NCBI RefSeq assembly: GCF_017979475.1
Contig: NZ_JAERIT010000004.1
Coordinates: 62,001 to 126,000, forward strand
DNA from: Helicobacter pullorum NCTC 12824
GTDB taxonomy: Bacteria > Campylobacterota > Campylobacteria > Campylobacterales > Helicobacteraceae
Reading direction: 5' to 3'
DNA length: 64,000 nt
The position numbers and the translations under genes were made by a program. The notes below the pieces were generated by a model. It had not been told where the DNA came from. It did no database searches and was given only the letters and a program-made list of their open reading frames with translations. Shown piece by piece: positions 1-64,000 of this stretch; position 1 is the stretch's first letter, and every line of letters begins with the position of its first letter.

Positions 1-1113
1 CAAAAATCCCTTTTTTAAGCTTCCTGCTTTGATGCCTAGGGGATTATCTTTGTGGGCATAGTAGGTAACTCCAAGCAACAAATCTTTTGCCAAAGATTCA
101 AGATCATAATCCATATAGGCATACAAGGCAGTGCGTAATTCATCAAGCAAAGAGAGCGAATCATTAGAACTTTTGCCATCGGTTGCAAAAATAGGGTGGA
201 TTTGAGATTGTTTGCAGAGATTTAAATCTAAAATTTTGTTGTTTAATAAGCGATTTGATTTGGGGCAAGAGATAATTTTCCCTTGCATTTTTGCAATCAT
301 TTCTAAGTCTTTGTGTGTGGCTTCTAAACAATGGACAAAATAAGGTTTTAGCCCTCTAAAAGAATTTAAAAAGTCAGAAATGGTATAAAAGGGTTGCATT
401 TTTGTGTGGAAAAATCTTTCAAAAAAGCCTTGAAAATAGCCCTTTTTGGTTTCTAGCCACTCTCTTTCTTCTTTGGATTCTAAAAAATGCACACTAAGGG
501 GCAGAGATTGAGTTTTGGCAAGATTTAAAACTTTTTGTAGCATTTTAGAATGCACAGAATAGGGCGAGTGAATGGCTAATGCGGGGAAGAAATGATGAGA
601 AGAGAATTGCTGTGAATCTTGCAATCTTGTAAGTAGATTTTGGTAGAGCATATCCAAAGCTTCTACTTTAGAACCGATGGCTTCATTGAAATACAAAACG
701 CGTAAAGGGCTATTTGCTAAAGCTTCTAAATCATACCCATAGCTAGAGATTGCCCCTACAAAACCTACGCCACTTTGCAAAAGAGTTTGGATAGTATTTT
801 GCATTTGTAATTGAAGTGAAGAATCCATGAGGGATTCTCGATTTTCTATCACACTATCAAGCCATTTTCCAAAATTGCCAAACTTCAAACTTCCTTCATT
901 TTGGCTAAATTCTAAATGAATATGTAAGTTTGTTAGTGCAGGGGTAATTACGCAGTTTTGGTAATATTTTTGGGATTTTGCAGGCTTGTTTTGGAGATTT
1001 TCATAGGTATCAATTTCTAAAATTTCATTTTCATTGAAGTAGATTCCACCATTTTTAATGATAGAAAAATCCTCATTGCAAAGCAATAAATAATCAGCCC
1101 CAATAAGATACAT
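1..1113 (-). CDS. Amidohydrolase, aminofutalosine deaminase-like (3' end outside window)
   Basis: The start codon is at 1113 and the reading frame stays open to the window edge, so the C-terminus is missing (371 codons present). The protein has the amidohydrolase metal motif HIHLEFS near residue 64 and a late FATDGKSSND segment that carries the usual catalytic Asp. This matches the chlorohydrolase/6-aminodeoxyfutalosine deaminase family (HP0267 type), which acts on modified adenosines linked to menaquinone synthesis. The start overlaps the stop of the downstream mscS gene by one base (TAATG), so the two are probably co-translated. The exact substrate is not visible from sequence, and related enzymes also deaminate methylthioadenosine or S-adenosylhomocysteine. 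Confidence 0.8.
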   Translation of the reverse strand, partial: MYLIGADYLLLCNEDFSIIKNGGIYFNENEILEIDTYENLQNKPAKSQKYYQNCVITPALTNLHIHLEFSQNEGSLKFGNFGKWLDSVIENRESLMDSSLQLQMQNTIQTLLQSGVGFVGAISSYGYDLEALANSPLRVLYFNEAIGSKVEALDMLYQNLLTRLQDSQQFSSHHFFPALAIHSPYSVHSKMLQKVLNLAKTQSLPLSVHFLESKEEREWLETKKGYFQGFFERFFHTKMQPFYTISDFLNSFRGLKPYFVHCLEATHKDLEMIAKMQGKIISCPKSNRLLNNKILDLNLCKQSQIHPIFATDGKSSNDSLSLLDELRTALYAYMDYDLESLAKDLLLGVTYYAHKDNPLGIKAGSLKKGFL

Positions 1114-1973
1114 TATTTATCTCCCCTAAGCAATGGAGTTTGGGTGGGATTGATATTAATATCAAGCTTGTTGTAAGGTATTTCAATGCCCTTTTGTTCA
1201 AAGGTTGCTTTAACTTTTTGGGGAAGAGTAATGTTGGCTTGAAAATAATCTGCTGTATTAACCCAAAACCTCACAAGCAAATCCACACTGCTAGTATTTA
1301 GTGCATTTACACCTATAACAGGTGCGGGATCTTTTAGTACCAAAGAATCTTCGTTGAAAATTTCTTCTAAAATTTCCTTTGCTTTGGCAATGTCGCTACC
1401 ATAATCAATTCCAAAGATTAAATCCATTCTTCGTGTTGGATTGATATTGATATTGATAATGGGTGTAGAAACAAGAAGGGAATTTGGCATAATGATGACT
1501 TGATTGTCTAGTGTTGTGAGTTTGGTTTCAAAAAGGTTGATAGAATCAACTTTGCCTACCATAGAATTTACGCTAATGACATCCCCGCGATTAAATCTTC
1601 TTAAAACAACCAAAATAATTCCGCTTGCAAGATTAGATAAAGAATCCTTTAGTGACAAAGCAATTGCCAAACCAGCAGTTCCTAAGACAGCTATAATTGA
1701 GGTTGTTTTAACGCCAAGATTGCTTAAGGCGGTGATAAAGGTTAAAAGCAAGATTCCAGCAAAAACAACATTTTTTAAAAAAACTCCCAAAGTTTCATCT
1801 TTGGTTGCTTTGATGATTGCTTTTGAGGTGTATTTAGAGAGGATTCTAGCAAGATAGTATCCAAAAAGTAGGATTAAGATAGCACTGATTAGATGAGGGG
1901 TAAAATTGATTGCCCATTCAAAAAATTTATCCATCAATAATAAAAGTTTTTCTTCTATTTTTGCATTCATCAT
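1113..1973 (-). CDS. mscS: Small-conductance mechanosensitive channel, MscS family
   Basis: The 286-residue protein has the length and plan of classical MscS. Three N-terminal hydrophobic segments (about residues 18-105) are followed by the Gly/Ala-rich pore helix, where GTAGLAIALSLKDSLSNLA matches the MscS TM3 signature. The beta domain follows with RRFNRGDVI and a VDSINLFETKLTTLDN segment. It is an inner-membrane pressure-relief channel for hypo-osmotic shock. Two ATG codons are possible (1973 or 1970). It lies 6 bp downstream of the dihydroorotase-like gene in the same leftward operon. A second, much larger MscS relative is at 19373-21031. Confidence 0.92.
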   Translation of the reverse strand: MMNAKIEEKLLLLMDKFFEWAINFTPHLISAILILLFGYYLARILSKYTSKAIIKATKDETLGVFLKNVVFAGILLLTFITALSNLGVKTTSIIAVLGTAGLAIALSLKDSLSNLASGIILVVLRRFNRGDVISVNSMVGKVDSINLFETKLTTLDNQVIIMPNSLLVSTPIINININPTRRMDLIFGIDYGSDIAKAKEILEEIFNEDSLVLKDPAPVIGVNALNTSSVDLLVRFWVNTADYFQANITLPQKVKATFEQKGIEIPYNKLDININPTQTPLLRGDK

Positions 1974-1979
1974 TAGTCC

Positions 1980-3182
1980 TTAAAAGATTTTTTTGCCTTT
2001 AATAAAATGCCCTTTGATTTTCCCTGTGAAAATCCAGTCATAATAGGGGGATTCTTTGTTATCAATGACTTGGTTTTCTTTGGTATCTAATACAATCAAA
2101 TTTGCATAATAGCCTTTTTGTATGAGACCATAATCTTTTAATCCCAAAATTTGTGCAGGATTTAAAGAGAGTATTTTGCTTAGTTCTGTTAAAGACATAT
2201 GGGAGTTTTTTACCAAAAGTGTATAGCACATTGGCACGAAATAATCTATCATATCAATCCCAAAGGCTGCTTCATCAAAGGGTAAATCTTTTTGGGAGAG
2301 AGAGTAGGGAGATTGCAAAGAAGTCAATAAATCAATTTCCATAGCTTTAAGGTGGCTAAGAAGTTTTGTGCGAGTTTTTTCGGATTTTAAAGGGGGCTTG
2401 ATTTTGGCTAAGGTGTTGTAGTGATTGCATAAATTTTCTGTAAGCATTAAATGGTGAATAGAGGTTTGTATGAAAATATCGGGGTGAGTTTTTTTGGTAG
2501 TTTGTAAAATTTCAATGCTTCTAGTGGAGGCAATAGCATTAAAAACAGCCTTTATTTTCATAAAATGTACTAATTCGCTAATCATAGCGACTTCTTTTGT
2601 CTCGCTAAGTTCTGTGATGCCTGATAATCCTAATTTTCCACTAAGCTCGCTTTCGTTCATCACACCATTAGCACTCAATGATTCATCTTCACAATCAAAA
2701 AATATCGGCACATCAAGCATTAATGCAAATTCACAAGCCATACGGAGTGAATTGCCATTTTCATTGGATTTTGTATAAATCCCTTTTGCACCTTTTTTGT
2801 GAAGTGTTGAGATATTTTTATTTGTATTTTGCACAAGCCCTAGAATCTGTGCTTGAAAAGTATCTTTTAGTGCATCAAGCAATTCTATGGCAAGTTCTGT
2901 ATTGGTAGAATCTTCACTCTCTGGTATCAAAGTAGCTAATCCAATACCTCCTAGGGCAGCTTTAGAGGAAAGTTTAAGTAGATTTTCTTTGTTGAAATTT
3001 TGAATACGCGTGTTTAAATCAATAGCGCTTGGTAAGATTGTCATTCCCTCTGCTTGGAAAATTTCCTCATTTTCTTGGGGTAGAATATTGCGTTCAACTT
3101 CTGTAATTTTCTCATTTTCTATACGAATATCGCCTTTGTATTCACCATTTGCATCACAAATCATCGCACCTTTAATTAGCAT
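1980..3182 (-). CDS. Dihydroorotase-like protein lacking metal ligands (PyrC')
   Basis: The protein (400 aa from the ATG at 3182) has the amidohydrolase fold of dihydroorotase: an N-terminal beta-sandwich strand set, IDLNTR at residues 54-59, a preserved HHLMLTE segment, and a C-terminal GLIQKGYYANLIVLD. The metal-binding HxH is replaced by LNTR, and the DHAPH motif by LQSPYS (before LSQKDLPF). I infer it is catalytically inactive, like the PyrC' subunits that scaffold aspartate transcarbamoylase in some bacteria. The frame extends to 3224, but the ATG at 3182 starts the conserved MLIKGAMI strand. An active dihydroorotase should be encoded elsewhere. It appears co-transcribed with mscS. Confidence 0.82.
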   Translation of the reverse strand: MLIKGAMICDANGEYKGDIRIENEKITEVERNILPQENEEIFQAEGMTILPSAIDLNTRIQNFNKENLLKLSSKAALGGIGLATLIPESEDSTNTELAIELLDALKDTFQAQILGLVQNTNKNISTLHKKGAKGIYTKSNENGNSLRMACEFALMLDVPIFFDCEDESLSANGVMNESELSGKLGLSGITELSETKEVAMISELVHFMKIKAVFNAIASTRSIEILQTTKKTHPDIFIQTSIHHLMLTENLCNHYNTLAKIKPPLKSEKTRTKLLSHLKAMEIDLLTSLQSPYSLSQKDLPFDEAAFGIDMIDYFVPMCYTLLVKNSHMSLTELSKILSLNPAQILGLKDYGLIQKGYYANLIVLDTKENQVIDNKESPYYDWIFTGKIKGHFIKGKKIF

Positions 3183-3364
3183 ACAAAACTCACTTATTAT
3201 AAAAATTTTGAAATTATGGCACAAATAAAACTAAAAAGGAATAAAATAATGAGGGTTTCTATGTTTAAAATGCTTGAAATTTTGCAAAGTTGCATGGATA
3301 GAATCGTTTTGAATTAGCTATAAGAAATAAAAATATCACAAGAGGACAAAAAGAGCAAAATAAA

Positions 3365-4429
3365 TCAATGGTGGCGGATTATATTGTTTAAAAAATCCAA
3401 AAGATATGAGAGGGCTTTTTGTTGATTAAGTTTTGAGAGTAAGCAATCGCTTATTTTAGTATCATTGCAACCAGCCCTTCCACAGGGAATACAATCAAAA
3501 TCTTCTTGATAAACAAAATGTTTGCCCATTTGTTGGATTCCATTTTGTTTGTTGTAGGTGCTAGAATCTAAGTCATTATCCCAAGGACCCCAACTTACCA
3601 CTCCGCTAGGACCAAAAAAGGCAAAAGTGGGGATATTGTTGGCTGCTGATAAGTGCATAATGGCAGTATCTACTCCAACAAATGCGAGGGCTTTTGAATT
3701 GAGCAAAGAAACTTCAGGGAGAGTGAGTGTGCCATCAAAATAAAGAGGCTTGCTATGGCAAAGTTTAAGAATGTTTTGTAGTTTTTTGGATTCTCTAGAA
3801 TCTTTTGCAGCAGTCAATACACAAGGGATATGATAGGTTTGTGTGATAGTGTCAATGATTTTAGCACAAAAGGAGTCATTAAGGCATTTAAAAAACCAAC
3901 GACTAAAGAGATGAAGATGAATGAAATGTGGGGGCAGATTATTAAGATTTGTGGTTTTTTGCGGTATGGGGGCAAGGACTTTTTTTGAAAGAATGGGGAT
4001 ATTTAAGATTCTTAGTGCTTCAAGATTATCTTCAAGATTGTGTTGGTGTTTTGGTGTGAGTTTGTGGGTGTAGAGATTTTTTGACCAAAAAGAGTTGGGC
4101 GGAAAACCAACGCGTATTTTAGCACCACTCCAAAATGCCAAAAAAGCACTTCTTTCTCCGCTTGTAAGTCCAATTACCATATCGTATTTTTCTTTTTTAA
4201 TGGCTTTTAGCAATGCTAATTCATCATAGATTCTTTGAAGTTTATTTGGATTTCTTTTTAGGGTGTGGATTTGGTTGAGATATTGTGTTTGCAGAATCTT
4301 TTCTGTGCCAGCATTGACTAAAACATCTAAAATACAAGAATCGCCATAATATTTTTTGAGATTGTAAAAGAGTGGGCTAATAAGTAAAACATCGCCTATA
4401 TTGCGTAGTTTAATGATTAGAATTTTCAT
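3365..4429 (-). CDS. Lipopolysaccharide heptosyltransferase, GT9 family (WaaQ/WaaF-like)
   Basis: This 354-residue protein begins with the heptosyltransferase N-terminal motif KLRNIGDVLLISPLF. It contains a C-terminal FVGVDTAIMHLSAANNIPTFAFFGPSG segment typical of ADP-heptose binding in family GT9. It should transfer heptose to the inner core of lipooligosaccharide at the cytoplasmic face of the inner membrane. The Cys-rich tail (CIPCGRAGCND, then DCLL) is seen in WaaQ/RfaQ-like members. Its start overlaps the end of the upstream GT2 gene by 20 bp, making it the last gene of the leftward LOS operon. Which heptose position it modifies cannot be told by eye. Confidence 0.88.
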   Translation of the reverse strand: MKILIIKLRNIGDVLLISPLFYNLKKYYGDSCILDVLVNAGTEKILQTQYLNQIHTLKRNPNKLQRIYDELALLKAIKKEKYDMVIGLTSGERSAFLAFWSGAKIRVGFPPNSFWSKNLYTHKLTPKHQHNLEDNLEALRILNIPILSKKVLAPIPQKTTNLNNLPPHFIHLHLFSRWFFKCLNDSFCAKIIDTITQTYHIPCVLTAAKDSRESKKLQNILKLCHSKPLYFDGTLTLPEVSLLNSKALAFVGVDTAIMHLSAANNIPTFAFFGPSGVVSWGPWDNDLDSSTYNKQNGIQQMGKHFVYQEDFDCIPCGRAGCNDTKISDCLLSKLNQQKALSYLLDFLNNIIRHH

Positions 4430-5183
4430 ATTTTACCTTTTTGTTGGCTTCATAGAGTTTGATGTATTTCCAAAACGCAGTTTGTGCGTTATAGCTAGCA
4501 ATAACAAAACCTTCATAACCCTCCAAAAATCCCTTTTGAAAGAAATAGTTTTTAATAAAACACCATAGCGAATGCACTAATGCTTTAAGGGGGGAACTTT
4601 GTTTTTTGTTGCAGAAATCTTTGGCATAGAGGGTTGTGTATTTTTGCATTTTATTGAGAAAATCATTTGTGTTGGCATAGGGAAAGTGGGAAATATAGCC
4701 TTTTAGTGGAATCACCTTCAATTCAGAATCTAAAGCGACAATTTTTTCATGGACTTCACTATCATCAAAATCAGCATTTTTTCTATTATAAATACCACAA
4801 AACCTATCTGGATACCAACCACAACTTCTAATATGCCGCCCATTAAAGTAGTTTTTAACATCATAGCTATAACAAAAATCATTTTTTAGCGGATAATGGA
4901 GAATTTCATCAATGAGGTCTTTTGAGGCAATTTCATCACTATCAATAGAAAGAATCCAATCATTTTTTGCAAGTTTGCTACCAAGTTGTTTGAGTTTGCC
5001 AAAACCTATAAAATCATGTTTGTGAATCTTTACATTTGCAAAACTTTGTGCAATTTTTAGAGTATCATCATTAGAGCCATTATCCAAAATTATGACTTCA
5101 TCAAGTTCTTTAAGGGATTTTAAAACTTCAAAAAGAAGTCTTTGGGAATTTTTGGTAAGAATGACAGCAGAAATTTTATTCAT
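4410..5183 (-). CDS. Glycosyltransferase family 2, LOS core biosynthesis
   Basis: The protein is 257 aa from the ATG at 5183. An in-frame start at 5210 lies inside the upstream gene, and MNKISAVILTKN is the natural GT2 start. The GT-A nucleotide-sugar fold shows as AVILTKNSQ, the EVIILDNGSNDDT loop and the DSDE metal site near residue 92. It resembles WaaE/LgtF-type core glucosyltransferases. It overlaps htrB upstream by 8 bp and the heptosyltransferase downstream by 20 bp, so translation is probably coupled. Donor and acceptor sugars are not identifiable from sequence. Confidence 0.87.
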   Translation of the reverse strand: MNKISAVILTKNSQRLLFEVLKSLKELDEVIILDNGSNDDTLKIAQSFANVKIHKHDFIGFGKLKQLGSKLAKNDWILSIDSDEIASKDLIDEILHYPLKNDFCYSYDVKNYFNGRHIRSCGWYPDRFCGIYNRKNADFDDSEVHEKIVALDSELKVIPLKGYISHFPYANTNDFLNKMQKYTTLYAKDFCNKKQSSPLKALVHSLWCFIKNYFFQKGFLEGYEGFVIASYNAQTAFWKYIKLYEANKKVKYENSNH

Positions 5184-6090
5184 TAGAGTGCCCTTTGTAG
5201 ATTTCTTCATATTGATTTTTGAATTTTTTATGGAACCATAGCCATTCTTTTGGATTTTCTTTGATAATTTGCTCTAAAATATCGCTTTGAATTTGTGTAA
5301 GGTTGTGGATATCTTCTTGTGCATTTTGTGTTTTTTGGAATTCTATGGGAGGTAGAATCTTGATGAGAATCTTTTTGTAATCTTTGGAATAATACGCAAT
5401 AAAATGTATGATTTTGGCATCAAATTTTCTTGCCAAAAGAGAAGCAATGGGTGTGTGGCGGACTTTTTTGCCAAAGAAATTGACAAGCTCCCCTTCTTTG
5501 TTGGCTGTATTTTGGTCAGTAACAATCCCTACTACTCTATCTTTTTTGAGTGCTTTAGCAAGAGGAATGGCAGCACCTTTTTTATCAAGAATGTGGATAT
5601 TGAATTTGGAGCGCACTTGAATGAGGTACTCGTTAATAAGGGGATAGGGAGTCATGCGTGCAACTGCTGTAATGCGATGATTGAAATAACAAGAAAATGC
5701 GGGAGTTGTGTATTCCCAATTTCCAAAATGGGCAGTTACAAAAACAATATTTGTGTGATTATCAAGTAAATTTTGGATAATTTCTGGTTTGTCAATGTGA
5801 ATGGTTTTTAGGATTCTTTCTTTTGTGCTAACAGCGAGCATAAAAAAACTAATGGAGTTATAAACTAAATTCAAATAATTTGTCTTTAAAATTTCTTTTT
5901 TTTGCTCTTTTGAAAGTGTATTGTTATAAGCAAAATCTAGGTTTGTAAGCAAATCAAATTTGCGTCTTTTGTCCAAAAGAAACAAAAGTAAAGCAATTAA
6001 TTTTGCAAATCCTAAACGCAAAAAATGTGGCATATACAAAAAGAAATAGCCCAAAAGGTTTAAAAAAGAAAAAAGTAGCAGTTTTTTCAT
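5176..6090 (-). CDS. htrB: Lipid A biosynthesis lauroyl/myristoyl acyltransferase (HtrB/LpxL family)
   Basis: The 304-residue protein has one N-terminal hydrophobic anchor and the acyltransferase HX4(D/E) motif in TAHFGNWE (about residues 121-128). Downstream are VGIVTDQNT and a FFGKKVRHTPIA segment typical of LpxL/LpxM/HtrB. It adds a secondary acyl chain to Kdo-lipid A at the inner membrane. Its ATG overlaps the waaC stop as ATGA. The gppA-waaC-htrB order is the same as in H. pylori (HP0278-HP0280), which supports the assignment. Confidence 0.92.
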   Translation of the reverse strand: MKKLLLFSFLNLLGYFFLYMPHFLRLGFAKLIALLLFLLDKRRKFDLLTNLDFAYNNTLSKEQKKEILKTNYLNLVYNSISFFMLAVSTKERILKTIHIDKPEIIQNLLDNHTNIVFVTAHFGNWEYTTPAFSCYFNHRITAVARMTPYPLINEYLIQVRSKFNIHILDKKGAAIPLAKALKKDRVVGIVTDQNTANKEGELVNFFGKKVRHTPIASLLARKFDAKIIHFIAYYSKDYKKILIKILPPIEFQKTQNAQEDIHNLTQIQSDILEQIIKENPKEWLWFHKKFKNQYEEIYKGHSNE

Positions 6091-7100
6091 ATTTTGCTCT
6101 CTAATAGGGATTTTGCAAGATTGAAAATTTCTTGTGGAGGGATAGTTTGAATGCTAAAGTTTTTTTTATCATAGCTTTTTTTGTTGGTGTTATCTGGAGT
6201 GGCTACAAGATAAAGATTGATTGGAGTTTGCAGGTGGAATCTTTTTGGTGGTGTTGCTCCAAAAAGCGTGATAGAGGGTTTTTGTAATGCCCATGCTAAA
6301 TGAGTGATTCCTGTATCCCCTCCAATAATTAAATCCATTTGTGCTAAGAGTGCCTTGATGGCGTTGAGACTTAGATTTGTGAAATGATAAAAATGCAATG
6401 AAGAATCATTAATAGTAGTTTTATGGGTAAGAAGAATAGGGGATATTCCAATGGCATTAAAGAGTTTGACTAGCTCCAAAAATAGGGCTTTTGGATAGGT
6501 TTTATTTGGTTTTGAGGTTTCTAGCACAAAAAGGATATTTTTAGAATTTTTGGGTAGTTGTGGAGTGAGTGCGGGATTGAAGCTTAAAAAGGGTTTGGGA
6601 TTAAAAAGTGTTTGTAAATTTGGGGTGGGTAGATTGAATGCATTAAAAGCTAAGGTGGCATTGCGTAAAAGAATGTGTTCATGATAGGGGATATGGATTT
6701 TTTGAGTATAAAAAAGGGTGGCTAGAGATTCCTTTGTGCTTTTAAAGTCAAAGCCAACATATTTTTTGGAGTGGAGAATCTTCCCAACAATAGCAGATTT
6801 AATAAGCCCTTGTAAATCAATGACAATATCATAAGATTCGGATTTTAGGGTTTTGTAAATCAAATAGAGATTTTTGAAGCTTTTTTGCTGGATGCTTTGC
6901 TTGAGTGGAATGGCAATGAGTTTATCGACAAAGGGGGAAGATTCTAGTATTTCTTTAAAAGAGCTATCAACATACCAATGAAAAGTAGGATTGTGGGTTT
7001 GTGAAAGTTGTTGGTGCAAAAGAGGCAAAATGCTTGCACTATGAATAATATCACCCATAGCGGTAAGACGAATAAAAGCGACTTTTATGGGCTTTAGCAT
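6087..7100 (-). CDS. waaC: Lipopolysaccharide heptosyltransferase I
   Basis: The 337-residue GT9 protein starts with the WaaC-like segment VAFIRLTAMGDIIHSASILP and has YDIVIDLQGLIKSA in the first Rossmann domain. The C-terminal domain carries IIGGDTGITHLAWALQKPSITLFG, the ADP-heptose binding region. It adds the first L-glycero-D-manno-heptose to Kdo in the inner core. It lies between gppA (7-bp overlap) and htrB (4-bp overlap), matching the H. pylori order in which waaC is HP0279. The family call is firm, and the heptosyltransferase I role rests on motif form plus synteny. Confidence 0.92.
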   Translation of the reverse strand: MLKPIKVAFIRLTAMGDIIHSASILPLLHQQLSQTHNPTFHWYVDSSFKEILESSPFVDKLIAIPLKQSIQQKSFKNLYLIYKTLKSESYDIVIDLQGLIKSAIVGKILHSKKYVGFDFKSTKESLATLFYTQKIHIPYHEHILLRNATLAFNAFNLPTPNLQTLFNPKPFLSFNPALTPQLPKNSKNILFVLETSKPNKTYPKALFLELVKLFNAIGISPILLTHKTTINDSSLHFYHFTNLSLNAIKALLAQMDLIIGGDTGITHLAWALQKPSITLFGATPPKRFHLQTPINLYLVATPDNTNKKSYDKKNFSIQTIPPQEIFNLAKSLLESKI

Positions 7101-8551
7101 AATTTCAACCGAAAGAATTTTGGAAGAGTGAGTTTTTTTAGTTTTTCTTTTGTGAGGTAAGAAAAATTTGTGTGGCGAATTTCTAATGTGTAATTTTCAT
7201 CTTTTAGGAAATTAAAAACAAAAGATTCTGGTTGTGGATTGTAGCTTAGAATCTCTGCAAGTGCAACAAAAAAACTCAGGATTTGCAAAACTTCTATTGG
7301 AGGGAGAAGTTGTTTGTAGGGCAAATCTTCTGGGATTTTTTTATTGTTGTAGCGGATAAGAGTGGCGATAATTAGCCTATCTTTGTGCGTTAAGGCATAA
7401 TTTAGTGCATTAAATAAAAGATAATTTCCATGGTGGTTTTTTTCATAAAAGTTAAGTGCTATTCCGATGTTGCAAAGTTCTGCGGCGATATTGAGATGTT
7501 TTTTGTAAGCAAAGTCTAAGAGTTTCAAAGAATCTTGAATTTCAAAGAGCTGGTTAGCGAGTTTTTTGATAATTTTAGAATGCCTAGGATATTTGATGAA
7601 TCTATCTTTGAGATTTCTAACACTAGGGTTAAAGTTTGGTGGAAAGTGCTGGTTGTGATGACGCAAAAGATCATGCAAAAATACCCCTTCTCTTACTCCA
7701 ACGCCGCTTGTTACGATTGTTTTTGCTTCAAAAAGATTGAGTGCTAAATGGAAAATTAGAGCCCCACCTTGAATAGAATCTAAACGCTCTTCTTTGATAT
7801 TTAATTTTAATAAATCTTTTTGCTCGCTTGTATAAATGGTTTTGAAAAAACCGCAATAATCTTTAAAAGGATATTCAAAAGCATGGAGTGTATTTAAGGG
7901 ATAATTGATTTGTTTTTGTATGGCTTTGCTTAAGGCTCTAGCTGTTCCGCCAATTCCAAAAATTTTTGGATTTTTGAAGTGGTTTGGGAGGGTGTTTAGA
8001 TTTGCTAGAACAAAAGCATGTGCGCCTTGATAATCACCTTTGTCAAAAAAGAGTTCTTTAAGGCGAATTGTGCCAAGGTTGAGTGAGATTTTATCGATAA
8101 TTTTGTGGTTTTGTATCAAAGCACATTCTGTGCTACCTCCGCCAATGTCAATGGTGATTCCTTCTTTGTAAGGAAGGAGATTAAGAGCTGCTAATGCTCC
8201 AAAATAAGCCTCTTCTTCTCCACTAATAACCTTAATGTTTAAGCCAATTTTCCTAGCTTCTTGTAAAAAAATATTTTTGTTAGGGGCATCTCTTAGGGCT
8301 GAAGTTGCTACACAAATGATTTTTCTTGCTTTGTGAAGTTTGGCTATCCACAAAAAATCTTGCAATGCATTGATGGCTCTTTGCATAGGTTCTGGCTGTA
8401 AAAAACCATTGTTTTCATAGGTGGATTCTGAGATTCTTACTTTGCTTTTTGTTTCATAAAGTAGATGAAATCCAAAATGGCTGGTTTTTTCAAAAATCGC
8501 CATTCTAGCAGAATTAGAGCCAATATCAATAATTGCGGTGATTTTTGCCAT
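7094..8551 (-). CDS. gppA: Ppx/GppA family exopolyphosphatase / pppGpp phosphohydrolase
   Basis: The 485-residue protein has the ASKHA fold: phosphate loop 1 as IDIGSNSARMAIFE, GEEEAYFGA near residue 135, phosphate loop 2 as IDIGGGSTEC, and GGTARALS. The C-terminal half is an HD-like helical domain. It removes terminal phosphate from polyphosphate and/or pppGpp in the cytosol, so it affects stringent signalling. The start is the ATG at 8551, overlapping the ferredoxin stop by one base. H. pylori has the same neighbours (HP0277-HP0279). Ppx and GppA activities cannot be separated by sequence alone. Confidence 0.93.
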   Translation of the reverse strand: MAKITAIIDIGSNSARMAIFEKTSHFGFHLLYETKSKVRISESTYENNGFLQPEPMQRAINALQDFLWIAKLHKARKIICVATSALRDAPNKNIFLQEARKIGLNIKVISGEEEAYFGALAALNLLPYKEGITIDIGGGSTECALIQNHKIIDKISLNLGTIRLKELFFDKGDYQGAHAFVLANLNTLPNHFKNPKIFGIGGTARALSKAIQKQINYPLNTLHAFEYPFKDYCGFFKTIYTSEQKDLLKLNIKEERLDSIQGGALIFHLALNLFEAKTIVTSGVGVREGVFLHDLLRHHNQHFPPNFNPSVRNLKDRFIKYPRHSKIIKKLANQLFEIQDSLKLLDFAYKKHLNIAAELCNIGIALNFYEKNHHGNYLLFNALNYALTHKDRLIIATLIRYNNKKIPEDLPYKQLLPPIEVLQILSFFVALAEILSYNPQPESFVFNFLKDENYTLEIRHTNFSYLTKEKLKKLTLPKFFRLKLC

Positions 8552-8802
8552 TAATCTTCTTTGTGGAGTTGAGAATATTTGAATTTCAATTCTTCAAGTG
8601 ATTCAATATTGTCCGGGTCAGAAACAATCGCATCAACAGGGCAAACAGATAAACAAGCAGGCTCATCATAAAAACCATAGCATTCTGTGCAACGCTCTGG
8701 GTCAATAATATAATATGGATCTCCCTCTTCTATTGCTTCATTTGGGCATTCTTCCCTGCATGCATCACAGGCAATACATTCTTCATTAATCATTAATGAC
8801 AT
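8551..8802 (-). CDS. 2[4Fe-4S] ferredoxin, YfhL type
   Basis: This 83-residue electron carrier has two 4Fe-4S motifs. The first is CIACDACREECP. The second is CTECYGFYDEPACLSVCP, whose longer inter-cysteine loop is typical of YfhL/Allochromatium-type low-potential ferredoxins. A GGAG ribosome site 5-6 bases before the ATG at 8802 selects that start over the internal ATG at 8793. It heads the LOS/gppA operon and overlaps gppA by one base. The redox partner is not known. Confidence 0.93.
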   Translation of the reverse strand: MSLMINEECIACDACREECPNEAIEEGDPYYIIDPERCTECYGFYDEPACLSVCPVDAIVSDPDNIESLEELKFKYSQLHKED

Positions 8803-8890
8803 AAAAACTCCTCAATAAAAATAAGCAAAGTTTTTAACCAAAAGAAACTAAAAGAATACTTAAAAAGTGTAATAATTTAATTTTCTTTTG

Positions 8891-9493
8891 CTAAAAGTCC
8901 TCTATATAGGCATCAATTCCTTGAATTTTTTGTAGATTTTTTTGGGCTAAGATGATTTTGTTTTGTGGGATTAGGGGAATAAGATTTGAATTGTTTTGGA
9001 GATTTAAGATATCAGCTTTTGCAAAAATGGCTTTGCTTAAGTCTTCTTTGGAATTGATAGTGAAGATTCTTTCTAATCCGATTTTGATAGCAAAATCACT
9101 CAATTCTTTGAGGTTTTTTTGAGATAAAATTGATGGAGTTAGAATAATGCAATCTGCCCCAAAAACTAAAGATTCTAGGATTTGATAAGTATCGATGATG
9201 GGATAATTAAAAATAAGAGGCACATTGACATAGCGTCTAACAAATGTAAGGTTTTCAAGAATATCTAACAAAAAGCAAGAGGCTTCCTTTTCTTTATTTT
9301 GTGAGAATTCTAAAAAATCTTTTGTATTTGGGATAGAGTAGATATTTTTGGGGTAATATTGTTTTGTTTTGGTAAGAATTTCTTTAATGGGACGCGGTTG
9401 ATAAGGTGTATAGGCAAGGCTTCTGCCAAGCCATTCTTGGGGGTAATTTTGTTTTTTGAGTTCAATTTGTTTTTTGAGTTGTGTTAAATCCAA
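8891..9493 (-). CDS. Degenerate indole-3-glycerol-phosphate-synthase-like (TrpC-like) protein
   Basis: The 200-residue protein aligns by eye to the middle of TrpC. The segment VPLIFNYPIIDTYQILESLVFGADCIILTPS parallels the TrpC stretch PVLRKDFIIDxYQIxEAxxxGADAILL. The catalytic Lys-Asp pair is replaced (FNYPI for RKDFI). The N-terminal catalytic KxxSPS region and the C-terminal GESL phosphate loop are not visible. At 200 aa it is shorter than true TrpC (about 255 aa). I infer a non-catalytic TIM-barrel relative of unknown role. It sits 9 bp after glyS in the same direction. Confidence 0.6.
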   Translation of the reverse strand: MDLTQLKKQIELKKQNYPQEWLGRSLAYTPYQPRPIKEILTKTKQYYPKNIYSIPNTKDFLEFSQNKEKEASCFLLDILENLTFVRRYVNVPLIFNYPIIDTYQILESLVFGADCIILTPSILSQKNLKELSDFAIKIGLERIFTINSKEDLSKAIFAKADILNLQNNSNLIPLIPQNKIILAQKNLQKIQGIDAYIEDF

Positions 9494-9502
9494 GAGAAGA
9501 CT

Positions 9503-11551
9503 CTAAAAGCTAATTTCTCTAATATCAGCAATATTTAAAAAGGCTTGATAGATTTTTGCAATAAGATTCTTGCGATTATTTCTAAAATCTTCATCAGGGG
9601 CATTTACTAGGACTTTATCAAAGAATCTGCTAAGCAGAGGATTGAGGTCTAAAAGCATTTGTAGCTGCTCTTGATAATTAAGCGTTGGGGATTTTTCTTC
9701 ATAGAGGCAAAATGCTTTGTGAAGCTCTATTTCTTCTGTGGCTAGTAGCTTATTTTGTTTGATAGCTAAGCTAGAAGAGAGATTTACTTCTTTTGTGATA
9801 TTAGCCACTCTTTTGAAGGTTTGCATTAAAAGATTTTTATCTGCATTTTTGAGGACTGAATTTAATGCATCAAGTTTTTGGTAGATTTGCAATATATTTT
9901 TCTCATTGGTTGCCAAAATTGCTCGCAATAAAGAAGGATTGTAATCAAACATAGAATCCATTCTCTCTAAGATAAAATTTTCTAATTGTTGCAAATCAAA
10001 AGGCTTATAAAGAGGGCTTAAAAGTGAGGATATTTTTTGTAAATCAAAAGATAAATCAAAATGCAAAATAATTTTGATAATTCCTATAGCAGCGCGTCTT
10101 AAGGCAAATGGATCTCTAGAACCACTTGGGATTTTGTGGATACTAAAGAGTGCAAAGAGATTATCGAGTTTGTAAGCAAGTGCTACAAATGCACTAATAA
10201 GATTGCTAGGGAGAGGGCTTTCTTCGGAATTTGGTAAATATTGCTCTTTGATAGCAAGGGCTACTTTGCTATCATAGCCTAAAGCATTCGCATAATAATA
10301 TCCCATAATTCCTTGTAATTCGGTGAATTCATAAACCATTTCACTCATTAAGTCAGCTTTTGAAAACATGCTAGCTTGGTCAAGAATCTCCAAAGTTAGC
10401 CCAATATCTTGATTTTCTTTTTCAAGGTTTTTTGTGAAAAGTGGGGCAATTAGCTTGATGATTTGCCTTTCTCTTTGGGTTTTATCCCACATAGAGCCTA
10501 AGCCTTCTACAAAGGTTACATTTTTGAGTTTTTTTGGCATAAATCCATTTTTGAGATCATTGTGATAAAAGAAAAGTGCATCTTCTAATCTAGCACGCAA
10601 AACTTTGATATTGCCTTGGATAATGGCATTAGAATCTTGAGCTAGACTATTTGAAACCACAATAAAACCATTGTAGAGATTCTTGTCTTTGTAGGTTGCA
10701 AAGTAGCGTTGATTAACTTTCATAGAAGTAATAATGCAAGGAGCTGGTAGTTCTAAGAAACGCTCGCTAAATTCACCAAATAGAGCGGTTGGATATTCTG
10801 TAATGCAAACAATTTCTTCTAAAAGATTTTCATCAATTTCTACTTTGATATTTTTTTGGGATTGAATCTCTTGAATTTCTTGTAATATTTTAGTGCGTCT
10901 ATCTTCTTGATTAAGGATAACCATACCCCTTTTTAAGATTTCAAAATAATTATCAATGCTTGTAACTTCTTGTGGTGCAAAGCTAATATTTCTATGAATG
11001 AAAGTTTGGTTTTGGGATACTACTCCATAGAGATTTAGGCTAATTGGTGTGTTATTTAGCAAGCATAAAATCCAAGAGATAGGGCGGATAAAAGATTCTT
11101 TTTGGTCTCCCCAACGCATAGTCTTGCCAAAATTGAGTGATTCTAGAAATTCTTTTGTGATAGTTTGCAATAAGTCTTGTGCAGGTGCTTTTGGGGATTC
11201 TTTTTTGAAATAAAGAATTTCTTTGTTGTCTTTTGTGATTGTGCTTGCTTCTTTTTGAGTGATACCGCATTTTTTGAAGAAGCTTAGGGCAGCTTGAGTT
11301 GGATTGCCATCTTTATAAGCAATGGTGGTTGGCGGACCAAAAAATTCAAGCACTTGAGGGCTTTGTGAAGTTGGAAATTGATTTGCAATGATGACTAAGC
11401 GTCGTGGTGTATAGTAGAAATCAAAATCACACAATAAGCGATGATTTTGCAAAATTTTGCTTAATTTTTGTTTGATGTTTGGAATCTCTGCCAAAAGTGG
11501 GATAGCAGGAAGCTCTTGCGTTCCTATTTCAAGTAAAAAAGAAGTTGTCAT
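9503..11551 (-). CDS. glyS: Glycine--tRNA ligase beta subunit
   Basis: The 682-residue protein begins with the family hallmark SFLLEIGTQELPA. It continues through the tRNA-synthetase beta core (KTMRWGDQKESFIRP, FGEFSERFLELPAPCIITSMKVNQRYF) to SGSRDPFALRRAAIGI and a C-terminal DALR-like anticodon-binding domain with MVLVNAPDEDFR-type ending (VLVNAPDEDFRNNR). It pairs with the alpha subunit GlyQ, not in this window, to form the alpha2beta2 enzyme that charges tRNA-Gly. The length is usual for the family. The TrpC-like gene follows closely. Confidence 0.97.
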   Translation of the reverse strand: MTTSFLLEIGTQELPAIPLLAEIPNIKQKLSKILQNHRLLCDFDFYYTPRRLVIIANQFPTSQSPQVLEFFGPPTTIAYKDGNPTQAALSFFKKCGITQKEASTITKDNKEILYFKKESPKAPAQDLLQTITKEFLESLNFGKTMRWGDQKESFIRPISWILCLLNNTPISLNLYGVVSQNQTFIHRNISFAPQEVTSIDNYFEILKRGMVILNQEDRRTKILQEIQEIQSQKNIKVEIDENLLEEIVCITEYPTALFGEFSERFLELPAPCIITSMKVNQRYFATYKDKNLYNGFIVVSNSLAQDSNAIIQGNIKVLRARLEDALFFYHNDLKNGFMPKKLKNVTFVEGLGSMWDKTQRERQIIKLIAPLFTKNLEKENQDIGLTLEILDQASMFSKADLMSEMVYEFTELQGIMGYYYANALGYDSKVALAIKEQYLPNSEESPLPSNLISAFVALAYKLDNLFALFSIHKIPSGSRDPFALRRAAIGIIKIILHFDLSFDLQKISSLLSPLYKPFDLQQLENFILERMDSMFDYNPSLLRAILATNEKNILQIYQKLDALNSVLKNADKNLLMQTFKRVANITKEVNLSSSLAIKQNKLLATEEIELHKAFCLYEEKSPTLNYQEQLQMLLDLNPLLSRFFDKVLVNAPDEDFRNNRKNLIAKIYQAFLNIADIREISF

Positions 11552-11743
11552 TACAATTGCCTTAACAAATAAAATTTGAGAATTTTAGCAAAACCAATAC
11601 AATAAAAAGCTTTAATTAGATAAATTATTACGATAAAATATAACATAAGGGAATTTTGAAAATTATAATAAAAGGAAATGGAATATTAATTTTTTGATAT
11701 TGTTTTTGTGATTAATGTTTTGTGATGATAAGGAGGTTGTCCA

Positions 11744-12946
11744 ATGCAAAGAAATAAAAAGATACAAGATGAAGAATTGATGGTTGATAATCAAGAAAGG
11801 ATTCAAGGTTTCAATCAGGAATTAGCAAAACAAGTTGAATATGAAATCGCACAAAGAATGTTTAGTGATTATTTTTCTAACTATCTATTTGAGAGTAGTT
11901 TGAATCCCATTGTAATTATTCGCGATGAGGATTTTAAGGTTATTAAAAGCAATTCAGGTGCGTTGGAGATTTTTGGCAAAGAGATTGTGGGATTGGATTT
12001 CATAGAGTTGTTTAGCGATAAAAAGAATAAAGAAAGTATTTTAGAGGGAATCTACAAGGCCAGAGAAAGCAAAAAGCGTCAAAGTTTTAAAATGCAATTG
12101 ATAGGGAAAAACAATCAAAGTTTGTCGGTTATTGTGAGTATTTCGCTTTTTTATTATATGCAAAAAGTGGATTTGTGTTTTACTTTTGTGGATATTTCAG
12201 ATATTGTAAATCTTGAGAAAGAGTTGAATGATAAGCGGGCTATGCTGGCACAAAAGAGCAAAATGGAGGAAATGGGGAAAATGTTGGGAAATATCGCCCA
12301 TCAGTGGAAGCAACCTTTGAATGCTTTGTATCTGCTTTGTCAAAATTTCAAAGAAATGAATAAATTTGATGAAATCAATGCAGAAAATATTGAAAAATAT
12401 ATCAATATAATGTTGGGGCAGATTCAATTTATGTCTAAAACTATTGAGGAATTTAGAGAATTTTATAATCCTTCAAAAGCAAAAGAAGAAGTTTATGTGT
12501 ATCAAGAGATTAAAAATATTTTGGAATTGTTTTATCGACTTGTGGATAAAAGAATCTCTATTGAGCTGTCATCTAAAGATGAAAAAATGCAGATTTTTGC
12601 TAGCAAAAATGAATTTTGGCAAATTATTATTGTGTTGATTGATAATGCTCTTGAGGCTATCAAAGCTAGAATCCAAAAAGGAGAAATCAAAGAGGGAAAT
12701 ATCAAGATTACTTGTCAAAATAAACAAGGAATGTGTATCATAAAGGTAGGGGATAATGGAGGAGGAATTTGTGCAGAAGTCGCCAATAGGATTTTTGAAA
12801 CTTATTTCACAACTAAGGAAAATGGAAATGGAATTGGGCTATCTATGGTCAAAATGATTTTAGAGAAAATGAGAGGCGACATTACTTTTGCAAATCATAA
12901 AGAGGGAGTAGAGTTTGAAGTAAAGATACCATTGCATAGAGGGTAA
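11744..12946 (+). CDS. Soluble PAS-domain sensor histidine kinase
   Basis: This 400-residue protein has no membrane segment. It shows an N-terminal coiled stretch (1-45), one PAS domain (about 50-155, NPIVIIRDEDFKVIKSN), and a HisKA-type H-box NIAHQWKQPLNAL with phospho-acceptor His186. The HATPase domain has IDNALEAI (N box), GDNGGGI (G1) and GNGIGLSM (G2). It probably phosphorylates an unlinked response regulator, since none is adjacent. An AAGGAGG ribosome site precedes the ATG. The heme chemoreceptor gene follows 126 bp downstream on the same strand, so both may sense redox, but that is inference. Confidence 0.9.
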   Translation: MQRNKKIQDEELMVDNQERIQGFNQELAKQVEYEIAQRMFSDYFSNYLFESSLNPIVIIRDEDFKVIKSNSGALEIFGKEIVGLDFIELFSDKKNKESILEGIYKARESKKRQSFKMQLIGKNNQSLSVIVSISLFYYMQKVDLCFTFVDISDIVNLEKELNDKRAMLAQKSKMEEMGKMLGNIAHQWKQPLNALYLLCQNFKEMNKFDEINAENIEKYINIMLGQIQFMSKTIEEFREFYNPSKAKEEVYVYQEIKNILELFYRLVDKRISIELSSKDEKMQIFASKNEFWQIIIVLIDNALEAIKARIQKGEIKEGNIKITCQNKQGMCIIKVGDNGGGICAEVANRIFETYFTTKENGNGIGLSMVKMILEKMRGDITFANHKEGVEFEVKIPLHRG

Positions 12947-13072
12947 ATATAATGGTGGGTAAGTGAGGATTGCAAACTATAAATAATTAAAATATAAATA
13001 AGATGTTTGTAATTTTTGGTAATGTATGATTGATAACTTAAAAATGGAATGTGAAGATGAGGAGAGGGGAAA

Positions 13073-14662
13073 ATGTTTAGGACTATACGCTCAAGAATTA
13101 TTGCCATAATTGTAGTTTTCTTAGCAATGCTTTTGGGGTTGGTGTATTTTAATTTGGAAAAAGGCTTTGATGATATTGCAAAAAGTAGCTCTACTGGGGA
13201 GTTAAATAAGCTTAATGCAATGCTTTTTGAAGGGTTAAAAGTGGCAATGAATACGGGTGATCCTTTGGTAATTGGTGGTTTTATTGAAGGAGCTAAGAAA
13301 GTTCCGGGGATTGTCAATATGGAGGTTTTTCCTTCAAAAGAAGTGATAGAGCTTATGGGGCTTAATAAAACTTTTACCCAAAAAGATGAGATTTTAAAAG
13401 TCTTTGAATCCAAGCAAGAGGATATTCGTGTTTATAATAATGAAAAAGATAGAGGCTATTTGATGGCAAAACCTATCATTGCAGAAGAGAATTGTTTGAT
13501 GTGTCATGCAACTTCTCAATTAGGAGATGTTTTGGGTGTTGCTGAAATGCAAATTTCTAGCCAAAGTTTGATAAAAAATGCTAACACAATCAAAGCAAAA
13601 ATCGTTATTTGGATGGCGGTTGTGGGTGTGATAGCATTAGCGTTGCTTTTGTTGTTGATTAATCGCTGGGTTTTTAATCCTATTTCTCGTTTATCTAATA
13701 TTGCTTATGACTTATCCCAAGGTGATGGAGATTTGACAAAAAGATTGCCAACAAGAAATAGAAATGAAATTTCTAAGGCTAATTCTTATATCAATGATTT
13801 TATTCAAAAGATTGCAAATATGGTGTTAAATGCCAAAGATTTAAGCCATCAAAATATTGTACAAGCAAATCGTTTATTTATCGCTTCTAAAGAGATTAAT
13901 GAAAGGGTTGGAAAATCTGCTGAAGTGATTGAAGAAAGCACAAAATTAGGGAAAAATATCGAATTGTTATTAAATGAATCAATGGAGCTTGTTCAAAAAA
14001 GCACAAAAAATATTCAAGTAACCACTAAGGAGCTTTTGCAAACCAAAGAATTGCTTATTAAAGTAGCAAATGATGTCCAAGAAAATGTGAGTGTTGAGCA
14101 TGAAATAGCCGATAAACTTTCTGTGAGTGCGCAAGAAACAGATAAAATTAAGGGTGTTTTGACGATTATTTCAGAAATTGCAGATCAAACAAGCCTTTTG
14201 GCGTTGAATGCAAATATTGAAGCTGCTAGGGCAGGGGAAGCTGGAAGGGGGTTTGCTGTGGTGGCTGATGAGGTGAGGAAACTTGCAGAGAGGACACAAA
14301 AAAGTTTGGGTGAAATTAATGCAGTCGTCAATATGATGATACAATCAATCAATGATTCTAATAGCGCGATGAATGATAATGTGCAAAATATTACAAAAGT
14401 TTCGGATTCTTCTATGGAGAGCACTAAGATTCTTGAAAATAATGTGAAAATGTTAGAAATCTCTGTGCAGGATTCTTTGGAGATTTTACAAAAAATGAAT
14501 GAGCTTTTCTCGGCGGTTAATGAGATATTAGAACAAGTTGGCAAAGTCGAGAATCTCACACAAGAAAACAGCAAAAGTGTTGATTCTATCAATGAAATTA
14601 CTAATGAAATTTCACAAAAAGCAAATAATTTAAATCAGCAATTAGATTCTTTTAAATGTTAG
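13073..14662 (+). CDS. Methyl-accepting chemotaxis protein with periplasmic c-type heme motif
   Basis: The 529-residue receptor has TM1 (8-27), a periplasmic domain (28-175), TM2 (177-197), a HAMP domain beginning at [10 protein letters not shown], and a cytoplasmic signalling domain with the conserved hairpin tip ([40 protein letters not shown] in two stretches). The periplasmic part carries CLMCH at 141-145, a CxxCH heme c attachment site, followed by GDVLGVAEM. This matches DUF3365/Tll0287-like heme sensor domains. It would signal to CheA/CheW in response to redox, gas ligands or a small molecule. The convergent dusB gene overlaps its 3' end by 4 bp. Confidence 0.92.
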
Positions 14663-15612
14663 GTTTCAAAACTGCTATGCGTAAAGAAGTTAAAAATCTC
14701 TTCTCGCATAAGTGCAGGATTGGTTATGGCATTGACTTTGTTTCTAAAATCACTCGCCCCTTTTAATCCCTTAGAATAAGCGTGGAGGTTTTTCCTAAAC
14801 ATAATAGCACCATAATCCCCCCTAAAGCTAATAGTTCTATCAAAATGTTCTAACGCAACTTGTTTTCTTAGCTCAATGGATTCTTCTAAATTGTTTTTAA
14901 TTTGAGTAAAAATCCAAGGTTTTTCAATGGCTGCTCTACCTATCATAACACCTTCAGCCCCTGTTAATTCTTGCACTTTTTTGGCAATTTGTGGGGAGGT
15001 AATTTCTCCATTAGCAATTAGAGGGTGTTGGATATTTTGTTTGATAAGTCTAATAGAATCATAATCAATCTTATCCTTTTTGTATCCATCGCTTTTTGTC
15101 CGTCCATGCACAACTACATAATCAATAGGGGAATCATTAAGAGCATTTGCAATTTCTAATGGAATTTTTTTGTCAAAACCTAAACGAACTTTGACGCTTA
15201 AATAAGGGAATATGCTTGTTTCTCTTAAAAGCTGCAGAATCTTTACAAGTTTGTTTAAATCTTTCAATAAAGAACTGCCACTCCCATGGCTAGAGACTTT
15301 TGGGGCAGGGCAGCCGCAGTTTAAATCTAGGATTTGGATTTCATTTTTGAATTCATTGAGGAATTCTACAGCTTTTTGGATGATTCCAAAATCATTTCCT
15401 GCAATTTGGAGTGCGAAAGGATTCTCAAGCGGTGATTTTTCTATCATTTTGATAGTTTTTTTGTTTTTAAAAGCGAGGGCATGAACACTTATCATCTCGC
15501 TAACAGTAATATCAGCACCAAATTTTTTGACAACCTCCCTAAAGGGCAAATCGCTATATCCTGCAAGAGGGGCTAACATTAAGGTGTTTGGTTGGATAAT
15601 ATTTTTTTTCAA
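14659..15612 (-). CDS. dusB: tRNA-dihydrouridine synthase, DusB type
   Basis: The 317-residue flavoprotein has the Dus signatures [14 protein letters not shown] at the N-terminus, [11 protein letters not shown] with the catalytic Cys, [14 protein letters not shown] and [12 protein letters not shown]. It reduces uridines in the tRNA D-loop using FMN and NADPH. It is convergent with the chemoreceptor gene, and the coding ends overlap by 4 bp. The length and motif set fit the DusB/Nifr3 group, which is widespread in Campylobacterota. No operon partner is evident. Confidence 0.94.
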
Positions 15613-15782
15613 AAGAACCTCTTATATAGTATTTTTGGAATTCTAGCATATATTTTTTGGGATTTTGGATGGTAATTATTAGCGTATGGAAGTTTAAAGT
15701 GATAAAACTTGTTAGAATCTTGACAAAAAATACACAAAGATACATTAGAATTTTGTTTGCAATTCAATACAAAGGATAAAAA

Positions 15783-16118
15783 ATGAAATTAAGAAAAAGT
15801 CTAATGGGTGTCATAATGGCAGGTTTATTGAGTGTTCCAGCTCTAGCAGATATGGATATTAATGGGCAAATTGTAAGTGTGAATGATGCTAAAAAAACAA
15901 TTACAATAGCAGGACCTAGCGGAAATGTTGAGATTCAAGTGTTTCCTTATACAGAATTAAAAGGCGATGATTGTGGTGTTTTTGGTGCTTGGGATACTCA
16001 TGAGAAATTTACAGCACTTAAAGTTGGAATGTTTGTAAAAATTGATGCGATTCCACAAGCGCAAGGCATATTAGGTGCAAAAGAAATAGAGTGGCAATGT
16101 GGTAGAAAGGCTTACTAA
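15783..16118 (+). CDS. Small exported protein with DUF5666-like beta domain
   Basis: The 111-residue protein has a classic Sec signal peptide (KLRK, a hydrophobic run, cleavage near PALA-D at residues 19-23). A short beta-rich domain follows: INGQIVSVNDAKKTITIAG, then FTALKVGMFVKIDAI. The GxIxxVd...titi...vkvg..V pattern resembles DUF5666/OB-like periplasmic domains. Two cysteines (DDCGVFG and EWQCGRK) could form a disulfide after export. It is monocistronic, with a stem-loop just after the stop (16128-16156). Its function is unknown. Confidence 0.82.
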   Translation: MKLRKSLMGVIMAGLLSVPALADMDINGQIVSVNDAKKTITIAGPSGNVEIQVFPYTELKGDDCGVFGAWDTHEKFTALKVGMFVKIDAIPQAQGILGAKEIEWQCGRKAY

Positions 16119-16427
16119 TCACAATGCAATCACTAAGCCAAATTGACTTAGTGATTTGCAATTACAAAAAGATTTGGAATCTTTTTGCAAGAAAAAATAG
16201 ATTTTGCAATGGAATTTTTGTATTTCAGCAAGGCAAGATGTTGGCAAAGAGTGTGGGAAGATTAAAATTAATCTTTGGATTCTTTTGTGCTGTTTGAGTG
16301 AAGAGAGTGTGTAATTAATGGCGTATTTGGAATCTTGTTGCATACCTACAACGCTAAAATTACATAAAAGGGACTTTGGGATAAATGAAGGGATTTCACA
16401 TTCTCCAAAAACTTTAAAATTCCCCAT
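16119..16427 (-). CDS. Hypothetical protein downstream of ftsH-like gene
   Basis: The 102-residue frame starts 14 bp inside the end of the ftsH-like gene, a layout expected for translational coupling, and is convergent with the exported-protein gene. I do not recognise a family. The composition looks coding, with stretches such as QHKRIQRLILIFPHSLP, and six Cys residues scattered along the chain. H. pylori also has a small unknown gene after its ftsH-like gene (HP0287), which mildly supports this one. Against it, the last dozen codons lie in a strong stem-loop, so it may be a chance frame. Confidence 0.45.
   Translation of the reverse strand: MGNFKVFGECEIPSFIPKSLLCNFSVVGMQQDSKYAINYTLSSLKQHKRIQRLILIFPHSLPTSCLAEIQKFHCKIYFFLQKDSKSFCNCKSLSQFGLVIAL
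16128..16156 (+). terminator. Stem-loop between convergent genes, probable terminator
   Basis: A perfect 10-bp stem (AATCACTAAG / CTTAGTGATT) with a 9-base loop lies ten bases after the stop of the exported-protein gene. The T-tract is weak. The symmetry means it could act in both directions. Confidence 0.6.
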
Positions 16428-18099
16428 GGATTAAACTACCTATTTCATTGTATTCTAATCTCTCATTGATTAAAAGTTGTTTTTGGATTTTTTCTAAATG
16501 GTTGCGATAGTTTTTGAAGAAATTAAATCGTTCGTTTTTGCAAGTTTCTAATATTTTGACAATATCTTCTTCCCTGCCCAATAAAAATTCTCCCATTCCA
16601 TAAGTTTCTACCATTTTGTATGCAAGATTTTTGGCTTCGTTTAAATCGTTTTTGGAATGTGAATAATGCTCTGAATAAAGAAGCTCTAATGCAGCAATTC
16701 CAGAAAGATAAATTTTGATTTGATTTTCTAATTCATTCTTGCTGAGAAATTCTTTGTCTAATTGCTTTAAGCCATCACTCATTAAAGTAATTTTTTCAAA
16801 AGGGACTTCAAACCAATAAGCACTAAATGCTTTTGCGGCTTGATAATAAGCCAAAATCTCTTTTTCTTTTTCGCTAAAGCTTAGTTTTTTTCTAATCCCA
16901 ATCATCACTTTATCACGCACATTTAAAATATCTTCTTTTTGAATGATTTTAGAATCTCGCTTGATTGCACAAAGGGCTGCTTCATTAATCAAAGAAGCAA
17001 TTGCTGCACCACTAAAACCTATACAAAGCCTAGCTACTTCTTCATAATCAAAATCGCACTTTTTGTTTTTTGTATGTACTTTTAAGATTTTGATTCTTTC
17101 TTGCAGGTTTGGCAATTCAACGAAGATTCTTCTATCAAACCTCCCACTTCTAAGAAGGGCTTTATCCATTGATTCAATATTATTTGTGGCACCAATAACG
17201 ATGATTCCATTACTATCTTCAAAGCCGTCCATTTCTGTTAGAAGCTGATTGAGTGTAGTTTCTCTCTCATCATTTCGCATTCCACCTCGTGCTTTCCCCA
17301 CAGCATCAATTTCATCAATAAAAATAATTGCAGGGACATTGAGTTTGGCTTTGGTAAATAAATCATGCACTCTTTTTGCTCCCATACCCGCATAAATTTG
17401 CACAAAACTTGCTCCACTTTGATAAAAAAAGGGAACCTTAGCTTCCCCTGCAAGAGCTTTGGCAATAAGGGTTTTTCCAACACCGGGAGGACCGACTAAA
17501 AGCACTCCTCTAGGGAGTTTGATTCCAAAATCTTGATATTTTTTTGGGAATTTTAGGTAATCAACGATTTCTTTTAATTCTTCTTTGGCTTCATCAATTC
17601 CAGCAACATCATCAAAAGTTAAGTTAGAATGAATGGGTTTTATATTGTGCAGCATAAAAGCTTCATTAGCAATCATTTTGGCTTGTTGTTGGTAATTTGG
17701 TGTTTTTTTGGTTTCTTGTGTGAGGGATTGTTGAAGTTTTGTTCGATTAAAAAGCACTAAAAACAAAAACAATAACATAACAACCAAAAAGATTGCAAAA
17801 ATATTGATTATAAGGTCGGTTATAAATCCACTCTCTTGTTTGATTTCCAAAGGTATTTTTTGGGCGAATTGTTTCAAGTCTATGGCGTCTTTGGCGATTT
17901 TATAGGATTGTCCATTGATGTCAAAATAGAGGTATTCTCCTTTGATTTTTGCATTGTTTGGGAGAGAGTTTTGTGTGATTTTTTCTAAATGAGTAGTGCT
18001 GATGAGTGTGGCAGAATCTTTAAAGATTAAAACGCTAAAAACAATCGCACAAAGCAATAAGGCGAAGATTCCAAAATAAAGGGTTTTAGATTTCTGCAT
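16414..18099 (-). CDS. FtsH-like AAA+ membrane protein with inactivated protease site
   Basis: The protein (561 aa from the ATG at 18099) has two TM segments (about 8-27 and 95-117), Walker A GPPGVGKT (203-210), Walker B FIDEID, the second-region-of-homology segment ATNN...RSGRFDRR, and a pore-loop-like [13 protein letters not shown]. The zinc site HEAGH is replaced by YQAAK (residues 419-423), so the metalloprotease should be dead. The helical C-terminal domain is otherwise kept, including the ND Asp region. It corresponds in context to HP0286. It overlaps mtaB by 14 bp. It may be an unfoldase or a partner of the true FtsH; that role is inference. An in-frame start at 18138 is possible but less likely. 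Confidence 0.88.
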
Positions 18100-19363
18100 A
18101 GTTTTTGTCCATTTTTGGGATAAAATTATTAATTTCAATCCAAGAATCTTTTTGTATCGGATTTTTTGAGCTTATTTGAATTTTGTTGTAATATTCATCA
18201 AAGCCTAGGCTAGTATAAGTGTTATTTTCAAATTTGCAATCCTCTATGAGAATGTTGAGGGGAGTTTTGGTGTGAGCTAGGTTTTGTCTAAAAGTAAAAT
18301 TATTTTGTGCTATTTTTTCTTCTATGTTTTTTTTGCGTTCCCTTGCTATATTACCGGGGATAGTTTCTTTGAGGGTGGCAGAAAGGGTGTTAGAGCGAGG
18401 GCTATAAATAAAACTATGCAAATGAGTAAGTGGCAACATTTCAAAGTTTTTAAAAGCCTCTTCCCAGATTTTTTGGTTTTCTTGTGGATGTCCTACGATG
18501 AAATCGCTTCCTAGCGCAAATCCCTTTTGTGCGATTGTATGAAAAAGCTCTAAGTCTTTCTCAAAAGTATTTTGGCGATTCATAAGCTTTAGCATAAAGG
18601 GTGATGTATGTTGCAAGGCGATATGTAAATGTTTTTCGATTTTTGGGTTGTCTAAAAAATCTAAAAAATCTTGAGTGATTTGCGATGGTTCTAGGCTGCC
18701 TAATCGCAAGCGTTTTACTTGTGGAATAGCGCAAATAGATTCTAAGAGTTTGGTGATATTTTCTCCCAAATCTTTTCCCCAGCTTCCCATATTTGTGCCT
18801 GTTAAAATAAACTCGCTAAAGCCATTTTGTGTGAGTTTTTTGATTTGATTGATGATTTTTTCTTTGGGGAAACTTCTTGCTTTGCCTCTAACACTTGGGA
18901 TAATGCAATATGAGCAAGCAAAATCACAGCCTTCTTGAATCTTGATGAAAGCACGACTTTTGCCAATAAAATCGGTGATAATATTTTTATCTAGGCTTTC
19001 TAAATCCCCTTCTAAATAAAAGCTTTGTGATTGTTTGAGAATCTTGTTAATATCTTCTTTGTAGGAATGTCCAAAAGCTCCAAAAATTAGTCCTTTTTGC
19101 AATAAATCTTTCCCTTGAGTTTTTACTCCACAGCCTGTAAAAAAGATTTTTTTTCCTTCATTTTGGAGGCGATTAACATAATTTCTAACCCCGCTATCTG
19201 CACCATTAGTAACGGTGCAAGAATTAATTACAATAATATCAGAATCTTCTTCATAGGGCGTTTGAATAAAATCTATTAGAGAATTAATCATAACTTGCGT
19301 ATCAAATAGATTAGTTCTACAGCCAAAAGTTTTAAAAAATACTCTAGGTTTATTTTGCATCAT
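18086..19363 (-). CDS. mtaB: tRNA t6A37 methylthiotransferase MtaB
   Basis: The 425-residue radical-SAM enzyme has an N-terminal UPF0004 domain with three cluster cysteines (FGCRTN, INSCTV, TGCGVK). A radical-SAM core follows with CDFACSYC and IIPSVRGKARSF, and a C-terminal TRAM-like domain. It converts N6-threonylcarbamoyladenosine at tRNA position 37 to ms2t6A. The variant motifs favour MtaB over MiaB or RimO. It sits between mscS-like and ftsH-like genes as in H. pylori HP0284-HP0286. It starts at either of two adjacent ATGs. Confidence 0.93.
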   Translation of the reverse strand: MMQNKPRVFFKTFGCRTNLFDTQVMINSLIDFIQTPYEEDSDIIVINSCTVTNGADSGVRNYVNRLQNEGKKIFFTGCGVKTQGKDLLQKGLIFGAFGHSYKEDINKILKQSQSFYLEGDLESLDKNIITDFIGKSRAFIKIQEGCDFACSYCIIPSVRGKARSFPKEKIINQIKKLTQNGFSEFILTGTNMGSWGKDLGENITKLLESICAIPQVKRLRLGSLEPSQITQDFLDFLDNPKIEKHLHIALQHTSPFMLKLMNRQNTFEKDLELFHTIAQKGFALGSDFIVGHPQENQKIWEEAFKNFEMLPLTHLHSFIYSPRSNTLSATLKETIPGNIARERKKNIEEKIAQNNFTFRQNLAHTKTPLNILIEDCKFENNTYTSLGFDEYYNKIQISSKNPIQKDSWIEINNFIPKMDKNYAEI

Positions 19364-19372
19364 TTGGAATCT

Positions 19373-21031
19373 CTAAGTTATTGGAATTGAGCCATCAGTT
19401 TTTGGCATTGTGTTTGGAAGTTTGCTTCCTTCATAAACAGTGGTGCTTGGATAAGCAATTTTGATATTTGGCTCTTTGAGGATTAAATCGATAATTTCGG
19501 CACTAATAGTGCTTCTAAGTGCTAAAGTCGCATAGGCGTTTGTGAGATACCATACAGAAATACGAATCCCATTTTGCTCCAAAAGGCTAAAAACACGCGG
19601 TTCAACATTGGTATTTTTAAGAGTATAGCGGTCTCTTAGTTTGTTGAATTGTTTTCTTGTAGATTCAGTATAGCCTTTGGCATATTTTTTGGCACATTCT
19701 CTAGCAATATGGCAAGCTCTTGAATGGTCAGAATCAAAAGTGATAGTGAAGTCAATACCATCCCAAACGGTTTTAATACCCCCATGTGTGTAGTTTGAAA
19801 ACATAGTGGTAAAGACAAAATTATTGGGGATAAATATCACCCTTCCAGCTCGGCGATTTTCTGTGTAGGTAGTAAGCGTAATATCTTCATAGAGGGTAAT
19901 TCGCAAGATAGAAATATCTAGCACATCACCCACATATACAGCACCTTCTTTGATGACTTTGATTCTATCTCCAGCATGCACAGCGCCGCCAACAACGATT
20001 ACAATCCAGCCTAGAATTGACATAAATAAATCTTTCATAGCAATTGCCAAACCAGCAGAGGCAAAACCAAGCACGGTAACTAGATAGCTAACATTATCTA
20101 AATAGGCAAATAATAAAATAAGAATAATGAGTGTGATATTTAAGAAATTGATGATTTTATTGGTTGTGTAGATTCTTTCATTGTCGTGGATATACTTTCT
20201 TACCCCAAGTTTGATAAAAAAAGCAACCCCTAAAAGGATTAAAATAGCAACAACAATATAAACGCTTTTGATAATTTGTGCTTTAATTTGTGTAGTTAGG
20301 CGAGTATTAATTTCTTCGACTTCTTTGGAGAAAATTTCAAGTGTGGTGGTAAAAATATTTTTTGTATTTTCTAATACTCTTAGCATTTCAGAATTGTTTT
20401 TGAGTTCTTGAGAAATCGCTTCTGTGCTACTAAAGAGGCAATAATCTGTATTGCAAATTTGTGATAATTTATTTTTATTATTGGAATTTTGATAGAGGTT
20501 GAGAAGTTCTTGTAAGAGTTTTTCTTTTTGTTGGAGTTTGTCGAGGTTGTTTTGGAGATTTTCATAATTGCGTTGGAGAATCTTGAGTTCTTCATTGTTT
20601 TTTTTGAGGTAGGATAGAGCATTGATGATTAAAAGTGCATTGGTAACATTAGGGGCTTCTTCTAGTTTTTTGGGCTCTATAAGCTCTATAAAGGGTGTAT
20701 CTTTGTAGTTTCCTAATAAATTGATTTGATTTTGTAGCACAATGAGGTTGCGTTGTAGATTATTGAGTTGCGTTTGGTTTTCAATAGTTTTTGGTAGATT
20801 TTGCAATTTTTGAATCTCTTCTTGAGCTTTTGAGATATTAAAGCTAATTTGCTGGTAAGATTTGTAGTTAGAATACTTTTTAATCCAAAGATTGTTGGGA
20901 TTATTAAGAAAGTTATTGATATTTTGAATCTGGGATTCAAGCTGTTTGATTTGCTTGATTTCTGATGTAATATCTGCTAATAAAATATTTTGAAATAGAA
21001 TGAAAAATAGCAAAAGATGGACAAATCTCAT
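19373..21031 (-). CDS. Large mechanosensitive-channel (MscS) family protein
   Basis: The 552-residue protein has an N-terminal signal-like segment (to about residue 20), a long periplasmic coiled-coil-rich region (20-250, rich in Leu/Gln/Asn), several TM helices (about 260-340), and an MscS pore segment FASAGLAIAMKDLFMSILGW. A beta domain with VHAGDRIKV and a C-terminal alpha/beta domain follow. It corresponds to HP0284. It probably opens on membrane tension, and the coiled periplasmic part may sense envelope state. Its start overlaps the aroB stop by 4 bp. Confidence 0.92.
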   Translation of the reverse strand: MRFVHLLLFFILFQNILLADITSEIKQIKQLESQIQNINNFLNNPNNLWIKKYSNYKSYQQISFNISKAQEEIQKLQNLPKTIENQTQLNNLQRNLIVLQNQINLLGNYKDTPFIELIEPKKLEEAPNVTNALLIINALSYLKKNNEELKILQRNYENLQNNLDKLQQKEKLLQELLNLYQNSNNKNKLSQICNTDYCLFSSTEAISQELKNNSEMLRVLENTKNIFTTTLEIFSKEVEEINTRLTTQIKAQIIKSVYIVVAILILLGVAFFIKLGVRKYIHDNERIYTTNKIINFLNITLIILILLFAYLDNVSYLVTVLGFASAGLAIAMKDLFMSILGWIVIVVGGAVHAGDRIKVIKEGAVYVGDVLDISILRITLYEDITLTTYTENRRAGRVIFIPNNFVFTTMFSNYTHGGIKTVWDGIDFTITFDSDHSRACHIARECAKKYAKGYTESTRKQFNKLRDRYTLKNTNVEPRVFSLLEQNGIRISVWYLTNAYATLALRSTISAEIIDLILKEPNIKIAYPSTTVYEGSKLPNTMPKTDGSIPIT

Positions 21032-22053
21032 TGTCTAAATTCCTCTAAAACTTCCATTAAAGTAGATTTTGGAATATCATTTTTGAAAATAAAATTTCCA
21101 ATTCCATTTGGTAAGATAAATGTAATTTTATCATTTTGGCTTTTTTTGTCCAAGAAAAATGCTTGGTAAAAGGATTCTGTATTTTGGATTGTATAAGTTG
21201 TTGGGAGTTTGAATTTATGTAAAATCTCCAAAATCAAGTCAAATTCTTGTTTGGTGATGAGTTTTAATTTGAGTGCTAAGGTGTTTGCCATCACTATCCC
21301 TATACTGACAGCTTCTCCGTGCAAATAATATCCATAGCCACTTTCTCTTTCGATAATATGCCCAAAAGTATGCCCATAATTAAGTGCCGCTCGAATCCCT
21401 TTTTCTTTTTCATCTTCTGCAACCACTTTTGCTTTAATAGATACTGCTTGATAGATGATTTGAAGTAGTGTATCATAATCAAGAGTGTTGGCATTTTGCA
21501 GTTCTTTCAATAAATTTTTATCAAAGCAAACAGCCATTTTAATGATTTCAGCAATTCCAGCGTGAAATTCTCTTGAAGGAAGTGTTTGTAAAAAATCTGT
21601 GTCAATATAAACAGCTTTTGGCTGATGGAATAATCCAATGAGATTTTTGCCAAAGTGATTATTAATGCCTGTTTTGCCTCCAACACTAGAATCTACTTGA
21701 GCTAAGAGCGTTGTTGGGATTTGAATGAAATCAATGCCTCGCATAAAAATACCAGCTGCAAATCCAACCATATCCCCAATTACTCCGCCACCAAAAGCAA
21801 TCATGAGTGAATTTCTATCTAAACGATGGTTAAAGGCAGCTTCCAAAATTAACTCTATACTTTGAAAATTTTTATAAGATTCTCCATCTTGTATGCAAAT
21901 ACAATAGACTTCTTTGGCATGGATATTTTTTAGAAGTGTTTGTAGGTGCAATCCTGCAATTTTGGGATTAGTAACAATAAGGATTTTTTTGTCGCATTGG
22001 ATTTTTGGCAATTTTCCAAATGAGATAGTATAATTAGGTAGTGTTATTTTCAC
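21028..22053 (-). CDS. aroB: 3-dehydroquinate synthase
   Basis: The 341-residue protein carries the NAD-binding DGESYKNFQ region, FGGGVIGDMVGFAAGIFMRGIDFIQIPTTLLAQVDSSVGGKTGIN (in successive stretches) and the zinc ligands in LNYGHTFGHIIE and LHGEAVSIG. It makes 3-dehydroquinate from DAHP in the second step of the shikimate pathway. It heads the operon aroB-mscS-mtaB-ftsH-like, the same order as HP0283-HP0286. It is a little shorter than E. coli AroB (362 aa), as usual for epsilonproteobacteria. Confidence 0.97.
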   Translation of the reverse strand: MKITLPNYTISFGKLPKIQCDKKILIVTNPKIAGLHLQTLLKNIHAKEVYCICIQDGESYKNFQSIELILEAAFNHRLDRNSLMIAFGGGVIGDMVGFAAGIFMRGIDFIQIPTTLLAQVDSSVGGKTGINNHFGKNLIGLFHQPKAVYIDTDFLQTLPSREFHAGIAEIIKMAVCFDKNLLKELQNANTLDYDTLLQIIYQAVSIKAKVVAEDEKEKGIRAALNYGHTFGHIIERESGYGYYLHGEAVSIGIVMANTLALKLKLITKQEFDLILEILHKFKLPTTYTIQNTESFYQAFFLDKKSQNDKITFILPNGIGNFIFKNDIPKSTLMEVLEEFRQ

Positions 22054-22116
22054 AAATTCACCTTTATTAAAGTCAAGTTTTATATTTTAGCATTATTTTG
22101 TTTTATGTAATCTTTA

Positions 22117-22125
22117 TGCTATAAT
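22117..22125 (+). promoter_or_regulatory. Extended -10 promoter for SMR operon
   Basis: The sequence TGCTATAAT is a consensus extended -10 element, the main promoter signal in Helicobacter. Transcription should begin about 7 bases downstream, at or next to the ATG of the small reading frame at 22133. The exporter genes start more than 130 bases further on, leaving a long leader. Confidence 0.6.
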
Positions 22126-22132
22126 GCCTTGT

Positions 22133-22195
22133 ATGAAAGTTTATAAAATATTTTGGAAAATTTGCCAAACAATTGATCCTCCTTGTCCTCTTTAG
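22133..22195 (+). CDS. Putative leaderless leader peptide upstream of SMR pair (20 aa)
   Basis: The reading frame encodes MKVYKIFWKICQTIDPPCPL and stops with TAG. The ATG lies 7 bases after a consensus extended -10 box, so it would be at the 5' end of the mRNA without a ribosome site. The Trp and two Cys codons and the consecutive prolines near the end (DPPCP) are features of ribosome-stalling regulatory peptides. It precedes the paired SMR exporter genes by 70 bases. It is too short for composition tests, so chance cannot be excluded. Confidence 0.38.
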   Translation: MKVYKIFWKICQTIDPPCPL

Positions 22196-22265
22196 CTGTA
22201 ACTACTAGTAGAATAGATTCGTAAGTATCAATCATCATAAAACATTTTGTTTAAAGGATATTATT

Positions 22266-22625
22266 ATGTTAAAAGCAAGGGTATTTTTATTGTTGGCGAT
22301 TTTTTGTGAAGTTTTTGGTGTATCTGTCATGAATTATGCAGGCGGAGAGAATAAGATATTAATTTATAGTGTAATGTTTCTTATGCTTGGTGTTTCTTAT
22401 TATTTTATGTCTTTGGCAATTTTGCGTATTAGTGTGGGGACGGCGTATGCAATTTGGGAGATTTTGGGATTGTCGCTAATTACCATTATTTCGGTGTTTA
22501 TTTTTGAAAATCATTTAAATTTGCAAGAATATATTGGGCTTGGATTGGCATTGCTGGGGATTATACTTGTAAATTTGGGAGAAGAGCACTCTAGCCAAAA
22601 TGCTAAGGAGGAAAGAAATGTTTAA
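22266..22625 (+). CDS. Small multidrug resistance (SMR) family exporter subunit 1
   Basis: The 119-residue protein has four TM helices and the SMR hallmarks: the membrane Glu in LLAIFCEVFGVSVMNYA near residue 14, and ISVGTAYAIWEILGLSLIT. The second gene of the pair follows with 8-bp overlap, so this is a paired (heterodimeric) SMR like MdtJI, YkkCD or the Campylobacter Cj0309-0310 type. It exports small cations such as polyamines, guanidinium derivatives or quaternary ammonium compounds by proton exchange. The substrate is unknown. An AAAGGA site precedes the ATG. Confidence 0.9.
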   Translation: MLKARVFLLLAIFCEVFGVSVMNYAGGENKILIYSVMFLMLGVSYYFMSLAILRISVGTAYAIWEILGLSLITIISVFIFENHLNLQEYIGLGLALLGIILVNLGEEHSSQNAKEERNV

Positions 22626-22941
22626 TATTTACTTTGTCTATGTTGTTTTAGCGGCATTTTTGGATATTGTGGCAAATTTAGCGTTAAATAAGTCTAATGG
22701 TTTTAGAAATTTAAAATGGGCGTTGTTTTCTATCGGACTTGTTTGGTTGGCATTTTATTTGCTGGCTTTGAGCGTGGAAAATGGAATGCGTTTGGCAATT
22801 GCCTATACGCTTTGGGGAAGTGTTGGGATACTTGGGACAACTTTGGGGGGTTGGTATTTTTTTGGGCAAAAGTTAAAACCTATCGGCTGGATTGGAATTT
22901 TTGTGGTTATTATCGCAGTGATAGTTTTGAAAACCGCATAA
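22618..22941 (+). CDS. Small multidrug resistance (SMR) family exporter subunit 2
   Basis: The protein (107 aa) has four TM helices, with GMRLAIAYTLWGSVGILGTTLGGWYFFGQKL matching the SMR TM3-TM4 region. The usual TM1 Glu is replaced by Asp (AAFLDIVANLALN). This asymmetry fits a paired heterodimer in which the two subunits have opposite membrane orientation. A strong AAGGAGG ribosome site points to the ATG at 22618, overlapping the first gene by 8 bp; an in-frame ATG at 22600 has none. The frame ends without an evident strong terminator. Confidence 0.9.
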   Translation: MFNIYFVYVVLAAFLDIVANLALNKSNGFRNLKWALFSIGLVWLAFYLLALSVENGMRLAIAYTLWGSVGILGTTLGGWYFFGQKLKPIGWIGIFVVIIAVIVLKTA

Positions 22942-23126
22942 AAGCTGATAAGAGTTGTTGCAAAAACAAAGCTTTATTAATGTTGGCTTGATTATGTAGG
23001 ATATCTCAAAAGACTTTGAAGTTTTTGAGAGTGTATATTGTAAATTTTGTTGATTATTTTAAAAGAAAATATGCTCTATTTGAGGTATTTTGAGTGTTTT
23101 TGCCACAAGCAAGACAACTGCCTTCT

Positions 23127-24305
23127 TTAATCTTGCTTGGGTTTATTGGTTTTGCAGAAATTAGAAATTCTTTGAATACCTGCTTTGATGCTTTGCAAAT
23201 CTGTGGCAAATGAGAATCTAAAATATCCATCCATACCAAAGCCAATTCCCGGTACAACTGCCACTCCTTCTTTTTCTAGTAATGCTTTGGAAAAAGCCAT
23301 AGAATCTGGATTGATAGTGGAGCAATTCACAAAAAGATAGAAAGCACCATCTGGAATGCTAACATTTAAACCTTCAATTTCATTAAAAAGTTTGCAGGCT
23401 ATATCTCTTCTTTCTTTGAAGGCTTTTTGCATTTTTAGAATCTCTGTTTCTGCTCTGCCATCAAGTGCGGGGATAGAGGCTTTTTGTGTGATAGAGTTGA
23501 TATTGGAAATGCACTGACTTTGGAGATTAATGATAAGTTGGCGGAGTTTTTTGTCTTTGGTGGCTAGATATCCCATACGCCAACCTGTCATTGCTACAGC
23601 CTTGCTTAAACCATTAATTGTGATTGTGCGTTCTAGCATATCTTGACTAATGCTACCACAAGAAGTGAAATCGCCATCATACACAAGTTTTTCATAAATT
23701 TCATCACTAATTACCCAAATGTTAGTATTTTTTAGAATCTCGGCTATGGATTCTAATTCGCTTTTAGAATATACCATTCCAGTGGGATTGGAAGGGGTGG
23801 TAAGGACAAGCATTTTGGTTTTGGGTGTGATTGCTGCTTTGAGTTGTTTGGGCGTGATTTTGAAGTTGTTTTCTTGTGTAGTTTCTATAAAGACATTTTT
23901 TCCACCGCTGTAAGTTACAAGCTCTGGGTAGGTTACCCAATAAGGGCTAGGGATAATTACTTCATCATCCTTGTCAATAAGGGCTTGAAAAATATTAAAC
24001 AAAGAGTGTTTAGCGCCGCTATTGACAACGATTTCTTGTGGTGTATAGTTGAGATGATTTTCTCTTAGCAATTTATCGCTGATAGCTTGTAACAATTCTG
24101 GAATCCCAGCAACTGCTGTGTATTTTGTAAAACCATTTTGGAGGGCTTTGATAGCTTCATCTTTGATGATTTGTGGGGTATCAAAATCAGGTTCTCCAGC
24201 CGAAAATGAAAGAATATCTTTGCCTTGTGCTTTTAGCTCTCTTGCTAGTGTGCTAATAGCAATAGTGATAGATTCTGAAAGATTTGTAACTCTTGTTGCA
24301 TACAT
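23127..24305 (-). CDS. aspC: Pyridoxal-phosphate aminotransferase class I (aspartate aminotransferase)
   Basis: The 392-residue fold-type I enzyme has SAGEPDFDTPQ, VNSGAKHSLFN, TPSNPTGMVYS, VISDEIYE and the PLP lysine region INGLSKAVAMTGWRMGYLA. It belongs to the AspB/AspC-Ib subgroup and should interconvert aspartate and oxaloacetate with glutamate. The C-terminus has the RFSFATDLQSI substrate-carboxylate Arg. It is transcribed alone and divergently from groESL, with about 280 bp between them. Substrate specificity within the subgroup, which can include prephenate, is not certain. Confidence 0.92.
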   Translation of the reverse strand: MYATRVTNLSESITIAISTLARELKAQGKDILSFSAGEPDFDTPQIIKDEAIKALQNGFTKYTAVAGIPELLQAISDKLLRENHLNYTPQEIVVNSGAKHSLFNIFQALIDKDDEVIIPSPYWVTYPELVTYSGGKNVFIETTQENNFKITPKQLKAAITPKTKMLVLTTPSNPTGMVYSKSELESIAEILKNTNIWVISDEIYEKLVYDGDFTSCGSISQDMLERTITINGLSKAVAMTGWRMGYLATKDKKLRQLIINLQSQCISNINSITQKASIPALDGRAETEILKMQKAFKERRDIACKLFNEIEGLNVSIPDGAFYLFVNCSTINPDSMAFSKALLEKEGVAVVPGIGFGMDGYFRFSFATDLQSIKAGIQRISNFCKTNKPKQD

Positions 24306-24469
24306 GGTTTATCTCCAAACAAATCAAAATTTTATGATTATAACTTTGTTTTGTTTATTGAAATCTTAAAAGAAATTATCATTGTTAATGAGTGAAATTT
24401 GAGGGTACAAAGAATAAAATGCAAGAGAATAGATATTATAAATCTTAAGCATTTAAAACTAATTAATAT

Positions 24470-24486
24470 TTAGTCTTATTGACTAA
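24470..24486. promoter_or_regulatory. Inverted repeat upstream of groESL, possible operator
   Basis: TTAGTC-TTATT-GACTAA is a perfect 6-bp inverted repeat with a 5-base spacer. It ends 28 bases before the -35 box of the groES promoter. It is not a CIRCE element. A regulator such as HspR or HrcA binding here is only inference. Confidence 0.35.
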
Positions 24487-24514
24487 GAATTAATGAGTTT
24501 TTTTACTAAAGATA

Positions 24515-24543
24515 TTGACAAGCATTGAAAAAGTGATTATAAT
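24515..24543 (+). promoter_or_regulatory. Consensus sigma-70 type promoter of groESL
   Basis: A perfect TTGACA (-35, 24515-24520) and TATAAT (-10, 24538-24543) are separated by exactly 17 bases. Transcription should start near 24550, about 35 bases before the groES ATG, which has a GGAGG ribosome site. Such a full consensus is rare in this group, where -35 boxes are usually weak. Confidence 0.85.
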
Positions 24544-24584
24544 TTCGTCGTTTTAAATTAATTTTTAAATATGGAGGTAATCCT

Positions 24585-24845
24585 ATGAATTTCAAACCAC
24601 TTGGAGAGAGAGTTCTTGTAGAAAGACTTGAAGAAGATACAAAAACCGCTTCTGGTATTATTATCCCTGATAATGCAAAAGAAAAGCCTTTAATGGGTGT
24701 AGTAAAAGCTATTGGAAGTGAAGTAAAAGATGTAAAAGTTAATGATAAAGTTGTGTTTGGTAAATATTCTGGAACAGAAGTAAAGCTTGAAGGAACAGAG
24801 TATTTGATTTTGAAATTAGAAGATGTTTTGGGCGTAATTGCTTAA
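24585..24845 (+). CDS. groES: Co-chaperonin GroES
   Basis: The 86-residue protein shows the GroES core: [13 protein letters not shown], the mobile loop [16 protein letters not shown], and VLGVIA at the end. It caps the GroEL ring in ATP-dependent folding. It lacks the roughly 30-residue Cys/His-rich metal-binding tail of H. pylori GroES (118 aa), so it resembles the Campylobacter protein. It is 26 bp upstream of groEL and led by a consensus promoter. Confidence 0.98.
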
Positions 24846-24850
24846 TATAA

Positions 24851-26512
<1,662 letters not shown>

Positions 26513-26526
26513 TCCCCCCTCCACTT

Positions 26527-26553
26527 AGCTAAAATCCTAAATGGATTTTGGCT
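26527..26553 (+). terminator. Stem-loop terminator after groEL
   Basis: An 11-bp stem (AGCTAAAATCC / GGATTTTGGCT, one G-U pair) with a 5-base loop lies 14 bases after the groEL stop. The following CATTCTTTC is only moderately T-rich. Confidence 0.65.
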
Positions 26554-26627
26554 CATTCTTTCACAAGGCTGCTTTTTGCAAAACTTCCCCAAATCAAAAT
26601 TTATCATATTTTTTACTAGAGTTAAGG

Positions 26628-26633
26628 TATAAT
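26628..26633 (+). promoter_or_regulatory. -10 box upstream of pepF
   Basis: A TATAAT hexamer (in AAGGTATAATAC) lies 71 bases before the pepF start in the groEL-pepF gap. No good -35 is seen, as is common in Helicobacter. Confidence 0.5.
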
Positions 26634-26704
26634 ACTAAGCAATAAAAGTGTATTTGTGTAGATTACAAATGTAAAAAATATTATGGATTTTTAAGGTTAT
26701 TGGT

Positions 26705-28423
26705 ATGGATAAATGGAATTTAAAACCGCTTTTTGAAAGTAAAGAAATCTTGGAGAATAATATTCAAGAAAATATAAAAAATTCTCAAAAGTTTGAAGAT
26801 AAGTATAAAAATCAAATGGCTAGTTTGCAACCTTTGGAATTTGAAAAAATGCTCAGAGAGTATGAAGGGATTTGCGAGAATCTTTCTTGTGTTATGACTT
26901 ATGCTTATTTATGCTTTGCTGCTAATACAAAAGAGGGAGCATTTCTCTCTAAATGCGAAATGGAAGTCAATAAAGCTCAAGAAAAATTATTATTTTTTGA
27001 AATTGAATTTAATGCTTTGCCAAATAATATTCAAAGTGCTTTTATTAAGCAATGTAAAAAGTATAGTTATTTCTTGGAATTATTGGCTAAAAATGCAAAA
27101 CATCAGCTCACTTTGCCCGAAGAAAAAGTTTTGCTTAAAATGCAACCTGTGGGGGTAGATAGCTTTAAGAGGCTATTTGATGAGCATTTGAGTGCTTTGA
27201 GATTTAAGTTTCAAGATAAGGAAGTGAGTGAAGAAGAAGTATTGAGCTTACTTTATGATAAAAATAGAGAAACGCGGAAAGAAGCCGCACAATCTCTAAG
27301 TGAAACTTTGAGTAAAAATCTCGAATTGTTGGCTTATATTTATAATGTGGTGCGTAAAGATTTGAAAATTTCAGCAGAACTTAGAGGTTATAGCAATTTA
27401 GAAGAATCTCGGCATATTGATAACCAAATTACACAAAAAAGTGTAGATATTATGGTGCAAACCATCAATGATTCTGTGGGGGTGGTAGAGGAATATTATA
27501 AGCTCAAAATACAGCTTTTGGGGCTAGAGACTTTGTATGATTATGATCGCTATGCACCTCTTTTGTGCAGTGAAGATTCGGAGTTTTCTTATGAAGAATC
27601 AAAAAAGCTTGTCTTGGAAACTTTTTTGGAGTTTTCACCTAGATTTTATGAGATTGCAAAACGTGCTTTTGATGAGGGCTGGATAGATTCTCACCCTAGA
27701 GAAAATAAGCGTGGAGGAGCTTTTAGCCATGGTGCAGTGCCAAGTGTGCATCCTTATTTGATGTTAAATCACACTAATAGGCGTCGAGATGTTTTTACAA
27801 TGGCACATGAACTTGGACACACAATCCATCAATATTTATCTTATGGGGTAGGTTATCTCAATGCAGATACCCCTTTGACAACAGCCGAAACTGCATCTGT
27901 TTTTGCTGAGATGCTTTTGTTTGAAAAAATGAAAAATATGCTTTCAAGGGAGGAAAAAATCGCCCTTTATGCAAGTAAGTTAGAAGATATTTTTGCGACA
28001 CTTTTTAGACAGAATGTTTTTACTAATTTTGAAAGAAGAGTGCATCAAAAAGAAGGTGAATTAAGCGTAGATGAATTTAGTCAAATATGGCAAGAAGAAA
28101 ATCAAAAAATGTTTGGCAAAAGCGTAGTTTTGACACAAAATTATAGTTGTTGGTGGTCTTATATTCCACATTTTATTCACACGCCTTTTTATTGTTATGC
28201 GTATAGTTATGGGCAACTTTTAGTAATGGCTCTTTTTGGAGTATATAGGAAAGAAGGGCAAGATTTTGTAAATAAATATGAGAAATTTTTAAGTCTTGGC
28301 GGTAGTCAATCACCAAGAGAATTGGTGGGAATCTTTGGCTTGGATATCGAAGATGATGATTTTTGGAAGATTGGTATTTGTGAGGTTAAGAGATTAATGC
28401 AGGGTTTAAAAGAGATTTTATAA
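26705..28423 (+). CDS. pepF: Oligoendopeptidase F, M3 family
   Basis: The 572-residue zinc peptidase carries MAHELGHTIHQYL (HExxH near residue 366) with the downstream third ligand in TTAETASVFAEMLLFE. The N-terminal helical part matches PepF/M3B peptidases. It cleaves short peptides of roughly 6-20 residues in the cytosol. It leads a rightward series of genes (pepF, SspB-like, SdhB-like, HdrB-like, membrane protein, cutA) with gaps of only 1-31 bp. H. pylori HP0470 also has unknown genes next to it. Confidence 0.95.
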   Translation: MDKWNLKPLFESKEILENNIQENIKNSQKFEDKYKNQMASLQPLEFEKMLREYEGICENLSCVMTYAYLCFAANTKEGAFLSKCEMEVNKAQEKLLFFEIEFNALPNNIQSAFIKQCKKYSYFLELLAKNAKHQLTLPEEKVLLKMQPVGVDSFKRLFDEHLSALRFKFQDKEVSEEEVLSLLYDKNRETRKEAAQSLSETLSKNLELLAYIYNVVRKDLKISAELRGYSNLEESRHIDNQITQKSVDIMVQTINDSVGVVEEYYKLKIQLLGLETLYDYDRYAPLLCSEDSEFSYEESKKLVLETFLEFSPRFYEIAKRAFDEGWIDSHPRENKRGGAFSHGAVPSVHPYLMLNHTNRRRDVFTMAHELGHTIHQYLSYGVGYLNADTPLTTAETASVFAEMLLFEKMKNMLSREEKIALYASKLEDIFATLFRQNVFTNFERRVHQKEGELSVDEFSQIWQEENQKMFGKSVVLTQNYSCWWSYIPHFIHTPFYCYAYSYGQLLVMALFGVYRKEGQDFVNKYEKFLSLGGSQSPRELVGIFGLDIEDDDFWKIGICEVKRLMQGLKEIL

Positions 28424-28430
28424 AGGTTGG

Positions 28431-28913
28431 ATGATGGGGTTAGAAAATTTATTGTATGATAAGAAGTTTAGGGGAATGCAAAAAACGCATTGCTATGAAA
28501 TATTGAAATATCTCATTCAAAAAAAGGTGAATTTTTCGATAGTGTGTAATGTATCGTGCGTGAAATTTGAACCAGAACTTCCACGCGAGATTCGGGAGGC
28601 TTTTAGTGATTTGACAGTGTTTATTTTGGCGGGTTATACTTTTGAGAGTTTGGAGATGGATGAAAAGAATCTTTATTTTGAAGCCGGTTTTGGAGAAGAA
28701 AATTTGGGTAGTTTTGTAACAACTCCATTGGAATCCATTGTGCAAATTTTATTGCCTAATGATGAAGATATCCGCTCAGATTTTTGCATTTATATTAATC
28801 TTTTGGCAACTTTTATTGAAGCCAAAGAGGGAATAGAAAAGGAAGATGATGGGGTAAATAGCTCAATGAGGGCTTTATTGTCAAACCCTAAAAATCATAA
28901 GTTTAAAAAATAG
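28431..28913 (+). CDS. SspB-like protein, possible ClpXP adaptor
   Basis: The 160-residue protein is conserved-looking but without a named family I am sure of. Residues 22-105 follow the SspB pattern: an N-terminal helix (YEILKYLIQKK), a strand VNFSIVCNVS, an LTVFILAGYTFESLEM pair of strands, LYFEAGFGE matching the SspB ARFGG strand, and a TPLESIVQIL helix like VPLxAVLAIY. After a helix comes an acidic linker (131-142) and a basic C-terminal peptide. That is the same plan as SspB, whose tail docks on ClpX. The function is inference from fold pattern only. It is 7 bp after pepF. Confidence 0.7.
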   Translation: MMGLENLLYDKKFRGMQKTHCYEILKYLIQKKVNFSIVCNVSCVKFEPELPREIREAFSDLTVFILAGYTFESLEMDEKNLYFEAGFGEENLGSFVTTPLESIVQILLPNDEDIRSDFCIYINLLATFIEAKEGIEKEDDGVNSSMRALLSNPKNHKFKK

Positions 28914-28944
28914 TGCGTTGTATGGCGAGATTTGGAGGTGGTTT

Positions 28945-29610
28945 ATGGAGAAAAGATTAAAATTAAAGCTATTTCGTTTTAATGTAGAGAGGGATTATCT
29001 GCCTTATTTTGCAAAAATGCAAGTCAAGATTGATGAAGAAGATTCTCTTGCTTGTCTGTTGGAGATTGTCCAAAAGAATATTTTGGAGTATTCTTATAAA
29101 GCCTATGGATTTAAAATTAATGGCGTTGTTGTATTTGATTTTAAATTAACTATTGGAGAATTGGTAAGGAAGTTTGGGCTGGAGTGGAAAATTGAACCAT
29201 TAAATTCTTCGTTGGCTCTTTATGATTTGGTAATCAATGAAGAGCCTTTTTTGAAAAAAATGGAAGATTTGGAGGAATTTGGGCTGAAGCGTGAAAGAGA
29301 GTTTTTGATTTCCTTCTTGCCGTTTGCTTATGCAACGCCTTTGAGTGTAGAGTGTGAAGAGTATTGTGGTGAAGTGTTTTTTATATTGGCTTATTTTCTC
29401 TATCAAGAAGAGGAAAATGCGGAAATATTGGAATTTATCTCCAAGGATTATCAGAATGTTTTGATGGCATTGAATCTTGAGATTTATATATTTCCAAAAT
29501 ATGATACAATCAATCATTATTTATGGGAATTAAAAAAGATTGTGCTAAATAAATGTCAAACTAGAGAGATTCAAACGATAAAAAAACGACTTTTGGAACA
29601 CATTGCATAA
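28945..29610 (+). CDS. Unknown protein with SdhB-like N-terminal domain (possibly DUF5644)
   Basis: The protein (221 aa) starts at the ATG at 28945 because a GGAGG site lies 6 bases before it; the frame itself opens at a TTG at 28918. The N-terminal 70 residues (KLFRFNVERDYLPYFAKMQV, then VLLEIVQK-like and YGFKINGVVVF) follow the ferredoxin-like domain of SdhB/FrdB, but none of the cluster cysteines is present. The rest is helical with no recognised motif. It is immediately followed by an HdrB-like gene, so the pair mirrors SdhB-SdhE. It corresponds by context to an H. pylori unknown near HP0468. Function unknown. Confidence 0.72.
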   Translation: MEKRLKLKLFRFNVERDYLPYFAKMQVKIDEEDSLACLLEIVQKNILEYSYKAYGFKINGVVVFDFKLTIGELVRKFGLEWKIEPLNSSLALYDLVINEEPFLKKMEDLEEFGLKREREFLISFLPFAYATPLSVECEEYCGEVFFILAYFLYQEEENAEILEFISKDYQNVLMALNLEIYIFPKYDTINHYLWELKKIVLNKCQTREIQTIKKRLLEHIA

Positions 29611-29619
29611 GGGAAGAAA

Positions 29620-30435
29620 ATGGATAAGTTAATATTGTGGCATAATCATTTTTATAATCAAAGTGCCTCTATTTTAAAGGAGAATGTGAAAAAGCTTTTT
29701 GAAAAATTGCAGATTCCAATCGCAGAGATATGGGAGATAGCCTGTGAAAATCGTTTATTACCTCTTGTAAATGAAGTGGAGTATTATGGAAAGATTCTGC
29801 AAGCACTAAATAATGCAAAAAAGCAAAAAATGAAATTATTAGTGTGCGATAGTCAAAGTTTGTTGGCTATTAAAAAGGTTTTTAAAAAATATTTTATGCA
29901 TTCTAATTTTAAGGAAGAATTGAATAAAAAAATGGGGGAAATCGATATTTTGGAGCTAGAAGATGCTTTTGTCTTTGCACCAGAGATTGTTTTGCAAGCT
30001 TTTGTGAGGGATAATCAAAAAAGAACTTGGGAGGGATTTAAGTGCGCCTTTTTGCTAGATAGAGAATTAGAGAGTATGGTTAAAGAGACTTATATTGTAG
30101 AAAAATTTGAGAATCTTTTGGGTGCAAAAATCTATCCTTTTTATAAAGATAGCTATGATTATTTGCTGCATATTAATAAGGATATGGCTTACAAAATGGG
30201 TGGGAAGGATTATTATGAAATGGTTGATTGTGGAGTTGATTTTATTATGACGCCTAATATTGGAAATTTCGAGCTTTTAGATGGGCATTCTAAGAAAATC
30301 AAAAAAAATGCAGGTCGTGATGATTTGGAAGTGCCAATTTTATACATTCCTCAAGTTTTTTTGGCTTTATTTAAAGAATGCAATGCTCAAGATTTGATGT
30401 TTTTTAAACATAATATTTCCCCAAAGATGCTTTAA
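29620..30435 (+). CDS. HdrB/SdhE-like protein with incomplete CCG motifs
   Basis: The 271-residue protein follows the HdrB plan. An ILWHNHFYNQSA start with a LFEKLQIPIAEIWEIACEN segment parallels the region before the first CCP. LLVCDSQSLLAIKKVF parallels CxxCxxxLK, and the end PILYIPQVFLALFKECNAQDL matches the HdrB tail (PVLHxxQLLALAMG). The double cysteine and most other cluster ligands are missing, and TPNIGNFELLD stands where CPxC is expected. It is therefore unlikely to hold the noncubane Fe-S cluster. It may work with the SdhB-like protein 9 bp upstream; the role is unknown. Confidence 0.72.
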   Translation: MDKLILWHNHFYNQSASILKENVKKLFEKLQIPIAEIWEIACENRLLPLVNEVEYYGKILQALNNAKKQKMKLLVCDSQSLLAIKKVFKKYFMHSNFKEELNKKMGEIDILELEDAFVFAPEIVLQAFVRDNQKRTWEGFKCAFLLDRELESMVKETYIVEKFENLLGAKIYPFYKDSYDYLLHINKDMAYKMGGKDYYEMVDCGVDFIMTPNIGNFELLDGHSKKIKKNAGRDDLEVPILYIPQVFLALFKECNAQDLMFFKHNISPKML

Positions 30436-30436
30436 G

Positions 30437-30709
30437 ATGGTTGTATTATTTAAGGTTATTACCTCGCTTATTATTGCAATGGTTTGGTACAAGCTAACTT
30501 CAAATCAGGAAACTGCGATATTCTTTTTTATTTTGATGTTGGTGATATTTTTCATCCGTCCTATTTCCTATCAAAGCCCAACTGAAAGGCAGGAATATTT
30601 AGATAAATTCAGAAAATCCAAAGAAAGACAGATGAATATTGAGCAATTGCGTAGAGAAGAAAAGAAAAAGGCGCAAGAAGAAAGAGATAAGAAAAGATCG
30701 AAGGAATAA
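30437..30709 (+). CDS. Small membrane protein with charged C-terminal helix
   Basis: The 90-residue protein has two TM helices (about 4-20 and 27-42). A highly charged coiled-coil-prone tail follows (SPTERQEYLDKFRKSKERQ and further Lys/Arg/Glu residues) that should lie in the cytoplasm. It starts one base after the HdrB-like stop, so it is clearly in the pepF gene series. I do not recognise a family. Confidence 0.8.
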   Translation: MVVLFKVITSLIIAMVWYKLTSNQETAIFFFILMLVIFFIRPISYQSPTERQEYLDKFRKSKERQMNIEQLRREEKKKAQEERDKKRSKE

Positions 30710-30712
30710 AGT

Positions 30713-31039
30713 TTGGGATTGATGTTATTGCAAACGACAACAACAAGTGAAAATGCTAAGATTTTAATATCTAGGGCAATGGAGAGTGGATTTGTCTCAT
30801 GTGTGCAGAGAATGGCAATAGAAAGTTATTATTTTTGGGAAGAAAAACTTAATTGCGAAGAGGAAATTTTACTTAGTTTTAAAGTAGATAGAAAAAATTT
30901 TAAGAATCTAAAGGTATTAATAGCGAAAAATCATATTTATGAGATTCCAGAGATTATAGGGATTTCTTTGAGAGATGTTTCAAAAAGTTATAAAAAATGG
31001 CATAAAAAGGTGATAAAAGCCCACAAAAAGGGCTTGTAA
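30713..31039 (+). CDS. cutA: Divalent-cation tolerance protein CutA
   Basis: The 108-residue protein has the CutA1 pattern: LLQTTTTSENAKILISRAMESGFVSCVQR (in two parts), YYFWEEKLNCEEEILLSFK and a C-terminal helix. CutA forms a ferredoxin-like trimer in the cytosol and is linked to copper tolerance. An AAGGA site 7 bases before the TTG at 30713 favours that start over the ATG at 30722. The gene ends the rightward series and converges with the YdcH-type gene. Confidence 0.88.
   Translation: MGLMLLQTTTTSENAKILISRAMESGFVSCVQRMAIESYYFWEEKLNCEEEILLSFKVDRKNFKNLKVLIAKNHIYEIPEIIGISLRDVSKSYKKWHKKVIKAHKKGL
31017..31035. terminator. Short stem-loop between convergent cutA and YdcH-type gene
   Basis: AAGCCC-ACAAAAA-GGGCTT forms a 6-bp GC-rich stem at the very end of cutA. 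T-richness after it is modest on both strands. A shared terminator is plausible. Confidence 0.4.
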
Positions 31040-31264
31040 TTATTTCTTTGATTCTTTGTAGTCCATAATCATCGCTAAAGCTTCATCTTTCAAGCTAAGC
31101 TTTCTTTTTTTGAGTTCTGCTAATTGTGTATCTGTAGCATACTCTCTACCTTCGCTAATGTCTTGAATTTTTTGGTCTAATTCATTATGCTCGTCAAAAA
31201 TCTTTGCAAAATGTGCATTTTCTTGTTTGAGGACACTAATCTCATCTCTATATTCGTGTAGCAT
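31040..31264 (-). CDS. YdcH/DUF465 family small protein
   Basis: The 74-residue protein is wholly helical, with a heptad-like HNELDQKIQDISEGREYATDTQLAELKKRKLSLKDE core (in two stretches). It matches the YdcH/DUF465 pattern in which two antiparallel helices are joined near D-x-E/L-KKxRLxLKDE. The function of the family is unknown. It starts at the ATG at 31264 with a GGAG site and converges with cutA with no gap. Confidence 0.85.
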   Translation of the reverse strand: MLHEYRDEISVLKQENAHFAKIFDEHNELDQKIQDISEGREYATDTQLAELKKRKLSLKDEALAMIMDYKESKK

Positions 31265-31336
31265 TTGTTCTCCTTGTTTTAAAATTATATTATAAACAAA
31301 ATTGCCTTAAGAATTCAAGAATACATTGAGATTCTT

Positions 31337-32527
31337 TTAAGTGCGATAATCTGCATTAATTTTGACATAATCATACCCCAAATCACAACCATAAGCGATA
31401 AAAGATTCTTTGCCTAAACCAATATCGCATAATATTTTAAAAGAATCTTGTTTGAGGATTCTTGTGGCTTTTTCTTCGTTGATATCATCAAATAGTATTT
31501 TTCCTTTGGAATAAACACAAATATCATCAAAATAAATTTCTAAGGTTTCAGGACTGCATTCAATTCCACTTGCTCCAATTGTAGATGCGATTCTTCCCCA
31601 ATTTGGATCACAACCAAAAAGTGCAGTTTTTACAAGAAGGGATTGACTAAGGGCTTTGGCACATTTTTCTGCTTCTTGTTGTGTTTTAGCCCCTTTGATT
31701 TCAAATGCAACTAATTTGGTTGCTCCTTCCCCATCGCGAACTATATCTGTGGCGAGTTTGTGCATTAGTTTTTCTAATGCAAATAAAAATGCTTCCTTGT
31801 GATAAACTCCACTTTTGTGGTTAGTTAGCAAAAGAATAGTATCATTTGTCGAAGTATCGCCATCTACACTAATGGCGTTAAAAGTAGTTTTTGAGGCTTT
31901 TAAGAGAAGTGGGCGCATATCTTCTTTTGGAATTGCAGCATCAGTGGTGATAAAACAAAGCATAGTAGCCAAACTTGGATTAATCATACCAGCACCTTTG
32001 CATATAGCACCGATTCTAAAACTCTTACCATCATCTAAAAAAACTTCAAAAGCAATAGTTTTATTAAATCTATCAGTGGTCATAATTGCGTTAGCGGCAT
32101 TTTGATTGTTTTTTGTATCAAGTTTGAATAAAGGAAAAGCGGAGATGATTTTTTCTTTTGGGAGTTGGACGCCAATGGTGCCAGTAGAACTCATTATTGG
32201 ATTTGTAACATTAGGGAACATTTGTTGGAGAGTGGATAAAACTTCTTTGATGTTATTGATACCTTCATTGCCGGTTAGTGCATTGGCATTTTTGGAATTT
32301 ATCAAAATGAAATTCGTTTTAAATCCCTCTTGATATTCTTTGTAGTGCATAATGGGTGCAGCACAAAATTTATTTTGAGTGAAGATTGCCTCAACATCGC
32401 ATAAAGAATCAGCGTAAATAAAAGCAAGATCTAATTGAGAATTTGCTTTCAATCCAGCACTAACACCATCGCAATAAAAGCCTTCTGGAGCACAAACTCC
32501 ATTGTCAATAGGGAAAAGATTAAACAT
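31337..32527 (-). CDS. argJ: Bifunctional ornithine acetyltransferase / N-acetylglutamate synthase
   Basis: The 396-residue protein has the self-cleavage motif GATKLV (the Thr becomes the N-terminal nucleophile of the beta chain) and upstream GAICKGAGMINPSLATMLCF. The end FGCDPNWGRI...GCDLGYDYV is typical of ArgJ. It recycles the acetyl group from N-acetylornithine to glutamate in arginine synthesis. The start overlaps the end of the potassium channel gene by 8 bp. argH lies elsewhere in the window (57879-59297). Confidence 0.96.
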   Translation of the reverse strand: MFNLFPIDNGVCAPEGFYCDGVSAGLKANSQLDLAFIYADSLCDVEAIFTQNKFCAAPIMHYKEYQEGFKTNFILINSKNANALTGNEGINNIKEVLSTLQQMFPNVTNPIMSSTGTIGVQLPKEKIISAFPLFKLDTKNNQNAANAIMTTDRFNKTIAFEVFLDDGKSFRIGAICKGAGMINPSLATMLCFITTDAAIPKEDMRPLLLKASKTTFNAISVDGDTSTNDTILLLTNHKSGVYHKEAFLFALEKLMHKLATDIVRDGEGATKLVAFEIKGAKTQQEAEKCAKALSQSLLVKTALFGCDPNWGRIASTIGASGIECSPETLEIYFDDICVYSKGKILFDDINEEKATRILKQDSFKILCDIGLGKESFIAYGCDLGYDYVKINADYRT

Positions 32528-33650
32528 ATTTTAACTCCTCTGGTTTGTCTTTTTTGGATACAAGTTGTTTGGTTAGGCGTATTCCATGTGAAGTGCCAAT
32601 GACAAGCAATTTGCATTCACTTGTTACAAGCGTATCTCCATTAGGCATGGAGATAAATTTGCCATCTTTTTGGGTAATGCCTACAATAGAAGTTTGTGTG
32701 ATTTCTCTTAAGTGAGATTCTTTGAGTTTTTTTAGAACTAACCAAGAATAGCGAGGGACAACGATTTCTTCTAAGTCAAGTGGAGTGTCTTTTTGGTATG
32801 CAAAACGCTCTAAGAGATTTTCCATATCAGGGCGAGTTGCCATAGCATTCACTCTTTGTGCAAAAAGCTTAGAAGGGGAAACAACGCAATCTGCACCTAA
32901 TTTTTTGAGCTTTTCTTCTTCTTCGTTGTTATTAGCATTAGCAATAATGAAGTAAGGTTTTCTTCCCAGTTCTTTTTCATATAATCTTACAGAAACAATT
33001 TGAGCTATATTATCTGCAATATTATTTGAAAGTGCAATAACCCCTCTAGCACTAGATAAATGGCATTTGAGCATCGCAATTTCTTCTAAGGGGTCCTCAT
33101 TGATAAAAAAGGGATAGCGGTATTTTAGGGCAATATCCTCTAAAGAATTGTTGTTATCCACGACAACAAAGGGAATATGTGCTTCCCTAAATTGCTGTGA
33201 GAGTTGGATTGTGTATTCGTTGTGATAACAAATGATGAAGTGATTTTTTAGACGCGCTATTTTGTAAATCATACTGCGTTCCTTAATAACAGAAATAAGT
33301 TTTCCTCGATTTAAAATATCGATTACACCAATGACGCAAAAACTTAAAACAGCAGAACCTGCAAGCATTACAATGGCAGTGTAAATAATATCTAAAGCAT
33401 CAAATTCACTTTCTTTTAAAGCCCCAAATCCTGTTGTAGTAAAAGTATAAGAACTTTGAAAGAAAGCCTCAATAAGTGTGTAATCAGTGATGACAATGTA
33501 ACCAAGTGTGCTAAGTAATAATCCTAAAAAAAGTAAAATAAAAGGCAGTCGAAAAGGTTTGAGTTGTTCGTATAATAAACCGGATAAATCAATATCTGGC
33601 TTTTGCGTTCCTTCCCAATGAAGAAGTTTTTTGAGTTTTTCAAATGCCAC
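32520..33650 (-). CDS. kch: Potassium channel with TrkA-N (RCK) domain, KchA type
   Basis: The 376-residue protein has two TM helices (about 34-54 and 90-110) flanking a pore loop FTTTGFGALKE. The GFG filter, in place of GYG, is the one described for the H. pylori channel HpKchA. An RCK Rossmann domain follows (FIICYHNEYTIQLSQQF), then a TrkA-C-like domain. It conducts potassium across the inner membrane. The start is GTG at 33650, and its AGGA ribosome site lies inside a perfect 24-bp palindrome that also holds the rpmB stop. Confidence 0.92.
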   Translation of the reverse strand: MAFEKLKKLLHWEGTQKPDIDLSGLLYEQLKPFRLPFILLFLGLLLSTLGYIVITDYTLIEAFFQSSYTFTTTGFGALKESEFDALDIIYTAIVMLAGSAVLSFCVIGVIDILNRGKLISVIKERSMIYKIARLKNHFIICYHNEYTIQLSQQFREAHIPFVVVDNNNSLEDIALKYRYPFFINEDPLEEIAMLKCHLSSARGVIALSNNIADNIAQIVSVRLYEKELGRKPYFIIANANNNEEEEKLKKLGADCVVSPSKLFAQRVNAMATRPDMENLLERFAYQKDTPLDLEEIVVPRYSWLVLKKLKESHLREITQTSIVGITQKDGKFISMPNGDTLVTSECKLLVIGTSHGIRLTKQLVSKKDKPEELKYV

Positions 33651-33652
33651 TG

Positions 33653-33676
33653 CTTAATCCTAAATTTAGGATTAAG
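33653..33676. promoter_or_regulatory. 24-bp perfect palindrome joining rpmB stop and kch ribosome site
   Basis: CTTAATCCTAAA is followed directly by its reverse complement. On the minus strand the left arm contains the rpmB TAA and the right arm contains AGGA, 7 bases before the kch GTG. The RNA hairpin would hide the kch ribosome site unless ribosomes finishing rpmB open it. Confidence 0.65.
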
Positions 33677-33860
33677 AGCGTTTTTTCATAGTTCTTAAAG
33701 TGGAAGCAGCAATTCTTACTTTTGCACTAGTTCCATCTTCTAGTTTAATTCTAACTACTCTTAAATTTGGTAGTGAGCGTTTTTTTGTTTTATTGTTTGC
33801 GTGACTTACATTATTGCCGACCATTGGACCTTTGCCACTAAAAAAGCATCTTTTTGCCAT
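33672..33860 (-). CDS. rpmB: 50S ribosomal protein L28
   Basis: The 62-residue basic protein begins [21 protein letters not shown], close to the L28 pattern [20 protein letters not shown], followed by RSLPNLR and RVAASTLR-like ([12 protein letters not shown]). It is part of the large ribosomal subunit. The zinc-ligand cysteines of some L28 proteins are not complete here. It lies 21 bp upstream of kch, an arrangement shared with H. pylori HP0490-HP0491. Confidence 0.97.
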
Positions 33861-33937
33861 ATTTAATCCTTGGAAATTAAAAAATAAAGTATGGATTCTA
33901 GCAGAATCTATGTAAAATAAACTTTAAGATTTAAAAA

Positions 33938-34894
33938 TTAAAGCCTTTTTTTAATTTCTTGCACAATATGAAAACCATGATTTAATGCAGCTGCAATCGA
34001 GCCTCCATTTTTAAATAAAATATCCCCTGCGATATAAATTTTGTCAATTGAACTTTGGTGATTTTCATCGATGAGTGGGATTCCATTTTCATCTAGCTTT
34101 AGATTGCATTTTTTGAGAAAATCAACAGGAGCCATTCCACCGATTGCATAGATGATTCTATCATAAGTTTCACTTGTGCCATCAGTAAAATTGACTTTGG
34201 GCTTTCCATTATCATCTTCAAGGCTTTGGATATCTATGCCTAATTTTGGGGAGATTTTGTTGGCTTTTATGCAAGATTCTAAGTTTTCTTTATTGACTTC
34301 ATTGATGCGTGAGAATTCTGTGCGTCTGTAATTAAGTGTTGTGGGATTAGTTTCACTTAAAATGCAGGCATATTCTACAGCAGAGTTTCCACCGCCAACA
34401 ACAAGGATTTTTTCGCCATCTTGACAACTATTAGCATTAAAATTTACAAGGCTTCTAATAGAGCTTGGGATAGGGTAGGAAGGTTTGTTTGGTTGTCCCA
34501 TTTTCCCAATAGAGATAATGATAAATTTTGCCTTGATTGAAGTATTTTGTGTGGTTTGGATTACAAAATATTCTTTTTCTTGCTTAATGGATTCTACTTC
34601 TGTTTGAAAGTGTGCTTCAAAGGCGTTTTCTTGAATAATTTTGCTAAATAAATCTAATGTGCTTTCTTTTGTTCCATCGCAAAAATAAATATTGCCATTA
34701 AGTTCAACTTTTTGTCCTTTATAATCTTTATCTACGCGTTTATTATCTTTATAAAATTTGCGAATAGTTGTTGAATGGTTTTCTCCTTTTTCAAACAATA
34801 CAACATTATTGATTCCTAAAATCACTGATTCTACTGCAGAGGCGATACCACCGGGACCACCTCCAATAATTGCTATATCATAAATTTCTTTCAT
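33938..34894 (-). CDS. FAD/NAD(P)-dependent oxidoreductase, YpdA/TrxB-like
   Basis: The 318-residue flavoprotein has an N-terminal FAD motif IIGGGPGGIASA, a central NAD(P)H motif VVGGGNSAVEYA and the C-terminal YIAGDI flavin motif. The CxxC redox pair of thioredoxin reductase is missing, as in the YpdA-like group and H. pylori HP1164. It may reduce a low-molecular-weight disulfide or a ferredoxin-like partner; the substrate is not known. Its start overlaps the ccoS end by 4 bp, and the same pairing (HP1164/HP1163) occurs in H. pylori. Confidence 0.87.
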   Translation of the reverse strand: MKEIYDIAIIGGGPGGIASAVESVILGINNVVLFEKGENHSTTIRKFYKDNKRVDKDYKGQKVELNGNIYFCDGTKESTLDLFSKIIQENAFEAHFQTEVESIKQEKEYFVIQTTQNTSIKAKFIIISIGKMGQPNKPSYPIPSSIRSLVNFNANSCQDGEKILVVGGGNSAVEYACILSETNPTTLNYRRTEFSRINEVNKENLESCIKANKISPKLGIDIQSLEDDNGKPKVNFTDGTSETYDRIIYAIGGMAPVDFLKKCNLKLDENGIPLIDENHQSSIDKIYIAGDILFKNGGSIAAALNHGFHIVQEIKKRL

Positions 34895-35088
34895 TTTTTA
34901 TCCTTTTTGTTTGGTTTATTATTTGCAGCATGGCGTAAATCTTCTTCACTATCAAACAAAACGCCTTGCATCATTTTCTTTTCATCATCAAATTGTCCAT
35001 TTTTGAGACCCCAAAGAAATGCAATAAGTCCTAAAAGCCCTATAACAAGTGAAGTAGCCAGCATAACTCCAACCATTGTAATATTCAT
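34891..35088 (-). CDS. ccoS: cbb3-type cytochrome oxidase assembly protein CcoS
   Basis: The 65-residue protein has a single TM helix (about 6-28) followed by the CcoS signature FLWGLKNGQFDD and VLFDSEEDLR. CcoS is needed for cofactor insertion into cbb3 oxidase, the only terminal heme-copper oxidase of this group. The start is the ATG at 35088, overlapping the maf TGA as TGATG; an upstream TTG in frame is less likely. Confidence 0.88.
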   Translation of the reverse strand: MNITMVGVMLATSLVIGLLGLIAFLWGLKNGQFDDEKKMMQGVLFDSEEDLRHAANNKPNKKDKK

Positions 35089-35639
35089 CAAAGATTCTCC
35101 AAAAAAGGCTTAAGTGCTTCAAAATGCAATCCCATGGCATTAGAAGTATTTCCGATTTGCTTTTTGATGTATTTTTGATGGAATCCTTCTACCATTACAG
35201 CACCGGCTTTATTTTGCCATTGATTGCTTTGGAGGTAATTTTCTACATCTTGAGCATCAAATGCTACAAAATCATAGTGAGTTTGACTAAGATTGAGAAA
35301 ATAAAAATCCCTAGAGTGGAGAATCATACAGGTAAGAATCTCGATGGAATTGCCACTTTGTGCATGCAAAAAAAGTCTCGCTTCATCTTTATTTTTTGCT
35401 TTCCTTTGCAGGTTTCCCATACAATCAATGACGGTATCTGCAACCAAAAGCGGCATTTCAAGTCCATAGGAATGGAGGGCGTTTTTATACTTTTTGAGTG
35501 TTGCATTATAAACAAAATTTTTTGGATTAGTGTGTGTTAAAGTCTCTTCATCAAAGTTATTATCGCATTGTATAAAAGGTATTTTATGTTCTTTTAGAAT
35601 CTGCTGTCTGCTAAGAGAAGAGGAACATAACCTAAGCAC
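35088..35639 (-). CDS. maf: Maf family nucleotide pyrophosphatase
   Basis: The 183-residue protein has the Maf N-terminal loop as CSSSLSRQQIL (canonical SxSPRR), the LLVADTVI catalytic Asp and a C-terminal KQIGNTSNAMGLHFEALK. It hydrolyses non-canonical nucleoside triphosphates and has been linked to septum control. The start is GTG at 35639. It overlaps ccoS by one base. The SPRR to SLSR change is a mild deviation from the family. Confidence 0.86.
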   Translation of the reverse strand: MLRLCSSSLSRQQILKEHKIPFIQCDNNFDEETLTHTNPKNFVYNATLKKYKNALHSYGLEMPLLVADTVIDCMGNLQRKAKNKDEARLFLHAQSGNSIEILTCMILHSRDFYFLNLSQTHYDFVAFDAQDVENYLQSNQWQNKAGAVMVEGFHQKYIKKQIGNTSNAMGLHFEALKPFLENL

Positions 35640-35709
35640 AAAAATCCTTAAAATTTTGATTAAACTTTTAATTATAGTATTTTAAAGATTATAAAAATAT
35701 AAGTTTTGA

Positions 35710-36069
35710 TTAGTTATTAAAATTTGCAACCACTGCTGCGATTGCAAATCCGCTATCATGGGAAATGGAGAGGCTTAAATAAGAAACATTAAAATAAAGC
35801 ATTTTTTCTTCTTTGAGGGTTAAAAGAGGGGCACCTTTTGGGGATTTGGAAATAAGAATATCATGGAAGCCGAGTTCTTTGGAAATACCGCATTTGAGGG
35901 CTTTTGAGCAAGCTTCTTTGGCAGCCCAAAAGCCAGCGGCATTTTGAGCGGTTTTGATAAATGTAATTTCTTGGGGATTGAGAAATTTTAAAAGCCCTTT
36001 TTCTCCAAATTTTTGAATAAAAGATTCAAAGCGAGCAATCGCGACTAAATCTATGCCAATTTCAATCAA
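35710..36069 (-). CDS. acpS: Holo-[acyl-carrier-protein] synthase
   Basis: The 119-residue protein opens with EIGIDLVAIARFE (metal-binding Asp) and has FWAAKEACSKAL, the second metal site, plus LSISHDSGFAIA near the end. It attaches phosphopantetheine from CoA to acyl carrier protein. It follows fliL with a 2-bp gap, the same neighbour as in H. pylori HP0808-HP0809. Confidence 0.95.
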   Translation of the reverse strand: MIEIGIDLVAIARFESFIQKFGEKGLLKFLNPQEITFIKTAQNAAGFWAAKEACSKALKCGISKELGFHDILISKSPKGAPLLTLKEEKMLYFNVSYLSLSISHDSGFAIAAVVANFNN

Positions 36070-36071
36070 GC

Positions 36072-36605
36072 CTATTGCACCACAAAGTCAGTGAAAAATA
36101 CATTAACGATTCTACCATCCACTAAAAATTCATTAATGCGAGCTAGAATCTCTTCTTTTAGTTTTTGTTTGCCTCTAGTGGTTTGAATTTCTTCAAAAGT
36201 TTTATCGCTTAAAATAGTAATAATCGTATCGCGTAAAATATCTACCTTGCTATCTAATTCGGGTTGCATTTCTGCGATACTCATTTCTAAAGCAATGGAA
36301 GTTTTAAGATAGCGTTTCCCTCCGCCTGTTGAGACTAAATTAACAATGAATTGCTCAAGTGGATACATTGGTCCAACGCTTAAAAGTGAGCTATTTGGAT
36401 TTGCTGTGCTACTTTTGGAGGCTGCACTTTGAAGTGGTTGATTGGATTGTGGTTGAGATTCTTCTTTGTCGCCACTAAAGATTAAAATTCCAACGATTAT
36501 AAGAATAATCAGAAGTAGTGCAACAACGCCAATAATAATAAATAAAATCATTTTATTTTGTTTGAGATTAGATAATTTAGAATCTTTTTGTGCTTCTTCA
36601 GCCAT
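36072..36605 (-). CDS. fliL: Flagellar basal-body protein FliL
   Basis: The 177-residue protein has one TM helix (about 20-42), a Ser/Gln/Pro-rich linker (45-75) and a periplasmic FliL domain: YPLEQFIVNLV, RYLKTSIALEM, and ending in VFFTDFVVQ. It surrounds the stator units of the flagellar motor and stabilises torque generation. It has its own leader region before the convergent end of pheA. Confidence 0.95.
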   Translation of the reverse strand: MAEEAQKDSKLSNLKQNKMILFIIIGVVALLLIILIIVGILIFSGDKEESQPQSNQPLQSAASKSSTANPNSSLLSVGPMYPLEQFIVNLVSTGGGKRYLKTSIALEMSIAEMQPELDSKVDILRDTIITILSDKTFEEIQTTRGKQKLKEEILARINEFLVDGRIVNVFFTDFVVQ

Positions 36606-36649
36606 TTTTACTCCTTGGTTTTTAAAGTTTTATTATATTATTTATTGAA

Positions 36650-37714
36650 TTAATTTTTCAAGTAGCTACCCAGCCATTTTAATTCATTGGGGTAGCGTTT
36701 GAATAATTCGCTTACATTATTATCATCAATATGCCCATCAATGTCAATAAAAAAACAATATCTAAAATCATCATCGGTGTGAGTTGGACGAGATTGGATT
36801 GAAGTCATATTGATATTTAAATCTCTAATATCATAAAGTAAATTATAAAGCGCTCCGGGTTTGCCTGTGTTGGTAAGATTTGCAAAGATAGAAGTTTTAT
36901 CTTTTCCACAACTTTGGTTTTTAAAATTGCTCACGATGATAAAACGCGTTTTATTTCCAGCACTATCTTCGATATTTTCAAATAAAACAGGGACATTATA
37001 AAGTTTTGCTGCAATATGAGAACAAATTGCCGCACATTGTGGGTTTTGTGATGCAAGTTGTGCTGCTTTTGCAGTAGAATCTACGGGGATTCTTTGGATA
37101 TGATCTAGGCTGTGCTCGTTTAAGAAATTATAACATTGCCCAAAAGCGATATCTTTAGAATAGATAATTTTTATATCTTGAAGTTTTTGGGAAATGCTTG
37201 CAAAGCAGTGATGGATTGGCATATAAATTTCTGCTACTATTTTGAGATTAGTATCTTTCAATAAATCTAGTGTTTCGCCAACGGCTCCATTTTGATTGTT
37301 TTCAATAGGGATAACAGCATAACTTGCTCTAGATTCTTCTACGCTTTTAATAGCAGAAGTGATAGTATTGTGAGAAAAATACTCACACATTGCCCCAAAA
37401 CGGCTTTCTGCTGCTTGGTGTGTGTAGCTTCCAATAGGACCAAGATAGGCTACGCGTTCGGGTAATTCAAGGTTGCGACTAACCGCAAAAATTTCTAAAT
37501 AAATAGATTCAATGGCATTTTTGGTAAGAAGTAGGGGTTTTTTGCTTATTAGTCTATCAATAATTTCTTTTTCTCTTTCTGGGCGGTAAATTGGGGTATT
37601 GCCCTGCATTTTGATTTTGCCTATTTGTTTGACAATTTCCATGCGTTTTTCTAAAAGTTCTAAAATTTTATCATCAATTTTGTTGATTTCTTCGCGAAAT
37701 TGTTGCAGTTTCAT
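36650..37714 (-). CDS. pheA: Chorismate mutase / prephenate dehydratase (P-protein)
   Basis: The protein (354 aa) has an AroQ chorismate mutase helix set (1-85, LQQFREEINKIDDKILELLEKR in two parts), a prephenate dehydratase domain (about 90-270, YLGPIGSYTHQAA and NKTRFIIVS) and a C-terminal ACT domain (GALYNLLYDI and IQSRP, the phenylalanine-sensing sites). It makes phenylpyruvate from chorismate and is probably feedback-inhibited by phenylalanine. The ATG at 37714 overlaps the lysA TGA as TGATG. Confidence 0.96.
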   Translation of the reverse strand: MKLQQFREEINKIDDKILELLEKRMEIVKQIGKIKMQGNTPIYRPEREKEIIDRLISKKPLLLTKNAIESIYLEIFAVSRNLELPERVAYLGPIGSYTHQAAESRFGAMCEYFSHNTITSAIKSVEESRASYAVIPIENNQNGAVGETLDLLKDTNLKIVAEIYMPIHHCFASISQKLQDIKIIYSKDIAFGQCYNFLNEHSLDHIQRIPVDSTAKAAQLASQNPQCAAICSHIAAKLYNVPVLFENIEDSAGNKTRFIIVSNFKNQSCGKDKTSIFANLTNTGKPGALYNLLYDIRDLNINMTSIQSRPTHTDDDFRYCFFIDIDGHIDDNNVSELFKRYPNELKWLGSYLKN

Positions 37715-38979
37715 CAAAAATCTCCCATTAAATCTTTTTCTAATGCAATTAAATCTTCGAAAGTCTCTCTTTTTCTAATGAGTTTTATTTTGCCTTGTGA
37801 GATAGCTACTTCAGCACATCTTGGACGCGTATTATAATTACTTGACATACTAAATCCATAAGCACCGCTGCTTAAGATAGCCAAAATATCACCTTCTTTA
37901 AGTGGAGGAAGCTCTATGTTTTTGCCTAAATAATCTCCACTCTCACAAATTGGACCTACGATATCTGCAGGACTTTTTTCACCTTGTGATTGGATTAGAG
38001 GAATAATTTGGTGGTAGGCATTATAAAGACTAGGGCGTATTAAGTCATTCATGGCACCATCAACGATGACAAAACGCTTATTTTGAGAAATTTTTTCATA
38101 AAGGACTTTGACTAAAAAAACACCGGCATTTCCGATAATAAATCTACCGGGCTCACAGATAATAGTCAAATCTAAGCCTCTAAGACATTCTAAGATACTT
38201 TGTGCATAATCATAGGGATTAATAGTAGTTTCATCACTATAAGTAATGCCTAATCCTCCCCCAATATCAAAAAATTTAATATCAATTTTTAAAGCCAAAA
38301 GGCTATGCACAAGTTTGGCAATTTTTTGTGCTGATTCATAAATGGGTTGGAGTTTGGTAAGCTGACTTCCAATGTGAAAATGGATTCCTATTGGCTCTAA
38401 AAATTCAGATTTATGAGCGTGTAAATACAGGCTTTTTGCTTCTTGGATTTCAATACCAAACTTATTTTCTTTTAAGCCAGTAGAAATGTAAGGGTGTGTT
38501 TGTGGGTCAATATCTGGATTGACGCGTATAGAGATTCTTGCCTTTGTATTTAAGCTTTTTGCGATAGATTCGACTTTAAAAAGCTCTGCTTTGCTTTCGA
38601 TATTGATAAAGAGAATCCCAAGTTTGATAGCTTCTTTGATTTCTTCTTCTTGTTTGCCTACGCCACTATAAATGATTTTATAAGGTGGGATTCCTGCTAA
38701 AATTGCACGCTTAATTTCTCCCAAAGAGACACAATCTGCACCGCTTTCTAAAGAAGCAAGTTTTTTGACAACGCTTAAGTTGGAATTAGCCTTTAGCGCG
38801 TAACAAATGAGTGTTTTTCTGCCACTAAATGCACTTTTGAATTGATGATAATATTCTTCAATTTTGTCAAAATCGTAAGCAAAAATAGGGGTTTGGTATT
38901 CTTTGGTTATCTGCAATAGGATATTTTTATCAAAGTTTCCTTGAAGGGCTGGAATATTGGGTGTTAAGATATTTTTCAT
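37714..38979 (-). CDS. lysA: Diaminopimelate decarboxylase
   Basis: The protein (421 aa from ATG 38979) has the PLP lysine in CYALKANSN, the glycine loop GGGLGITY, EPGRFIIGNAG and the CESGDYLG substrate-binding cysteine region. It makes lysine from meso-diaminopimelate. The upstream in-frame GTG at 38988 is less likely. It is translationally coupled to pheA. In H. pylori lysA is next to a chorismate-mutase-like gene (HP0290-HP0291), so the full-length pheA here looks like the ancestral arrangement. Confidence 0.97.
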   Translation of the reverse strand: MKNILTPNIPALQGNFDKNILLQITKEYQTPIFAYDFDKIEEYYHQFKSAFSGRKTLICYALKANSNLSVVKKLASLESGADCVSLGEIKRAILAGIPPYKIIYSGVGKQEEEIKEAIKLGILFINIESKAELFKVESIAKSLNTKARISIRVNPDIDPQTHPYISTGLKENKFGIEIQEAKSLYLHAHKSEFLEPIGIHFHIGSQLTKLQPIYESAQKIAKLVHSLLALKIDIKFFDIGGGLGITYSDETTINPYDYAQSILECLRGLDLTIICEPGRFIIGNAGVFLVKVLYEKISQNKRFVIVDGAMNDLIRPSLYNAYHQIIPLIQSQGEKSPADIVGPICESGDYLGKNIELPPLKEGDILAILSSGAYGFSMSSNYNTRPRCAEVAISQGKIKLIRKRETFEDLIALEKDLMGDF

Positions 38980-39032
38980 AATACTCACTTTTGGTAAAAA
39001 TTTTTAGGAATTGTAATAAAAAAAATCTTAAA

Positions 39033-40196
39033 TTAGGACATTTTTGCTCTTTTGCTAATGGATAATACCATACCTACTAAAATGCTTGAGGCAAGTATAG
39101 AGCTTCCTCCATAGCTTAGAAATGGGACGGCAATTCCTTTAATGGGAATTAAGCCAGAAATCCCAAAGGCATTGATTAAAAATGAAAAGCCCAAAATAAT
39201 TCCCGCTCCAGAACAAAAAAGATAATACATTGTATTTTGGCAGCGGTTGGCAATTTTTAGGATTCTAAAAATCATTGCCATAAACAAAAGGCTTATGCAA
39301 AATAAACCAATAAATCCTATTTCTTCGGTAATTCCCGCTAGAATCACATCTGTATGCACTTCACTTAAAAATCCGAGTTTGATTAAACCATTCCCTAAAC
39401 CTTCCCCAAAGATTCCACCATTTGAAATAGCATTAAGGGAATGTTGGATTTGATAAGGTTCAGGGAGATTTTCGATGCGTAAAGAATTGGCAATAGATTG
39501 TGGAAAAAAGGAAAGTATCATATCTTGTGTTCCAGCCCACCACGCTTTAATGCGTGTTATTCGGTGCGCACTTGTGATAATAACAGAAATAAACAAAACA
39601 AAAGCAATAGCTAAAAGATTTACAAAGAGCTTAAAAGAAGAGCCAGCAAAAATCATCATTAATGCCAAAGTGGCTCCAAGTAAGACAATTTGTCCCAAAT
39701 CGTTTTGTAAAATGGCAATTAAATAAACTGCAATTAAAAATACAAAAGCATAGGGCAAAAAGGTAATGAATTCTTCTTTTAGGGATTTAGTTTCAATGAG
39801 AGAGAATTTGCGAGAGAAACTCCAAGCCAAAAATACAATAAAACCTATTTTGAAAAATTCCACAGGTGCTAATGAGAAAAAAGGCAATCGAATCCAGCGT
39901 TTCGCACCTCCAGCACTTGTTGCGAGACTTTCTGGCAAGAAATGCATAATAAACATAATAACAATTCCACCAAAAAATAGAAAAAATCCAAGTTTCAAAA
40001 TAAAATCATCGGGGTTGCATCTTGAGATTCCCCACATGAGTAAAATGCCTAATATTCCAGCAATAAGCTGCCTTAACATAAAATGAAATTCATTGTAATC
40101 ATAATAAAGAATAGCAAAAGAAGAAAGAGAATAAGAAAAGATAATGCTAATTGTAATGAGGCTAGCACTTAATAAAAATAAAGGTTTATCGACCAT
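39033..40196 (-). CDS. ftsW: Peptidoglycan glycosyltransferase FtsW/RodA family (FtsW)
   Basis: The 387-residue membrane protein has about ten TM helices and the SEDS motifs: GGAKRWIRL with PVEFFKIGF, QNDLGQIVLLGA and GIAVPFLSYGGSS. SEDS proteins polymerise lipid II; FtsW does so at the septum. The RWIxLp and PFLSYGGSS forms fit FtsW slightly better than RodA. It overlaps metF by 11 bp. Confidence 0.93.
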   Translation of the reverse strand: MVDKPLFLLSASLITISIIFSYSLSSFAILYYDYNEFHFMLRQLIAGILGILLMWGISRCNPDDFILKLGFFLFFGGIVIMFIMHFLPESLATSAGGAKRWIRLPFFSLAPVEFFKIGFIVFLAWSFSRKFSLIETKSLKEEFITFLPYAFVFLIAVYLIAILQNDLGQIVLLGATLALMMIFAGSSFKLFVNLLAIAFVLFISVIITSAHRITRIKAWWAGTQDMILSFFPQSIANSLRIENLPEPYQIQHSLNAISNGGIFGEGLGNGLIKLGFLSEVHTDVILAGITEEIGFIGLFCISLLFMAMIFRILKIANRCQNTMYYLFCSGAGIILGFSFLINAFGISGLIPIKGIAVPFLSYGGSSILASSILVGMVLSISKRAKMS

Positions 40197-41097
40197 TGAG
40201 AATTTTTCCGATAATATCGACTTTATTAGAACTCATTAGGTGAATTTTTGCTTGAATCTTACATAGATTTTCAAAAAGCCTTTGACTCTTTTCTAATCCT
40301 ATTTCTAACTCAGTGTTGTTGTGGGAGGCTTTTTCCATAGTTTCTAGCCAAGATTGCGGGATAAAAACTCCCGGAAGTTTATTGTGTAAAAAAAGAGCGG
40401 TTTTGTAAGAAGTGATAGGAAAAAAGCCAAAAATCAAAGTGCAGTTTGTAGAAGATTCTTGATTGATTTTATCGCACCATTGTAATAATTCTTGTGCAAT
40501 GTCCAAATCATAAATGGGCTGCGTGATAATCGCAGAAGCACCATTTTGAATCTTTTCTTGCATTTTTTTATAAAGATTTTCTTTTTTATTAGAGTAGGAA
40601 TTTAAAACACTAAAAGCATAAAAAGGTTTAAAATCGCCTTGTATGGGGTGATTGTTGATATCTTTTGCTTGATTTAATTGTTGAATAATTTTGAGCAATA
40701 AAAGACTATTTCCTTCAAAAACACCTTTTGCTTGTGGTTGGTTGCCATGCCTTATTGGATCGCCTGTGAGTGCCAAAATAAGTCGCAAATCAAGACTATT
40801 CATGCCAATAAGCTCACTTTGAATGGCAAGAGTGTTTCTATCACGCATAGAGATTGTAGCAATACTTGGGATATTAAAAGCATTTTGTAGTTTAAGGCTT
40901 GCTAAAATTGCATTGTGCTTGAGTTTGGCAAGGGGTGAATCGGTGCAAATAAAAGCGTGAATTTTTGAAACAAGATTTTCTTGCTGTAATGCATCAAAAA
41001 AAGAGTCTAAAGAAAAGCTAGGTGGTGCAGAAAATTCATATGTAAAACATTTTTCATTGCTTTTTAGGATTTGTATAAAATTTTCAATTTTATTCAT
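40186..41097 (-). CDS. metF: Methylenetetrahydrofolate reductase-like protein
   Basis: The 303-residue TIM-barrel protein has YEFSAPPS (family FExPPK-like), ALTGDPIRHGNQP (the folate-binding LRGDPP-like site) and ASAIITQPIYDLD (FxxTQxxFD-like). It should reduce 5,10-methylene-THF to 5-methyl-THF for methionine synthesis, using FAD. The motifs are more divergent than in E. coli MetF, so cofactor and exact role are less certain. It is upstream of ftsW in the same operon and divergent from the permease gene. Confidence 0.82.
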   Translation of the reverse strand: MNKIENFIQILKSNEKCFTYEFSAPPSFSLDSFFDALQQENLVSKIHAFICTDSPLAKLKHNAILASLKLQNAFNIPSIATISMRDRNTLAIQSELIGMNSLDLRLILALTGDPIRHGNQPQAKGVFEGNSLLLLKIIQQLNQAKDINNHPIQGDFKPFYAFSVLNSYSNKKENLYKKMQEKIQNGASAIITQPIYDLDIAQELLQWCDKINQESSTNCTLIFGFFPITSYKTALFLHNKLPGVFIPQSWLETMEKASHNNTELEIGLEKSQRLFENLCKIQAKIHLMSSNKVDIIGKILNGR

Positions 41098-41166
41098 TTT
41101 GTGTGATTTTCGCCCTTATTTTTGCTTAGAATTATAGCATATTCATATTTTTTTGGTATTAAATTT

Positions 41167-41175
41167 TGCTATAAT
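41167..41175 (+). promoter_or_regulatory. Extended -10 promoter of aromatic amino acid permease
   Basis: TGCTATAAT, identical to two other extended -10 boxes in this window, places transcription start near 41182. That is about 30 bases before the permease ATG, which has an AGGTAGG-like ribosome site. Confidence 0.65.
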
Positions 41176-41212
41176 CTTAGGAGTTTTTAGAGATTATTTT
41201 AGGTAGGTAGAT

Positions 41213-42457
41213 ATGTTTGGGATTGGTAACAAGCCTAGTGTTTTAGGTGGGACAATGATTATTGCAGGGACAGCAATTGGAGCTGGTATGCTTGCTTTGC
41301 CGACAATTTCAGCTGGTATGTGGATTTGGTGGTCATTGGCACTTATGGTGCTTACTTGGCTGATGATGTTGTTTTCTTCACAAGCAATTTTGGAAGTAAA
41401 TCTTAATTATAAGCCCGGTGCGAGTTTCCATACCCTTGTGCGTGATAATTTGGGTAAATTTTGGAATCTTGTGAATGGATTGAGTGTAGCTTTTGTGCTG
41501 TATATTTTGCTTTATGCTTATGTTAGTGGTGGTGGTTCTATGGTGGTGCATACCTTTAATGCTGTTTTTGGCTATGAGCCGCCAAAGTTTCTATCAGGAT
41601 TGCTATTTGCTTTGTTTTTGAGTGGTTGTGTTTGGTGGAGCACTTATTTGGTGGATAGATTTTCAGTGATTATGATTGGAGGGATGGTCATAACTTTTGT
41701 TTTTGCTATGAGTGGGATGCTAGGGGAGATAAAGAGTGCTTTTATTCTTGATGTGCAAAATGATGGGAGTAGTTATGGAATCTTTGTGTTTGTGGCACTT
41801 TCGACTTATCTCACTTCCTTTTGTTTTCATGCTTCTGTCCCAAGTTTGGTAAAATATTTTGGTAAAGATCCCTTGTCAATTAATAAATGCCTTGTGTATG
41901 GGACATTGATTGCGCTTTTTGCGTATATTATATGGATTGTTGCTTGTGATGGCAATATTATGCGTAGTGATTTTAAATCAGTTATTGCAGCAGGTGGTAA
42001 TGTGAGCGACTTGATAGAGGCAGCAAGTAGCAATTTAAATGGTTCTTTTTTATTAAGAATGTTGGACGCATTTGCTTTTTTGGCAGTAGCTACTTCGTTT
42101 TTGGGAGCTGGACTTGGATTGTTTGATTATATGGCAGATTTATGCGGTTTTGATGATAGCAGGCTTGGACGCACCAAAACAATGCTTGTAACTTTTGCAC
42201 CACCTATTGTAGCGGGAATGATCTACCCTGATGGATTTTTATTGGCTATTGGGTGGGCTGGACTTGCTGCTACAATATGGTCTGTTATTATTCCTGCATT
42301 GTTGCTTAGGGCTGCTCGTCAAAGAAATGATAAACAAGTGCAAAATTATCGAGTATGGGGAGGTAATTTTACAGTTTATGGGCTTTTAGTCTTTGGTTGT
42401 GTAGTGGGAATATGCCATATTTTATTTGTATTTGAACTTTTGCCGATGTATCAATAA
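41213..42457 (+). CDS. Aromatic amino acid permease (HAAAP family, Mtr/TnaB/TyrP-like)
   Basis: The 414-residue protein has about eleven TM helices. The N-terminal GTMIIAGTAIGAGMLALPT is the hallmark of the hydroxy/aromatic amino acid permease family. STYLTSFCFHASVPSLVKYFG and TSFLGAGLGLFDYMADL are further family segments. It imports tryptophan or tyrosine with protons through the inner membrane; tryptophan seems somewhat more likely by similarity to Mtr. The stop overlaps the ATG of the methylase-like gene by one base (TAATG). Confidence 0.88.
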   Translation: MFGIGNKPSVLGGTMIIAGTAIGAGMLALPTISAGMWIWWSLALMVLTWLMMLFSSQAILEVNLNYKPGASFHTLVRDNLGKFWNLVNGLSVAFVLYILLYAYVSGGGSMVVHTFNAVFGYEPPKFLSGLLFALFLSGCVWWSTYLVDRFSVIMIGGMVITFVFAMSGMLGEIKSAFILDVQNDGSSYGIFVFVALSTYLTSFCFHASVPSLVKYFGKDPLSINKCLVYGTLIALFAYIIWIVACDGNIMRSDFKSVIAAGGNVSDLIEAASSNLNGSFLLRMLDAFAFLAVATSFLGAGLGLFDYMADLCGFDDSRLGRTKTMLVTFAPPIVAGMIYPDGFLLAIGWAGLAATIWSVIIPALLLRAARQRNDKQVQNYRVWGGNFTVYGLLVFGCVVGICHILFVFELLPMYQ

Positions 42458-44085
42458 TGCTAAAAGAAATATTACAGATTTTTCAATATATTCAAAAATT
42501 CCATAAAGATAATTTTGAGGCTTTGAAAATTACATTGGAGTTTTTGCTAATAGGTAGAAACAAAAATCACCTCAAAGAGATTTTGGCTAAAGATAAAGAG
42601 CAAATAGATGAGAGAATACAATCTCATCTTTTGAGCTATGGACTAAAAGCGACTAGAATTGAAGCCAAAATGAATCGCAAAAAGATTTTAAGAGCTTTAT
42701 TGGAAATTGAAGTTTCAATTGAAGAAGTTGAGAGATTTATTCAAGCCATTACACTCCATAAAACGATTTTGAAACTTTATGATTATGCTACGCCTATGGA
42801 GGTTAATAGGCTTGTTGCTTTGCTTTTGGATTTGAAAAATGGGGAGAGTGTGTATAATCCTTGTTGTGGTCTTGGGAGCTGGCTTTTTAGTTTAAAGGGT
42901 AAAAATTTTCAATATTATGGGGAGGATATTCATAGCAAATTAATTGATATTGCTAGGATATTGGCTGTTTTTATGGGGTTTAAAAATGTTCATTTAGAAG
43001 TGGCTGATATTTTTAAAGATTCTGCTTTTGGTAAATTAGAAGCAAATAAAGCTTTTTGTTATTTTCCCATAGAGGCAAATTTGAATCTTTGGGGATTTAG
43101 AGATGAAGCACTAGAGCCTTTTATCAAGAGTTTTTCAGAAGTGCCTTTTTTGGCTTATACCCTAAAGCACTTTCATCAAAAAGCCGTTTTTATTGTTCGT
43201 TCTTTGTTGTTGTATAAGGCTTGTGGAGAGCGTTTGCGGAAGTATCTTATAAAACAAAAATTGCTAGAGGCAATTATAGAATTTCCTAGAAATATTTTTC
43301 CTCATCAGATGGAAGATTTTTCTTTGCTTATTTTGTCCAAACAAGAAAACAAAAAAGTCCTTTTTATCAATGCGCAGAATCTTTTTGTCAAAGAAGGCAA
43401 ATATAATAAATTAATTGATATAGAAATGATTTGTGATTTGTACTTTAGTAAGCAAAATACAGATATTTCTAGGCTTGTGGCATATGAAAATATCCATTTA
43501 GAAAACTTTAAAACCTCTTATTATATCAAAGGGCAAAATGATAAAAAAACATTGAATCTTGCGGAGTTTGTGGAATGTGTTTATAGAGGACAGAGGGTTG
43601 AGGTGAAAAAAGATGAGGTTTTGATTGATTGCTATAATGCGGGAATTAAAGATTTTTTGGAATATGGTTTGAGTGAAGAATTTGATGAATTTTCTCCAAA
43701 ATCCAATCAAAAACGAATTGAACAATTAAAAATCAAGCCCTATGATATTTTGCTCTCCATGCGTGGAATCTCTCCAAAGGTTGCAATTATAGGGGAGGGG
43801 ATAGGGGATAAAAATATTTTGCCTAATGCAGGGATTTTGGTGTTACGCCCCAAAAATAAAGAGATTGCAAAATCTTTGTATGTGTATTTTCTCTCCAAAG
43901 AGGGATTTTTGGCATTGAGTAAGATTTATCAGGACAATCAAGAAAGAATAGGGGAGAGAGAAATTGCTAGTTTTTTGCTTCCTCAAAATTTTTTGGAGTA
44001 TCAAGAAAAATTTAATAAATTATTGTTAGAAGGGGAGCAGATTAGAAAACATAGGCAGATGATTAGAAAAATATTAGGATTTTAG
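42457..44085 (+). CDS. Type I-like N6-adenine DNA methylase homologue with degenerate motifs
   Basis: The 542-residue protein has an N-terminal helical region, an SAM-binding motif I as VYNPCCGLGSWL (near residue 132; HsdM has DPxxGSGG) and GEDIHSKLIDIARILAVFMG like the HsdM GxExxxxtxxlaxMNm segment. The catalytic motif IV NPPF is not present; the matching place reads CYFPIEANL (near 200). The C-terminal third (PYDILLSMRGISPKVAIIG, SFLLPQ) resembles an HsdS target-recognition domain. It may bind DNA or RNA without methylating. No HsdR is nearby. It overlaps the permease by one base. Confidence 0.78.
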   Translation: MLKEILQIFQYIQKFHKDNFEALKITLEFLLIGRNKNHLKEILAKDKEQIDERIQSHLLSYGLKATRIEAKMNRKKILRALLEIEVSIEEVERFIQAITLHKTILKLYDYATPMEVNRLVALLLDLKNGESVYNPCCGLGSWLFSLKGKNFQYYGEDIHSKLIDIARILAVFMGFKNVHLEVADIFKDSAFGKLEANKAFCYFPIEANLNLWGFRDEALEPFIKSFSEVPFLAYTLKHFHQKAVFIVRSLLLYKACGERLRKYLIKQKLLEAIIEFPRNIFPHQMEDFSLLILSKQENKKVLFINAQNLFVKEGKYNKLIDIEMICDLYFSKQNTDISRLVAYENIHLENFKTSYYIKGQNDKKTLNLAEFVECVYRGQRVEVKKDEVLIDCYNAGIKDFLEYGLSEEFDEFSPKSNQKRIEQLKIKPYDILLSMRGISPKVAIIGEGIGDKNILPNAGILVLRPKNKEIAKSLYVYFLSKEGFLALSKIYQDNQERIGEREIASFLLPQNFLEYQEKFNKLLLEGEQIRKHRQMIRKILGF

Positions 44086-44262
44086 GGCAATAAATGTGGT
44101 TAAAGCGAGGATGATTATCGTATTTATTGAATATGTTTATTGTATTTAGTTGCAATAATAAAGCTCAGCTTTTCTTGTAATCTATTAATTTAAGATTTTT
44201 GGCTAAATAAAACAATCCTAAAATAAGAATCTTAAAAAAAGAGTTTATAAAATACAGAAATC

Positions 44263-44291
44263 CCATAAAGAGCCTAAAAGACTCTTTATGG
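44263..44291 (-). terminator. Stem-loop terminator after feoB
   Basis: A perfect 10-bp stem (CCATAAAGAG / CTCTTTATGG) with a 9-base loop starts directly after the feoB stop. On the minus strand it is followed by GGATTTCTGTATTTT, moderately T-rich. The remaining gap up to the methylase-like gene (44086-44262) shows nothing else. Confidence 0.7.
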
Positions 44292-44292
44292 A

Positions 44293-46404
44293 TTAAAGAA
44301 GCATATCAGCAATTAAAGTCCCGATATAAGCGACAATGTAGGCAACAAAAGTTGTCATCAAGAAAAGATATACGATATATTTAAACCCTCCAGCTTCTTT
44401 GCCAAATACGACAGTGGCGGCAAGACAAGGATTATAAATCATAATAAACAAAATATAGCCGATAGCTACTTTTAAAGGAATGGTGTTTTTGATAGTTTCC
44501 ATTAATGCCGAGCTTGTTTCATCGACTTCACCACCAAGTGAATATAAAACTCCCATTGTGGATATGACGACTTCCTTAGCAGCAAGTCCGCTCGCTAATG
44601 CTACACTCATTTTCCAGTCAAAACCAAGTGGAGCGAAAAGCGGCTCTATGAATTGTCCGGTTTTGCCAAGGTAGCTATTTTCTATTAATTGCTCTTGAAG
44701 TTCAAATTCTAAGCTTTCTTTGGCTTCTTGTGTGGTGGCGGATTCTATTTTTTGTGCATAAGATTCTTGTAAATCTTTTTGGAGTGGAAAAGTGCTTGCA
44801 AACCAAATGAGAATCGTGGCAGCCAAGATAAAAGTCCCTGCTTTTTTGAGATACATTTTTGCTTTTGTGTAGATAGAAAACCATACAAGATTCCAATTTG
44901 GAATACGATATTTTGGCATTTCCATTACAAAGGGTTCATCAGCACCTCTAAAAACGCTTATGCGTAATATTTTTGCCATAATAAGTCCCAAAATAGCCCC
45001 CAAAATATAAATACCAAAAAGCCAATTTCCTGCTTGTTCTGCAGGAAAAAACGCACCAACAAAAAGCACATATACAGGCAATCTAGCACCACAGCTCATA
45101 AAATTAATAATAAAAAGTGTTAATAATCTATCTTTGCGACTTCTTAGGGTTCTTGTCGCCATAAATGCAGGCACAGAGCAACCAAATCCTGTAACAAGCG
45201 GAATAAAGCTTTTGCCATGTAAGCCAAATTTGTGAAAAAAGCCATCAAGCAAGAATGCCACGCGAGACATATAGCCGGTAGTTTCTAAAAGCGCAATACC
45301 AAAAAACAAAATAATAATATTAGGCAAAAACAAAATAACTGCACCTACACCACCGATGATTCCATCTGCTAAGAGCGAGGCAATGAGCTCATTAGAGACA
45401 TTGGCTTTGATTCCATCCCCGATAAAAGCAAAAAATTCCTCAATATACCCCATTGGAATATCGCCGAGCGTAAAAGTAAGCTGAAAGAGAAGCCACATAA
45501 GGAATAAAAAGATAGGGATTCCTGCGTATTTGTTGATGAGGATTTTATCTATGGTTTGTGTGTGGTTTCTTTTTTTGTTTTCATAACGCAATGTTTCGGT
45601 GGTTAGACCATTTACAAAGGCATTTAAATCTTCTAAGAAAATATCTTCACTAGATTTTGTATTGTAGATGATATAGAGATTGTTTAGGGATTCTTGCAAA
45701 ATGGGTGAGAGTTCCATCCAAATGGGCTTTTCGTGCAAGAAACTAAATAGCTTTTCATCTTGTTTGAGTAGCAAAATAGCAATATTGCGGTAAGAGAGGT
45801 TGAGGGATTGTAGATTTCTGTCATTTTTGGATTTCAAGAAATCTTCAAGTTTTAGTATTTCTGTTTCGATTTCATTGCTATAAATTCGTTTGTTTGGAAG
45901 TAGATTTTGTTTGTGTGTTTGTATGACTAAATCTAGCAATTCATTGAGATTTTGTTTGGTTTTTGCTGAAATTTGAATACAAGGAATGCCAATGAGATTT
46001 TTGAGTTCTTTTTGGTTGATATGCACCCCTTCATTTTCGGCTTCATCGCTCATATTGAGAGCTAAGATTATTTTTTTGGGTAATTCCAAAAGTTGCGCAC
46101 TAAGAAGTAGATTGCGTTCTAAATTAGTAGAATCCGCTACATTGATAATAATATCATACTCATCGCTTTCAATGAAGTTTTTTGTGATTTTTTCTTCTTC
46201 TGAATATCCATACAAAGAATAAGTCCCCGGAAGATCTATGATTTGAAATTCGTAACCTTTATAAATTGTTTTTGCTTGTGCCTTTTCTATGGTTACTCCT
46301 GTGAAGTTTCCTACTTTCATATTGGAGTGGCAAAGTGCATTGACAAGCAAACTTTTGCCGACATTTGGCTGTCCCACAAGTGCAATTTTGATAATTTTTT
46401 CCAT
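44293..46404 (-). CDS. feoB: Ferrous iron transporter FeoB
   Basis: The 703-residue protein has an N-terminal G domain (G1 GQPNVGKS at 10-17, G3 DLPGTYSL, G4 NMSD), a helical GDI-like spacer, and a membrane domain with gate motifs. FLLDGFFHKFGLHGKSFIP and GFGCSVPAFMATRT form the first gate, and SGLAAKEVVISTMG lies near the C-terminus. It imports Fe2+ through the inner membrane. It is coupled to feoA by a one-base overlap. A Fur-box-like palindrome lies upstream of the pair. Confidence 0.97.
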   Translation of the reverse strand: MEKIIKIALVGQPNVGKSLLVNALCHSNMKVGNFTGVTIEKAQAKTIYKGYEFQIIDLPGTYSLYGYSEEEKITKNFIESDEYDIIINVADSTNLERNLLLSAQLLELPKKIILALNMSDEAENEGVHINQKELKNLIGIPCIQISAKTKQNLNELLDLVIQTHKQNLLPNKRIYSNEIETEILKLEDFLKSKNDRNLQSLNLSYRNIAILLLKQDEKLFSFLHEKPIWMELSPILQESLNNLYIIYNTKSSEDIFLEDLNAFVNGLTTETLRYENKKRNHTQTIDKILINKYAGIPIFLFLMWLLFQLTFTLGDIPMGYIEEFFAFIGDGIKANVSNELIASLLADGIIGGVGAVILFLPNIIILFFGIALLETTGYMSRVAFLLDGFFHKFGLHGKSFIPLVTGFGCSVPAFMATRTLRSRKDRLLTLFIINFMSCGARLPVYVLFVGAFFPAEQAGNWLFGIYILGAILGLIMAKILRISVFRGADEPFVMEMPKYRIPNWNLVWFSIYTKAKMYLKKAGTFILAATILIWFASTFPLQKDLQESYAQKIESATTQEAKESLEFELQEQLIENSYLGKTGQFIEPLFAPLGFDWKMSVALASGLAAKEVVISTMGVLYSLGGEVDETSSALMETIKNTIPLKVAIGYILFIMIYNPCLAATVVFGKEAGGFKYIVYLFLMTTFVAYIVAYIGTLIADMLL

Positions 46405-46628
46405 TATTGTTTCTCCACTTCAATTGCTTTTGCTTCTTCTGTTCTTAAGATTATGCAACTTCTATCTAATTCTACGAGGATTGTAGAGCCTCCCAAAGAA
46501 GTTTCTAGTTTTTTAATCGGCTTGGATTTTGCAATTCCAAAGCTAAAAAATCTATCTTTTAATTGTTTATCCACTTTTAAACTCTTGATGATTGCAGATT
46601 CTCCATCTTTTAAGTCATTAATGGTCAT
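46404..46628 (-). CDS. feoA: Ferrous iron transport accessory protein FeoA
   Basis: The 74-residue protein is an SH3-like FeoA domain: LKVDKQLKDRFFSFGIAKSKPIKKLETSLGGSTILVELDRSCIILRTEEAKAIEV (in successive stretches). It regulates or assembles FeoB in the cytoplasm. It starts at the ATG at 46628, after an AAGGA ribosome site. It is the first gene of the feoAB operon. Confidence 0.92.
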   Translation of the reverse strand: MTINDLKDGESAIIKSLKVDKQLKDRFFSFGIAKSKPIKKLETSLGGSTILVELDRSCIILRTEEAKAIEVEKQ

Positions 46629-46697
46629 AAAAATCCTTTTATGAATTATTTTATCTGGTATTGTAAGATTAGTATGCTTGAAATAATATTAAAATTT

Positions 46698-46720
46698 ATT
46701 ATCATTTATAAAATAATGAT
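46698..46720. promoter_or_regulatory. Fur-box-like imperfect palindrome between feoA and the cas9 stub
   Basis: ATTATCATTTA is followed by the near-reverse-complement TAAAATAATGAT. This resembles a Fur operator (TAATAATnATTATTA in Helicobacter, GATAATGATAATCATTATC in general). Its place about 70-90 bases before feoA fits iron repression of feoAB. Confidence 0.5.
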
Positions 46721-46805
46721 TCTATGATACTTTTTGGATATTTAGGCGAAATTCTTTGTGTTTTTAAGTATAATAAATCAAAAATAAAAAAGGATTATTT
46801 AAATT

Positions 46806-47054
46806 ATGAAGATTCTAGGCTTTGATATTGGGATTGCCTCAATTGGCTGGGCATTTGTAGAAAATGGGGAATTAAAAGATTGTGGGGTGCGGATATTTAC
46901 CAAAGCAGAAAATCCCAAAACAGGAGATTCTCTAGCCCTCCCGCGTAGAGAGGCAAGAAGCACTCGCAAGCGACTTTCAAGACGCAAAAGTAGGCTAGAG
47001 ATGTCAAAAAGATTTCTTGCAAAAGAGTGGAGGCTATGCTATTATCTCATATAA
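46806..47054 (+). pseudogene. cas9: cas9 5' remnant (RuvC-I and bridge helix only), type II-C-like
   Basis: The 82-residue frame begins [19 protein letters not shown], the RuvC-I motif with its catalytic Asp (residue 7). It continues with [27 protein letters not shown] and an Arg-rich bridge helix ([11 protein letters not shown]), strikingly like Campylobacter jejuni and Helicobacter type II-C Cas9. Similarity stops near residue 74 (FLAKEW), then a short unrelated tail and stop. All other Cas9 domains (REC, HNH, RuvC-II/III, PAM-interacting) are missing, and the next gene is an unrelated alkyltransferase. I see no cas1, cas2, repeats or tracrRNA. It is a truncated relic, although the start and ribosome site (AAAAGGA) look intact. 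Confidence 0.9.
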
Positions 47055-47134
47055 TTTTTATTTATGGACTATAAAAAGCGAGTATAACACACTACAAGAT
47101 TCAAACATATTTTTTAAGATTTGAAGGAAAAATC

Positions 47135-47659
47135 ATGGTATACACTACTTTTTACAAAAGTCCTATTGGTACAATACTTTTAGCAAGCAAAGATAATAAG
47201 CTTATAGGTTCTTGGATAGAAGGGCAGAAATATTATTTAGGAAATCTTAAGGAATCTCCACAAGAAAAAGACGATGAACCTATCTTATTACAAACTAAAA
47301 TATGGTTAGACAGGTATTTTAATGGAGAACAGCCTCATACTTTTGAATTAGACTTGGCACCTAATGGAAGTGTATTTGCTACAAATGTGTGGAATATACT
47401 ACGTCAAATTCCTTATGGAGAAGTTATCACATATGGAGACATAGCAAAAAAAGTAGCACAAATAGCACACAAAGATACAATGTCAGCCCAAGCTGTTGGT
47501 GGGGCAGTGGGGCATAATCCTATTTCTATTATTATCCCTTGTCATAGGGTTGTAGGCACAAATGGGAGTATGACGGGTTATGCAGGAGGAATAGAGAGAA
47601 AAATACAGTTATTGCAACACGAAGGCGTGAATCTTAAATCCCTGCAAACCAAAAGATAA
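47135..47659 (+). CDS. ogt: Methylated-DNA--[protein]-cysteine S-methyltransferase (Ogt/MGMT)
   Basis: The 174-residue suicide repair enzyme has the active-site IIPCHRVVGTNG, the preceding helix-turn-helix segment YGEVITYGDIAKKVAQ, and TGYAGGIERKIQLLQHEG at the end. It removes alkyl groups from O6 of guanine. It stands alone 80 bp after the cas9 stub, as if it replaced the rest of that locus. The gene is not universal in Helicobacter and may have been acquired; that is inference. Confidence 0.94.
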   Translation: MVYTTFYKSPIGTILLASKDNKLIGSWIEGQKYYLGNLKESPQEKDDEPILLQTKIWLDRYFNGEQPHTFELDLAPNGSVFATNVWNILRQIPYGEVITYGDIAKKVAQIAHKDTMSAQAVGGAVGHNPISIIIPCHRVVGTNGSMTGYAGGIERKIQLLQHEGVNLKSLQTKR

Positions 47660-48043
47660 CCCATTTTGCATAATTTTTGAGAATTTATAAATGTTTGGCG
47701 AGTAAAATCAGACTTTGGGCTAATTTAAAATAATAATTTTAAGATATTTGGGTATTATTTTAGAGATAAAATTTGCAAATAAAAAGATAAATTTATGCAA
47801 TAAGGCATTGCGTAGGATTGCAGGATATATAAAGCTTTAGTTTTGATAGAAAAAGGCTGTATTGATTTTGTAAATGTAGAAGATTTTGTGGTGCAAGATT
47901 TAAGAAATAAAGGATAAAAGAAATTTAGAGGGGGTTTGAAGGTTGAAAGAAATTGCTTTGGAAAATGTTTGAGTTTCTTGGTGTATTTGCAAGAAAGATT
48001 GAAATCTAAAAATATATTCAAGAGGGCTTAAAAGGAGTAAAAG
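47660..48043. other. 384-bp gap with possible gene debris
   Basis: No convincing gene is present. An open sense stretch without a start codon, ending ...EDFVVQDLRNKG (about 47823-47918), looks like the C-terminal end of a lost gene, and another open stretch runs up to putP. I recognise no family. An 88-codon frame on the minus strand (47755-48021) has an unlikely composition. A GGAG-type ribosome site for putP lies at the end. Confidence 0.4.
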
Positions 48044-49834
48044 ATGGAAGTTGTGAGTATAAATATACCTATTGCTGTGATGTTTATTGCTTATTCTGCA
48101 TTAATGCTATTTATTGGTTTTTATTTTTATAGGCAAAATAAAAGCACTGAGGATTATTTCCTTGGTGGTCGCTCTATGGGTCCTGTGGTTTCTGCCCTAA
48201 GTGCTGGAGCTTCGGATATGAGTGGGTGGCTACTTATGGGTTTGCCCGGGGCGTTGTATGTGAGTGGGTTTATGGATAGCTATATTGCCATAGGATTGAC
48301 AATTGGGGCGAGTTTGAATTGGATTTTTGTCGCTAAGAGGCTTAGAATCTACACAAGCGTGGTGTCAAATTCGCTAACTATTCCAGATTATTTTGAGACG
48401 CGATTTAGTGATGATAAACATATTTTGCGTGTGGTTTGTGCTGCAGTTATTCTCATTTTCTTTACCTTTTATGTTTCATCTGGGCTTGTGAGTGGGGCGA
48501 AACTTTTTGAAGAAGTTTTTGGCATAAGGTATGATTATGCCCTTACTACTGGGACTTTTATCATTGTGGCTTACACCTTTTTGGGTGGATATAAGGCGGT
48601 TTGTTGGACGGATATGATTCAAGGCTTGTTGATGATATTGGCACTTGTGGTGGTGCCAATTGTGATGTTTTTGCAGCTTGGGAGTTTTAAGGAAGTGGCT
48701 TCTTATATTGCACATTCTGATGAATCTAGCAAAAAAATCGTTCAAATTCAAAATGATATTCCAAATATTTTAAAAAATATCAAAAGCGTAGAATCTCAAG
48801 CAAAGATACAAGTGCTAATTGAAAGCCTTAATGAAACACAAGATAGAAGCATTAGCTCTGCTAAACTTGATGAAAAGCTCAAAATGGATTTGCAGATTCA
48901 AGCATTTTTCAACAATGATTTAAGCACAGCAATATTTTCAAGGGATTTTGCAAAAAGGCTTAGTGAGGCTTTGGGGGCTAATGACTTTGCTAGGCTTGAA
49001 AATCTTCTTGCTGCTTGGCAACACATTCCTTTTGTGGCAAAGGATCGTTTAAGTTGGTTTAGTGGCGTTTCACTTGCGGGGATTATTTCGGCACTTGCGT
49101 GGGGGCTTGGGTATTTTGGGCAGCCTCATATTCTGGTGCGATTTATGTCAATTCGCTCGACTAAAGATATTCCCGCAGCGACTTTTATCGGCATAGCTTG
49201 GATGGCGATTTGTCTTATTGCTGCTTGTTTTATTGGTATGCTTGGCGTGGCGTATGTCAATAAATTTAATCTTTCTTTGCAAGATCCCGAGCGCATTTTT
49301 ATCGTGATGTCCCAACTGCTATTTAACCCTTGGATTGCTGGAATCTTGCTTAGTGCGATTTTGGCGGCGATTATGAGCACGGCTAGTTCGCAGTTGCTTG
49401 TCTCTAGCTCAACGATTGCAGAAGATTTTTACAAAAAGATTTTCAAGCAAGAAGCCTCAGAAGCAATGGTGTTAAGGCTGGGCAAAGTCGGAGTGCTTGT
49501 AGTGGCACTTATTGCCTTTGTTATCTCCACGGACAAAAATTCTAGTGTGCTAAGCATTGTGGCTTATGCGTGGGCTGGGTTTGGAGCAAGTTTTGGTTCA
49601 GTAATGCTTTTCTCGCTCTTTTGGAGTAGAATGACAAGAATAGGTGCGATTGCTGGAATGATTAGCGGTGCGGTTGTTGTGGTGGCTTGGAAACAGCTTT
49701 TTGCCGATACAGGTGTGTATGAGATTATTCCGGGATTTGTGGTGGCATCTTTGGCGATTATTATTTTTAGTCTTGCAAGCAAAGTGCGAGATGGCACCAA
49801 AGCTGCCTATAACAAAATGTTAGAAAATCTCTAA
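48044..49834 (+). CDS. putP: Sodium/proline symporter PutP with large internal insertion
   Basis: The 596-residue SSS-family transporter shows [36 protein letters not shown] (in two stretches), a typical N-terminal sodium-site region, and [21 protein letters not shown], the second sodium site. It imports proline with Na+. Compared with the usual ~500 residues, an extra helical, charged stretch of about 110 residues (about 223-335) lies between TM6 and TM7, just before [11 protein letters not shown]. Codon use is more GC-rich than its neighbours. Proline utilisation partner putA is not in the window. Confidence 0.92.
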
Positions 49835-49887
49835 GATTTGGAGTAAGTTTGCTATAGAATCTCACTTGTTAGCTTTGAGTAGGGCTA

Positions 49888-50520
49888 TCACAGCCCTATC
49901 ACGCCAACCCTCTGCTTAGAGTATGTAGAATCTAGTGCGATTTCTATCATCGCTATTGCATAATCTGCATAGCTTATTTTAGATTCGCCCTTGCTATTTA
50001 GCTCAAATTCTTCGCCGATGATTTTGTATTTGCCACTTTTTAGTGCATCTGGGATAAATACCTCTGGTGGGCTGACATACACCCAATTTATGCCCTTTGA
50101 TGCTTTTATCACATCAAAAGCCTCTGTGGTAGCCCTCGCCACAGGCAGATATTCTTTTGGGAAATCTGGCGTATCCATAAGCATTGTGGTATGACTTGTA
50201 TCCATATACAGACTACCTGCACCGCCCACTACTAAGAATTTCGCACTATTGCCTGATAGAATCTGCACCAAATGCTCCATATGGGCTTTGTGTAAGCTAA
50301 GATTTTGCCATTCACCAAAGGCATCGATTATCACATCAAAGCCTTGCAAATCGCTAGATTCTAAGGTAAAAATATCTTTTTGCACCACGCACACTTTGCT
50401 ATCAAATCGTGCTTTACTAGAATCTCGCACAAAGGCACTAACCTCTAAGCCCTTATTTATGGCTTCCTCTACGATTAACTTCCCTGCTTTGCCATTTGCG
50501 CACAAAACTGCTATTTTCAT
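49888..50520 (-). CDS. NAD(P)-binding Rossmann-fold oxidoreductase (atypical SDR, YwnB-like)
   Basis: The 210-residue protein has the N-terminal dinucleotide motif AVLCANGKAGKLIVEEA (GxxGxxG-like), FDVIIDAFGEW, LVVGGAGSLY and a C-terminal SYADYAIAMIEIA segment. This is the NAD(P)H-binding/NmrA-like atypical SDR type often paired with HxlR regulators. It may reduce quinones or electrophiles; the substrate is unknown. It is divergent from the hxlR-type gene, with a palindrome in the gap, which suggests control by that regulator. Confidence 0.85.
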   Translation of the reverse strand: MKIAVLCANGKAGKLIVEEAINKGLEVSAFVRDSSKARFDSKVCVVQKDIFTLESSDLQGFDVIIDAFGEWQNLSLHKAHMEHLVQILSGNSAKFLVVGGAGSLYMDTSHTTMLMDTPDFPKEYLPVARATTEAFDVIKASKGINWVYVSPPEVFIPDALKSGKYKIIGEEFELNSKGESKISYADYAIAMIEIALDSTYSKQRVGVIGL

Positions 50521-50617
50521 AGTCTATCCTTTATAATAAATTTTGCTTTCAAAAAGCACATTGGAATGATAATAGAGTAAGTTGTAAAATTCAAGTAGGA
50601 ATAATTTTGTAATGTAG

Positions 50618-50634
50618 TAGTATTTTTAATACTA
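50618..50634. promoter_or_regulatory. Palindrome in divergent oxidoreductase/HxlR gap, likely operator
   Basis: TAGTATT-TTT-AATACTA is a perfect 7-bp inverted repeat with a 3-base centre. It lies between the divergent start codons (50520 and 50747). HxlR-family dimers bind such AT-rich palindromes, so autoregulation plus control of the oxidoreductase is plausible. Confidence 0.5.
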
Positions 50635-50746
50635 TTGTGTAAATATGGAGTTTTGTTGATAAAAATTTTTCAAAATTTTAGAGTGTTATGTAGAGATTTT
50701 ACGAAAATTTGCTAGAATCTAAGCATAACTTCATAAAGGAATCATT

Positions 50747-51088
50747 ATGACAAAATATCATTCGTCCTGTCCGGTTGAGACTACGCTTAATCTCATCGGC
50801 AATAAATGGAAATTCCTCATTATCCGCGATTTATTAAGCGGGACAAAACGCTTTGGAGAATTAAAGAAAAGTATTTCAGCAACCAAAAATCAAACCATTT
50901 CACAAGCGGTTTTGACACAGAACTTGCGAGAGCTAGAGGAAGCAAAGATCCTCACGCGCAAAGTCTATGCAGAAGTCCCACCAAGGGTGGAATATGCCCT
51001 AACGTCACTAGGGGAGAGCTTGAAAGAGATTTTAGAATCTCTTGCTATGTGGGGCGAAAAATACAAAAATAAAGAAAATCTAGCCTAA
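50747..51088 (+). CDS. HxlR family transcriptional regulator
   Basis: The 113-residue winged-helix protein has the HxlR hallmarks: SSCPVETTLNLIGNKWKFLIIRDLL with Cys near position 6, GTKRFGELKKSI, ISQAVLTQNLRELEEAKILTRKVYAEVPPRVEYALT and a SLAMWGEKY tail. The N-terminal Cys is often the electrophile or redox sensor. It likely represses or activates the divergent oxidoreductase at 49888-50520. An AAAGGA site precedes the ATG. Confidence 0.93.
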   Translation: MTKYHSSCPVETTLNLIGNKWKFLIIRDLLSGTKRFGELKKSISATKNQTISQAVLTQNLRELEEAKILTRKVYAEVPPRVEYALTSLGESLKEILESLAMWGEKYKNKENLA

Positions 51089-51111
51089 AGTAAAATGAAT
51101 TTTATTGCAAA

Positions 51112-51960
51112 TTAGTATTTTCTCCCTAAGATTCCTTGTGCTTTTTTAACCATAGAGAGATCAATTACATTTCCTTCGAAATTAAAAGGCTCTCCCTTGT
51201 GAATTTTGGCTAATCTTAAAATTTCTTTTGCCCATTCAATTTTTTCTTCCCCTTGTGCAAAGATTGCATTGATGGTGGCAATTTGATTGGGATAAAAGGT
51301 CAAAGAGCCTCCAAAACCCATAGAATAAGCAGATTCCATATTTGCTTTTAGCTTGGAAATATCGCGTGTGTTGGGAAAAACTCGGTTGATTGGAGACAAA
51401 AGATTATAGATTCTACTTGCTAGAGCGATTTGCACGCGAACATAGTTGAGTGCAAAATCTTTGCCTTCCCCATCTTGAAGTCCCAAATCCAAAATCATAT
51501 CAAATGCACCAAATGCAAGTTGTTTTACGCAAGGCATAGAAGCTGTGAGATTGATATTTTGAACTCCCCAAGCACTTTCAATAAGAAGTATCAAAGGGAT
51601 TTCTCCAATAGCATTTAGCACAGCTTCAATATGTGCCTTTTGCTCGGCTTTTGGGAGCATTATCCCATAAAGATTGGCTAACCCCATTTGGTTTAAAAAA
51701 GCCATATCTTCTGTAAAAAAATCGCTTTGTGCATCATTAATGCGGATAAAGAATTTTTTGTCTGGATTTGCTTTGCTAAATGAAAGTATATTTTTGCGTC
51801 CTGTGGGTTTTTGTTCTGGAGTAACAGAATCTTCTAAGTCAAAAATGATTGCTTCAGCACCACTTTGAAAAGCTGATTCAAAATTTTCGATTTTAGAGGC
51901 AGAGACAAAGAGGAAGCTTTTGGCTCTTGGGAAGTCATGTGGCAAAGTAGAATGAGGCAT
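51112..51960 (-). CDS. HpcH/HpaI aldolase family, CitE-like CoA ester lyase
   Basis: The 282-residue TIM-barrel protein has FLFVSASKIE, EAIIFDLEDSVTPEQK, FIRIND, LLIESAWGVQNI and LAFGAFDMILDLG, matching the CitE/malyl-CoA lyase-like family with Mg-binding Glu and Asp residues. Without citrate lyase alpha and gamma subunits nearby, it is probably a stand-alone lyase or thioesterase acting on a short CoA ester such as malyl-CoA or citramalyl-CoA. The product call is therefore family-level only. Confidence 0.87.
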   Translation of the reverse strand: MPHSTLPHDFPRAKSFLFVSASKIENFESAFQSGAEAIIFDLEDSVTPEQKPTGRKNILSFSKANPDKKFFIRINDAQSDFFTEDMAFLNQMGLANLYGIMLPKAEQKAHIEAVLNAIGEIPLILLIESAWGVQNINLTASMPCVKQLAFGAFDMILDLGLQDGEGKDFALNYVRVQIALASRIYNLLSPINRVFPNTRDISKLKANMESAYSMGFGGSLTFYPNQIATINAIFAQGEEKIEWAKEILRLAKIHKGEPFNFEGNVIDLSMVKKAQGILGRKY

Positions 51961-52124
51961 TTTGTATTCCTTTGAAGTAAAGATTTTGTTTAAAAGTAGC
52001 TAAGATTATAACAAAAATACAAAAAATAATTAGAGTTTTTGAAAAATTTAGATGTTTTTATTTTGATTTTTGAAGTGAAAGTGTGAAAATGAAATAAATC
52101 ATATTGCAAGTTTGAAAAGTGGGG

Positions 52125-53591
52125 TCATTGGATGAAATGAGCCCCTATGGATTCTTCTCTTTTGAGTGCAGATTGTATGATGTTTTTTGCGGTTAAAAGG
52201 CGGAGTTTCAAAAGTCTGCCTATCCCACTTTGTAGCATTACTTCTACTCCGCCTAAAGCTTCATTTAAGCCACTTTTTTTGCGGATAATGCCTACTTTAT
52301 TCCACATAAGATTGCGTAAAAGTGCTTTGAGATTTTCATCTTGTTCTTTGTGTAGAGGTTGTGTGTGGAGGGGAAATTCTCTTGCTTTAAAATCAAAGTT
52401 TTTATTTAAAATATCTTGTGTAGCCCGACGCGAGAATACAAGCCCTTCTAAGAGTGAATTAGAAGCAAGTCGATTGGCTCCATGGACGCCAGTGCAAGCA
52501 CATTCGCCAACAGCATAGAGGTTTTGCATACCCAAAACTTTGCCATCTTTGTTGGTTTCAATTCCTCCCATACAATAATGAAAAGCGGGAGAAATAGGGA
52601 TTTTGTTGTTTGGAACTTCATAGCCTACAAGATTGAGATTCCTAGCGATATTTGGGAATCTTTGGTAGAAAAAATCTTTTGAAAAATTACTTAAATCCAA
52701 ATAAACTTCTAATTCTTCAGATTTTGCATTAGGGTATTGTTTTTGGAGTTTGAGTTTATAATCAAAAATAGAACGCGCTACCTTATCTCTAGGTGCAAGC
52801 TCGCCTTTGTCGTCATAATCAAATAAAAATCTTTTCCCCCAAAAATCTACAATATAAGCCCCTTCGCCCCTTAATGCCTCACTAAGAAGCATTTTTCTAG
52901 CATGAGGAGTTTTGACAAATACAGTTGGATGAAATTGCAGCATTTCCATATCTTTGAGTTTTAGCCCATTTTCTAAAATCATTCCATGTAATTCACTAGA
53001 GATGGTATAAGCATTTGTGTGGTATTCAAAAAGTGCTCCTACTCCGCCACTTGCCAAAATAACATTTTTTGCATAAAGGTTGTAATTTCCTCTTTTGGTT
53101 AGCACACTTACACCGCAACAATGATCATCATCGATTAACAATTCTGTAACGGTTGCATTTTTCCACAAAGTATGAGTGATTTGCGAGATGAGGTGGCTAT
53201 GGATTACTCTTCCTGTGCAATCTCCACCAGCATGAATTATTCTTGAAGTGCTATGTGCGGCTTCTTTGGTGAAGAGCAAATTTCCGCTTTCGTCTCTATC
53301 AAAAGGCGTATTTTTGGCAATCAAATCTTCCAAAACCTCTAAACTTTCTTGGCTAAGTGTCGTTACAGCATTTTCATCACACATTCCTGCACCAGCTTTT
53401 AGTGTATCTTTGATGTGCAGAGGGATATCTGCTTTGTCTTTTGCAACAGCGATTCCGCCTTGTGCATAGAAGGTATTGCATTCCCAAGGTTGATCTTTGC
53501 AAAGAATAAGAACTTTGAGATTTTTGGGGAGATTCAATGCTGCATACAAACCAGCAATCCCAGCCCCTACAATAATAACATCATATTGCAT
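52125..53591 (-). CDS. nadB: L-aspartate oxidase
   Basis: The 488-residue flavoprotein begins with VIIVGAGIAGLYAAL (FAD motif) and has NTFYAQGGIAVA, HSTSRIIHAGGDCTGRVI, LILASGGVGALF-like, FHPTVFV, HYCMGGIETN and ACTGVHGANRLASNSLLEGLVF. These define NadB, a relative of succinate dehydrogenase A. It oxidises aspartate to iminoaspartate, the first step of NAD synthesis. A 40-residue lipoprotein frame ends 8 bases upstream. It is a little shorter than the E. coli enzyme (540 aa). Confidence 0.95.
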   Translation of the reverse strand: MQYDVIIVGAGIAGLYAALNLPKNLKVLILCKDQPWECNTFYAQGGIAVAKDKADIPLHIKDTLKAGAGMCDENAVTTLSQESLEVLEDLIAKNTPFDRDESGNLLFTKEAAHSTSRIIHAGGDCTGRVIHSHLISQITHTLWKNATVTELLIDDDHCCGVSVLTKRGNYNLYAKNVILASGGVGALFEYHTNAYTISSELHGMILENGLKLKDMEMLQFHPTVFVKTPHARKMLLSEALRGEGAYIVDFWGKRFLFDYDDKGELAPRDKVARSIFDYKLKLQKQYPNAKSEELEVYLDLSNFSKDFFYQRFPNIARNLNLVGYEVPNNKIPISPAFHYCMGGIETNKDGKVLGMQNLYAVGECACTGVHGANRLASNSLLEGLVFSRRATQDILNKNFDFKAREFPLHTQPLHKEQDENLKALLRNLMWNKVGIIRKKSGLNEALGGVEVMLQSGIGRLLKLRLLTAKNIIQSALKREESIGAHFIQ

Positions 53592-53599
53592 AAGAATCC

Positions 53600-53722
53600 T
53601 TATTGTGTTTGCTCGCTTTTGGGATTGAAAGGGCCATCTTTAAATCCGCAGCCAGTTAGTGTAAAAATTCCAAGATATGCTATAATTGCCAAATGAAAAA
53701 AGTATCTGAAGTTTTGTCTCAT
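53600..53722 (-). CDS. Small lipoprotein, LptM (YifL)-like
   Basis: This 40-codon frame starts at the ATG at 53722. It encodes a short basic N-region (MRQNFRYFFH), a hydrophobic run, the lipobox LTGC, and a tiny mature part CGFKDGPFNPKSEQTQ. The Cys-Gly-x-Lys-x-Gly-Pro...Pro pattern matches LptM, the small lipoprotein that helps oxidise and assemble LptD (usual form CGxKGPLYxP). It lies 8 bp before nadB on the same strand. Its first 30 bases overlap, antisense, the start of the divergent DciA-like gene, which is unusual. Confidence 0.62.
   Translation of the reverse strand: MRQNFRYFFHLAIIAYLGIFTLTGCGFKDGPFNPKSEQTQ
53678..53686 (+). promoter_or_regulatory. Extended -10 promoter directly upstream of DciA-like gene
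   Basis: TGCTATAAT ends 6 bases before the ATG at 53693. Transcription would start at or next to the ATG, giving a leaderless mRNA. Confidence 0.55.
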
Positions 53723-54136
53723 CTCTTTAGTGATCCTTGTTATGAAAAAATTTACTTAAATCAACAAATTCAGCATTTTATCACAATGTTGCCTTTGAGT
53801 GTGCGTAATGGGATTAAGTTTTTTTATTTTAAAAACCACACGCTTTTTTTTGTTTTGAAACACCCCTGCTTTAAGCAAGAATTTGATTATAAACTAACAA
53901 TTATAAAGCAGTTATTAAAGCAATACCAAAAAGAAAAAGAAAAACTCTTAGAAATACAAAATTTAAAGGCTTTTGTGGGGCATAATATTTATGAAAAATC
54001 TTTAGAGATTTCACAAGAGATTCCCCAGTATTCGTATGGGGAGCTTTCTAGTGGAGATTTTATCAATCTAGCAAAGAATCAAGAGATTTATGGAATCTTT
54101 GAGAGAATTAAAAAGCTCATTAAAAGCAATCAATAA
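53693..54136 (+). CDS. DUF721/DciA-like protein, possible helicase loader
   Basis: The 147-residue protein shows an N-terminal helix (VSEVLSHLFS), then LSVRNGIKFFYFKNHTLFFVLKHPCFKQEFDYKLTIIKQLL (in two stretches). This resembles the KH-like DciA/DUF721 core, in which a strand pair is followed by a helix ending in EL-type contacts. DciA loads the replicative helicase in bacteria lacking DnaC. The match is by pattern only, and the WxxxVG motif is poorly preserved. It overlaps uvrC by one base and has an unusually close promoter. Confidence 0.6.
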   Translation: MKKVSEVLSHLFSDPCYEKIYLNQQIQHFITMLPLSVRNGIKFFYFKNHTLFFVLKHPCFKQEFDYKLTIIKQLLKQYQKEKEKLLEIQNLKAFVGHNIYEKSLEISQEIPQYSYGELSSGDFINLAKNQEIYGIFERIKKLIKSNQ

Positions 54137-55980
54137 TGACAGAAGCCAAACCTTTGCCATTAAATGAAGCTTTGGCAGCAACGCTAAAAAAACTTCCTAA
54201 TAAAAGTGGTGTGTATCATTATTTTGATAGCGAAGGAAGATTGCTTTATATCGGCAAAGCTAAGAATCTCAAAAATCGCATAAAAAGTTATTTTAGATTT
54301 ACTCCAAATCTTAGTGTGGCTCCAAATTTGAGTGCTAGAATCTCGCAAATGGTTTCGCAAATTGCTTCTATGCGTTATATTGTGGTAGAAAACGAAAATG
54401 ACGCACTCATTTTGGAAAATTCTTTGATTAAGCAATTAAAGCCAAAATACAATATTCTTTTGCGTGATGATAAGACTTATCCTTATTTGTGTGTGGATAT
54501 TTCAGAGGATTACCCGCGTATTTTATTGACTAGGAAGGTTTTTAAAAGTCAAAGTATTCATTATTTTGGACCTTATTCAAGTGGAGGAAGAGATTTGCTA
54601 GATTCTCTTTATGAAACTTTTCCTTTAGCACAAAAAGAAAGTTGTCTCAAAGGCAAAAAAGCTTGTCTTTTTTATCAAATTAAACGATGTTTAGCTCCTT
54701 GTGAGGGCAAAATAAGCAAAGAGGATTATAGGAAAATTTTAGAACAAGCCCTAGAATGTATCCAAAATCCCAAAAAAATTTTAGCCATTTTGGATAAAAA
54801 AATGCAATTTTTATCAGAAAATTTGCGGTTTGAGGAAGCAATGGTGCTACGCGATAGAATCGCAAAAATCAAGCAAATTAGCCCTTTATCGGGCGTGGAT
54901 TTTGCAAGAATGGAGGACTTGGATATTTTTGCATTGGAGATTGAGGGAAATAAGGGCGTTTTGGTTAAGTTTTTTGTGCGTGGGGGTAGGGTGGTTTCTA
55001 GTGCAAGTAATGTGATTAAGAGTCAATATGAATTAAATATTGAGGAAATTTATACGCAAAGTTTGATTAATTATTATAGTGGTGAAATTTTAATTAAACC
55101 AAAACAGATTCTTATTCCTTATGATTTAAAAGAAAAAAAAGACGAGTTGGAGCAATTTTTGTATCAGAAATTGCACAAAAAGATTCCAATTCATTGTCCA
55201 AAAAGCGGAGATAAAAAGCAGCTTTGTAACCTTGCTTTGAAAAATGCTAAAGAAAGCTTGAATCTAAACCTTACTGCTAGCGAGGAAATACTGCTTGATA
55301 TTCAAAAACTTTTTGGGCTACAAAATATGCCTTATAGAATCGAGATTTTTGATACTTCACACCATAGAGGCAAGCAGTGTGTAGGGGCTATGGTTGTTTA
55401 TGATGAGAGGTTTATCAAAGAATCTTATCGGCATTATTTGCTAGAGGGGAGCGATGAATATTCGCAAATGAAGGAAATGCTGCAAAGACGCATTGAGAAG
55501 TTCAAAGAAGAAGTTCCACCGGATTTGTGGGTGCTTGATGGGGGAGTTGGGCAAATTAATCTTGCAAAAGATTTGCTAAATAGTGCGGGAGTGAATTTGG
55601 AGGTGGTGGGAATCTCTAAAGAGAAGCTAGATTCTAAAGCCCATAGGGCAAAAGGAGCGGCATTAGATATTTTGCGTGATGAAAAAGGGCAGGAATATCG
55701 CTTAAAGAGCAGTGATAAGCGATTGCAGTTTTTGCAGAAATTGAGAGATGAAGCCCATAGATTTGCTATCACATTCCATCAAAAACAAAAGCAAAAAACA
55801 ATGCAGCAAAGTAAAGTTTTGGAAGTCAAGGGCGTAGGCAAGGCAATACAAAAAAGATTATTGGCTTATTTTGGGAGTTTTGAAGGGATTAAAAAAGCAA
55901 GTTTAGATGAGCTAGAGAAGGTTTTATCTAAAGACTTGGCAAAGAGTGTTTATGATAAAATGCAACACAATTTAGAATGA
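54136..55980 (+). CDS. uvrC: Excinuclease ABC subunit C
   Basis: The 614-residue protein has an N-terminal GIY-YIG nuclease (SGVYHYFDSEGRLLYIGKAKNL), a Cys cluster region (CLKGKKACLFYQIKRCLAPCEG in two parts), a UVR motif (FLSENLRFEEAMVLRD), an RNase H-like endonuclease domain (IEIFDTSHHRG and WVLDGGVGQI) and a C-terminal HhH pair (VKGVGKAIQKRLL). It makes both incisions in nucleotide excision repair. Length and motifs are complete. It is coupled to the upstream DciA-like gene. Confidence 0.98.
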   Translation: MTEAKPLPLNEALAATLKKLPNKSGVYHYFDSEGRLLYIGKAKNLKNRIKSYFRFTPNLSVAPNLSARISQMVSQIASMRYIVVENENDALILENSLIKQLKPKYNILLRDDKTYPYLCVDISEDYPRILLTRKVFKSQSIHYFGPYSSGGRDLLDSLYETFPLAQKESCLKGKKACLFYQIKRCLAPCEGKISKEDYRKILEQALECIQNPKKILAILDKKMQFLSENLRFEEAMVLRDRIAKIKQISPLSGVDFARMEDLDIFALEIEGNKGVLVKFFVRGGRVVSSASNVIKSQYELNIEEIYTQSLINYYSGEILIKPKQILIPYDLKEKKDELEQFLYQKLHKKIPIHCPKSGDKKQLCNLALKNAKESLNLNLTASEEILLDIQKLFGLQNMPYRIEIFDTSHHRGKQCVGAMVVYDERFIKESYRHYLLEGSDEYSQMKEMLQRRIEKFKEEVPPDLWVLDGGVGQINLAKDLLNSAGVNLEVVGISKEKLDSKAHRAKGAALDILRDEKGQEYRLKSSDKRLQFLQKLRDEAHRFAITFHQKQKQKTMQQSKVLEVKGVGKAIQKRLLAYFGSFEGIKKASLDELEKVLSKDLAKSVYDKMQHNLE

Positions 55981-55995
55981 AGGAGAAAAATAAAG

Positions 55996-57154
55996 ATGTT
56001 TTTTGATGAATTTTTTAGTCATTTGAAAGCAAGGTTATATAGAAAAGTTTATTATAATCTTTTTTTGAAGCATTATAGAAGGTATAAAGATGCGAAGTTA
56101 TCAGATGAGGAGTTTTTCAAGCAACAACATAAACGCATTTTTGGCTATACTCCAGATTTTAAAAATCCTCAAACTTTCAATGAGAAAATGATTCATAGAA
56201 TCCTTTATGATAGAAATCCTATCTATACCGCATTGGCAGATAAACTTAAAGCAAGAATTTATATTGCAATGAAACTTCACAATTATTCTCTAGCTAAAGC
56301 TTTAATTGGTGGGGGGGGGGGGCAATAATTCTATAAATAATAATCCATTTTCACAAGTCCCTCAAGTTTTAACACAATCTAAGATATTTTTAGAAGCTTA
56401 TCCGTCGCTTTTATTTCAACCTCTTAATTCTTTGAAACAATTGCTTTTTGAAACAAGTTCTTGCCCTTTTTTGCCAAAACTTTATGCTATTTATAAAAAT
56501 GTTGATGAGATAGATTTTAGTGTTTTGCCTGATTCTTTTGTATTGAAAACTAATCATGATAGTGGTGGGGTAGTGATTGTTCCAGACAAAAATGAGTTTT
56601 TGAAAGATAGCAAAGTATTTAAAAAAGCTATGGAAAAACTTACCAAGCATTTAAAAACAAATTATTACTCCCGTTTTAGGGAATACCATTATAAAGATAT
56701 AGAGCCTTGGTTATTTGCAGAAGAATTGTTGGGTAGATTTAAAGATAATGCAAGTAAGAGTAGCAAGAATAATTTTAAACAAACATTGCAAAGTTTTGAA
56801 ATCCCTGATGATTATAAATTCCATTGTTTTGGAAAAGAAATTTTTGTGCAGGTGGATAAGGATAGATTTACTAATCATACACGAACGATATTTAATGATA
56901 AGTGGGAGAAAATGCCTTTTTCTTATTGTTATAGAAATTGTTTGGAGGAAATACCAAAGCCAAAGCATTTTGAGGAAATGAAAGAGGTTGCAAGAATATT
57001 GAGTGAAGATTTCGCAATGATTCGTATTGATATGTATCATTTTAGAGAATGTTTTATCATTGGTGAATTGACTTTTGCTCCAGAGGCTGGAAAAGGAATT
57101 TTTACACCTAGGGAATGGGATAAGAAATTTGGAGATTTGTGGAAATTAAGATAA
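55996..57154 (+). CDS. Phase-variable TupA-like ATP-grasp protein, currently out of frame
   Basis: Two frames form one gene. Positions 55996-56328 encode 110 residues (YTPDFKNPQTFNEKMIHRILYDRNP), and 56306-57154 encode the rest (DEIDFSVLPDSFVLKTNHDSGG, VIVPDK, a metal/ATP region with FVQVDKDRF, and IIGELTFAPEAGKG). The family is the TupA-like ATP-grasp group found in polysaccharide and capsule clusters. A run of 12 G at 56311-56322 breaks the frame; 11 or 14 G would join both parts into a protein of about 385 residues. So the gene is OFF in this sequence and probably switches by slippage. An AAGGAG ribosome site precedes the ATG. Confidence 0.88.
56311..56322 (+). repeat. Homopolymeric G12 tract, slipped-strand switch
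   Basis: Twelve consecutive G lie about 310 bases inside the ATP-grasp gene. Poly-G tracts of 8-14 bases are the standard phase-variation device in Campylobacter and Helicobacter. It is the only such tract in the window. Confidence 0.93.
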
Positions 57155-57172
57155 GAAGATTTATCTTAATTT

Positions 57173-57889
57173 TTAATTGAGGCATTTTGCCACAAAAAGC
57201 GTGCAGACATTTGCCGAAAAAGATTTTGTATAGAGGGGTTCAAAGCCGCTTTCTTGAAGTTCTAAATTGAGCTTCTTTGCAGTCAAAAATTCTTCAATAG
57301 AATCGGGCAAATATTTGTAAGCGCGATAGTTTTTGGAGATGATTCCGCCCACAAAGGGCAAAATGTTTTTGGTGTAAAATCCCATAAATTGCTCTAAGAT
57401 TCCGGGATTTTCACACTTTGTAAATTCCAAAATTACTAAAATCCCATCTTTTTTTAACACTCTTGCAAACTCTTCTAGTGCTTTTTTGCGTTCTACCACA
57501 TTGCGGATTCCATAGGCAATAGAGAGAATATCAAATTCTTTGTTTTGGAATGGCAAGTTGGTTGCTTCACATTGCATAAAATGGATATGGGGGAATTTTT
57601 TTTGAGCCACTTCTAGCATTCCGCTGCTTGGGTCTGCACCAATGATTTTGTGAATCTTAACTCCATTAGCATTTTTTTGCCAATGGCTTATCATATCGCC
57701 TGTCCCACAAGCGACATCAAGGATATTGAGGGAATTTAAAGAATCTTTTGGTAGATTTTTGAATGCAAGATTGCAAGCTTTTTTTCGCCAAGAAATATCA
57801 ATTCCACAACTCATTACGCGATTTGCCAAATCATAACTGCTAGCAATTTCATCAAACATTGAGATGATTTTTTGTTGTTTATTGTTCAT
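57173..57889 (-). CDS. ubiE: Demethylmenaquinone methyltransferase (UbiE/MenG)
   Basis: The 238-residue SAM methyltransferase begins with [32 protein letters not shown] (in two stretches) and has motif [22 protein letters not shown] and [13 protein letters not shown]. It methylates demethylmenaquinone to menaquinone, the respiratory quinone of this group. The start overlaps the end of argH by 11 bp. H. pylori also keeps ubiE next to the HemJ-like gene (HP1483-HP1484), though argH intervenes here. Confidence 0.95.
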
Positions 57890-59297
57890 TTTGTCTCTTT
57901 AGGGATAATTTTGCAAGTTCTAGCCACGCTTCTAAGCTTTCAATCTGGGCTTGTGTAGCTTGTGTAGAAGTGCCTCCATAGGAATTGCGACTATTCATCG
58001 AAGCCATTAAATCAAGGGATTTATGGGCTTCTTGTGGAATTTTGGAATCCACACTGCAAAGCTCTTGTGTGCTTAATTGACTTAAGTCTTTATTGAGGCT
58101 TTCTGCATAAGCGACAGCTTTGCCGGTAATATGGTGTGCTTCTCTAAAAGGAATATTGCAGTTTTGCACCAAAAAATCCGCCAAATCCGTAGCAGTTAAA
58201 TGCCCTTTTTGGCAAGCTTTTTGCATTTCTTTGGGATTTATTTGCATGGTTTTTAGCAAGTCATTTAAGATTCTTAGTGAAATCTCCAAAGTCTCAAAGC
58301 TGTCAAAAACGCCCTCTTTATCCTCTTGTGTATCTTTATTGTAAGCAAGAGGTAAGCCCTTCATTGTCGTTAGAAGACTAAAAAGATTCCCATAAACTCT
58401 ACCGCTTTTGCCTCTAAGTAGTTCTGGGACATCTGGATTTTTCTTTTGGGGCATAATAGAGCTTCCTGTGGAATATGCATCACTTAGAGTAATAAACCTA
58501 AACTCATAGCTACTCCACAAAACAAGCTCTTCTGCCATTCTTGAAATGTGCATAGCAATGAGGCTTGAATCATAGAGAAAGTCCAATGCAAAATCCCTAT
58601 CACTGACGCTATCTGTGGCATTGAGTGTGGGGGCAGTGAATCCCAAAGCCTTTGAAGTATAAAACCTATCTGTTTGATAAGGTGTTCCGGCTAATGCTGC
58701 ACTTCCTAGGGGGCAATAATTATTCCTCTTAAAAGAGCTTTCAAGGCGTTCAAAATCGCGCATAAACATACAGATATACGCACACATTAAAAATCCAAAA
58801 TTCACAGGTTGTGCATGTTGGAGATGAGTCATTCCGGGTAATATTGTTTTTGTGTGAAGTTTCGCAATTTCAAGTAGAGTTTGGATAAGCGTCAAAAGCA
58901 AGGAGCGAATTTTTTGGTTTGAATTGAGCACAAAAAGTCTAAAATCTAATGCAACTTGATCATTTCGGCTTCTTGCTGTGTGGAGTTTTTTGCCTACTTC
59001 TCCGATAATTTCTATTAGTCTTTTTTCTATTGCCATATGAATATCTTCATCGCTAATATCAAAGATGAATTTTTCATTTTCTATTTCTTCTTGAATTTGC
59101 TCTAATCCTTCACAGATTTTTTGGGATTCTTCTTGAGTTAAGATACCACAATGGCTAAGCATTTTGGCGTGAGTTTTGGAGCCTAGAATATCTTGTTTGT
59201 AAAGTTTTTTGTCAAATGGCAAAGAGGCGTTAAAACGCTCTAAAATTTCAGAGGCATTTTCTTGGAATCTGCCACCCCATAATTTTTTATTTTTCAT
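57879..59297 (-). CDS. argH: Argininosuccinate lyase
   Basis: The 472-residue fumarase-superfamily enzyme begins [13 protein letters not shown] and has [51 protein letters not shown] and the signature [19 protein letters not shown] with the catalytic Ser. It splits argininosuccinate to arginine and fumarate. Together with argJ in this window it indicates arginine biosynthesis, which H. pylori lacks. It overlaps ubiE at its 3' end. Confidence 0.97.
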
Positions 59298-59313
59298 TGT
59301 GAAAACCTTTGGA

Positions 59314-59745
59314 TTAGAATGGTTTTAGAATTACTAAAATGCTAATGAGAATTAAAGCAATTGTAGGAACTTCATTGTAGATTCTAAAGAATTTCCCATT
59401 TTTGTGGCAATTATCATTTTTAAAAGCTTTTAGATAATAAAAAAGGCTAAAATGGTAAGCTATTAAAATAATCACTAATAAGATTTTAGCATGTAACCAG
59501 CCACCTTCTGTAAGCAAACTTGGTTGGAGAGCTATTAGCCAAATTCCTGAGAGTAGAGTGCAAATAATTGCAGGATAGCCAATAAAATTATAAAGCTTTT
59601 CTTCTTGAATCTTAACAACCTCGCAAAAGCCTTTATTATCCTTATGTTCTGCATGATATACAAAAAGACGTGGTAGATAAAAAAGCATTGCCATCCAGCT
59701 TACAAAAGAAATGATGTGAAAAATCTTGACATAATAATAAACCAT
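59314..59745 (-). CDS. hemJ: Protoporphyrinogen oxidase HemJ-like membrane protein
   Basis: The protein (143 aa) has four TM helices and the conserved histidine/arginine segments [26 protein letters not shown] (in two stretches) and [16 protein letters not shown]. It matches HemJ, which oxidises protoporphyrinogen IX in heme synthesis. A GGAG site 8 bases before the ATG at 59745 selects that start; the frame itself extends to 59769. The conserved H, R and K residues of the family are visible. Confidence 0.9.
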
Positions 59746-59892
59746 AAGAACACTCCCTAAAAATTTCATAGAATGTAAAATTAAATGTGAAATTGTAGCA
59801 AAACAGACTTAAATATGTGAAAAAATTAATTATCTTTTTTGTATAATCTTTGATTGAAATAAATTTTATTTTGTTATTTTTTAAGGATTTTA

Positions 59893-60567
59893 TTGACTTC
59901 TTTATTTTTTGGTTTAGATATTGAATTTATTAAAAATGCTATCCCAACTTTTATAGATGCTTTATGGCTAACTTTGCATTTGTCTTTTTTTGGAATCTTA
60001 TTTTCTATCGTGCTTGGGTTTTGCATAGCGGTGGTGCAGTTTTATAAACTGCGATTTTTAAGCACTTTGTGTCAAGCTTATATAGAGTTATCCAGAAATA
60101 CCCCTTTGCTTATACAACTCTTTTTTTTATATTATGGATTACCGCAAGTGGGATTGCACCTTGAGAGCTATACTTGTGCGTTAATTGGAGTGGTGTTTTT
60201 GGGTGGAAGTTATATGGCGGAATCTTTTCGTGCAGGGTTAGAATCTGTGGGGAAGATTCAATTAGAATCAGGGAGAAGCTTGGGATTGAGCGAAATGCAA
60301 TTGGTATTTTATGTGATTTTGCCACAAAGTTTGGTGATAAGCCTTCCTTATATTGGTGCAAATGTTATTTTTTTATTAAAAGAAACTTCAGTAGTAAGTG
60401 CAATTGCATTGGCAGATATTTTGTATGTAACTAAAGATTTAATTGGGAGCTATTATAAAACAAGTGAAACTCTTTTGTTGCTTGTTTTGTGTTATTTGGT
60501 GGTGCTTTTGCCGCTTTCATTGTTTTTTTTATTTTTGGAAAAATACTATAAAAGGAAAATAGTATAA
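59893..60567 (+). CDS. glnP: Polar amino acid ABC transporter permease 1
   Basis: The 224-residue inner-membrane protein has five or six TM helices and the EAA loop (AESFRAGLESVGKIQLESGRSLGLSEMQLVFYVILPQSL in stretches), which docks to the ATPase. RNTPLLIQLFFLYYGLPQVG is typical of the HisM/GlnP family. The start is TTG at 59893 with an AAGGA site 5 bases upstream. The ATG of permease 2 overlaps its stop by one base. The operon order matches H. pylori HP1169-HP1172. Confidence 0.93.
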   Translation: MTSLFFGLDIEFIKNAIPTFIDALWLTLHLSFFGILFSIVLGFCIAVVQFYKLRFLSTLCQAYIELSRNTPLLIQLFFLYYGLPQVGLHLESYTCALIGVVFLGGSYMAESFRAGLESVGKIQLESGRSLGLSEMQLVFYVILPQSLVISLPYIGANVIFLLKETSVVSAIALADILYVTKDLIGSYYKTSETLLLLVLCYLVVLLPLSLFFLFLEKYYKRKIV

Positions 60568-61220
60568 TGGAAATTCTCTTTGATACGCAAAATATTATGC
60601 GTTTATTACAAGGGGTTTTGGTAACTTTTCAAATCGCGTTTATTGCGATTTTTTTCTCTTGTATTTTTGGATTTGTTTTGGGATATTTGATGACTTTGCC
60701 AAATAAAATTTTAAATTTTATATGCCGTTTTTATTTGGAGACTATTCGCATTATTCCTATTTTGGCTTGGCTTTTTATTGTGTATTTTGGATTTTCATCT
60801 TTTTTGAATCTCAATGGAATCTGGGCATGTATTTTGGTTTTTAGTTTGTGGGGTATTGCAGAAATGGGCGATTTGGTAAGAGGAGCGATTTCAAGCTTGC
60901 CTAGGCATCAAAGCGAGAGTGGAAGGGCTTTGGGGTTGAGTGAAATGCAAATACAGATTTTTATTATTTTGCCACAAAGTTTTAGGCGTTTATTGCCTCC
61001 TTTGGTGAATCTTTTTACAAGAATGATCAAAACAACCTCTCTAGCAGCACTTATAGGGGTAAGTGATATGTTGAAAGTTGGGCAGCAAATCATAGAAGTT
61101 AATCTCATTAGCTACCCGCAAGCAAGTTTTTGGGTTTATGGTGGAATTTTTGCTTTGTATTTTATGTTGTGTTATCCCTTATCACTTTTTAGTCAGCATT
61201 TAGAAAGAAAGCTTGCATAA
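60567..61220 (+). CDS. glnP: Polar amino acid ABC transporter permease 2
   Basis: The 217-residue permease is similar in plan to its neighbour: TM helices, TIRIIPILAWLFIVYFG, and the EAA segment VRGAISSLPRHQSESGRALGLSEMQIQIFIILPQSF. It should form a heterodimer with permease 1. A 1-bp overlap with the upstream gene and 13-bp gap to the ATPase indicate one operon. Confidence 0.93.
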   Translation: MEILFDTQNIMRLLQGVLVTFQIAFIAIFFSCIFGFVLGYLMTLPNKILNFICRFYLETIRIIPILAWLFIVYFGFSSFLNLNGIWACILVFSLWGIAEMGDLVRGAISSLPRHQSESGRALGLSEMQIQIFIILPQSFRRLLPPLVNLFTRMIKTTSLAALIGVSDMLKVGQQIIEVNLISYPQASFWVYGGIFALYFMLCYPLSLFSQHLERKLA

Positions 61221-61233
61221 AAAAGGAAATATT

Positions 61234-61986
61234 ATGTCAAATCATATTGAAAATGAAGTTTTATTGGAAGTTAAAGAGATTGTAAAAAAGTTTGGTAATA
61301 CTTTGGTTTTAGATGGCGTTTCTTTGGAAATAAAAAAGGGGGAAGTGTGTGCAATTTTGGGTCCTAGTGGTTGTGGAAAAAGCACTTTTTTGCGTTGTAT
61401 TAATGGATTAGAGAATATCAATGAAGGCAAAATTATTTTTAAGCAAAAGGATATTCACCAAAATAAAACAGATTGGAGGAATATTCGCCAAAAAATTGGA
61501 ATGGTATTTCAAAATTATGAGCTTTTCCCTCATTTAAGTGTGTTAGAAAATATCATTTTGGCACCTACAAAGGTGCAAAAACGAAGCAAAGATGAAGCTA
61601 TATCACAGGCTATTAAGCTTTTAAATCGTGTGGGGTTGGAACACAAAAAAGATGCTTATCCCAAAGAACTTAGTGGAGGACAAAAACAAAGGGTGGCAAT
61701 TGTAAGGGCTTTGTGTATGAATCCAGAAATTATGCTTTTTGATGAGGTTACTGCTTCTTTAGATCCAGAGATGGTAAAAGAGGTTTTGGAAGTAATCAAA
61801 GAATTGGCTATGCAAGGAATGACGATGATTTTGGTTACCCATGAAATGAAATTTGCACAAAAGGTGGCTGATAAAATAGTGTTTTTTGATAAAGGTAAAA
61901 TTGTAGAAATTGCAACTCCACAGGAATTTTTTACTAATCCCAAAAGCCAAAGGGCAAAGAAGTTTTTGAACATTTTTGAATTTTGA
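61234..61986 (+). CDS. glnQ: Polar amino acid ABC transporter ATP-binding protein
   Basis: The protein (250 aa) starts at the ATG at 61234, preceded by AAAGGA; the frame opens at 61213 inside the permease gene. It has Walker A GPSGCGKS, Q-loop MVFQNYELFPHLSV, signature LSGGQKQR, Walker B EIMLFDEVT and the switch His VTHEMKFA. It powers uptake by the two permeases. A 173-bp gap separates it from the binding-protein gene, suggesting extra expression of the latter. Confidence 0.96.
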   Translation: MSNHIENEVLLEVKEIVKKFGNTLVLDGVSLEIKKGEVCAILGPSGCGKSTFLRCINGLENINEGKIIFKQKDIHQNKTDWRNIRQKIGMVFQNYELFPHLSVLENIILAPTKVQKRSKDEAISQAIKLLNRVGLEHKKDAYPKELSGGQKQRVAIVRALCMNPEIMLFDEVTASLDPEMVKEVLEVIKELAMQGMTMILVTHEMKFAQKVADKIVFFDKGKIVEIATPQEFFTNPKSQRAKKFLNIFEF

Positions 61987-62159
61987 TGGTTTTGCCATTT
62001 TATTGTTGGACTTGAAAGTTACTTTTTTATACTCTTTGTTAAAAATAGAATAAAATTTTTTCATTATAAATATGGATTAAAGTTTTTCTTAAATAGAATA
62101 GGGCTTTCTTAATATTTATTTAAGAAAAATCAAATGATAAATATTTTTAAGGAAAAATC

Positions 62160-62981
62160 ATGCGAAAAATATTGTTTATTATGTTTTTGGGAATATTGAG
62201 TTTATGGTTTGTTGGTTGTGGTCAGACACAAACAAATTCAAATAATACTCTTGAGGCTATTAAGCAAAAAGGAGTTGTTACTATCGGAGTTTTTAGCGAT
62301 AAACCACCTTTTGGTTTTATCAATAAAGATGGCAAAAATGATGGTTTTGATGTGTATTTGTCCAAACAAATTGCAAAAGATTTATTGGGCGATGAAAATA
62401 AAGTAAAATTTGAACTTGTGGAAGCTGCTAGTCGAGTTGAGTTTCTTAAGAGTGGAAAAGTAGATATCATTATGGCAAATTTTACAAAAACTCCAGAGAG
62501 GGAAGCTGTGGTGGATTTTGCAGCACCATATATGAAAGTGGCATTAGGAGTTGTTTCTAAAAATGGAGAAATTAAGACAATAGAGGATTTAAAAGGAAAA
62601 AAACTAATTGTCAATAAAGGCACAACAGCGGACTTTTATTTTAGCAAAAATCATCCAGAAATTGAGCTTTTGAAATATGATCAAAATACAGAAAGTTTTT
62701 TGGCACTCAAAGATGGTAGAGGAGTGGCATTGGCACATGATAATCTCTTGGTTTTTGCATGGGCAAAAGAAAATCCGGGGTTTGAAGTTGGAATTACTAA
62801 AATGGGCAATGAAGATGTGATTGCTCCTGCTGTAAAAAAGGGTGATAAAGAGTTATTAGAATGGCTAAATCAAGAAATCCAAACATTAACAGAAAATGGA
62901 TTTATGAATAAAGCCTATCAAGAAACATTGGCTCCTATTTATGGAGAGGATAATCTAAAATCTGTATTGTTTGTAAAATAA
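62160..62981 (+). CDS. Polar amino acid-binding lipoprotein of ABC transporter
   Basis: The 273-residue family-3 solute-binding protein has a lipoprotein signal (lipobox FVGC, Cys20), then VVTIGVFSDKPPFGFINKDGKNDGFDVYLSKQIAKDLLG and VDIIMANFTKTPEREAVVDFAAPYM (in stretches), the GIRGTxT-like KLIVNKGTTADFYF and a C-terminal helix. It is close to GlnH of H. pylori (HP1172) and CjaA/PEB1-type proteins; the ligand may be glutamine or cysteine. It is anchored outside the inner membrane. An AAGGA site precedes the ATG. Confidence 0.92.
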   Translation: MRKILFIMFLGILSLWFVGCGQTQTNSNNTLEAIKQKGVVTIGVFSDKPPFGFINKDGKNDGFDVYLSKQIAKDLLGDENKVKFELVEAASRVEFLKSGKVDIIMANFTKTPEREAVVDFAAPYMKVALGVVSKNGEIKTIEDLKGKKLIVNKGTTADFYFSKNHPEIELLKYDQNTESFLALKDGRGVALAHDNLLVFAWAKENPGFEVGITKMGNEDVIAPAVKKGDKELLEWLNQEIQTLTENGFMNKAYQETLAPIYGEDNLKSVLFVK

Positions 62982-62982
62982 T

Positions 62983-63627
62983 TTAGCATTTATAGGAAGT
63001 TTTGCTCTTGCAAAGATGACTTAAAAAGCATTCTTGGCATTGCGGATTGAGTGCTTTGCAAGTGTATCTTCCAAATAAAACCATTGCTTGATGAAGGGTT
63101 GCTAGATTATCCACAAAGATTTTAGTTAGCTCTTCTTCTGTTTGCAAAGGAGTTTTTGCATTACTTAAACCAAGTCGATGCGAAACTCTAAAAACATGTG
63201 TATCTACTGCGATGAAGTTGGCTTCTTTGGATTCTATTAAAACTACATTAGCTGTTTTTTGTCCAACTCCCGGAAGTGTTTTTAATATTTCTCTATCTAA
63301 TGGAATCTCTCCATTAAATTTTTCACAAACGACTTGTGCCATAGCTTTGAGGTTTGTTGCTTTGTTGTTGAAAAATGAGCAAGTTTTGATGAACTCTTTG
63401 ATTTCATCTAAAGGTGCATTTTGTAAGGCTTTTGGATTTGGGTATTGCTTAAAAAGTGCAGGTGTGATGAGATTTACACGCTTATCTGTGCATTGAGCAG
63501 ATAGCATAACAGCAATAAGTAATTCATAATCGTTTTTGTAAATCAATTCTGTTTTGGCATTTTTGTAATGTTTTAAAAAAAGATTTTTGATTTCTTGAAT
63601 CTCTTTTTTGGTTGCTTTTTTTGGCAT
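62983..63627 (-). CDS. nth: Endonuclease III
   Basis: The 214-residue DNA glycosylase/AP lyase has the helix-hairpin-helix LKTLPGVGQKTANVVL with the catalytic Lys, the following catalytic Asp in FIAVDTHVFRVS, and a [4Fe-4S] loop C-x6-C-x2-C-x5-C (CKALNPQCQECFLSHLC). It removes oxidised pyrimidines. It converges with the binding-protein gene. In H. pylori nth (HP0585) neighbours the same AsmA-like gene. Confidence 0.97.
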   Translation of the reverse strand: MPKKATKKEIQEIKNLFLKHYKNAKTELIYKNDYELLIAVMLSAQCTDKRVNLITPALFKQYPNPKALQNAPLDEIKEFIKTCSFFNNKATNLKAMAQVVCEKFNGEIPLDREILKTLPGVGQKTANVVLIESKEANFIAVDTHVFRVSHRLGLSNAKTPLQTEEELTKIFVDNLATLHQAMVLFGRYTCKALNPQCQECFLSHLCKSKTSYKC

Positions 63628-63638
63628 TATTGTTCCTT

Positions 63639-64000
63639 TTAATTGAAAATTTCAAGAGGTGATGTAACAATTCGCTTTAAGATATTAAAGGGAGAAAGTA
63701 AAATATCTTGTGTGGTTTGAGTTGTGATATTTGGATCTTTTAGAGGTCCCTTGATAGAAAAACTAGTAGAAATAGTGCCTTCTTTGCCCAATAAAATATA
63801 ATTGACAAGAGGAATTTTATTGATAATTTCCCCTAATGATTTTGCGGTGATAAGTTGGGCATAAAAGTCAATATTTTGGTTTTTTATGTCAATAATTCCT
63901 TTGCCTTTAATATCAATAGATGAACCGATAAAATCTAAATTTTCAATGGCTAAAAAATCTTGGTTTAAACCAAAAATAATATTGCCTTCTTTGAGATAAT
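63639..64000 (-). CDS. AsmA-like envelope protein, C-terminal part (5' end outside window)
   Basis: The frame is open from the window edge and ends at TAA (63639-63641), leaving about 119 codons. Visible segments include FIGSSIDIKGKGIIDIKNQNIDFYAQL (in parts), SLGEIINKIPLVNYILLGKEGTISTSFSIKGPLKDP and the end ILKRIVTSPLEIF. These resemble the C-terminal AsmA/YhdP-type repeat region of proteins involved in lipid transport between membranes. It corresponds by context to HP0586. It lies 11 bp before nth on the same strand. Confidence 0.78.
   Translation of the reverse strand, partial: YLKEGNIIFGLNQDFLAIENLDFIGSSIDIKGKGIIDIKNQNIDFYAQLITAKSLGEIINKIPLVNYILLGKEGTISTSFSIKGPLKDPNITTQTTQDILLSPFNILKRIVTSPLEIFN

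Follow-up and report, generated by a model that had tools for sequence, protein, structure and literature searches.

A short cas9 5′ fragment beside ogt in Helicobacter pullorum, probably imported from another Helicobacter lineage

Cas9 nucleases combine three RuvC segments with an HNH domain. Among described proteins, the element reported here resembles CjCas9 (PDB 5x2g; TIGR01865), of type II-C. Passages of two studies of Campylobacter jejuni and C. coli (PMC4607530, PMC8743540) describe the type II-C systems of these species as patchy, being absent or incomplete, with cases of cas9 lacking cas1 and cas2, of interrupted genes and of replaced loci. Unlike the loci in those passages, the one analysed here holds an 82-codon cas9 stub lying beside ogt. 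No published report of such a stub was found among the titles and abstract beginnings listed from the open-access literature.

The stub lies in a stretch of 64,000 nucleotides of Helicobacter pullorum DNA, analysed as a whole and referred to below as the window. The features of the segment are given here in order; G022 stands for the uncultured Helicobacter A38 bin.23, with its contigs after the colon.

44293-46404, minus strand, feoB (name by eye), native left flank
46404..46628, minus strand, feoA (name by eye), native left flank
46720..46808, plus strand, AT-rich DNA that includes the hexamer TATAAT and also AAAAAGGA, from the sequence; no clear G022 match
46806..47054, plus strand, stub ORF, 82 amino acids, ATG start, stop TAA at 47052-47054
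46809..47042, plus strand, cas9 5′ fragment, 95.3% identical to the intact cas9 of G022:C25
47046..47134, plus strand, ogt upstream DNA of the G022:C18 type, seemingly the source of the stub TAA; 47046-47070 is a gapped alignment
47135..47659, plus strand, ogt (O6-methylguanine-DNA methyltransferase), both Pfam Ogt domains
47660..48028, no strand, stretch without a long ORF; no convincing match in the relatives' loci compared
48044..49834, plus strand, putP-like sodium/solute symporter gene (name by eye), native right flank
49801..51057, no strand, third G022-like patch, matching G022:C38 at 93% over 49801-50718 and 85% over 50744-51057

Identity of the stub

Comparison with PDB sequences by phmmer gave Cas9 (5x2g) as the best match to stub residues 2-79 (E 8.3e-32), and 28 of the 29 PDB sequences among the matches listed are Cas9. 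Against the NCBIfam Cas9 model TIGR01865 the stub scored 81 bits (E 5.5e-23), the model's cut-off for full-length proteins being 100; residues 47-65 matched the Pfam bridge-helix model (Cas9-BH) at E 0.017, under that model's cut-off. Alignment to other Cas9 proteins, of the kind that the original prediction had suggested as a check, shows the Arg-rich bridge helix kept in the stub. The catalytic Asp of RuvC-I (Asp7) is found in the stub and in all 43 aligned Cas9 N-termini, short relics being left out. The 43 are non-redundant rows, each holding 95 or more open residues. G022 is among them, as are the relics of two further genomes (G038 and G037), some frameshifted genes and several sequences, few in number, from outside the family. 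Residues 2-79 represent a genuine N-terminus of a type II-C Cas9, made up of RuvC-I with Asp7 and the Arg-rich bridge helix. The original prediction had read all 82 codons in this way, and the phmmer and TIGR01865 results bear it out except for residues 80-82, which are not Cas9 and which, together with the stop codon, appear from the alignment to derive from ogt-side DNA. Another RuvC-like family was considered for the stub and rejected, the RuvC resolvase model PRK00039 giving E 0.076 as against 5.5e-23 for Cas9.

The rest of the protein is missing. A full-length Cas9 query against the H. pullorum genome (G000; 1.7 Mb, 93% complete) returned a sole match, to residues 4-82, at the stub, and a query with residues 701-1148 of the G022 Cas9 gave no match; RuvC-II, HNH and RuvC-III are missing. 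Two of the three RuvC segments of a Cas9 nuclease are thus lacking along with HNH and, unlike in CjCas9, about 93% of the protein is gone. Lacking RuvC-II, RuvC-III, HNH, REC and the PAM-interacting part, it could not cut DNA in the manner of Cas9. A Cas1 query found nothing in the same 93% complete genome, an empty answer that by itself is no proof of absence, and no G022-type CRISPR repeat was found in the window at up to 9 mismatches of 36. The earlier statement that the Cas9 3′ part, the adaptation genes and the repeats are gone is consistent with these searches, which covered the genome for Cas9 and Cas1 and the window for the G022-type repeat. No Rfam families or tRNA genes were found in the window.

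Mobile elements were considered as carriers and rejected: the stub matched seven plasmid records and one phage record, each at 49-52% query coverage and 48-63% identity, with no near copy among them. None of 110 candidate stretches in viral contigs held a relative of the stub.

The start codon, ribosome-site-like motif and reading frame of the stub are intact, as had been described. The purine-rich AAAAAGGA sits 5′ of the ATG, and the AT-rich stretch at 46720..46808 is a possible promoter and ribosome site for the stub. Over 46600-48060, promoter-like sites number 8 as against 7.5 in shuffled sequence, showing no enrichment. Similarity to the G022 cas9 starts at stub codon 2; the start and the ribosome-site-like motif, like the upstream region, differ from those of that gene, a point against the import favoured below. 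The motif AAAAGGAT precedes one of 49 window ORFs (non-overlapping, at least 120 amino acids, ATG start), and motifs like AAAAGGAT also precede some same-genus cas9 genes. As a mark of a native cas9 start, AAAAGGAT was judged suggestive only.

DNA shared with A38 bin.23, the joins and the feoA-putP site

A38 bin.23 falls in the same family as H. pullorum and in a different genus-level group. Its cas9 is intact at 1148 codons and lies on L030, which is identical with contig G022:C25. Downstream of it come ORFs resembling cas1 and cas2, which were named by position and by eye and match cas9-adjacent ORFs in other genomes. The locus has at least nine repeats of 36 bases each, spaced 66-67 bases apart. 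The likeness of this gene to the stub extends over 234 bp. Unlike the stub, the G022 cas9 is whole, has other upstream DNA, begins with MHTKILG and sits on a contig apart from the organism's own ogt (C25 and C18, respectively).

The ogt gene, correctly predicted to lie 80 bp downstream of the stub, is likewise close to G022: positions 47071-47638 are 97.5% identical to G022:C18, and no Ogt protein of the same genus is more than 57% identical to the window Ogt. A second ogt was not found in the H. pullorum genome. The third patch (49801..51057) consists of two pieces that lie 1.5 kb apart in G022:C38. By eye, it carries a gene for an NAD(P)-binding-like protein and one for an HxlR-type regulator-like protein, placed between putP and a citE-like gene. 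In three same-genus genomes (G006, G014 and G018) the citE-like gene follows putP within 27 bases, so these genomes lack the third patch; G004 has 450 bases between the two genes, and its match extends about 100 bases beyond putP. The cas9, ogt and third-patch pieces belong to three G022 contigs, yet lie within 4.2 kb in the window. Outside them, those parts of the window between 40001 and 60000 that match G022 are 66-77% identical to it. A DNA scan of 121 family genomes, with three candidates scored per genome, found close matches of at least 100 bases to the region in G022 only; matches of this length in genomes other than G000 and G022 were 65-80% identical.

At the middle join, the cas9 match stops at 47042, at about codon 79. 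Opening an 8-base gap carries the ogt-side match to CTCATATAA (47046-47054), three bases from the cas9 end; the CTCATATAA end of this gapped alignment is short, at nine bases. We infer from the alignment that the cas9 piece was fused almost directly to ogt-upstream DNA, and the stub TAA seems to have been supplied by the ogt side. At the right join the ogt match stops at 47638, about seven codons short of the window stop, and the last Ogt residues differ from those of G022.

Both flanks are native. The left flank, from 44308 to 46711-46719, is collinear with G014, G018 and G006 at about 78% DNA identity, and from 48029 onward the window is 78-79% identical to G004, G006, G014 and G018. The distance from feoA to putP is 1.3 kb in the window as against 16-21 kb, on one contig, in G006, G014 and G018. 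In these relatives (L149, L151, L152) the interval contains partly different genes, by eye restriction-modification genes, guaA and putA; the putA-like and guaA-like genes are missing from the window interval, 46629-48043. The content and length of the feoA-putP interval thus vary between genomes. The original prediction had proposed looking here in sister genomes for a complete cas9-cas1-cas2; in the same-genus relatives G006, G014 and G018 no cas9 was found between feoA and putP, and their sole cas9 match is elsewhere. In G014 it lies at 1557160, with the feoA-putP site at 1279358-1297638, and in G006 and G018 it is on other contigs than the site. Since cas9 lies elsewhere in all three, the stub is not at the relatives' usual cas9 place.

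Origin and fate of the stub

Most probably, a non-functional piece from the 5′ part of cas9 reached this genome by horizontal transfer from a G022-related Helicobacter, as one component of a patchwork to which ogt also belongs. The import into the variable feoA-putP site would be recent, and its G022-like pieces would have been put together with little homology or none, either already in the donor or in the course of DNA uptake. Natural competence occurs in Helicobacter. The stop codon would have been gained by chance from the ogt side, and the short ORF, even if expressed, would be inert and starting to decay. If any part of the import was selected, it would presumably be ogt, which of the two adjoining pieces is the one that might be of use. 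The likely direction of transfer is from the G022-like lineage to H. pullorum; a third lineage could have been the source for both. Since synonymous divergence from G022 is unequal (dS 0.029 for ogt and 0.118 for the cas9 piece), the two pieces may stem from separate events or donors. A full cas locus may also have been imported at the site and have collapsed later. At this variable site, short patches of DNA that a second Helicobacter lineage also carries have been brought together. The locus further illustrates that imported debris, while still young, can look like a cleanly open cas9 stub; an open frame alone therefore shows neither function nor the loss of a local CRISPR locus.

In a second reading, a whole G022-like locus of cas9, cas1, cas2 and array once stood at this site and one deletion joined codon 79 to the ogt-upstream DNA. 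The place of cas9 at the head of its operon is in keeping with this, downstream loss leaving an N-terminus, and so are the N-terminal-only relics known in G038, G037, G131 and G025, the last still lying 5′ of a 26-repeat array. However, the three same-genus relatives have no cas9 at the site, the genome searches turned up no further cas9 part or cas1, the window holds no G022-type repeat, and ogt and cas9 are on different contigs in G022. We regard an in-place deletion as unlikely. The original prediction of a recent deletion scar stands as to recency, the DNA being near that of an intact G022 cas9; as to a deletion from a local locus, the three relatives and the two G022 contigs speak against it.

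Retention of the stub as a functional micro-protein is unlikely. The form of this idea that we weighed, in which the RuvC-I strands and the bridge helix form a small peptide that binds nucleic acids or that lures away an AcrIIC2-type anti-CRISPR as a decoy, has a very small chance of being right. The intact frame, start and ribosome-site-like motif, the conserved Arg-rich helix and the few changes in codons 2-66 agree with it, and 6jdj_C is a Cas9 chain of 78 residues. If functional, the stub would to our knowledge be the smallest known Cas9-derived protein. What makes a decoy role conceivable is the crystal of Nme1Cas9 with AcrIIC2 (PMC6594998), in which residues 16-77 were the sole part of Nme1Cas9 seen bound, digestion having removed the remainder. 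Against this, no Cas9 was found in the genome that a decoy could protect, the open frame is likely to occur by chance at the present divergence, and changes at conserved positions fit best on the stub branch. The relics in other genomes, moreover, vary in length and neighbours and two lack the bridge helix, so they define no common retained unit.

The substitution pattern bears on this directly. The stub differs from the G022 cas9 at 11 of 234 bases and at four amino acids (dN 0.028, dS 0.118), a ratio that says little on the stub itself because two branches contribute to it, one of them that of an intact cas9. In a neutral simulation with substitutions and no indels, the frame stayed open in 67% of runs at 11 changes and in 80% at 6; the open frame is therefore weak evidence of selection, and a clean frame, which had seemed odd for old debris, is what would be expected. 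Among neutral runs free of stops, four or fewer amino-acid changes occurred in 2.9% at 11 substitutions, the mean being 7.5. The differences are concentrated at the 3′ end, with 4 of 195 bases in codons 2-66 and 7 of 39 from codon 67 on (p 0.0004, for a cut picked post hoc). Constraint on the N-terminal part, codons 2-66, could account for this, though the intact G022 branch shares the low count and the DNA upstream of ogt is unusually diverged too, differing from G022 at 9 of 64 bases, with ogt itself at 5 of 504. The stretch around the cas9-ogt join is thus unusual on both sides; joining by an error-prone process, a different allele in the donor or a loosening of constraint may each have produced this.

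Serine 67, phenylalanine 70 and arginine 76 of the stub occur in none of the 43 other Cas9 N-termini, and G022 has the common Leu, Leu and Gly at these positions. From the alignment, the changes L67S, L70F and G76R fit best on the stub branch; position 24 of the stub holds the commonest residue. As a point on the other side, private residues number more than three in 14 of the 43 other N-termini and exactly three in two, mostly divergent Cas9s, several of them intact. Derivation of the stub end from another cas9 allele was rejected, residues 67, 70 and 76 fitting none of the 43. For the retained peptide of the original prediction, the balance is unfavourable: an open frame is expected in young sequence and conserved positions have changed, codons 2-66 leaving some room.

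A wider version of the functional idea holds that Helicobacteraceae preferentially keep Cas9 5′ ends, RuvC-I and the bridge helix being useful as an RNA- or anti-CRISPR-binding peptide that spreads with ogt-like neighbours. We find this highly improbable. Across the 121 family genomes there are five N-terminal-only relics (in three genomes without a C-terminal match, and as second copies in two) versus no C-terminal-only relic, a count obtained with two queries that differ in length and conservation. No special function is needed for this bias, because cas9 is first in its operon and downstream loss leaves N-termini.

Finally, a chimera of assembly or binning, with stretches of cas9 and ogt from a G022-like organism misjoined into the contig, is barely credible. 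The presence of pieces from three contigs of one other genome within 4.2 kb would fit it, but these fall short of full identity to G022 (95, 97.5 and 93%), the genome yielded no further ogt, and the two flanks are oriented to each other as in the relatives.

Cas9 relics elsewhere in the family

The stub protein matches 47 of the 121 family genomes and residues 701-1148 of the G022 Cas9 match 46. G000, G037 and G038 match the N-terminal (stub) query only. Two genomes, G021 and G033, match the C-terminal query only; their matches lie in ORFs of 1339 and 1248 codons and are not C-terminal-only relics. The cas9 genes of G018, G140 and G122 are frameshifted and nearly whole.

N-terminal-only relics cover codons 4-106 in G038, 6-280 in G037, 4-28 in G131 and 4-26 in G025. 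Like the stub, each keeps the 5′ end of cas9 and lacks what should follow; unlike it, they have other lengths and other neighbours, and the G025 relic has lost the catalytic Asp and sits 5′ of an array. G131 and G025 have an intact cas9 in addition to the short relic.

In G038, the matched codons occupy 10896-11291 of the complement of L110, inside an ORF of 131 codons, and neither cas1 nor cas2 was matched in 19 kb. In G025, L155 (G025:C72) carries between 5170 and 7213 a 26-codon cas9 relic about 280 bp 5′ of an array with 26 copies of a 36-base repeat, at a spacing of 65-67 bases. Between relic and array, an anti-repeat-like stretch was noted by eye, a possible tracrRNA. The intact cas9-cas1-cas2 of this genome is on another contig (L171, 13.3 kb), which lacks the L155 repeat; the L155 array may be served in trans or may be dead. 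In G131, a relic of about 28 Cas9 codons lies at 4654-4749 of L154, preceded by a ribosome-site-like motif, and an intact cas9-cas1-cas2 is present elsewhere in the genome.
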